This document shows positions 1 through 32,647 of a stretch of DNA of 32,647 nt, in pieces. Position numbers and translations under genes: made by a program. The notes under the pieces are model-generated. The model did no database searches and was not told the origin of the DNA. It saw only the letters and a program-made list of their open reading frames with translations. The stretch is from Flavobacteriales bacterium UBA2426. GTDB lineage: Bacteria; Bacteroidota; Bacteroidia; Flavobacteriales_F; PHOS-HE28. The DNA is taken from the NCBI GenBank assembly GCA_002342985.1, contig DDRC01000058.1, positions 519 to 33,165 on the forward strand, given 5' to 3'. Positions within the stretch are counted from its first letter, which is position 1. Each line of letters opens with the position of its first letter.

Positions 1-1
1 G

Positions 2-454
2 GATTATCCCGAAGGCCCCCAGGACCAGATCGGGAAGTGGGTGGAAGCCGGATTCCTCCAACCGGGATTCCCGCCCCCGGTGCCCGTGGCACGGTGGAAC
101 GACCCTTCTGCATCGCTCAACGAACGGGTGCGCGCCTATGTGGACATGAACTGCGCCCACTGCCATGCGGAGGGGAAGCACTGCGACTACCGGCCTATGC
201 GCTTCGCATGGGAGGAGACCGTAGACCCCATCAACCTCGGCGTGTGCGTGGAGCCCGAGGACCCGCTGCCCGAGAACCCTGAGCTGGCCTACATCGTGGC
301 ACCCTCCAACACCTACCGCAGCATGCTGCTGCACCGCCTTTCCAGCACCGAAGAGGCCGTCAGGATGCCCTTGATGGGCCGCACCGTGGTGCACGAGGAA
401 GCCGTGCAGCTCTTCACGGAATGGATTAACTCGCTCCCGGAACCCTGCAACTGA
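2..454 (+). CDS. C-terminal part of a c-type cytochrome domain protein (5' end outside window)
   Basis: The frame is open from the first bases, so the gene begins upstream of the window. The visible 150 residues contain one haem-binding CxxCH motif (NCAHCH, Cys codons at 151 and 160) followed by a tail of the type STEEAVRMPLMGR...HEEAVQLFTEWI. From memory this layout matches the cytochrome c end of the secreted family sometimes named SO2930-type or TIGR03806, in which a beta-propeller or other domain precedes the cytochrome. Such proteins are periplasmic or surface electron carriers; the actual substrate cannot be inferred here. The next gene starts 19 bases downstream on the same strand, so the two are probably cotranscribed. 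I am confident of the haem domain and less sure of the family name. Confidence 0.8.
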   Translation, partial: DYPEGPQDQIGKWVEAGFLQPGFPPPVPVARWNDPSASLNERVRAYVDMNCAHCHAEGKHCDYRPMRFAWEETVDPINLGVCVEPEDPLPENPELAYIVAPSNTYRSMLLHRLSSTEEAVRMPLMGRTVVHEEAVQLFTEWINSLPEPCN

Positions 455-473
455 ACCAGCAAACACCGACCGA

Positions 474-2483
474 ATGATGAACCGTTACGCCTTGGCCCTT
501 GCGGCCGCAATGCCGTGGGCCTTCGCCCAGGCCCAGAACACCTGCTCCACGGCGCTGCCGGTGGTGGCTGGTGTGGTCTATACCGTGGATACCGTGGATG
601 GGACCACGGTGCCCTTGCCCGTGTGCAGCTCCGGTGGCACCGGCGCCACCGCGGGTGAGTGGTACGTCTACACCGCCACGGAATACGTCACTGTGATCAT
701 CAGCAGCGACCTGTCCCAGAACGGCAACACCGACACCCGCGTGCAGGTGTACACCGGCGACTGCAACAATCTCACCTGCCTGGTGGGCGATGACGACAGC
801 GGCACGGGCCTCCTAACCGTGGCCATGTTCAACGCCTTCGCGGGCCAGAGCTACCTCATCGCCTGGGACAACCGGTACTCCAGCCTTGGCTTCGACTTCA
901 CCCTCACGGAGCAGCCCTGGGACCCCACGGCCATCAGCTTCACCAACCTATCCGTGCCGACCAACGGCTGCTCTGGATGCGGGCAGGCCGCCGTGGACAT
1001 GAACAACGACGGCTACGATGACGTGGTCACCGTGACCGCCTCCAACATCCGGGTCAACTACCAGCAGCCGGATGGCACCTTCAGCATGGTGGATTACCCC
1101 ACCACCAACGCCGACTACACCCCGAGCTGGAGCATCGCCGCCGGCGACATCGACGCCAATGGCTACCTCGACCTGCTCTATGGCGGCGGCCAGGGCGTCA
1201 CGTTCATGTACGCCAGCGACGATGGCACGGCCTTCTCCGAGGTGAGCGGTTCACAGTACGTCTTCTCCCAACGCTCCAACTTCGTGGACATCAACAACGA
1301 TGGCCATCTCGATGCCTTCGTCTGCCACGATGTGCAGCCGAATGTCTTCTACCTCAATGACGGTACGGGCGCGCTGGACTTCAACCAGGGCGGCTTGGGC
1401 AACACGCCCGACGGCGGCAACTACGGCTCCATTTGGATCGACTACAACAACGATCGCCGGATCGACCTCTTCATCGCCAAGTGCCGCGGCGGGGCGGCCG
1501 TGCCCGCCTCGGTGGACCAGATGCACCGCAACAACGGTGACGGGACCTTCACGGAGGTCGGCGGAGCGCTGGGGCTGGGCGGCTTTCAGCAGAGCTGGAG
1601 CAGCGCTTGGGCCGATTTCGACATGGATGGCGACATGGACGTGCTCATCGGCGCCAGCTCCTTCGCCCAAGGCGGCCACATGCTCATGCGAAACGATGGC
1701 GATGTCTTCACCGATGTCACCGAGGGCTCGGGCTTCGATGTGTTCGCTGGAACGAGCGTCGAGTGGGTGGCCCACGACTTCAACAACGATGGCTGGGTTG
1801 ATGTGCTCGGCGCCTCCAGCACCATCCACTTCAACAATGGCGATATGACCTTCACGCCGATCGCTGTGCCTGCCAGCAGCGGCTCCGTTGCAGACCTGAA
1901 CAGCGATGGCTTCCTCGACGTGCTCAATGGCGGCACCATCCGCCTGAACACCGGCAACGACAATAACTGGGTCCGCATCAATCTGCAGGGCACCTTGAGC
2001 AACATCAACGGTATCGGCGCGCGCGTGGAGCTCACCAGCCCCATGGGCACCCAGATGCGCGATGTGAAGAGCGGCGATGGGTTCCGCCACATGAGCTTCA
2101 TCGGCGCCCATTTCGGCTTGGGCACGGACGACGTGGTGGAGCAGGTGACCGTGTACTGGCCGAGCGGGCAGGTGGACGTGGTGAAAGGCGTGGCGGTCAA
2201 CACCGCTACCACGATCACAGAGAGCCTAACCACCGGCCTTCAGGACGTATCCGGCCTTGAACTCCGGATCTCCCCCAACCCAGCCGTGGATCGCATCACC
2301 ATCGCGGGCGCCGAGGGCGAGACAATCCTTCGCACCCGCCTGATCGATGCATCCGGCAAAGCCATCGCCATGCCCGCCCTACGGCACGGACAGCTGGATG
2401 TGTCTGGTCTGGCCAAGGGCAGCTACCTCCTTGAGCTGGAGACCGGCAAGGGCCTTATGCGGGAGCGCTTCAGCAAGCTCTGA
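474..2483 (+). CDS. Secreted FG-GAP/VCBS repeat protein with UnbV/ASPIC domain and T9SS sorting domain
   Basis: This is a 669-residue exported protein. A signal peptide ends at about residue 18-20 (AFA or AQA, both followed by Gln). Residues about 150-500 hold repeated calcium-binding-like FG-GAP/VCBS units (DMNNDGYDD, DINNDGHLD, DYNNDRRID, DFDMDGDMD, DFNNDGWVD, DLNSDGFLD), expected to form a beta-propeller. Residues about 505-585 match the UnbV/ASPIC domain (GIGARVEL, GFGLG-like loop, VYWPSGQVD). From about residue 598 a type A T9SS sorting domain follows (SPNPAVDRI ... GSYLLELETG ... RFSKL). It is therefore probably exported by T9SS to the cell surface or medium. Ligand and function are unknown; FG-GAP/UnbV proteins are common in Bacteroidota and often annotated as adhesion-like. 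An adjacent ATG at 477 is an equally possible start. Confidence 0.9.
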   Translation: MMNRYALALAAAMPWAFAQAQNTCSTALPVVAGVVYTVDTVDGTTVPLPVCSSGGTGATAGEWYVYTATEYVTVIISSDLSQNGNTDTRVQVYTGDCNNLTCLVGDDDSGTGLLTVAMFNAFAGQSYLIAWDNRYSSLGFDFTLTEQPWDPTAISFTNLSVPTNGCSGCGQAAVDMNNDGYDDVVTVTASNIRVNYQQPDGTFSMVDYPTTNADYTPSWSIAAGDIDANGYLDLLYGGGQGVTFMYASDDGTAFSEVSGSQYVFSQRSNFVDINNDGHLDAFVCHDVQPNVFYLNDGTGALDFNQGGLGNTPDGGNYGSIWIDYNNDRRIDLFIAKCRGGAAVPASVDQMHRNNGDGTFTEVGGALGLGGFQQSWSSAWADFDMDGDMDVLIGASSFAQGGHMLMRNDGDVFTDVTEGSGFDVFAGTSVEWVAHDFNNDGWVDVLGASSTIHFNNGDMTFTPIAVPASSGSVADLNSDGFLDVLNGGTIRLNTGNDNNWVRINLQGTLSNINGIGARVELTSPMGTQMRDVKSGDGFRHMSFIGAHFGLGTDDVVEQVTVYWPSGQVDVVKGVAVNTATTITESLTTGLQDVSGLELRISPNPAVDRITIAGAEGETILRTRLIDASGKAIAMPALRHGQLDVSGLAKGSYLLELETGKGLMRERFSKL

Positions 2484-2503
2484 GCGCGATTCGCTGCGTT
2501 TCC

Positions 2504-2538
2504 AGCGCCCCCGGTCGGATGGCACGGCCGGGGGCGCT
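2504..2538 (+). terminator. GC-rich hairpin after the FG-GAP gene
   Basis: A perfect 11-base inverted repeat (AGCGCCCCCGG / CCGGGGGCGCT) with a 13-base loop starts 20 bases after the stop codon. Only a short pyrimidine run (CCTTTCC) follows, so it is a weak intrinsic terminator or an mRNA 3' stabiliser. It lies between the FG-GAP gene and the next co-directional gene. Confidence 0.55.
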
Positions 2539-2600
2539 CCTTTCCGGGCTGGACATAACCGGTTGGCGTTCACTACATTTACGGGTAATATAGGCTTGCC

Positions 2601-4337
2601 ATGCCCCGCAGCGCGGCTTCGAGCTCCCTCTTGCGCGCCAAGCGAATGCGCTTGGCATGCGCCTTCGGCATGGCCATCGGGTGCATCGAAGCCGCTCACG
2701 CCGACCACTTCTCCGGCGCCACCATCACGTACGAATGCCTCACGGGCAATCAATACCGCATCTACCTCGACCTCTACCTGGACTGCGCCGGCTCTGTCAT
2801 CACGCCGCATACGCTCAACTTCAGCAACAACTGCGGAATCTCCTTCTCCATCACCGGGTTGACGCCTGTGAGCGTCACGGAGGTGTCGCCGCTGTGCCCG
2901 ACGCAGGTCGCAAACAGCACTTGCAACGGTGGGGCGTTGCCGAGCTTCAAGAAATACCGCTTCCAGACCACGCTCTTCCTGTCGCCGTGCAACAAATGGA
3001 CGATTGATTGGTACACCTGCTGCAGGAACACCACGCAGAACATCAACCTCACACCCGGCATGTACGTGGTTGCCACCCTGAACAACAGCGGCGGGCTCTG
3101 CGACCGATCGCCCACCTTCATCGACGTGGGCGTGCCCTATGTCTGCGTGAACCAGCCCGTGGCCTACAACCTCGGCGTGGTCGACCCCGACGGCAACACG
3201 ATGAGCTTCGCGCTGGTTAGCGCCCGCTTCGCCACGCCTGCGCCCATGGACGTCACCTATCAGTCGGGGATGTCTGGACCGGTGCCGATTCCGGGGATTA
3301 CCATCAATGCATTCACGGGCCAGCTCAGCTTCACGCCAACGGCCCAGGGGTACTACGTCGTGGTGGTCGAAGTCAAATCCTTCACGCCGGGTGGCGTGCT
3401 CATCGGCACCGTGATGCGCGACCTGATGTTCAGTGTCGTGGTGTGCGATGGCACCCCGCCCGCAACGAGCGGCATATCATCCGCCACCAACAATTTCTCC
3501 TTCTGGCCGAGCCAGTTCATCGCCTGCCCCGGGAGCCTTTGTTTCTCCCTGGTCTTCTCAGACCCGCAGGCCGGACAGGCCTTGACCGTGACCTCCAATG
3601 CCACTTCCGTGCTGCCGGGCGCCACTTTCTCCGTAACCGGCACCAACCCCGCCACGGCAACCGTCTGCTGGACCGTGACCGGGACCTCCTTCCCAATCAA
3701 CATCTGGTTCCAGGTCACCGACAATGCGTGCCCCATCGCCAACACCATGTCATTCGCGATCAGCGCCGTGGACTGCTCCTTCCTCCCGGTGGAGCTCCTG
3801 TCGCTCGCGGCCGGGTGGGAGGGCAGCGAGGCACGCGTGAACTGGGAGACCGCCACGGAACAGGACAGTTGGCGGTTCACGGTGGAGCGCTCCGCCGATG
3901 GTTCGTCCTTCGTACCCTTGGGAACCGTGGATGCTGCGGGCAACTCCCAGTCAGTGAGGAGCTACAGCTGGCTGGATCGCTCCCCCCTGCCCGTCACGGG
4001 CTATTACCGGATCGTGGAAACGGCTCTTGACGGCAGTTCCTGGACCAGCCCGGTGGTGGCGCTGCCCCCCTTGGAGCGCCCGGTGCCTGAAGCGCTGCTC
4101 GTTGGACCCTCGGAGTGGCTCATTGCCGGGTCCGGAACACAAGGCTATTGGGTCCTGTACGATGCCGTGGGCAGGACCTTGGCCCAGGGGCTCCTCGACC
4201 CCGAGTCCGGAGCACGCATTGCTGCCGCCGGCTTCGGCCCGCACCTCCTGCGCGTGGAAACGGATGGGCGCTCTTTCGCCCTGGCACTGCCTGCCGCGCT
4301 CGGCCTCCACGAAGGCATCCGGATCCGCGGACGCTGA
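2601..4337 (+). CDS. Secreted Cys-rich surface protein with Bacteroidota-type C-terminal Fn3-like region
   Basis: This 578-residue exported protein has no family I can name for its first 390 residues. That part is rich in paired cysteines (for example WYTCCRNT, CPGSLC) and repetitive beta-strand sequence of the gliding-motility or PKD-like sort found in Bacteroidota surface proteins. Residues about 395-490 carry a segment often seen just before T9SS sorting domains (FLPVELLSL, NWETATEQ, VERSADGSSF, YYRIVETALDG). The last 80 residues resemble a sorting domain (LYDAVGRTLAQG, GPHLLRVETDGRSF) but lack the PNP motif and run about 15 residues past the usual end. An ATG at 2646 gives a cleaner signal peptide (cut after AHA, before Asp); the Cys in AIGC could alternatively be a lipobox. 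Secretion is likely; function is unknown. Confidence 0.8.
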   Translation: MPRSAASSSLLRAKRMRLACAFGMAIGCIEAAHADHFSGATITYECLTGNQYRIYLDLYLDCAGSVITPHTLNFSNNCGISFSITGLTPVSVTEVSPLCPTQVANSTCNGGALPSFKKYRFQTTLFLSPCNKWTIDWYTCCRNTTQNINLTPGMYVVATLNNSGGLCDRSPTFIDVGVPYVCVNQPVAYNLGVVDPDGNTMSFALVSARFATPAPMDVTYQSGMSGPVPIPGITINAFTGQLSFTPTAQGYYVVVVEVKSFTPGGVLIGTVMRDLMFSVVVCDGTPPATSGISSATNNFSFWPSQFIACPGSLCFSLVFSDPQAGQALTVTSNATSVLPGATFSVTGTNPATATVCWTVTGTSFPINIWFQVTDNACPIANTMSFAISAVDCSFLPVELLSLAAGWEGSEARVNWETATEQDSWRFTVERSADGSSFVPLGTVDAAGNSQSVRSYSWLDRSPLPVTGYYRIVETALDGSSWTSPVVALPPLERPVPEALLVGPSEWLIAGSGTQGYWVLYDAVGRTLAQGLLDPESGARIAAAGFGPHLLRVETDGRSFALALPAALGLHEGIRIRGR

Positions 4338-4379
4338 AGGCCCCTTCGTGAGCAACGCGCCGCCGAGCCGGAGAATCGG

Positions 4380-5398
4380 CTATCGCTCCTTCCAAACCAC
4401 CTCGAGCACCACCTGCCCCACTGCTTTCAGCGTGGCGGGGTCAATCACGTCCATGTCGTCATCGTGCGTATGCCAGCTGGGGTGGAAGGCATTGGTGGCC
4501 TCGTGGTACTCGATGATGTCGATGGTGGGGATGCGCAGCCGGCGGTTGATGGGCAGGTGGTCGTCCGTGCCTACGAAATGCTTGGTCTCCTGAACGAACC
4601 GGTCACCATACCCGATGGCCTCTGCGGTGCGCCACACCTTGGCCACCACGCCGGCTGCATACTGCATGCTGATGGCCTCACGGAAGAAGCGCGCATCCTT
4701 GGCCCCGCACATGTCGAGCAGGATGCCGAAGCGCGCCGTGTAGCCTGCCACATGGGGGTTCTTCGCGAAGTACTGCGAGCCCAGCGCCCATGTGTCGATG
4801 GTGTTCTCATCCAACTGAAAGGAGCCGCTGGGCTGCCCATAGTCCTCCACATCGGTGAAGAGCATGTCGATGCCCGGGCCGTGGCGCTTGCCGCCGAGGT
4901 GCCGCGCGAGCTCCAGCAGGATGCCCACCCCGCTGCCGCCGTCGTTGGCACCCAGGATGGGCTCATGCGGCCGTTCCTCGTCCTTGTCGGCGATGGGCCG
5001 CGTATCGTAATGGGCGAGCAGCAGGATGCGCTCCTTGGCCTCGGGATTGAACGTGGCGATGATGTTCCGCAACGGGAGCTCCTTGCCGTTGTATGCCTTC
5101 ACCGTCGCCCGCTGCTCCCTCACGATGGCGCCATGGCTTTTCAGCTTGGCCACGATCCAATCCGCGCAGGCTGCGTGCTGCGGCGTACCGGGCACGCGCG
5201 GGCCGAAGCTCACCTGATGGGCGACGAATGCGTAGGCGCTGTCAGGATCGAAGAGCGGGGTGGCAGGCAGGCTGGGCAGCGGCGCCTCCCCGCTACGCGC
5301 GTTGGTGGGCGTATCCGTGGAGCACCGTGTCAATGGCAGCGTCAGCAGCGCCATCAGGGCGATGCGCAGCACGCGGGCTGCGGCCCTTCCGCTGGGGT

Positions 5399-5402
<4 letters not shown>
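4380..5402 (-). CDS. Lipoprotein-like glutaminyl-peptide cyclotransferase (M28 family)
   Basis: This M28-fold zinc enzyme is expected to convert N-terminal Gln of exported proteins to pyroglutamate in the periplasm. Residues use the ATG at 5402 (340 aa). Visible hallmarks are LAHYDTRP (about 129-136), GANDGGSG (about 151-158, Asp metal ligand), TDVEDYG (about 183-189, catalytic and metal acidic pair) and PSWHTHDD (about 308-315, His ligand). The stretch WALGSQYFAKNPHV and the following GILLDMCGAKDA are typical of Bacteroidota glutaminyl cyclases. An aminopeptidase is the alternative. The start at 5402 is favoured over one 12 bases upstream because it overlaps the cysS stop as ATGA, suggesting translational coupling. 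The N-terminus is hydrophobic and ends in LTRC at Cys27; Arg just before the Cys is unusual for a lipobox. Confidence 0.88.
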
Positions 5403-6883
<1,481 letters not shown>

Positions 6884-6914
6884 GTCGCCTCCATGCCCAT
6901 ACGGCATGGCCGCG

Positions 6915-6922
6915 CGAAGGTA
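6915..6922 (-). promoter_or_regulatory. cysS: Putative -7 promoter box (TACCTTCG) for cysS
   Basis: TACCTTCG on the minus strand matches the Bacteroidota -7 consensus TAnnTTTG with one change (T to C) shared by other boxes in this window. It lies 32 bases before the cysS ATG. I see no clear TTG -33 element. Confidence 0.5.
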
Positions 6923-6948
6923 GAGCCCCCGGCAGGAAGGCGAAGTGC

Positions 6949-7821
6949 CTACTTCCGGTCCTCGTCGGTGATCACCGCATCCCCGAGGTAGCGCCCCTCC
7001 TTGTAAAGGCGGACCCGCACGAGCAGGCCATTGGCGTCATACTCGTAGCGCTTGCCCTCCCATAGCCGCCCCCCCTTGAATTCGCCCTGCTGGGAGAGCC
7101 TGAGCTGCTTGTCGTACATCGTGTTGTAACCATTCTCCCGGAAGACCACCGCGTTGGTGCGCTCGGTGGGGGCGGGGGGCGGCGCGGGCTCGGCCTTCGG
7201 GTCCACCTTGACATCGTCCGCCTTGGGGACCGGCTTGATCCAGCGGCTGTTGGCCGCATCGATCACGCCGTCGTTGAACCGGGCGGTCTGCGTGAGCTGG
7301 CCGTTGGCATCGTACCGCTTCAGCGCACCGTCCTCTTTGCCCTCCTCCACCGTCACCAGCACGGCCAGCTGGCCATTCTCGTGGTAGTAGCGCTGCTCCC
7401 CGTCGCGCAAGCCATACGCATTGAAGACGAAATCCTGCGCGAGCTTGCCGTTCGGGTGCCAGCGCTGGAACTTGCCGGTGTTGCGGTCCAGGTCCCAGGT
7501 TCCCTGCTCCTCCACCGCGCCATTGGGATAGTAGGTCTTGTACTCGCCCTTGGGACGGCCCATCTGGTAGGCGATCTCACTCATCACCTTGCCATTGGGC
7601 CAGTACCTCTTCCACAACCCCACGCGCTTGCTGTTGCTGTAGCGTCCCTCCTCGATCAGCTGGCCATCAGCATACTCCGGCTTTTCGGCGCGTGGCGCCA
7701 GCACCCGCCAATACCCCTGCTTGCGTCCCAATTCATCCACCACGTTGAGCGTATCCTGGGCGATGGCGGTCACGCGGCCGCCGATGAGCATGAGCAGTGC
7801 GAAAGGGAGGGTCCGGAGCAT
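6949..7821 (-). CDS. Secreted YwqK/MORN-variant repeat protein
   Basis: A 290-residue exported protein. The signal peptide ends AIA at residue 21 with Gln22 next. The middle contains tandem MORN_2-type repeats of the form GxWKRYWPNGKVxSE, GEYKTYYPNGAVEEQG, GKFQRWHPNGKLAQD and GEQRYYHENGQLAVL. A proline-rich linker (PAPPPAPTE) and a further degenerate repeat (GKRYEYDANGLLVRVRLY) follow. Such proteins are frequently labelled YwqK-family antitoxin, but there is no toxin gene beside it and the export signal argues against that role. An envelope repeat protein of unknown function is the safer reading. The frame stays open upstream to about 8022, but only the ATG at 7821 puts the hydrophobic signal at the N-terminus. 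Confidence 0.85.
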   Translation of the reverse strand: MLRTLPFALLMLIGGRVTAIAQDTLNVVDELGRKQGYWRVLAPRAEKPEYADGQLIEEGRYSNSKRVGLWKRYWPNGKVMSEIAYQMGRPKGEYKTYYPNGAVEEQGTWDLDRNTGKFQRWHPNGKLAQDFVFNAYGLRDGEQRYYHENGQLAVLVTVEEGKEDGALKRYDANGQLTQTARFNDGVIDAANSRWIKPVPKADDVKVDPKAEPAPPPAPTERTNAVVFRENGYNTMYDKQLRLSQQGEFKGGRLWEGKRYEYDANGLLVRVRLYKEGRYLGDAVITDEDRK

Positions 7822-7946
7822 GTCTCGTACAGGGTTCGCGTCCGCGAAACGAGCAGGGGCGGTTGAAGGTTGCGCTTGACCCGGCCCGAGAGGGCGTTGG
7901 GGGGCGTTGCCGACTCCGCCTGGCGGGGTCCGCCCGGGGACCGGCC

Positions 7947-8897
7947 TCACACCACCAGCTGCCGCTTCAGGTTCACCATCATGTCGTCCACCATCGCGCC
8001 GAGGTCGTACTGCGGCCTCCACCCCCAGTCGGCGCGGGCGGCGCTGTCGTCGATGCTGCGCGGCCAGCTGTCGGCAATGGCCTGGCGGTGGTCCGGGGCG
8101 TAGTCGATGGTGAAGCCGGGGATATGGCGGCGCACCTCAGCGGCGATCTGCTCCGGATCGAAGCTGAAGCCGGCCAGGTTGTAGCTGGTGCGCTGCTTCA
8201 CCTGTTCGGCCGGAGCCTCCATCAGGTCGATGGTGGCGCGGATGGCATCCGGCATGTACATCATGGGCAGGGTGCTCTTGGGCCCCAGGAAGCTCGTGTA
8301 CCTGCCGTGCTTGATCGCCTCGTGGAAGATGTGCACGGCGTAATCGGTGGTGCCGCCGCCCGGGGCGCTCTTCCAGCCGATAAGGCCGGGGTAGCGGATG
8401 CTGCGGACATCCACCCCATAGCGCTTGTGGTAGTACTGGCACCAGCCCTCGCCGGCCAGCTTGCTGATGCCGTAGACGGTGGTGGGCTCGGTCACCGTCT
8501 GCTGCGGGGTGCCGTCCTTCGGGGTGGTGGGGCCGAACACCGCGATGCTGCTGGGCCAGTAGACCTTCTTCAGCTTCCCCTCCCGGGCCAGTTCCAGCAC
8601 GATGAAAAGGCTCTCCATGTTCAGCTTCCAGGCGAAGGCGGGGTCCTTCTCCGCGGTGGCGCTGAGCAGGGCGGCCAGGAGGTACACCTCGGTGATGCCG
8701 TGCTTGTCGATGATGCGTTCGATGCCCCGGCGGTCCATGGCGTCCACCAGCACGAAGGGACCATCCTGCTTCACTTGGGGCTCCTTGATGTCGGAGGCCA
8801 CCACGTTCTGGTTGCCAAACCGGGCCCGAAGGCCCTCCACGAGCTCGGTGCCGATCTGGCCCGAGCTGCCGATCACCAGGATCTTCTTGTCGCCCAT
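7947..8897 (-). CDS. tdh: L-threonine 3-dehydrogenase, short-chain (epimerase-like) type
   Basis: Probably oxidises L-threonine to 2-amino-3-ketobutyrate with NAD+, the first step of threonine conversion to glycine and acetyl-CoA. The 316-residue protein begins with a Rossmann nucleotide motif GSSGQIG (10-16) and has the extended-SDR catalytic set with Ser116/117 (WPSSIAVFGP), Tyr142 and Lys146 (VYGISK). The motifs YPGLIGWKSAPGGGTTDYAV and MYMPDAIRATI are characteristic of the SDR threonine dehydrogenases of Bacteroidota; the E. coli enzyme is an unrelated zinc type. UDP-sugar epimerase is the less likely alternative. The start at 8897 is supported by the Rossmann spacing and by a TAGCTTTG box 18 bases upstream. 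The gene is divergent from trhO with a 105-base gap. Confidence 0.88.
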   Translation of the reverse strand: MGDKKILVIGSSGQIGTELVEGLRARFGNQNVVASDIKEPQVKQDGPFVLVDAMDRRGIERIIDKHGITEVYLLAALLSATAEKDPAFAWKLNMESLFIVLELAREGKLKKVYWPSSIAVFGPTTPKDGTPQQTVTEPTTVYGISKLAGEGWCQYYHKRYGVDVRSIRYPGLIGWKSAPGGGTTDYAVHIFHEAIKHGRYTSFLGPKSTLPMMYMPDAIRATIDLMEAPAEQVKQRTSYNLAGFSFDPEQIAAEVRRHIPGFTIDYAPDHRQAIADSWPRSIDDSAARADWGWRPQYDLGAMVDDMMVNLKRQLVV

Positions 8898-8915
8898 TGT
8901 CGCGCTGGAATGGGC

Positions 8916-8923
8916 CAAAGCTA
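8916..8923 (-). promoter_or_regulatory. Putative -7 promoter box (TAGCTTTG) for threonine dehydrogenase
   Basis: Exact match to the Bacteroidota -7 consensus TAnnTTTG on the minus strand, 18 bases before the ATG at 8897. Confidence 0.5.
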
Positions 8924-8969
8924 GCCCGGAACGGGTTCCTGGGAAGGCCAGCGCCGGGCGCCTTCCCCG

Positions 8970-8977
8970 TATCTTCG
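8970..8977 (+). promoter_or_regulatory. trhO: Putative -7 promoter box (TATCTTCG) for trhO
   Basis: TATCTTCG on the plus strand lies 25 bases before the trhO ATG and is the same TTCG variant seen upstream of several other genes here. Confidence 0.45.
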
Positions 8978-9002
8978 CCACACCACAGCGGCTGCACCGA
9001 AC

Positions 9003-10205
9003 ATGGATCCCCATCGCCTCCGCAACCTGCACCGTCCGGACATCCTCCGGGCCCGGCTGGAGCGTGAAGGCAGGCCCCGCACCACGCTCTCCTTCTACCG
9101 CTACGTGCGGCTAGGCGAGGTGCAGGATCTTCGGAATACCCTCTATGCGGAATGGGAGGCACTGGGCGTGCTGGGCCGCATCTACATCGCGCAGGAGGGC
9201 ATCAACGCCCAAGTGAGCGTGCCCACGGCCAACCTCGCACGCTTCCGGGCCAACCTGGACGGCCGCGAGGCCTTCCGCGATGTGCCGTGGAAGATCGCGG
9301 TGGAGGATGACGGCCGGAGCTTCCTCAAGCTCATCCTCAAGGTGAAGCGGAAGATCGTGGCCGATGGCCTCGCCGATGATGCCTTCGACGTGACCAACGT
9401 GGGCGAGCATCTGGACGCTGCCACCTTCAACCGAAAGATGGAGGAGGGCGCCATCGTGGTGGACATGCGCAACAACTACGAGTGCCTGATCGGGCATTTC
9501 GAAGGCGCCTACCTGCCCAAGGCCGATACGTTCCGTGGGGCCATCGACGAGGTGGTGGGCATGCTGCGTCAGCAGCCCGCGCAGGGGCCCGATCAGGGCA
9601 CCCGTAGCGTCGACCCGGTCATCCCGGCCCTGAGCCGGGAGGGTCAACCCAGCACCCACCAACCCGAAGTTCTCCTGTACTGCACCGGCGGCATCCGCTG
9701 CGAGAAGGCCAGCGCCTACCTCAAGCACCAGGGCTTCACGAACGTGAGCCAGCTGCACGGCGGCATCATCGACTACGCGCGTCAGCTGAAGGCCGAAGGC
9801 TTGAAGAGCAAATACCTCGGCCAGAACTTCGTGTTCGACGAGCGCCTGGCCGAGCGCATCACGGACGATGTGGTGAGCACATGCATGCAGTGCGGCACCC
9901 CCAGCGACCGCATCACCAACTGCCACGAGGCCACCTGCAACATGCTGCTGGTGCAGTGCGAGGCATGCGCCAGGAAGTACGCCGATTGCTGCTCCCCCAA
10001 CTGCCGCGAGATCCACCAGCTGCCGATCGAAGCCCAGCGCGCCTGGCGCAAGGGCCGCAGCACCCGAAGCACGAAGACCAAAGCCATCAACGACCCCGAG
10101 GGCCTGCGCAGGCGCATCCGCGAGGAGGAGGAGCTGCTGGCGCTCAACGGCACGCTGCATCCGGAGTTGAGCAAGATCAGCTCCAACGCCACGCAAGCTT
10201 CCTAA
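9003..10205 (+). CDS. trhO: tRNA uridine(34) hydroxylase, rhodanese family, with an in-frame insertion
   Basis: TrhO (YceA) hydroxylates uridine 34 of certain tRNAs to ho5U. The 400-residue protein has an N-terminal acylphosphatase-like domain (YIAQEGINAQVSVP), then a rhodanese domain with active-site loop YCTGGIRCEKAS (Cys227), then a Cys-rich C-terminal segment with CMQCG, CEAC and CCSPNC. Known members are about 320-350 residues. The extra length is partly explained by about 30 residues (about 190-221, rich in Pro, Gln, Ser and Thr) inserted between VVGMLR and the active-site strand, where relatives have a short charged turn. Part of this insertion is encoded by a palindromic DNA element (see 9612-9645). 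All catalytic residues outside the insertion appear intact, so the enzyme is probably functional. Confidence 0.93.
   Translation: MDPHRLRNLHRPDILRARLEREGRPRTTLSFYRYVRLGEVQDLRNTLYAEWEALGVLGRIYIAQEGINAQVSVPTANLARFRANLDGREAFRDVPWKIAVEDDGRSFLKLILKVKRKIVADGLADDAFDVTNVGEHLDAATFNRKMEEGAIVVDMRNNYECLIGHFEGAYLPKADTFRGAIDEVVGMLRQQPAQGPDQGTRSVDPVIPALSREGQPSTHQPEVLLYCTGGIRCEKASAYLKHQGFTNVSQLHGGIIDYARQLKAEGLKSKYLGQNFVFDERLAERITDDVVSTCMQCGTPSDRITNCHEATCNMLLVQCEACARKYADCCSPNCREIHQLPIEAQRAWRKGRSTRSTKTKAINDPEGLRRRIREEEELLALNGTLHPELSKISSNATQAS
9612..9645. repeat. Palindromic element inserted in frame within trhO
   Basis: Two nested stems are visible: outer GACCC (9612-9616) with GGGTC (9641-9645), and inner TCCCGGC (9622-9628) with GCCGGGA (9634-9640) around the loop CCTGA, with a five-base bulge (9617-9621) on the left only. 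It encodes DPVIPALSREG. The shape resembles short dispersed palindromes (REP-like or Rickettsia palindromic-element-like) that sometimes settle inside genes. I see only one copy in this window. Confidence 0.65.
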
Positions 10206-10224
10206 CGTCGCATCCATGAATTCC

Positions 10225-10298
10225 GGCGAATGGTCGCTAGCGAATGGTGAATGAGCAACCGCCGCTCTGCCATTCACCATTGACCATTCGCCATTCAC
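10225..10298. repeat. Inverted arrays of tandem 7-mers forming a hairpin before hmgA
   Basis: The right arm (10271-10298) is four head-to-tail heptamers: CATTCAC, CATTGAC, CATTCGC, CATTCAC. The left arm (10226-10253) is the inverse: GCGAATG, GTCGCTA, GCGAATG, GTGAATG. Two perfect 11-base pairings join them (10225-10235 with 10282-10292; 10243-10253 with 10271-10281), leaving a 17-base loop. It fills most of the trhO-hmgA gap. It could act as a terminator for trhO or as an mRNA structure in the hmgA leader; no T-run follows. Confidence 0.8.
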
Positions 10299-10311
10299 CC
10301 GCATCCGCACC

Positions 10312-11469
10312 ATGCCCATCTACCACACCCTCGGCAAGATCCCCCACAAGCGCCACACCGTCTTCAAGAACGGCAAGGACCGCTACTACTACGAGCAGCT
10401 CTTCGGCACCATCGGCTTCGATGGCATGAGCACCCTGAGCTACCACGTGCACCGTCCCACCATGGTGAAGGAGCTGCGCAAGCCCAAGGACGTCACGCCC
10501 AAGATCGCCATCGAGAAGAACATGCGCTCGCTGCGGCTGCACGGCTTCAAGGCCACGCCCGCCAAGGACCACCTGGCCGCCCGCAAGCCCATCCTGGTGA
10601 ACAGCGATTGTGCCATCGTGCTCGCCGCGCCCCAGGCGAAAAGCGTGGACTACTTCTACAAGAACGCCGACTGCGATGAGATGATCTTCGTGCACAAGGG
10701 CAGCGGCACCCTGCGCACCTTCCTGGGCAACATCGACTTCAAGTACGGCGACTACCTGATGATCCCCCGCGGGATGATCTACACGATGGAGTTCAAGGAT
10801 GCGGACAACCGCCTCTTCATCGTGCAGAGCCACCGCCCCATGTACACGCCCAAGCGCTACCGCAACTGGTTCGGCCAGCTGCTGGAGCACAGCCCCTTCT
10901 GCGAGCGCGACATCCGCCGCCCCAAGAAGCTGGAGACGCACGACGAGAAGGGCGACTTCGTGATCAAGGTGAAGAAGCAGGGCCTGCTGCACGAGTTCGT
11001 GTACGCCAGCCACCCTTTTGACGTGGTAGGCTGGGACGGCTACAACTACCCCTACGCATTCAGCATCCACGACTTCGAGCCCATCACCGGCCGCGTGCAC
11101 CTGCCGCCGCCCATCCACCAGACCTTCGAGACGGATGCCTTCGTGGTGTGCAGCTTCGTGCCGCGCCTGTACGACTACCACCCGCTGGCCATCCCCGCGC
11201 CGTACAACCACAGCAACATCGACAGCGATGAGGTGCTCTACTACGTGGATGGCGACTTCATGAGCCGCAACGACATCGGCCCGGGCCACATCAGCCTGCA
11301 CCCCGCCGGCATCCCCCACGGCCCGCACCCCGGCGCCATGGAGCGCAGCATCGGCAAGAAGGAGACCAACGAGCTCGCCGTGATGGTCGATACCTTCAAA
11401 CCGCTGATGGTGACCGAGGAGGCGCTGAAGATCGACGATGGGAAGTACTGGAAGAGCTGGCTCGAATGA
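10312..11469 (+). CDS. hmgA: Homogentisate 1,2-dioxygenase
   Basis: Non-haem iron dioxygenase that opens the ring of homogentisate to maleylacetoacetate in tyrosine and phenylalanine breakdown. The 385-residue protein shows the cupin-like core of bacterial HmgA: YFYKNADCDEMIFVHKGSG, GDYLMIPRGMIY, and the conserved VGWDGYNYPYAFSIHDFEPI. Candidate iron ligands lie in NHSNIDSDEVLYY (His300 and an acidic residue at 306-307) and HPAGIPHGPHPG (about 330-339). The start MPIYHTLGKIP is the usual N-terminus. hpd, which makes its substrate, follows after one intervening gene, so an ancestral hmgA-hpd pair has probably been split. Its stop codon lies inside the first octamer of the repeat array downstream. 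Confidence 0.95.
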   Translation: MPIYHTLGKIPHKRHTVFKNGKDRYYYEQLFGTIGFDGMSTLSYHVHRPTMVKELRKPKDVTPKIAIEKNMRSLRLHGFKATPAKDHLAARKPILVNSDCAIVLAAPQAKSVDYFYKNADCDEMIFVHKGSGTLRTFLGNIDFKYGDYLMIPRGMIYTMEFKDADNRLFIVQSHRPMYTPKRYRNWFGQLLEHSPFCERDIRRPKKLETHDEKGDFVIKVKKQGLLHEFVYASHPFDVVGWDGYNYPYAFSIHDFEPITGRVHLPPPIHQTFETDAFVVCSFVPRLYDYHPLAIPAPYNHSNIDSDEVLYYVDGDFMSRNDIGPGHISLHPAGIPHGPHPGAMERSIGKKETNELAVMVDTFKPLMVTEEALKIDDGKYWKSWLE

Positions 11470-11503
11470 TCAGATGATCGGGCGATCAGATGATCAGATA
11501 ATG
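11464..11503. repeat. Left tandem octamer array (AGATGATC type)
   Basis: Five consecutive 8-base units: GAATGATC, AGATGATC, GGGCGATC, AGATGATC, AGATAATG. The first unit contains the hmgA TGA stop codon. It is the inverse complement of the array at 11984-12023. Confidence 0.85.
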
Positions 11504-11520
11504 GGAATACCTTGGAAGCG

Positions 11521-11979
11521 ATGAACAGGGTGAAGGACATGGATCTGAAGCAATGGCAGAACGCCATGGCAGAAGATGAGTTGTTCGCTCCGTTGATGGC
11601 GGCCGAAGCGCCGGTTTCCTACAACCCGCGCTACAAGGACAACACCATCGTCACACTCACCTTTCGCTTCGCACAGCACATTTGGGACCTGGCCGAGGAG
11701 CTTCAGGACAAGAAGAAATTCGTGGTGGCGAACCAGGTCTTCCGCTCCGGCACAGCCATCGGCGCCTTGGTCCGTGAAGCCCAGAACGGAGAAAGTCTGG
11801 CGGACTTCATCCACAAAATGAAGATCGCGTTGAAAGAAGCCGATGAGACGGAGTACTGGCTGCTCCTGTGTATTAGCCGCAACATTGATAGCGCGAAAGC
11901 CTGCTTGGAGGAGCTCAGGCCCATCATCCGCATCCTGAACAAGATCATCAGCACCTCCAAGGACAAATTGAACCGCTAA
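11521..11979 (+). CDS. Four-helix-bundle protein of the S23/IVS (Avd-like) family
   Basis: Small 152-residue protein of the family found inside 23S rRNA intervening sequences of Leptospira and Coxiella, and related to Avd, the RNA-binding accessory protein of diversity-generating retroelements. Visible family signatures are FRSGTAIGALVREAQNGES (74-92), DFIHKMKIALKEADETEYWL (95-114) and the C-terminal LRPIIRILNKIISTSK (132-147). These should form four helices at about 43-62, 65-88, 91-117 and 121-148. Relatives are mostly 115-130 residues; the first 40 here are an extension. The ATG at 11521 is chosen; a TTG nine bases upstream or an ATG at 11539 are alternatives. Base composition is visibly less GC-rich, with many A/T third positions, than hmgA and hpd on either side. 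This is consistent with later arrival. Confidence 0.9.
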   Translation: MNRVKDMDLKQWQNAMAEDELFAPLMAAEAPVSYNPRYKDNTIVTLTFRFAQHIWDLAEELQDKKKFVVANQVFRSGTAIGALVREAQNGESLADFIHKMKIALKEADETEYWLLLCISRNIDSAKACLEELRPIIRILNKIISTSKDKLNR

Positions 11980-11983
11980 CCCC

Positions 11984-12023
11984 GATCATCTGATCATCTG
12001 ATCATCTGATCGACAGATCGACA
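11984..12023. repeat. Right tandem octamer array (GATCATCT and GATCGACA units)
   Basis: Five consecutive 8-base units: three perfect GATCATCT (11984-12007) and two perfect GATCGACA (12008-12023). The array starts five bases after the four-helix-bundle stop codon and ends five bases before the hpd ATG, so it occupies the place where an hpd ribosome-binding site would be. Confidence 0.9.
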
Positions 12024-12027
12024 AGCA

Positions 12028-13173
12028 ATGGCAACCGGACTGAAAGACGTGGACTACGGCCTGGAGAAGATCATGGCCGATGCACAGGACTTCCTGCCCC
12101 TGCTGGGCACGGACTATGTGGAACTGTACGTGGGCAATGCCAAGCAGAGCGCCCACTATTACAAGAGCGCCTGGGGCTTCCAGAGCGTGGCCTACGCCGG
12201 CCTGGAGACGGGCGTAAAGGACCGCACCAGCTACGTGCTGCAGCAGGACAAGATCCGCCTGGTGCTGACGACCCCGATGACGCCGGACAGCCCGATCAAC
12301 GAGCACATCCGCAAGCACGGTGACGGCGTGAAGGTGATCGCCCTGTGGGTGCCCGACGCGAAGAAGGCCTGGGAGGAGACCACCAAGCGCGGTGCCAAGA
12401 GCTTCATGGAGCCCGTGCGCGAGGAGGATGAGCACGGCTACGTGGTGCGAAGCGGCATCCACACCTATGGGGAGACGGTGCACATCTTCGTGGAGCGCAA
12501 CGAGTACAAGGGTGTGTTCATGCCCGGCTTCAAGCCGTGGAAGAGCCACTACAATCCGCCGCCCGTGGGCCTGAAGTACATCGACCACATGGTGGGCAAC
12601 GTGGGCTGGGGCGAGATGAACACCTGGGTGAAGTTCTATGCCGAGGTGATGGGCTTCGCACAGCTGGTGAGCTTCGACGACAAGGACATCAGCACGGACT
12701 ACACCGCGCTGATGAGCAAGGTGATGAGCAACGGCAACGGCCGCATCAAATTCCCCATCAACGAGCCGGCCGAGGGCAAGAAGAAGAGCCAGATCGAGGA
12801 GTACATCGAGTTCTACAACGGCGCTGGTGTGCAGCACATCGCGGTGGCCACCAACAACATCATCGAAACGGTGGGCGCGCTGAAGGACCGCGGGGTGGAG
12901 TTCCTGTACGTACCGCCCAGCTACTACGACACCGTGCTGGACCGCGTGGGCGAGATCGACGAGGACCTGGCGGTGCTGAAGCAGCACGGCGTGCTGGTGG
13001 ACCGCGACGACGAGGGCTACCTGCTGCAGCTCTTCACCAAGCCGGTGCTGGACCGCCCCACGATGTTCTTCGAGATCATCCAGCGCAAGGGCGCCAAGAG
13101 CTTCGGCAAGGGCAACTTCAAGGCCCTGTTCGAGGCGATCGAACGGGAGCAGGCGAACCGGGGGACGTTGTAG
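12028..13173 (+). CDS. hpd: 4-hydroxyphenylpyruvate dioxygenase
   Basis: Iron(II) dioxygenase converting 4-hydroxyphenylpyruvate to homogentisate, the substrate of HmgA. The 381-residue protein has two vicinal-oxygen-chelate halves. The metal triad is His187 (YIDHMVGN), His270 (GVQHIAVAT) and Glu349 (MFFEIIQRKG), followed by the conserved C-terminal GAKSFGKGNFKALFEAIE helix. Length and motif spacing are normal. Third codon positions are almost all G or C, as in hmgA. With hmgA it forms the middle of the tyrosine catabolic pathway; the tyrosine aminotransferase and the later maleylacetoacetate and fumarylacetoacetate steps are not in the window. The leader is dominated by the octamer repeat array. 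Confidence 0.97.
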   Translation: MATGLKDVDYGLEKIMADAQDFLPLLGTDYVELYVGNAKQSAHYYKSAWGFQSVAYAGLETGVKDRTSYVLQQDKIRLVLTTPMTPDSPINEHIRKHGDGVKVIALWVPDAKKAWEETTKRGAKSFMEPVREEDEHGYVVRSGIHTYGETVHIFVERNEYKGVFMPGFKPWKSHYNPPPVGLKYIDHMVGNVGWGEMNTWVKFYAEVMGFAQLVSFDDKDISTDYTALMSKVMSNGNGRIKFPINEPAEGKKKSQIEEYIEFYNGAGVQHIAVATNNIIETVGALKDRGVEFLYVPPSYYDTVLDRVGEIDEDLAVLKQHGVLVDRDDEGYLLQLFTKPVLDRPTMFFEIIQRKGAKSFGKGNFKALFEAIEREQANRGTL

Positions 13174-13197
13174 TCCAAGCCACGGCGATTCAGCGAA

Positions 13198-13617
13198 TCA
13201 CGCAGACGGGCGGTCCTTGGGCCGCCCGTCTTCATTGGGCCGATCCTCCCTCTCCTTCCGCGCCAGGAGCAAGTAAGCCGCCCTGATGCGATCAAGCTCC
13301 TCGTCGTCCAGCTCCTCTAGGTCAAGGAGCGCGTTATTGGCCTCCTGCTGAACCCGAATCAGCTCATCCAGCTTGATCTGCAGTGCCTCGGTATCCCGGT
13401 TCTGTGTGTTCTGGATCAGGAATACCATGAGGAAGGTGATGATGGTGGTGCCGGTGTTGATCGCCAGCTGCCAGGTATCGCTGAATCCGAACAAAGGGCC
13501 TGCGCCACCCCAAGCGATGATGACCCCGACCGCCAGCACGAACGTTATTGGACGGCCGGTGACAAAGGAGATGCGCTTGGCGAAGCGGGTGAAGCGGGAG
13601 GTGAGCACAGCGGACAT
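13198..13617 (-). CDS. Low-affinity iron permease family membrane protein
   Basis: A 139-residue membrane protein resembling the bacterial low-affinity iron permease family (PF04120). Two hydrophobic segments are seen at about residues 21-40 (PITFVLAVGVIIAWGGAGPL) and 46-68 (WQLAINTGTTIITFLMVFLI). They are followed by the diagnostic IQNTQNRDTEALQIKLDELI and an acidic helical tail (LEELDDEELDRI). Transport of iron by such short bacterial members has not been firmly shown, so the name is a family label. The ATG at 13617 places the first membrane helix after a basic N-terminus (TSRFTRFAKRI). It converges with hpd; its last codons contain the hpd terminator hairpin. Confidence 0.87.
   Translation of the reverse strand: MSAVLTSRFTRFAKRISFVTGRPITFVLAVGVIIAWGGAGPLFGFSDTWQLAINTGTTIITFLMVFLIQNTQNRDTEALQIKLDELIRVQQEANNALLDLEELDDEELDRIRAAYLLLARKEREDRPNEDGRPKDRPSA
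13204..13231 (+). terminator. Intrinsic terminator-like hairpin after hpd
   Basis: A perfect ten-base inverted repeat (AGACGGGCGG / CCGCCCGTCT) with an eight-base loop begins 30 bases after the hpd stop, followed by TCATT. The whole hairpin lies inside the 3' coding end of the convergent iron permease gene and also folds on the minus strand. Confidence 0.65.
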
Positions 13618-13728
13618 GAGGTCGGATTTCGCTCCCCAAAGATCGCAGGCCGCACCAAGCCCCCGCATTCGCTTGGCACACCCACGCAGATTGGCCGCCC
13701 CGGCCGGCGCTCCCGATCTTCGCCCCTG

Positions 13729-15531
<1,803 letters not shown>

Positions 15532-15534
15532 GCA

Positions 15535-15542
15535 TACATTCG
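15535..15542 (+). promoter_or_regulatory. Putative -7 promoter box (TACATTCG) before the secreted protein gene
   Basis: TACATTCG sits in the 18-base gap after uvrC, ending seven bases before the next ATG at 15550. If real, transcription would start at or next to the start codon, giving a leaderless or very short-leader mRNA. Confidence 0.4.
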
Positions 15543-15549
15543 TTTCACC

Positions 15550-17109
15550 ATGAGGAAACGAGTGGTCCTTCTCCAGCTTGCTGCGGCCTACAGCCTGCTT
15601 GCTGCGGCCCAGGCTCCTGTCTGGTGCTGGGCTACCGGGCTCAGCGGCAACGGCACAGTGAGCACCGAGCTCATCGCCGCGAGCAGCACCAACGGCAGCT
15701 TCGTAACGGGCATGTTCGACGACACCCTTGCCTTGCCCGGCGGCACCTTGGTCAATGATGGAACGCTCGGCAACCGGTTCATCGCAAGGCTCGATAGCCT
15801 GGGCAATGTGCTTTGGGCGGTGCAGCATGATGATCCAGTAGTGGCCATGAGCGCTACAGCCACAGGGGGAGTGGTCGGCGTGATTCCTTATTCCGGCAGC
15901 TCTGTCTTCAATGGCGTGGAGCATCTCGGTTCAGCAACCGCGACTTCTGCGCTGATCGTGGAGCTGGATGCGGATGGTGCCGTGCTGTCTGAGACGAACA
16001 TCAGTGACTTGATCGAACCAGCGGTACCCGAGTCCGGCCGGAAGCTCGCACTTGATGCCGATGCAGGATTGGCCGTGCTCGCACAATATGCGGATAGCGT
16101 GGCCATCGTGGGCCAATGGGTCCAAACCGACGGCACAGTGCTCGCGCGCCTCTCATTGCAAGGCAACTTGCTTTGGGCTGAACGCATCGGCAAGGGCTCG
16201 GTGCAAACCGGGGCACTAGAACTGGATCCAAGTGGCCGCGTGCTCGTGCTCATGAACAATTGCGAACAAGTGCTCGCCACCGATAGTGTGTTCACGGATA
16301 TGGAGGGGACGCTTGCCTCCTACTCTGCACAAGGGCTGTACGAATGGCGCGTGCAGGGCCTCGGTTACGACGTGTTCGAGCCGTGTGTGGTCGAACGGCG
16401 ACCGGACGGCGGTGCCTTCGTAGGGGTAAGCCAGCCGTCCCAGGGGCCAATCGGCATTGGAACAGAATTGACCCTGAGGAGCTTTTCGGCCTCAGGCACG
16501 GAAGAGTGGGCCTCCTATGCCTACGGATCGTCCCAATGGGGCCACGCGATCCATTCCATCGAATACCTGCCTAGCAACCGCGCACTGGTAGCTGGCTATG
16601 CATTGAGCACATTACCACAAGGTGTGCTTAGCATGACCCTGCCAAGCCAGCCAAATGGATTCGCAGGCATTGTGAGCAGCAGCGGCGCATGGGAGTGGTT
16701 CGCTTCAGAAACCGCCGGCTACATCATGGGATTCCGTGCCGTGCATGGCAGCGCGAGCAGGGTTTTCGTTACGGGAAGCGCAATCTCTGCCTCAACATTC
16801 GGAAGCACTGTGATTCCGATGGTAGATGGCAACTTCAACGGGGTGGTTGGTTGTTTGGGAGACATTGCGATGAGGGGTGCCGAGCGCAATGATGAGCCAC
16901 GGTCCGGCTTGTGGCCGAACCCCGCAGAGGATCATATTCAATCTCAAGCCCGGCCTGGCGAGTCGTTCAGCATCGTCGATGCCTTCGGCAGAGTAGTTGG
17001 AGCAGGACTTGCGACATCCTCCATGCTGCGACTGCCCGTGGGGTTCCTTCCAGCAGGGCATTACGTGCTGCGAGTCGGCGATCGCGCCGCCCGCTTCATC
17101 AAAGAGTGA
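15550..17109 (+). CDS. Secreted propeller-like protein with T9SS sorting domain
   Basis: A 519-residue exported protein of unknown function. The signal peptide is typical (RKR then LLAAA) with the cut after residue 20, before Gln21. The body has repeated beta strands of the kind LDSLGNVLWAVQ, LDADGAVLSE, LSLQGNLLWAER and LDPSGRVLVL, like the SBBP-type or delta-60-like propellers that log values with units. A T9SS sorting domain starts at about residue 454 (SGLWPNPAEDHI) with SIVDAFGRVVGAG and GHYVLRVGDRAARF toward the end, so export by T9SS is expected. Codon use is less GC-rich than in uvrC. The stop codon overlaps the GTG start of the following glycosyltransferase (GTGA), indicating translational coupling. 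Confidence 0.85.
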   Translation: MRKRVVLLQLAAAYSLLAAAQAPVWCWATGLSGNGTVSTELIAASSTNGSFVTGMFDDTLALPGGTLVNDGTLGNRFIARLDSLGNVLWAVQHDDPVVAMSATATGGVVGVIPYSGSSVFNGVEHLGSATATSALIVELDADGAVLSETNISDLIEPAVPESGRKLALDADAGLAVLAQYADSVAIVGQWVQTDGTVLARLSLQGNLLWAERIGKGSVQTGALELDPSGRVLVLMNNCEQVLATDSVFTDMEGTLASYSAQGLYEWRVQGLGYDVFEPCVVERRPDGGAFVGVSQPSQGPIGIGTELTLRSFSASGTEEWASYAYGSSQWGHAIHSIEYLPSNRALVAGYALSTLPQGVLSMTLPSQPNGFAGIVSSSGAWEWFASETAGYIMGFRAVHGSASRVFVTGSAISASTFGSTVIPMVDGNFNGVVGCLGDIAMRGAERNDEPRSGLWPNPAEDHIQSQARPGESFSIVDAFGRVVGAGLATSSMLRLPVGFLPAGHYVLRVGDRAARFIKE

Positions 17110-18098
17110 TCTCCGTCCTCCTTCCCTTCCGTAATGCAACGGCCACGCTCGATGCCGCCATCGCCAGCATCGCGCAGCAGACCTATTCCAATTGGAATCT
17201 GCTGCTGATCGACAACGCGAGCTCAGATGATAGCCCTGCGATCGCACAGCATTGGTCCGCGCGCAACCCGCGCATTCGCCTGCTGCATGAGCCCCGCCTC
17301 GGCATCGCCCACGCGCTGAACACCGGGCTGGCCCATGCCCAGGGCGCATACATCGCCCGCATGGATGCCGATGACATCAGCCATCCGGAGCGCCTCGCGA
17401 AGCAGGTAGCGTATCTCGAGGCGCATCCGGAGATCGGGGTGCTGGGCACGCGCACGGCCTTCGCCACCACCGTTCAGAAGAGCAGCGGCATGCGCTGGTT
17501 CGTGGATTGGCAGAACGCTATCCTGACGCCGAACGAGCACTATGTGAAGCGCTTCGTGGATGCGCCGCTCGCGCACCCCACGGTGATATTCCGCAGGGAG
17601 CTGGTGGGGCAGCACGGCGGCTATGATACCAGCCCGCTGCCCGAGGACCACGAGCTGTGGCTGCGCTGGATGGATGCCGGGGTGCGCTTCGCGAAGCTGC
17701 CCGAAGAGCTGCTTACCTGGAACGATCATGCCCACCGCCTCAGCCGCACGCATCCAAACTACAGCGTGGAGGCCTTCTTCACCACCAAAGCGAAATGGAT
17801 GGCGCGCTGGTTGAAGCGGAAGCTGAACGGCCGACCGGTGATCATCGCAGGAACCAGCAACCTGTGCCGCGACCGCGCCGCGATGCTGAAGGCGGAGGGC
17901 ATCGCCATCCAGGCCTTCACGGATGTGAAGCCCCGCGAGGTGGCGGGCCATGCCTTCATCCCGCACGATCGGCTCCCACCAGCGGGTGAGGCCCTCATCG
18001 TGTCGTTCATCAGCCAGCGGGGCACGGGCGATCGCATTGCCGCGTTCCTGGCCTCACGCGGATTGGCGGAGGGTGAGGACTTCATCCTCGCGGCCTAG
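17106..18098 (+). CDS. GT2-family glycosyltransferase with C-terminal nucleotide-binding-like domain
   Basis: A 330-residue cytoplasmic inverting glycosyltransferase. It begins ISVLLPFRNATATLDAAIAS, the standard GT-A start, and has LLIDNASSDDS, the DxD metal motif in ARMDADD, and an acceptor-site motif LPEDHELWLRW. From about residue 240 a second part (GRPVIIAGTSNLCRDRAAML ... GEALIVSFISQRGTGDRI ... GLAEGEDFILAA) resembles the small Rossmann-like tail found on a subset of GT2 enzymes. The start is a GTG overlapping the stop of the preceding T9SS cargo; no other start in the frame retains ISVLLPFRN at the N-terminus. Sugar donor and acceptor are unknown; cell-surface polysaccharide or protein glycosylation are both possible. 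Confidence 0.88.
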   Translation: MISVLLPFRNATATLDAAIASIAQQTYSNWNLLLIDNASSDDSPAIAQHWSARNPRIRLLHEPRLGIAHALNTGLAHAQGAYIARMDADDISHPERLAKQVAYLEAHPEIGVLGTRTAFATTVQKSSGMRWFVDWQNAILTPNEHYVKRFVDAPLAHPTVIFRRELVGQHGGYDTSPLPEDHELWLRWMDAGVRFAKLPEELLTWNDHAHRLSRTHPNYSVEAFFTTKAKWMARWLKRKLNGRPVIIAGTSNLCRDRAAMLKAEGIAIQAFTDVKPREVAGHAFIPHDRLPPAGEALIVSFISQRGTGDRIAAFLASRGLAEGEDFILAA

Positions 18099-18104
18099 GG
18101 CAGC

Positions 18105-18112
18105 TACCTTGG
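18105..18112 (+). promoter_or_regulatory. Putative -7 promoter box (TACCTTGG) before the aldehyde dehydrogenase
   Basis: TACCTTGG lies only four bases before the ATG at 18117. If it works as a -7 element the mRNA would be leaderless. The match is imperfect and the position extreme, so confidence is low. Confidence 0.3.
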
Positions 18113-18116
18113 CCGC

Positions 18117-19493
18117 ATGTCTTCGGTGCTGGATATTCCGGGCCAACTGCGAACCCACTTCGAAAGCGGCGCCACACGCCCCTACGCCGCGCGCCGCGAC
18201 GCGTTGAAGCGCCTGCGCAACAGCTTGCGGAAGCACGAAGAGGAGCTGCTGGCGGCCATGCACGCCGACATGCGCAAGCCGCGCTTCGAGGCCTACATGA
18301 GCGACATCGGCCTTGTGTATACGGCCATCGACCATGCCCTGAAGCACCTGAAGGACTGGATGCGGCCGCAGCGCGTGCCTTCGCCCCTGGCCATCCAGGT
18401 GGCCGAGAGCCATGTGCACCCTGAACCGCTCGGCGTGGTGCTGATCATCGCGCCGTGGAACTACCCGGTGCTGCTGCTGCTATCGCCGCTGGTGGGCGCC
18501 ATCGCCGCGGGGAATTGCGCATTGGTGAAGCCCAGCAACGAGACACCGCACACCGCCCTTGTGGTGGAACGACTCCTGGCCGATGCCCTGCCCGAGCAGG
18601 TGCGCGTGGTGCAGGGTCCGGGGCGCGAGGTGGGCCCGCGGCTCATCCAGCCCTTCCGATTCGACCACATCTTCTTCACGGGCAGTCCGGCCGTGGGGCG
18701 CGAGATCATGGCGCTGGCGGCGCCGCACCTGACGCCCGTGACGCTGGAGCTGGGTGGCAAGAGCCCCGCCATCGTGGACCGCACCGCCGATCTCCGCACC
18801 GCCGCGAAGCGCATCGCGTGGAGCAAGTACTTCAACGCGGGGCAGACCTGCATCGCCACGGACCACGCGCTGGTGCACGCCTCAGTGATGGATGAGTTCC
18901 TGGACCGCTTCGCGCGCTTCGTGAAGAAGGCCTACGGCGCTGATCCGCAGCAGAGCCCCGACTATGCCCGCCTGGTGAATGATCGCCGCTTCGAGACGGT
19001 GAGCGCATACCTCACGCAGGGCGAGCGCTTCATGGGCGGCGCCACGGACAAGGACGAACGCTACATCGCGCCAACGGTGCTCACGAACGTCTCACTGGAT
19101 AGCGCCGTCATGCGCGAGGAAATCTTCGGCCCGGTGCTGCCGGTGGTCCCGTGGACCGAACCGGAGGAGGTGCTGTCCGTGGTGCGCCGCAACCCCTTCC
19201 CCCTGGCCACCTACATCTTCAGCAGCAACCGCGCCTCTCAGCGCTTCTTCCAGGAGCGCATCGCCTTCGGCGGCGGCTGCATCAACCACTGCTTCCTGCA
19301 GTTCGGACCGGAGGAGCTGCCCTTCGGCGGCGTGGGCTACAGCGGCATGGGGCGCTACCATGGCCGGAACTCCTTTGAGCTGTTCAGCAACCGCAAGGGC
19401 ATGGTCCGGGCCAGCACGGCCATCGACCACGGCCTTCAGGAGCCGCCGTACGCAAGCCTCAAGGAGAGGATCATGAGGCTGCTGCTGCGCTGA
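18117..19493 (+). CDS. NAD(P)-dependent aldehyde dehydrogenase (ALDH3-like)
   Basis: Oxidises aldehydes to carboxylic acids. The 458-residue protein is of the short class typical of ALDH3/fatty-aldehyde types. Visible motifs are APWNYPVLLLLSPLVGAIAAGNC (cofactor-binding start at about 112), FTGSPAVGR, catalytic Glu211 (LELGGKSP), catalytic Cys245 (NAGQTCIATDHALV), and REEIFGPVLPVV. The C-terminal hydrophobic-basic helix ERIMRLLLR resembles that of membrane-associated fatty aldehyde dehydrogenases. The substrate is not determined by the sequence; long-chain or general aldehyde detoxification are reasonable guesses. It lies 18 bases after the glycosyltransferase on the same strand, but nothing links their functions. 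Confidence 0.94.
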   Translation: MSSVLDIPGQLRTHFESGATRPYAARRDALKRLRNSLRKHEEELLAAMHADMRKPRFEAYMSDIGLVYTAIDHALKHLKDWMRPQRVPSPLAIQVAESHVHPEPLGVVLIIAPWNYPVLLLLSPLVGAIAAGNCALVKPSNETPHTALVVERLLADALPEQVRVVQGPGREVGPRLIQPFRFDHIFFTGSPAVGREIMALAAPHLTPVTLELGGKSPAIVDRTADLRTAAKRIAWSKYFNAGQTCIATDHALVHASVMDEFLDRFARFVKKAYGADPQQSPDYARLVNDRRFETVSAYLTQGERFMGGATDKDERYIAPTVLTNVSLDSAVMREEIFGPVLPVVPWTEPEEVLSVVRRNPFPLATYIFSSNRASQRFFQERIAFGGGCINHCFLQFGPEELPFGGVGYSGMGRYHGRNSFELFSNRKGMVRASTAIDHGLQEPPYASLKERIMRLLLR

Positions 19494-19559
19494 GCTAGGT
19501 GACCTTGCTCACATTCCGGGAGCCGGGCATTCACCTGCTTTGCCTGAAGACCTGCTCTC

Positions 19560-21146
19560 ATGCGCCGACTGCTACCCTTCCTCGCATTCATTCCGTTCAG
19601 CCTCAACGCCCAGGACCTGGGCGATCGCACCATCGTGCTTCAGGAGGTCACCATCCCCGACATGCCCGGCATCCAGTCCTTCGCTTGGGGCCAGCATGAG
19701 GGCGAATGGCTGCTGATCGGCGGCCGCACCGATGGCCTTCACCGTCGCCAGCCCTTCGCTGCCTTCCTCGCCGCGGATAACAACACCAGCGCCTACGTGG
19801 TGAACCCGCAGACGCAGCAGGTCTGGAGCGCCTCGCTCAGCACGCTGCCCACGGCCGTGTACATGCAGCTGCAGAGCACCAACCTGGAGCACCAGCAGAT
19901 CGGCAGCACGCTCTACATCATCGGCGGTTATGGCTACTCCACCATTGCCGCTGACCACATCACGCATCCGCGCCTCACCGCCGTCGATGTGCCCGGCATC
20001 ATCACGGCCATCAAGAACGCGCAGCCCGTGGCCCCGCACGTGCGCTCCATCGTGGACAACCGCATGGAGGTGACCGGCGGCTACCTCGGCATCCTCAACG
20101 GCACCTTCCTGCTCGTGGGCGGGCAGCGCTTCGTGGGCCGATACAATCCGCAGGGCCCCAACTTCGGTCCTGGCTTCATCCAGCAGTACACCAACGCCAT
20201 CCGCCGCTTCACCATCGAGGATGATGGCACCAACCTCGCGATCGCCAACTATGCGGAGACGGTGGATACGGTGAACCTGCACCGGCGCGATTACAACCTG
20301 GTGGCGCAGGTGTTCCCCGATGGCAGCCAGGGCTACACGGCCTTCAGCGGCGTGTTCCAGTACGGCGCCAACCTGCCGTGGCTCAACACGGTGGATGTGA
20401 GCGCCTCCGGCTACACCGTGGTGCCCGGCTTCGAGCAGCTGCTGAACCAGTACCACACGGCGCACCTGGCCGCCTATGCCACGGCCGATAACCGCATGAG
20501 CAGCGTCTTCTTCGGCGGCATCGGGCGCTACTACTTCGATGCGAACGGCCAGCTCATCGACGACACCAACGTGCCCTTCGTGAACACCATCAGCCGGGTG
20601 GAACGATTCGCCGATGGCACGATGGAGGAGATGGCCATCGGGGAGATGCCGGCGCTGCTCGGCTCCGGGGCGGAATTCATCATTGATCCCTCTGTGCCTG
20701 CGATCGGTGACAACATCATCGACCTGGATGCGCTGGCAGGCGATACCATTCTCGCAGGGCACATCGTGGGAGGCATCCAGAGCACGGCCCGCAACATCTT
20801 CTTCATCAACGACGGCACGCAGAGCGACGCCACCGCCCGCGTGTTCCGGGTGCTGCTGGTGAGCGATAACACCACCGGGGTGCATGGATCCGATGCTCCG
20901 CGCACCGCGCTGCAGGTCTCAGCCAGCGGCGGTGATCTCTTCATCACCATCGACCTGGCCAACACGGCCATGGCCGATGTGGACCTGCTGGACACGAACG
21001 GCCGCTTGGTGCGCACCCTGCTGCACGCCCGTATGGCAGCTGGTCCTCAGCGCATGCGCGCTGACGCCCTCGACCTGGCCCCAGGCGCCTACCTCGTCAG
21101 GCTGCGCACCGCGGACCAGATCGAGACCGTGCGCTTCGTGCGCTGA
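19560..21146 (+). CDS. Secreted Kelch-like protein with T9SS sorting domain
   Basis: A 528-residue exported protein. The signal peptide is short (RRLLPFLAFIPFSLNA) with the cut before Gln18. The middle has glycine-pair strands that suggest a Kelch-type propeller (GEWLLIGGRTDGLH, STLYIIGGYGYST, GTFLLVGGQRFVG, VFFGGIGRYYF). The C-terminal 75 residues look like a T9SS sorting domain (ADVDLLDTNGRLVRTLL, LDLAPGAYLVRLRTAD, TVRFVR), though the usual PNP motif is replaced by a short linker. Proteins of this layout occur widely in Bacteroidota; I do not know a function. Its TGA abuts the convergent gene's stop with no gap. Confidence 0.85.
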   Translation: MRRLLPFLAFIPFSLNAQDLGDRTIVLQEVTIPDMPGIQSFAWGQHEGEWLLIGGRTDGLHRRQPFAAFLAADNNTSAYVVNPQTQQVWSASLSTLPTAVYMQLQSTNLEHQQIGSTLYIIGGYGYSTIAADHITHPRLTAVDVPGIITAIKNAQPVAPHVRSIVDNRMEVTGGYLGILNGTFLLVGGQRFVGRYNPQGPNFGPGFIQQYTNAIRRFTIEDDGTNLAIANYAETVDTVNLHRRDYNLVAQVFPDGSQGYTAFSGVFQYGANLPWLNTVDVSASGYTVVPGFEQLLNQYHTAHLAAYATADNRMSSVFFGGIGRYYFDANGQLIDDTNVPFVNTISRVERFADGTMEEMAIGEMPALLGSGAEFIIDPSVPAIGDNIIDLDALAGDTILAGHIVGGIQSTARNIFFINDGTQSDATARVFRVLLVSDNTTGVHGSDAPRTALQVSASGGDLFITIDLANTAMADVDLLDTNGRLVRTLLHARMAAGPQRMRADALDLAPGAYLVRLRTADQIETVRFVR

Positions 21147-21380
21147 TCATTCAAGCACCCGTTCGCCCCGCTTCGGACGGAGCGCATCGCGGATCAGCTT
21201 CAGGTGCGCCTCATCGCACTCGAGCGTGGCGGTCACGCGCACGGGCAGGGCGGTGATCCAATGCCGATGCCCGTGGATTCCCTGGCGCGCGCAGAATTCA
21301 TCCACGTGATGCAGGAAGTGCTCGGCGGTGGTCGATGCGTCGGGGCCGAAGAAGTCCCAATGGAAGCGCAGCAGGGCCAT
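21147..21380 (-). CDS. Conserved small protein of unknown function (77 aa)
   Basis: I believe short proteins with the pattern RFHWDFFGPDA..TAEHFLHHVDEF ... RDALRP are found as orphans in many Bacteroidota, but no function is known to me. Features are a hydrophobic-aromatic start (ALLRFHWDFFGPDA), several His residues (HFLHHV, GIHGHRHW), a predicted alpha-beta ferredoxin-like pattern and a basic end (RPKRGERVLE). There is no signal peptide, so it is probably cytoplasmic. The ATG at 21380 is chosen because upstream codons of the open frame read as the antisense of the divergent transporter. Stops of this gene and the neighbouring secreted protein touch at 21144-21149. Confidence 0.75.
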   Translation of the reverse strand: MALLRFHWDFFGPDASTTAEHFLHHVDEFCARQGIHGHRHWITALPVRVTATLECDEAHLKLIRDALRPKRGERVLE

Positions 21381-21408
21381 TGCGTTGAAGCGGCTACTTT
21401 GCGCAAAG

Positions 21409-22038
21409 GTGGACACGCTGATCTTCTTCCTCGCTGCCACGCTGGCCAGCTTCATCGGTTCGTTGCAGGCCGGGGTGGTGAACACCGCAGTGCTGGCGCA
21501 TACCGTGAAGTGGGGGCGGCACGCCGGCCGGCGCATGGCCGTGGGGGGCTCCATACCCGAGTTCATCTATGCGGGCATCGCCTTCCTCGCCGCTGGCTGG
21601 CTGGTCGAGGCCTTGGGCATCGGCGCCACAGGCATCACCTACGTGGTGGCGTCCATCCTGCTGCTGCTCGGCATCTACTTCGTCTTCATCTACCGCCCAA
21701 AGCCCGCCGAGCCGGGCGAGGACAAGCTCACCGGCGACCTGCGGCGCGGCGTGCTGCTGGGCCTGGCCAACCCGCAACTGCTGCTCTTCTGGTGCGGGGT
21801 GAAGCTCATGCTCGTCTCCTTCGGCATGACGAGCGACGCCTTCCGCGATCTGCTGGCCTTCGCGCTGGGGGCCTTCACAGGCGCCATCATCCTGCTCATG
21901 ATCCTGGTGCGCCTGGGCGTGAAGGCCCAGGAGAAGCTCTCGCCGAAGGGCCTGCGCGTGCTCTTCCGCAGCATCGGCGCGTTCTTGCTGGCCAGCGGAT
22001 GCTATGGCCTGATGCGTGCGGGGGGCTGGGTGCCGTGA
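21409..22038 (+). CDS. LysE-family transporter
   Basis: A 209-residue inner-membrane protein of the LysE/RhtB exporter superfamily, which export amino acids or related metabolites. About six hydrophobic segments are visible, with the family pattern GSLQAGVVNTAVLAHTVKWG near the N-terminus, GSIPEFIYAGIAF, and GVLLGLANPQLLLFWCGV in the middle. That last one corresponds to the conserved N-P helix of LysE proteins. Start choice: GTG at 21409 gives the expected short N-terminus before the first helix and leaves a 28-base gap to the divergent small gene. Upstream in-frame starts would overlap that gene. The substrate is unknown. Confidence 0.82.
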   Translation: MDTLIFFLAATLASFIGSLQAGVVNTAVLAHTVKWGRHAGRRMAVGGSIPEFIYAGIAFLAAGWLVEALGIGATGITYVVASILLLLGIYFVFIYRPKPAEPGEDKLTGDLRRGVLLGLANPQLLLFWCGVKLMLVSFGMTSDAFRDLLAFALGAFTGAIILLMILVRLGVKAQEKLSPKGLRVLFRSIGAFLLASGCYGLMRAGGWVP

Positions 22039-22042
22039 TGAA

Positions 22043-23041
22043 TCACGCGAGCCGCTCGCTCAGCAAGCGCATCTCCATCATCGGCGCCATCTTCTCGTAG
22101 AGCATGCGGTAGGTGGCCTCGATGATGGGCATGTCCACCTTCAGCTTCTCGTTGATGGCATGCACGCACTTCACGGCGTAGTAGCCCTCGGCCACCATGT
22201 TCATCTCCAGCTGCGCGGCGCGCACGCTGTAGCCCTTGCCCACCATGTTGCCGAATTCGCGGTTGCGGCTGAAGGTGCTGTAGGCCGTGACCAGCAGGTC
22301 GCCGAGGTAGGCCGGCTCGTTGATGTCGCGCGCGATGGGATGCACGGCGGCCACGAAGCGCTCGATCTCCTGGATGGCGCGGCTCACGAGCACCGCGCGG
22401 AAGTTGTCGCCATAGCCCAGGCCAACGCTGATGCCCGCGCAGACCGCGATCACGTTCTTCAGGATGGCCGCGTACTCGGTGCCGTAGATATCGTCACTCA
22501 GCGTGGTCTTCATGAACCGGCCGTTGAGCGCATCGCCCATGGCCTTGGCCTTTACCGCATCCTGGCAGGCAATGGTGAGGTAACTGAGGCGCTCCATGGC
22601 CACCTCCTCGGCGTGGCAGGGGCCGCAGATCACGCCGAAATCCTGCTCGGTCACGCCCCAGTGCTGGAAGAGGTACTCGCCAACGATCTGGTTGGTCTCG
22701 GGCACGATGCCCTTCACCGCGCTGAAGAGCATCTTGCCTTTCAGCTCGGCGGGGTCCAGCTGCTCCAGGGTGGCCTTCAGGAAGGCGCTGGGCACGGCAA
22801 TGACCAGCACCTCGGCATCGCGCACCACGGCATGGATGTCGTCACTCATAGCGAGACGGCCCGTGTCGAGCTGCGCGGCGCTGATGTAGTCCGGATTGTG
22901 GCCGTACTTGCCGATGTGCGCGATGGTGTCGGCGCGGCGGACCCACCAACCCACCCGGGCGGCATTGGTGCTCAGGAGCTTCACCAGGGCGGTGCCCCAG
23001 CTGCCGGCGCCGATCACGGCGATGCGTTGCGCGTTGCTCAT
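22043..23041 (-). CDS. gpsA: NAD(P)H-dependent glycerol-3-phosphate dehydrogenase
   Basis: Reduces dihydroxyacetone phosphate to sn-glycerol 3-phosphate for phospholipid synthesis in the cytoplasm. The 332-residue protein starts with the dinucleotide-binding motif VIGAGSWGTAL (residues 9-19). It contains VIAVPSAFLK, the conserved SAVKGIVPET, ICGPCHAEEVA and the active-site Lys segment YAAILKNVIAVCAGI. GpsA usually shows SGPSFA at the GPCHAEE position; this GPCHAEE form is one I associate with Bacteroidota. The ATG at 23041 is set by the Rossmann spacing. It converges with the LysE gene with a four-base gap. Confidence 0.95.
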   Translation of the reverse strand: MSNAQRIAVIGAGSWGTALVKLLSTNAARVGWWVRRADTIAHIGKYGHNPDYISAAQLDTGRLAMSDDIHAVVRDAEVLVIAVPSAFLKATLEQLDPAELKGKMLFSAVKGIVPETNQIVGEYLFQHWGVTEQDFGVICGPCHAEEVAMERLSYLTIACQDAVKAKAMGDALNGRFMKTTLSDDIYGTEYAAILKNVIAVCAGISVGLGYGDNFRAVLVSRAIQEIERFVAAVHPIARDINEPAYLGDLLVTAYSTFSRNREFGNMVGKGYSVRAAQLEMNMVAEGYYAVKCVHAINEKLKVDMPIIEATYRMLYEKMAPMMEMRLLSERLA

Positions 23042-23133
23042 CGAGGGCGAATATCGCGGTTGAACGGGAGCCCCGGGGGGCGTCATCCTGGCCCGAGCGT
23101 CTGATGCCCGGCATGGCACATGCCGCCTGCCGC

Positions 23134-24804
23134 TCAGAAGGTCACTTCCGCCTCCACCTCCTCATTGCCGCGCAGCACCCGCACTTTCGCCTTGTCGCCT
23201 TTATTGAACTGCGCCAGCGCCTTCATGTAGCCCATCATGTCGTTCACCTCCACGGCGCCGACCCTCAGCACGATATCGCCGGCCTTCAGCCCGGCATTCG
23301 CGGCCGGTTTGCCGTCGGTGGTGCCGTCGATGCGCATGCCCTTGCCGTCGTAGAGATAATCGGGTACGACAACCAGCGTCACCTTGAAGCGTGGCGTGTT
23401 CTCTGTGTTCACCTCTTCGGTCTTGGTGAAGGCAAGCTTGCCGTCATCGCCGAGCGTGGCGATCAGGCTCTCGATGTAGCGCGTGATGCGCAGCATCCCT
23501 TCATAGTTGATCTTCTCCTCATCGTCGCTGGGCTTGTGATAGTCGGCGTGCGTGCCGGTGAAGAAATGGATGGCGGGGATGCCCTGCAGGTAGAAGCTGG
23601 TATGGTCGCTGGGGCCGATGCCGCTCGTGGTGGTCTTCACCTTCAGGTCGCCGACGAGGATGCGCTCCGCCTCGGCCCATGCTGGCGAGGTGCCCACGCC
23701 ATTGACGCCGATGGTGCCGGTGCTGTCCAGGCGGCCTACCATGTCGAGGTTGATCATGTAATTGAGCTCACCGATCGGCACCGTGGGGTTCTTCGTCCAG
23801 TAGTTCGAGCCATACAGGCCCTTCTCCTCGCCGCTGAAGGCGATGAACAGGTAGTCGTTGGCCCGGGCCTGGTCCATCTCGGCAAGGTCGCGCGCCAGCT
23901 GCAGCATCACGGCGATTCCGCTCGCATTGTCATCGGCTCCGTTGTGGATGGCGCGCTCGCCGCGGTGCAGCGAGCCCTCATCCCCCCAGCCCAGGTGGTC
24001 GAGGTGGGCGCCGATCACCACCACGTTGGGCGCGCCATTGTCGATCATGCCCACCACATTGTAGGCTGTACGCTCCTCACGCACGATGTCCACGTTCACC
24101 GCGCACGGATTGTTGTCGAGCACCATCTCCGCATACAGATCGCCCTTCAGGAAGATGACCGGGATGCCCAAGGGCTTGATCTTGGCCGAGAGCTTAGGCT
24201 CCGGGGAGGGTGCCGTAGGGTCGTCGTTGTAGAAGAGCACCGCAGCAGCCCCGCGTTCGGCGGCCTTCTGCGCCCTCGCCTGCAGGTCGTGGTGGGCGAG
24301 GTACTTGCTATGCGGGTGTATGCCATCGGGGGAGCTGACGCTGAAGGCGACTATCCTGTCCTTCAGGCTCAGGGAGTCCGGGTAATCGGCGTAGTTGAGC
24401 TCGGGCGCGACGATGCCGTAGCCGAGCTTGAGCACCTTGCCCCTCGCAGGGCCCGAGCCCGAGCAGGCGAGCGGATGCCACTCCTCCTCGGCCAGGGGCT
24501 TCTTGCGGCCGATCTGCAATGTATTGCCGGCTCCCAACCGGGGTTCCGCCTGGAAGGTGAAGGGCTGCAGGTAGCCGGCGTCAGCTCCATAGGGCATCAG
24601 GCCCACGTTGCCGAATTTGGCGGCGATGTAATCCACGGCGAGCCGCTCTCCGGGCGTGCCGGCTTCCCGCCCCTCGAGGAGGTCGCTCGCCAGGTACTTC
24701 ACGTCATACCGCATCTGGTCAAGCGCATCCGCATCAGGCATGGTCTGTGCATGGATGGGCAGCGTACCGACCAGCAATGCAGAGAGGGCTACGAGGGTCT
24801 TCAT
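23134..24804 (-). CDS. Exported M28 zinc peptidase with C-terminal PDZ domain
   Basis: A 556-residue secreted aminopeptidase-like protein. The signal peptide ends IHA at residue 19, before Gln20. The zinc-site signatures of M28 enzymes are all visible: GAHLDHLGW, NGADDNASG, SGEEKGLYGS, LDMVGRL, and a His in THADYHKPSDDEE. Before them, roughly residues 100-240, lies a protease-associated-like insertion (AAERGAAAVLFYNDD). The last 100 residues form a PDZ domain (VVVPDYLYDGKGMRID, AANAGLKAGDIVLRVG, KAKVRVLRGNEEVEAEVTF). The M28-PA-PDZ layout is typical of Bacteroidota periplasmic or surface peptidases that feed on peptides. No T9SS domain is present, so a periplasmic location is likely. A TAATTTCG box six bases before the ATG may be its promoter. 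Confidence 0.93.
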   Translation of the reverse strand: MKTLVALSALLVGTLPIHAQTMPDADALDQMRYDVKYLASDLLEGREAGTPGERLAVDYIAAKFGNVGLMPYGADAGYLQPFTFQAEPRLGAGNTLQIGRKKPLAEEEWHPLACSGSGPARGKVLKLGYGIVAPELNYADYPDSLSLKDRIVAFSVSSPDGIHPHSKYLAHHDLQARAQKAAERGAAAVLFYNDDPTAPSPEPKLSAKIKPLGIPVIFLKGDLYAEMVLDNNPCAVNVDIVREERTAYNVVGMIDNGAPNVVVIGAHLDHLGWGDEGSLHRGERAIHNGADDNASGIAVMLQLARDLAEMDQARANDYLFIAFSGEEKGLYGSNYWTKNPTVPIGELNYMINLDMVGRLDSTGTIGVNGVGTSPAWAEAERILVGDLKVKTTTSGIGPSDHTSFYLQGIPAIHFFTGTHADYHKPSDDEEKINYEGMLRITRYIESLIATLGDDGKLAFTKTEEVNTENTPRFKVTLVVVPDYLYDGKGMRIDGTTDGKPAANAGLKAGDIVLRVGAVEVNDMMGYMKALAQFNKGDKAKVRVLRGNEEVEAEVTF

Positions 24805-24810
24805 GGCCCG

Positions 24811-24818
24811 CGAAATTA
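24811..24818 (-). promoter_or_regulatory. Putative -7 promoter box (TAATTTCG) for the M28-PDZ peptidase
   Basis: TAATTTCG on the minus strand ends six bases before the ATG at 24804. It shares the 64-base divergent gap with the box at 24825-24832. Confidence 0.45.
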
Positions 24819-24824
24819 CCCGCA

Positions 24825-24832
24825 TACCTTCG
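24825..24832 (+). promoter_or_regulatory. Putative -7 promoter box (TACCTTCG) for the DUF1232 gene
   Basis: TACCTTCG on the plus strand lies 36 bases before the ATG at 24869 and is identical to the box preceding cysS. Confidence 0.45.
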
Positions 24833-24868
24833 TTGGGCTGCCATGCGTTCGTCATCAGTACCAATGCC

Positions 24869-25114
24869 ATGAAGACCATCCTCGTTGCCATCGCAGGCCT
24901 GTTGGCCTTCTTCTACCTCATCAATCCGACGCTGGGCGTGTTCGAGTTCCTGCCGGACAACATCCCCTTGGTCGGCAATCTCGATGAGGCCACCGCCACC
25001 ATGGTGCTGCTGGGGGCCCTGCGCTACTTCGGGATGGACCTCACGCGGCTATTCAGCCGCCATCGTGCATTGGACCTGGGCACCGCCCAGGAGGAACGGC
25101 AGCCGAAGGCCTAG
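24869..25114 (+). CDS. DUF1232-type small membrane protein
   Basis: An 81-residue protein with one strong N-terminal membrane helix (MKTILVAIAGLLAFFYLI) and the DUF1232/YkvA signature DNIPLVGNLDEATATMVLLGA, followed by a basic cytoplasmic-looking tail. The function of this family is unknown. The ATG at 24869 is the first in frame that starts directly at the membrane helix; frame opening upstream is antisense to the peptidase gene. It ends in a CTAG whose two strands supply both its own TAG stop and that of the convergent oligopeptidase. Confidence 0.82.
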   Translation: MKTILVAIAGLLAFFYLINPTLGVFEFLPDNIPLVGNLDEATATMVLLGALRYFGMDLTRLFSRHRALDLGTAQEERQPKA

Positions 25115-27315
25115 GTCCCTGCCGCCCCGGCCCGATGCAGGAAGAATGCGTAGATCAGCGCGACCTCCTTGAGCATCTCGAACCGGCCTGAACCCCCGCC
25201 GTGACCGGCTTCCATATTGGTGTGCAGCAGGATGGGCGCATCGGACTTCTGGTGCTCGCGCAGACGCTGCACCCACTTGGCCGGCTCCCAGTACTGCACC
25301 TGGCTGTCGTGGAAGCCCGTGGTGACGAGCAAGGCGGGGTAGTCGGCATCGCGCACATTGTCGTACGGCGAATACCCGAGCATCCGCTCATAGGCTTCCT
25401 TCTCCTTCGGATCGCCCCACTCATCGTACTCGCCGGTGGTCAGCGGGATGCTGTCGTCGAGCATGGTGGTCACCACGTCCACGAAGGGCACCTCGGCGCA
25501 TGCGGCGTTCCAGCGGTCGGGGCGCATGTTGAGCACCGCACCCACCAGCAGCCCGCCGGCGCTGCCGCCCAGGCAGAAGATCCGCTTGGGGTCGGCGTAC
25601 CGCATGCGCTCCAAATGATCGGCGCAGTCGATGAAGTCATGGAAGGTGTTCAGCTTGTGCTCCATCCTGCCGCTCTCGTACCAGGCCCGGCCGAGCTCCT
25701 CGCCTCCGCGGATGTGCGCAATGGCATAGACGAATCCGCGGTTGAGCAGGCTCAGGCGCGCGCTGCTGAACGTGGGGTCGATGCTGTGCCCGTAGCTGCC
25801 GTAGCCATAGAGCAGCAGCGGCGCCGTGCCGTCGAGCGGCGTGCCCTTTCGGTACACGATGCTCACGGGGATGCGCGCCCCGTCCCGCGCAGGGGCCCAG
25901 ATGCGTTCACTGACGTAATCCAGCGGCGAGAAGGGGCCAAGGACCTCCTGCTGCTTGAGCAGCACCGAGGCGTCCGCATTGAGGTCGTGCTCATAGACGC
26001 TGCTGGGCGTGGTGAGCGATGCGTAGCCGTACCGCAGCTTGTCACTGTCCCATTCAGGATTGGTGCCCGAATAGGCTACGTATGCGGGATCGTTGAAGGC
26101 AATCTCATGCTCGCGGCCGTCGCTCAGCCGTCGGACGCGAAGGTGAGTGAGGCCCTCGCGGCGCTCGGTCACCACCAGGTGGTCGCGGAAGGTGTCCACA
26201 TCCTCCAGGAGCACCTGCTCCCGGTGCGGCACCACCTCCCTCCACCTGGCCTTGTCCGCCGTGGCATCCTCCGCGCACTCCATGAGGCGGAAGTTGCGCG
26301 CCTCCCAGTTCGTGAGGATGTACCATCGGCCGGGAGCACCTGCCTTGCCGGGCACATGCGACACGGAATGCTCATGCTCCGGCTCGCGCGGAAGGAACAC
26401 CTTGAACGCGCCCATCGGGTCGTCCACGGGCAGGAAGCGATGCTCACTGCTCATCGTGCTCTCGCTCACGATCATCACGAAGCGGTCCGAGCGGCTGCGG
26501 TACACGTCGCAACTGTAAGCCGGGTCCTTCTCCTCGAACACCACGGGGTCTGTGGAGGGGTCGGTGCCGAGGGCATGCCGGTAGATGCGGTAGCTGCGAA
26601 GGGTCTTGTCCTTGCGTGCGTAGAACACGGTGCGGTCGTCCGCCCAGGCGCATCCGCCGCTCGTATTGGTGATCACATCGGGCAGGTCGGCGCCGGTGGC
26701 GAGGTCGCGGAACCGGAGCTCATACTTCCGGCGCCCCACGCGATCCACGCTGTATCCGACAAGGCCATTGCCCGGACTCACCTCGAAGTCCCCGAGGTCG
26801 AAGTACGCACTGCCCTCTGCCATCCGGTTCTCATCCAGCAGCACGGTCCACGCCGGATCACCTTCGGGGGGCCAGCGGTCTCCGGCAGCCCTTGCGCGCA
26901 GATGCACCGCGTATTCCTTGCCTTCGTCGAAGCGGTGACGGTACCAGAAACCGTTCTCCCGGTAGGGCACGCTGAGATCCGTCTCCTTGATGCGCGCCTT
27001 CATTTCCTTGAAAAGGCTCTCGCGCAGCTCCTTCACCGGCTGCAGGACGGCCTCTGTGTAGGCATTCTCGGCATTGAGATGGTCCATCACCTTGCGCGTT
27101 TCGGCATCGGGCTCGGCAGCGTTGCGCTGCTGTTCCGAGAGCCGCATCCAGAAGTACTCGTCGATGCGGGTATGCCCATGGGCCGTGATGGCGTGCGGCC
27201 GCTTGGCGGCCTGGGGCGCCGTCAGCCGTGCGGTGGTGTTCATGGATTCGGGGTCGGTGGAGCAGCCCGCGGCCAGCAAGGCGGCTGCGAATATGGAAGG
27301 GAGTCGCGCGCGCAT
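25111..27315 (-). CDS. ptrB: Oligopeptidase B (S9 prolyl-oligopeptidase family), predicted lipoprotein
   Basis: Serine peptidase cleaving short peptides after Arg or Lys. The 734-residue protein has an N-terminal beta-propeller (about 50-460; FWYRHRFDEGKEYAVHLR, YDVYRSRSDR-like blades) and an alpha/beta hydrolase domain with the triad Ser585 (CLGGSAGGLLVG), Asp670 (FHDSQVQYWEP) and His705 (AGHGGGSG). The Glu-rich GEYDEWGDP region is characteristic of oligopeptidase B. A lipoprotein signal is clear: FAAALLAAGC places the lipid-modified Cys at residue 17. The ATG at 27315 is chosen for this and for a TACTTTCG box 15 bases upstream. An envelope-anchored location suggests a role in peptide scavenging. 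Confidence 0.93.
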   Translation of the reverse strand: MRARLPSIFAAALLAAGCSTDPESMNTTARLTAPQAAKRPHAITAHGHTRIDEYFWMRLSEQQRNAAEPDAETRKVMDHLNAENAYTEAVLQPVKELRESLFKEMKARIKETDLSVPYRENGFWYRHRFDEGKEYAVHLRARAAGDRWPPEGDPAWTVLLDENRMAEGSAYFDLGDFEVSPGNGLVGYSVDRVGRRKYELRFRDLATGADLPDVITNTSGGCAWADDRTVFYARKDKTLRSYRIYRHALGTDPSTDPVVFEEKDPAYSCDVYRSRSDRFVMIVSESTMSSEHRFLPVDDPMGAFKVFLPREPEHEHSVSHVPGKAGAPGRWYILTNWEARNFRLMECAEDATADKARWREVVPHREQVLLEDVDTFRDHLVVTERREGLTHLRVRRLSDGREHEIAFNDPAYVAYSGTNPEWDSDKLRYGYASLTTPSSVYEHDLNADASVLLKQQEVLGPFSPLDYVSERIWAPARDGARIPVSIVYRKGTPLDGTAPLLLYGYGSYGHSIDPTFSSARLSLLNRGFVYAIAHIRGGEELGRAWYESGRMEHKLNTFHDFIDCADHLERMRYADPKRIFCLGGSAGGLLVGAVLNMRPDRWNAACAEVPFVDVVTTMLDDSIPLTTGEYDEWGDPKEKEAYERMLGYSPYDNVRDADYPALLVTTGFHDSQVQYWEPAKWVQRLREHQKSDAPILLHTNMEAGHGGGSGRFEMLKEVALIYAFFLHRAGAAGT

Positions 27316-27329
27316 GCTCACGGGGCGGC

Positions 27330-27337
27330 CGAAAGTA
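27330..27337 (-). promoter_or_regulatory. ptrB: Putative -7 promoter box (TACTTTCG) for ptrB
   Basis: TACTTTCG on the minus strand lies 14 bases before the ptrB ATG, within the 28-base recO-ptrB gap. The same octamer precedes gltX. Confidence 0.5.
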
Positions 27338-27343
27338 CGGCCA

Positions 27344-28054
27344 TCAGCTGAGCACCGTGTGAAGCACCGCTGGCGACCGCAGTTCTCCAAGGCCCTCCAC
27401 ATGCATCCGGTAATAGAGCAGCAGATGATCCATCAGGTCCCGCCTGACCTGTGCGGGGAGCCGCACCCGCTCCAGGTCGGCGAAGTCCACGTGGAGCAGG
27501 TCGGCCAAGGCCAAGCTGAGCGGCGGGGCCAGCAGGTGGCCGTGCATCGCGCCCGCAGGCATGAAGCAGCCCTCCTGCAGGTCGAAATGGTCCTCGCCGG
27601 GCATGGGCGGAGCAGGAAGGAAGCCCAAAGGGGCTGATAGGCGAATCAGCAGCACCAGAGGCAGGCACCTGAGGTCGGCAGCGCTGTCGATGGATTCCAG
27701 GGCTTCCTCCACCACGGCATCGATATCCGGATCGGGGCTCTCAGCGCGCAGCGTACGCAGCAGCAGCTCCTGGGTGAAGAGCGCTACCGCTCCACGGATC
27801 GGCTCGTATGGGATGCGCAGGTAGGGCCTGCCCACGCGGATCTCACGAACGGAGTGCAGGTCGCGCTCGGGATGCTCATCCGCCACCAGCTCCACGCGAC
27901 TCAGGGGCTGGGCCACGGCGGCCGAAGCCCCGCGGCGGCCGGTGCGTACCACATAGCTACGCGCCCCGCCACGCCGGGTCCAGGCCTTCAGGACCAGGGT
28001 ACGGTCACCGTGCGCAATGGCACGGAGCACGACGGCTTGGGTGGTTACGAGCAT
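27344..28054 (-). CDS. recO: DNA repair protein RecO
   Basis: RecO anneals single strands and, with RecR, loads RecA in recombinational repair. The 236-residue protein begins with the OB-fold pattern MLVTTQAVVLRAIAHGDRTLVLKAWTRRGG. It contains a VAQPLSRVELV strand, a long helical C-terminal part (ALFTQELLLRTLRAES) and ends LLLYYRMHVEGLGELRSPAVLHTVLS, matching Bacteroidota RecO. No four-Cys zinc motif is present, which is normal in this phylum. It starts 19 bases after porZ and is probably in the same transcript. Confidence 0.88.
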   Translation of the reverse strand: MLVTTQAVVLRAIAHGDRTLVLKAWTRRGGARSYVVRTGRRGASAAVAQPLSRVELVADEHPERDLHSVREIRVGRPYLRIPYEPIRGAVALFTQELLLRTLRAESPDPDIDAVVEEALESIDSAADLRCLPLVLLIRLSAPLGFLPAPPMPGEDHFDLQEGCFMPAGAMHGHLLAPPLSLALADLLHVDFADLERVRLPAQVRRDLMDHLLLYYRMHVEGLGELRSPAVLHTVLS

Positions 28055-28073
28055 GGCAGGGGCTGCCGAAGCC

Positions 28074-30425
28074 TCAGCGCACCACCAGCACCTTGGTGTT
28101 GCACTTGTAGCCGCCCTCCCTGTCGCTGGCGAAGATGAGGTAGACCCCCGTGGCGACGCGATTCCCGCTCAGGTCTGTGGCATTCCAGATGGCCTGACCG
28201 CCGAGGGAGGTGGTGCGGTACACAAGGTTGCCGCTCACATCGGTGATGCGTACCTCGCTGTCGCGCGCCAACCCGGTCACGGCAATGGGACCCGTATAGG
28301 TCTCACGAACGGGATTGGGGAACACTTTGGCGCAATCGGCCGCTTCCGCGGCATCGATCGCATCGGAGCGGTAGCCCATGATGCCCCTGTCCGTGCCGAT
28401 GAAGACCTCGCCGGTGGTGCCATCGATGGCGATGGCCGTGACGGTGTTGCTGGGCAGCGGGCTGTTCTCCGCCGTGAAGTGGTGTATCTGCTCCCGCCCG
28501 TCAGGGCTCACGAGGTAGACTCCGCCCGTTTGCGTGCCGATCCATTTGCGGTTGGCGCCGTCCACCGCGATGGCGCTAACGAATTCCGTCTCCAGCAGGA
28601 TCTGCACATTGCCCTCCTGCTCAATGAGGATCTGCTGGGCATCCGTAGGGCTGTCGGTGAAGAGGTCGGCGGGGGTGTAGAACACGGCGATGCCCTTATT
28701 GGTGCCCACCCAGATCTGGCCATCCTTGTCTTCTGCGATGCTCAGCACATCCACCGTGGGTAGCCCGCCGCTGCCTGGGGCATTGTTGATGAGCTTGTAG
28801 CTGTCGTCGCCGGGATCGGCGAGCGTGCCATTGTCGTTGAACACGAGCAGGCCATTGCCGCGCGGGCGGATGATCCACTTGAACCCGTTCGATGCAGCCA
28901 GGATATCCCCGATCAGCCCGTTGCCCCCGAGTATGGCGCCCGGCGAATAGCTGTACCAGGCGCCCGCCCGGGTGCGGACGGAAATCGAGGCGGCCGCATG
29001 GGCATTCGACACCCAGAGGTTGCCTTGGAGGTCGAAGTCGAGCCCGCCCACGTTCACCTTCCCCGAGCCATCATTGGTAGCGATGCCCAAGCTGCTGTTG
29101 GTTTCGTTGTGGATGAGGACAGGCTCCCGATTGCGGAGCTCCACCACCCCGTCATCCCAGCTCCCCACGAAGGCGCGCGCCGGGTCGAACGGGTCCACGG
29201 CAACGGCAACGATGTCATTCACGGCGCCGGCGAACGCATTGCCGCCCCTGAGCAGCTCGTTATTGTCGGGGTCGTTGGTGCGCCAGGTCTCGTCAATGAA
29301 ATGGTGCACGCCATCCTTGAGGAAGGTGTTGGCCCAATTGCCGGCTACAGCGCCGGTGGCTACATACACCGCACCGCCGCTGGCATCGATGCGGTACGCG
29401 CTGGACGTCTTGGGGCCATTGGGCCTCACGGGCACACCCTGATTATAGGCAACCAGGATCACCAGCCCGACGAAGCGGTCGGCCACCCAGAGCTGCCCGG
29501 AGGTGTTGAGGATGGCCCGAATGGGGAAGCTCGGAATCGACCCGTAGGTGTAGGTGTAGTTGACCTCCTCGAAGCTGCTGTTGAATTGGCTCACGCCGAA
29601 CTCATGGGTGAGCGTGAAGAAGTCGGGGTTGGTGCCGAGCCGAAGATCGAAATTGGGCACGCCGCGTCCGTAAGAGAACTGCTCCCAGGTATTGTCCGGG
29701 CGCAGCACGAGCAGCGTATCCTGCTCGCCCACCGGCTTGTTCCAGTTGATGATGGGCCTCCCTTGGAAGGTGATGGCAAGGTCGAACGGGCCGTTCGCCA
29801 TGCCCGGCCCCATGTCGGTGCGCTTCCGCCAGTTGGTGAAGGAGGCCAGGTTGGACGCATTTCGCGACGCGGTGTATAGCCCCGTGCCCGTGGCTGCATA
29901 GATGGAGTCCGCAGTGAACGTGATGCCGCGCACCTGCACCTGGCCGCCTCCCGGCCCGATGAACCAGGTCTCCTTCACCTCGCGCCGCTCCAGGTCGACC
30001 ACCACGATGCCGAACCCGCAGGCCAGGTAGGCCGTGGTACCTTCCACGTGGGTCCGGTAGATGGCCTTGTCGCCCAGGATAGCGCTGCGCTTGATGTCGC
30101 CGAGGTTGAAGCTGCGGTCGCCCTGCACCAGGTCCAGGTTGCCGTTGCCGTAATGGACCAGCAGCATCCGGAGCGGTGCGCACCAGGCCAGGCCTCGGAT
30201 GTCCACATCATTGAGCAGGTTCACCTTGTTGATGCGCTGGATCTCGCCCGAGCCCACATCGTACCGGAATAGCCCGTTAACCGTGGCGCAGTAGGCCGCT
30301 CCATCCCCCTCCACCACATCCACCATCCGCTGGTAGGGCTGATGGTCGCGCCACGCGCCGATGGGGGTTTGCGCGAGGAGGGCTCCTGGTATCAAGGCGG
30401 TGACAAGGGAGGCGAGTCGGGTCAT
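28074..30425 (-). CDS. porZ: PorZ-like T9SS component (two beta-propellers plus sorting domain)
   Basis: PorZ is a surface part of the T9SS attachment complex that helps PorU join cargo to anionic lipopolysaccharide. This 783-residue protein has a signal peptide ending LLA before Gln19. It then shows the family's N-terminal propeller (IGAWRDHQPYQRMVDVVEGD, NDVDIRGLAWCAP, YGNGNLDLVQGD, GDIKRSAILGDKAIY, ACGFGIVVVDLERREVKETW) and a second propeller with repeated IWVGTNKGIAVFYTP and WIGTQTGGVYLV units like two-component-regulator propellers. The C-terminal 80 residues are a T9SS sorting domain (VFPNPVRETYTG ... DVSGNLVYRTTS ... VATGVYLIFAS). Length and order fit PorZ (about 780 residues). From memory porZ and recO are neighbours in many Bacteroidota, which supports the call. 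A generic T9SS cargo propeller is the alternative. Confidence 0.82.
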   Translation of the reverse strand: MTRLASLVTALIPGALLAQTPIGAWRDHQPYQRMVDVVEGDGAAYCATVNGLFRYDVGSGEIQRINKVNLLNDVDIRGLAWCAPLRMLLVHYGNGNLDLVQGDRSFNLGDIKRSAILGDKAIYRTHVEGTTAYLACGFGIVVVDLERREVKETWFIGPGGGQVQVRGITFTADSIYAATGTGLYTASRNASNLASFTNWRKRTDMGPGMANGPFDLAITFQGRPIINWNKPVGEQDTLLVLRPDNTWEQFSYGRGVPNFDLRLGTNPDFFTLTHEFGVSQFNSSFEEVNYTYTYGSIPSFPIRAILNTSGQLWVADRFVGLVILVAYNQGVPVRPNGPKTSSAYRIDASGGAVYVATGAVAGNWANTFLKDGVHHFIDETWRTNDPDNNELLRGGNAFAGAVNDIVAVAVDPFDPARAFVGSWDDGVVELRNREPVLIHNETNSSLGIATNDGSGKVNVGGLDFDLQGNLWVSNAHAAASISVRTRAGAWYSYSPGAILGGNGLIGDILAASNGFKWIIRPRGNGLLVFNDNGTLADPGDDSYKLINNAPGSGGLPTVDVLSIAEDKDGQIWVGTNKGIAVFYTPADLFTDSPTDAQQILIEQEGNVQILLETEFVSAIAVDGANRKWIGTQTGGVYLVSPDGREQIHHFTAENSPLPSNTVTAIAIDGTTGEVFIGTDRGIMGYRSDAIDAAEAADCAKVFPNPVRETYTGPIAVTGLARDSEVRITDVSGNLVYRTTSLGGQAIWNATDLSGNRVATGVYLIFASDREGGYKCNTKVLVVR

Positions 30426-30507
30426 GCGGAACTGCCGGTGATCGTTCAATCAATGCCCACAACGCGGTTTGCAGGCGATTGGTATGGGCCAAGGTAACCC
30501 CTTGAAT

Positions 30508-30538
30508 GGCAGATCCCCGCTGAAGACGGGGATCTGCC
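30508..30538 (-). terminator. Hairpin directly downstream of tRNA-Cys
   Basis: A perfect 12-base inverted repeat (GGCAGATCCCCG / CGGGGATCTGCC) with a seven-base loop lies two bases after the tRNA 3' end. There is no T-run, so it may terminate inefficiently or serve as a processing signal. Confidence 0.6.
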
Positions 30539-30540
30539 GG

Positions 30541-30611
30541 AGGTCACGAGCGGAGTCGAACCGCTGTACGAGGTTTTGCAGACCTCTGCCTAGCCACTCG
30601 GCCACGTGACC
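30541..30611 (-). tRNA. tRNA-Cys (anticodon GCA)
   Basis: On the minus strand a complete 71-base cloverleaf is seen. The acceptor stem is GGTCACG/CGTGACC and the D arm is GCCGAGTGGCTAGGC. The anticodon stem GAGGT/ACCTC encloses loop CTGCAAA with anticodon GCA. The variable loop is short and the T arm is AGCGG-TTCGACT-CCGCT. The discriminator base is U, as expected for tRNA-Cys. The terminal CCA is not encoded (TCCGG follows). Confidence 0.96.
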
Positions 30612-30621
30612 GGAACGGGCG

Positions 30622-30629
30622 CGAAGATA
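30622..30629 (-). promoter_or_regulatory. Putative -7 promoter box (TATCTTCG) for tRNA-Cys
   Basis: TATCTTCG on the minus strand ends ten bases before the first base of the mature tRNA, the spacing expected for a -7 element with a short 5' leader. It supports the TTCG variant as a genuine promoter motif here, since no ribosome-binding or coding constraint applies. Confidence 0.55.
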
Positions 30630-30658
30630 GGTGCCGGGGCCTTGTCCCGCCGGAACGT

Positions 30659-31009
30659 TCAACCCTCCACTGTATAGACAGCCTCCTCCACGTCACCGTG
30701 AACCGGCGGCCGTTCCTTCACCAGACGCACGCGCCATCGCACCGGACCGGGCCACTCGCGCCGCAGGGCCTCCAGTATCCGGCGCGCAGCATGCTCAATC
30801 AGACGGCTGCGAACGGTCATCTGCTCGCGGACAATGGCCGTCACGCGGCCGTAGTCGACCGTTCGCCTAAGGTCATCGCAGGCTTCAGCATCACTGAAAT
30901 CGCCCTGGGCAGTCACATCCACGCGGAAATGCCCTCCGATGCGCGCCTCCTCCGCCAGGCAGCCGTGGAAGGCGAACACGCGGATGCCATTCACCTCGAT
31001 CACGCCCAT
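30659..31009 (-). CDS. folB: Dihydroneopterin aldolase
   Basis: Cleaves 7,8-dihydroneopterin to 6-hydroxymethyl-dihydropterin in folate synthesis. The 116-residue protein has the full FolB pattern: VIEVNGIRVFAFHGCLAEEARIG with the substrate-binding Glu, RRTVDYGRVTAIV, LIEHAARRILEAL and the catalytic Lys in RVRLVKERPP. Length is normal. The ATG at 31009 overlaps the end of gltX by ten bases; the GTG nine bases upstream is a possible alternative. Overlap with gltX suggests one transcript. Confidence 0.93.
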   Translation of the reverse strand: MGVIEVNGIRVFAFHGCLAEEARIGGHFRVDVTAQGDFSDAEACDDLRRTVDYGRVTAIVREQMTVRSRLIEHAARRILEALRREWPGPVRWRVRLVKERPPVHGDVEEAVYTVEG

Positions 31010-32535
31010 GACCGGCACAGGTCTAGACCGGCCCGCAGGCGCGCCACCACCTCTTCCCTGCCCAGCAGTGCGCTCACCTCGAACATGCCCGGGCCTTGCA
31101 TGCGGCCGGCCACGAAGAGCCTGTACAGCGGCATCACCTGACCCACCTTCAATCCAGCGCCCAGCAGGACCGCGTTGAACGCCTCTTCAAGCCCTTGCGG
31201 GGTGAGGGCCGTAAAGCCTTCGAGCTTGGCGATGTACGCCTCGATGGCCGGTGCGGCCTCCGGCTTCCAGCGCTTGCGCAGCTCGGCCTCTGCCTCTGGG
31301 TTGCCGCTGATGGGTGAGCCTAGGGTGAACAGATACAGGCCCTCGAGCATGTCATCCACGAATGTGGCGCGCTCCTTCAGCAGCGTTGCTGCGGCAGCCG
31401 CCTTCTCGGGGGTGCATGGGATGCCGCGGTCGGCGAGCCGGGCCCGAAGCGCCTCTCCCAGCTCGGCATCGGGGCGCTTGCGCAGGTACTGCTGATTGAA
31501 CCACTTGGTCTTCTCCGGATCGAAGCGGGCGCCCCCCTTGTGCACCCGCGCCAGGTCGAAATGGGCGACCATTTCCTCCATCGACATCAGCTCAACGTCA
31601 CCCCCGGGGTTCCAGCCCAGCAGCGCCAGCATGTTCACGAAGGCCTCGGGGTAGTAGCCCTTCTCGCGATAGCCGCTGCTCTTCTCCCCTGTCACGGGAT
31701 CCACCCAGTCCAAGGGGAATACCGGGAATCCGAGCCGATCGCCATCCCGCTTGCTGAGCTTCCCGTTGCCGTCGGGCTTCAGGATCAGGGGCAGGTGCGC
31801 AAAGGCCGGCCGCTCCCACCCGAACGCTTCGTAGATGAGCACGTGCAGCGGCGCACTGGGCAGCCATTCCTCGCCCCGAATGACGTGCGTGATCCTCATC
31901 AGGTGGTCATCGACGATGTTGGCCAGGTGATACGTGGGCATGCCATCGCTCTTGAAGAGCACCTTGTCGTCGATGTTGCTGCTGTGCACCACCACCCAGC
32001 CGCGGATCAGGTCCTCGAAGCGCACTTCGTGATGGCGCGGTACCTTCAGCCGGACCACGTGCTCATCGCCGCGGGCTAGGCGCTCGCTCACCTCGTCGGC
32101 GCTCAGGCTGAGCGAGTTCTTCATGTGCTCGCGCGTCACGGCATTGTAGGCCGGCGCCGCAACGCCTGCCGCCTTCAGGCGCTCCCGCATGGCTTCAAGC
32201 TCCTCGGCGGTGTCGAAGGCGTAGTAAGCCTTGTCCTCGGCCACGAGCCGATCCGCATACTGCTTGTAAAGCGCCTTGCGCTCGCTCTGCCGGTAGGGCC
32301 CATCCGGCCCGCCGGCCCAAGGGCTCTCCTCCGCCACCAGCCCGCACCACTCCAGGCTTCGCCGGATGTAGTCCTCGGCCCCGGGCACGTAGCGCCCCTG
32401 ATCCGTGTCCTCGATGCGCAGAAGGAACGCGCCCCCGTGCCGCTTGGCGAAGAGGTAGTTGTAGAGCGCGGTACGGACACCGCCCATGTGCAATGGACCG
32501 GTGGGACTGGGTGCGAAGCGGACGCGGACGGACAT
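31000..32535 (-). CDS. gltX: Glutamyl-tRNA synthetase
   Basis: Attaches glutamate to tRNA-Glu. The 511-residue class I synthetase shows RFAPSPTGPLHMGGVRTALY at the N-terminus (HIGH-type motif HMGG) and the KMSKS-type motif KLSKRDGD near residue 260. The conserved RIEDTDQGRYVPGAE and LIRGWVVVHSSNIDDKVL segments are also present. The C-terminal anticodon-binding helical region is complete. It contains HLPLILKPDGNGKLSKRDGD, the pattern of the discriminating bacterial enzyme with the usual length. I cannot tell from sequence alone whether it also charges tRNA-Gln. A TACTTTCG box precedes the ATG by 22 bases. The downstream gene folB overlaps its stop. Confidence 0.97.
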   Translation of the reverse strand: MSVRVRFAPSPTGPLHMGGVRTALYNYLFAKRHGGAFLLRIEDTDQGRYVPGAEDYIRRSLEWCGLVAEESPWAGGPDGPYRQSERKALYKQYADRLVAEDKAYYAFDTAEELEAMRERLKAAGVAAPAYNAVTREHMKNSLSLSADEVSERLARGDEHVVRLKVPRHHEVRFEDLIRGWVVVHSSNIDDKVLFKSDGMPTYHLANIVDDHLMRITHVIRGEEWLPSAPLHVLIYEAFGWERPAFAHLPLILKPDGNGKLSKRDGDRLGFPVFPLDWVDPVTGEKSSGYREKGYYPEAFVNMLALLGWNPGGDVELMSMEEMVAHFDLARVHKGGARFDPEKTKWFNQQYLRKRPDAELGEALRARLADRGIPCTPEKAAAAATLLKERATFVDDMLEGLYLFTLGSPISGNPEAEAELRKRWKPEAAPAIEAYIAKLEGFTALTPQGLEEAFNAVLLGAGLKVGQVMPLYRLFVAGRMQGPGMFEVSALLGREEVVARLRAGLDLCRSWA

Positions 32536-32557
32536 GCTGGGACTGCTATGAAGGCCG

Positions 32558-32565
32558 CGAAAGTA
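32558..32565 (-). promoter_or_regulatory. gltX: Putative -7 promoter box (TACTTTCG) for gltX
   Basis: TACTTTCG on the minus strand lies 22 bases before the gltX ATG, identical to the box before ptrB. Confidence 0.5.
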
Positions 32566-32578
32566 GCCGGATGGCCCT

Positions 32579-32647
32579 CTACCGGCATATCAGCAACCGG
32601 TGCACCGCACGGCCGCGGCCATGGGTGACCCGCACGGCGTACAGACC
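32579..32647 (-). CDS. Last 22 residues of a probable T9SS cargo protein (rest outside window)
   Basis: Reading the minus strand from the window edge gives an uninterrupted frame of 22 codons ending in TAG at 32579. It begins GLYAVRVTHG and ends VHRLLICR. This matches the final two strands of type A T9SS sorting domains (G-x-Y-x-V-R-V ... R-x-L/V-hydrophobic-basic end), as seen in three complete proteins of this window. The segment is short, so the call rests on pattern alone. Confidence 0.55.
   Translation of the reverse strand, partial: GLYAVRVTHGRGRAVHRLLICR

Follow-up and report, generated by a model that had tools for sequence, protein, structure and literature searches.

A probable mobile element of a kind not described before: an S23 gene between mirrored tandem-repeat arrays at the hmgA-hpd junction

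An S23 gene enclosed by mirrored arrays of short tandem repeats, located between hmgA and hpd in Flavobacteriales bacterium UBA2426, looks like a representative of an undescribed kind of mobile element. We put the probability at roughly 0.65 that this locus, part of a 32,647-nucleotide stretch of contig DDRC01000058.1 (the window), is one copy of a widespread mobile element that resembles the intervening sequences (IVSs) of rRNA genes, resides outside rRNA and has both autonomous and gene-less forms. In the best reading of the data, an autonomous copy consists of an S23/IVP gene and, on either side of it, an array of 7-8-base tandem units, the two arrays being inverted; a non-autonomous copy is an array pair whose core is short or unrelated. 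The mobile-element reading rests on the bracketing of S23 genes by such arrays, the covariation between protein and repeat word, the movement of gene and arrays as a unit, and the presence of cognate gene-less arrays.

The element in the window

The original prediction described five octamers on each side of the gene in opposite orientation, and reading of the sequence confirmed this arrangement (Table 1). The left arm runs GATCAGAT, GATCGGGC, GATCAGAT, GATCAGAT, AATGGGAA, and the right arm consists of three copies of GATCATCT followed by two of GATCGACA. The perfect inverted repeat that had been placed between the arms is present and is 17 rather than 16 bases long; longer pairings of the arms extend over 28 nt at 89% and 38 nt at 79%. 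The arrays do begin at the hmgA stop codon, as predicted, with the TGA at 11467-11469 sharing bases with the first left-array unit, but the gap between the right array and the hpd ATG is four bases and not five. Assignment of the core gene to the S23/IVS family holds for both profiles, with 67.7 bits for PF05635 (cut-off 33.8, E 1.2e-18) and 82.7 bits for TIGR02436 'four helix bundle protein' (cut-off 24, E 2e-23). Of the two host genes, hpd scores over the TIGR01263 cut-off, and the upstream gene is over the cut-off for Pfam HgmA_N and reaches 59.9 bits against TIGR01015, under the cut-off of 510.75. The Rfam scan of the window found no rRNA, its sole match being a tRNA.

Table 1. Positions of the element, its parts and its neighbours in the window
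Feature	Position	Strand	Basis or remark
Gene-less element, GGTGAATG / CATTCAC heptamers, inverted, short loop	10227..10299	+	Between trhO and hmgA; sequence reading
hmgA-like host gene, upstream	10312..11469	+	ORF; Pfam and TIGR profiles
Left arm, ~5 tandem octamers	11466..11505	+	Units read at 11468-11507; sequence reading, inverted-repeat search
17-base perfect inverted repeat, left half	11466..11482	+	Partner 11981-11997
Inner motif AATGGGAATACC beside left arm	11500..11511	+	
S23/IVP four-helix-bundle gene	11521..11979	+	ATG at 11521; open frame permits TTG at 11512
17-base perfect inverted repeat, right half	11981..11997	+	Partner 11466-11482
Right arm, 5 tandem octamers, inverted orientation	11984..12023	+	Sequence reading, inverted-repeat search
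hpd, 4-hydroxyphenylpyruvate dioxygenase, downstream host gene	12028..13173	+	TIGR profile

RNA folding prediction placed the arms as the outer stem of the transcript (z -3.7 relative to 100 shuffles), in agreement with the earlier proposal that they may pair in the mRNA. The 12-mer GATCATCTGATC, allowing at most one mismatch, matches the window six times against 0.17 expected, with none of 100 shuffles reaching six, and one of these matches lies within hmgA. The gene-less element upstream of hmgA is built from a unit class that also brackets an S23 gene elsewhere in the UBA2426 genome (locus L002). The inner motif AATGGGAATACC, with small changes, is also present in elements of the genus that have no gene, those of octamers as well as those of heptamers (n=14, all retrieved by a pattern that itself contains the motif).

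Bracketing of S23 genes

Five PF05635 matches were found in the UBA2426 genome (L001-L005, the window gene being L003). Arrays stand on both sides of L001 (GGGCTGC-type), L002 (GGTGAATG-type) and L003 (GATCATCT-type); at L004 the right side shows CATGTTC-type repeats and the left flank is masked, and L005, a weak PF05635 match, has a small inverted array on its upstream side only. PF05635 genes occur in at least 56 of the 58 related genomes, and none from the 14 well-known control genomes was among the matches listed.

Bracketing was scored by local alignment of the upstream flank with the reverse complement of the downstream flank. For 111 S23 genes from the UBA2426 genome and its relatives the median score was 16.5, compared to 8.0 for 333 mismatched flank pairs, and 87 of the 111 exceeded the 95% level and 61 the 99% level of the mismatched pairs; this set is non-random, starting from the five UBA2426 loci and 110 places among the matches listed (30 tool-chosen and 80 in list order, best E-values first) and leaving out L005, which the profile missed, together with duplicates and genes with short or masked flanks. 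Twenty-one other genes of the window scored at most 11.5. Among 228 genes in fragments of the genome G058, 17 were over the 95% cut and two over the 99% cut, the top scorer being the S23 gene at the hmgA-hpd locus. A reading of the arrays as a terminator only was dropped because pairing of flanks across a whole gene was so rare at control genes. Under a tandem periodicity criterion of 17 of 20 matches, which 0.5% of 660 shuffled flanks reached, 52 of 110 genes had a periodic repeat on one side or both, 11 of them on both, and the 63 periodic flanks were dominated by period 7 (42) and period 8 (11); none of the 110 gene starts was periodic.

Bracketing extends to other bacterial groups. Among the best 80 of at least 586 loci from a collection scan, 51 were above the 95% and 21 above the 99% level of mismatched pairs. 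A PF05635 search of 19 of the genomes concerned gave 108 matches, 12 of them with in-frame stops. Seventy of the 108 were tested (30 tool-chosen and 40 picked to favour non-Bacteroidota, overlapping the 80-locus set, with the standard genetic code applied to all genomes), and 54 exceeded the 95% level and 48 the 99% level. Genomes titled outside the listed Bacteroidota genera accounted for 59 of these genes, 43 of which passed the 95% level, and each of the 13 genomes (Thiohalocapsa, Fibrobacter, Phycisphaerales, Planctomycetaceae, Kaiserbacteria, Parcubacteria, Ignavibacteriae, Acidobacterium, Wolfebacteria, Pontiellaceae, Gracilibacteria, Oscillospiraceae and Fodinibius) had at least one gene over that level, Acidobacterium with one of four, of period 11; several of the cross-group genomes are metagenome-assembled, so single contigs could be misbinned. 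Fodinibius and Ignavibacteriae are put in Bacteroidota by some taxonomies, and 32 of 44 genes passed when these two were set aside. Other family members likewise carry flanking inverted repeats in the UBA2426 genome, in its relatives and in other groups, contrary to one of the refuting outcomes named with the original prediction. Against the mobile-element reading, 24 of 111, 29 of 80 and 16 of 70 genes fell below the 95% level in the three sets, and flank scores in direct orientation were above it more often than expected (26/111, with 17 of the 111 also above the 99% level; 14/80; 13/70).

Covariation of repeat word and protein

For pairs of genes from different genomes and different sites, S23 identity correlated with arm similarity on the same strand at r=0.242, a value that none of 1000 permutations attained, and on the opposite strand at 0.031 (149 of 216 genes, with an arm score of at least 13; seven were dropped for short flanks). 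The site filter may have let through same-site pairs around L325; r was 0.225 without L325 and 0.240 under a looser definition of the same site. By set, r was 0.254 among the named genomes, 0.320 among the relatives and 0.117 between the sets, with 0/1000 permutations as high in each case. At protein identities of 60% or more and different sites the arm similarity was 0.40 (61 pairs) compared to a background of 0.18, and at different sites within one genome it was at background level (0.19, 78 pairs). Even at the same site the word changes, with an arm similarity of 0.28 at 50-60% protein identity. This covariation across unrelated sites suggests that the arrays tend to follow gene lineage and not place or host, such that each S23 lineage tends to have a repeat word of its own, which probably travels with it. 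It also lends indirect support to recognition of the arrays by the S23 protein.

The correlation is modest, and many similar S23 proteins have different words. The S23 protein of Thiohalocapsa has as its best E-value match among the 216 a Fibrobacter protein that is 55% identical, and both have GTGGTTA arms. Two further proteins count against the mobile-element reading, namely L370, which is 62% identical to the Thiohalocapsa protein and yet has another word, and L066, which is nearer to the Fibrobacter protein and likewise has another word.

Arrays of this kind might also be explained as a passive hotspot, in which slippage expands intergenic heptamer arrays and S23 genes merely land there. 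Slippage does occur, since near-identical stretches in the alignment of the UBA2426 genome with G058 differ by one unit of 8 bp. However, the protein-to-word covariation is strand-specific and holds at unrelated sites, the S23 genes of a single genome share no words between sites (the 78 pairs above), and the arms pair in inverted orientation around the gene; the covariation in particular leaves a passive hotspot very improbable.

Movement as a unit and the hmgA-hpd junction

Close relatives of the window protein (at least 67% identity) comprise eight genes in seven of the 45 genomes of the genus. One genome, G015, has two copies, at hmgA-hpd and at a rhodanese/YeeE-type junction (names by translation reading), both in GATCNTCT arrays. 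When a query spanning the second site was searched, the hmgA-hpd copies of G067 and G015 aligned to it between query positions 532-534 and 1093-1094, corresponding to the arrays plus the gene, and the copies in G000, G058, G002, G019 and G032 matched only a shorter inner part. The flanks of the second site run on into relatives without the element. Among 29 relatives' loci for this site, 23 had both flanks resolved and all 23 were without the gene, their spacers measuring 15-132 nt compared to about 560; no array was seen in 16 of them, a gene-less GGTGAATG element was present in six and an octamer array in one (G059). In sequence comparison, gene and arrays are thus shown to move as one unit. 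The array at the second site provides the last codons and the stop of the upstream gene, so the spacer was replaced and not cleanly split, and with flanks 75-88% identical and the spacer replaced, neither a target-site duplication nor a clean boundary was visible at this site, which weighs against the mobile-element reading. The alignment of the UBA2426 genome with G058 also revealed no clean recent insertion.

At the junction of the window, hmgA lies upstream in 21 of 30 hpd loci (UBA2426 included), and an S23 gene is found between the two in seven of the 21; the possibility, weighed with the original prediction, that all relatives share gene and arrays here is thereby set aside. Five of the seven occupied junctions belong to this genus, and the remaining two, in G042 and G057, to other families. 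A FastTree phylogeny of 219 domains was built, in which the G057 protein grouped with S23 genes at another junction of the genus (support 0.81), and the G042 protein, which has a different word, was sister to the hmgA-hpd group of the genus (0.79). These positions and the different word of G042 make repeated arrival of S23 genes at the hmgA-hpd junction likely, with moderate tree support. The earlier view of the locus as an IVS-like element living between protein genes is supported by the bracketing elsewhere, the patchy occupation of this junction and the pairing of the arms in the predicted fold.

The same junctions can be read in terms of a host regulatory system, in which the S23 protein regulates expression post-transcriptionally by binding its word where mRNA hairpins form at numerous operon junctions, and in which gene and arrays are kept because they are useful. 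In different families S23 genes are indeed met again at shared junctions, ahead of a sufC-like gene and ahead of a thiolase-like gene (names by reading), and several of the dispersed arrays adjoin gene starts and stops. Some S23 sites have also been retained for a long time; this could point to a host function and counts against the mobile-element reading. In the excerpts of PMC4679880, MacGregor proposed translational regulation for TAACTGA arrays. What argues against host regulation is the patchy presence at hmgA-hpd, the in-frame stops in 12 of the 108 S23 matches, the change of word even at one site and the second-site copy in G015, and we regard it as unlikely, though deserving of weight.

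Dispersed and gene-less arrays

The UBA2426 genome (3.64 Mb in 256 contigs, 84% complete) contains 37 matches on 12 contigs to a 20-base octamer pattern at up to three mismatches, and the backwards control gave none. Within the stretches covered at 11 further octamer places there was no S23 gene. Inverted array pairs occur at L009, L014, L016, whose core is masked, and L017, the cores measuring roughly 30 to 370 nt; others are single arrays, and L012 at least is inside coding sequence. When 148 arms were compared with fragments of the UBA2426 genome and G058, the two commonest families were the octamer of the hmgA-hpd S23 gene, whose rank is biased because many fragments were chosen for octamers, S23 loci among them, and the GGTGAATG family of L002, which was no ground for fragment choice (fragments with the L001 and L002 S23 loci included). 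The GGTGAATG family occupied up to nine places in the UBA2426 fragments and the L001 family was next with five; other arm families had three to four places, near the L001 family, and some foreign arms equalled it when both genomes were summed. No match in these fragments was found for 98 of the 148 arms.

Within the genus, the median number of octamer matches was 28 in the seven genomes with a close S23 gene compared to 7.5 in the 38 without one (p 0.0009, relatedness ignored). Against the mobile-element reading, six genomes of the genus without a close S23 gene had 25-58 matches, and octamer arrays were present in 39 of the 45 genomes whereas close relatives of the window S23 gene were present in only seven. 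In a test of 19 genomes, GTGGTTA arrays occurred in three, with 133 matches on many contigs in Fibrobacter (G069), 23 on two contigs in Thiohalocapsa (G068), its own S23 locus included, two in G072 and none in the remaining 16. The word GGTKAATG, used by the S23 arms of Gracilibacteria (G078), had 22 matches in that genome and 0-3 elsewhere, and its backwards control had 41 matches in G076. GTTAGCY was confined within G079 to that genome's own S23 gene, with one or two matches in three other genomes, which lends no support to dispersal there; this one of the three pattern tests counts against the mobile-element reading. Overall, the pattern matches suggest that arrays without a gene tend to share their word with S23 genes in the same genome.

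A near-exact scan for periods 6 to 9 in 400 kb of G058, using a criterion that proved too strict, gave 11 segments, three of them paired, and a search of viral_contigs gave one weak locus. Longest-neighbour-ORF calls had both neighbours co-directional with the element in 125 of 216 cases; we drew no conclusion on orientation since the method mis-called even hmgA.

Some array pairs enclose, or stand in place of, other sequences. On contig C54 of UBA2426 a gene-less element is found where G058 and G024 have an rsgA-like gene (name by reading), and on contig C31 inverted arrays surround sequence in which there is a short open frame unrelated to S23. Both fit a general cassette system, in which cargo of any sort would be exchanged by recombination at the inverted arrays and S23 is only the commonest cargo. 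Such a system is at odds with the word following the S23 lineage, the element has no recombinase, and non-S23 cargo is seen in single cases only; we consider it improbable.

The S23 protein and a proposed mechanism

The AlphaFold model of the window S23 protein has a mean pLDDT of 84, with residues 1-40 uncertain. The predicted fold matched the S23 structure 2RLD with an E-value of 0.001 or better at 41-42% identity and 2GSC, an S23 structure from Xanthomonas campestris, at E 0.004-0.04. Matches to Avd (4DWL) and to chains of diversity-generating retroelement (DGR) ribonucleoproteins had E-values of 0.12-0.65 at probabilities of 0.99-1.00. The PHROG profile 'Avd protein of DGR' matched the relative L070 and did not match the window S23 protein, for which the anti-phage defence collection PADLOC returned 0 families. 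Two members of the PF05635 family have crystal structures; we know of no function for the family, nor of a catalytic site in the S23 four-helix bundle.

Both 2GSC and 2RLD contain five chains, and 2GSC is described as a homopentamer in the excerpts of PMC4990558. Countable arms had a median of 4.9 units on the left (n=101) and 4.6 on the right (n=106), with a mode of 4-5, under a unit-count threshold that disfavours very short arms. Arms of about five units and a ring of five subunits suggest that one repeat unit may correspond to each subunit of the pentamer.

In the mechanism we propose for the mobile element, the S23 gene would be expressed from the host operon and the two arms would pair in the mRNA to form a stem of about 28 bp, which host RNase III could trim as it does with rRNA IVSs. 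The S23 pentamer may bind the tandem units as RNA or as single-stranded DNA, and the complex of pentamer and array might then recruit a host polymerase or nuclease, by which the bracketed segment would be copied into new gene junctions. Copies with the gene would be mobilised in cis, and gene-less arrays in trans. Counting against the mobile-element reading, the element itself contains no nuclease or polymerase.

A more general proposal, which we offer tentatively and with well under even confidence, is that S23/IVP proteins are repeat-reading pentamer rings, each reading a lineage-specific 7-8-base word at one unit per subunit and mobilising any segment bracketed by inverted arrays. If true, many phyla would harbour a class of mobile elements that end in tandem arrays of a word and not in fixed terminal repeats, the dispersed heptamer arrays of Bacteroidota, Xanthomonas, Nostoc and Beggiatoaceae would be explained, and rRNA intervening sequences would be a special case.

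Comparison with known systems

According to the excerpts of PMC4990558, rRNA IVSs with an S23 ORF, such as those of Leptospira and Coxiella, are sporadic and considered selfish, and RNase III excision has been reported for the Coxiella IVS. Judged by that source, the window element is like an rRNA IVS in that an S23/IVP gene is enclosed by inverted repeats able to pair. Unlike an rRNA IVS, it lies between hmgA and hpd and not inside a 16S/23S rRNA gene, its arms consist of 7-8-base tandem units with a word that varies with S23 lineage, and gene-less copies are found elsewhere in the genome.

Dispersed arrays of heptamers have been described on their own. Those of GGGAATC occur in Xanthomonas and Nostoc, with 70 and 75 inverted pairs in two Xanthomonas genomes and four units in most motifs; the Xanthomonas repeats are generally without association to known mobile elements, which counts against the mobile-element reading (excerpts of PMC4692102). 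TAACTGA arrays occur in Beggiatoaceae, Cyanobacteria and Bacteroidetes, a distribution that to MacGregor suggested horizontal transfer, with no mechanism evident (excerpts of PMC4679880). As far as these excerpts extend, such arrays resemble those described here in being intergenic and tandem, with heptamer units and, in Xanthomonas, inverted pairs. A term search of the available portions of both papers found no tie to an S23 gene, and in a literature scope with subscription papers mostly outside it we found nothing linking heptamer arrays to S23 genes. S23 elements offer one cause for these unexplained intergenic arrays.

The S23 protein is also like the Avd protein of diversity-generating retroelements in its fold (4DWL and 8UBE, probability 1.00, E 0.12-0.36), and the link between S23 and Avd is pointed out in the excerpts of PMC10053308. 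The seven window proteins scanned by Pfam included no reverse transcriptase, and within the scanned sequence no template repeat adjoined the element.

In REPIN/RAYT systems, short inverted elements are dispersed through the genome, their sequence also flanks a gene that is less frequent than they are, and RAYT is a tyrosine transposase. The system described here is like them in its dispersed inverted elements and rarer gene-bearing copies. It is unlike them in its gene, which in the Pfam scan matched PF05635 only and no RAYT (Y1-type) transposase, and S23, unlike RAYT, is a four-helix bundle. With regard to insertion sequences and MITEs of known transposase families, the observations are this single PF05635 match for the element's gene and, at the second G015 site, no evident target-site duplication. 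The element works most like an rRNA IVS, from which it is set apart by its location, as it is from REPIN/RAYT by its gene, and a cognate nucleic-acid word would provide a directly testable candidate ligand for each S23 lineage.

S23 genes and their sites

Across different families, S23 genes were found repeatedly at the same junctions, upstream of a sufC-like or a thiolase-like gene; in several genomes of the window's genus an S23 gene preceded an sdhB-like gene (these three gene names come from reading the translations). In-frame stops were present in 12 of the 108 S23 matches in the 19 named genomes, as would be expected of decaying copies.

Repeat arrays with and without genes

Features lying apart from the S23 gene of the octamer element are collected in the table. 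The array within the SufS-like coding sequence, a name given by reading of the sequence, is apparently in frame with it, and the orthologue in the related genome G058 carries octamer-like sequence at the same place in the opposite orientation. At L206 4477 (G000:C31), the own array exceeds that of G058 by one 8-bp unit, the surrounding DNA being locally identical. The octamer element without a gene at L009 / L202 of the own genome lies where the relatives G058 and G024 both have a GTPase gene, called rsgA-like from its sequence.

Repeat features and the loci compared
Feature	Position	Context or comparison
Octamer array	L012 / L215 2234-2269	Within SufS-like coding sequence; L239 (G058)
Octamer element without gene	L009 / L202, near G000:C54:19800-19930	L243 (G058), L244 (G024)
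Inverted heptamer array without gene, GGTGAATG / CATTCAC family	Window 10227-10299	trhO-hmgA spacer

Some long alignments between the own contigs and G058 showed 96-99.9% identity, others 82-92%, a spread due in part to masked bases; the assembly may be chimeric.

The heptamer array represents a second repeat family in the window, less than 1.3 kb from the octamer element.

An inner motif, AATGGGAATGCC or a close form of it, adjoined one arm in 14 elements, found by a pattern that itself includes the motif, and was common to elements of both the octamer and the heptamer kind, whether or not they carry an S23 gene, despite their differing words.
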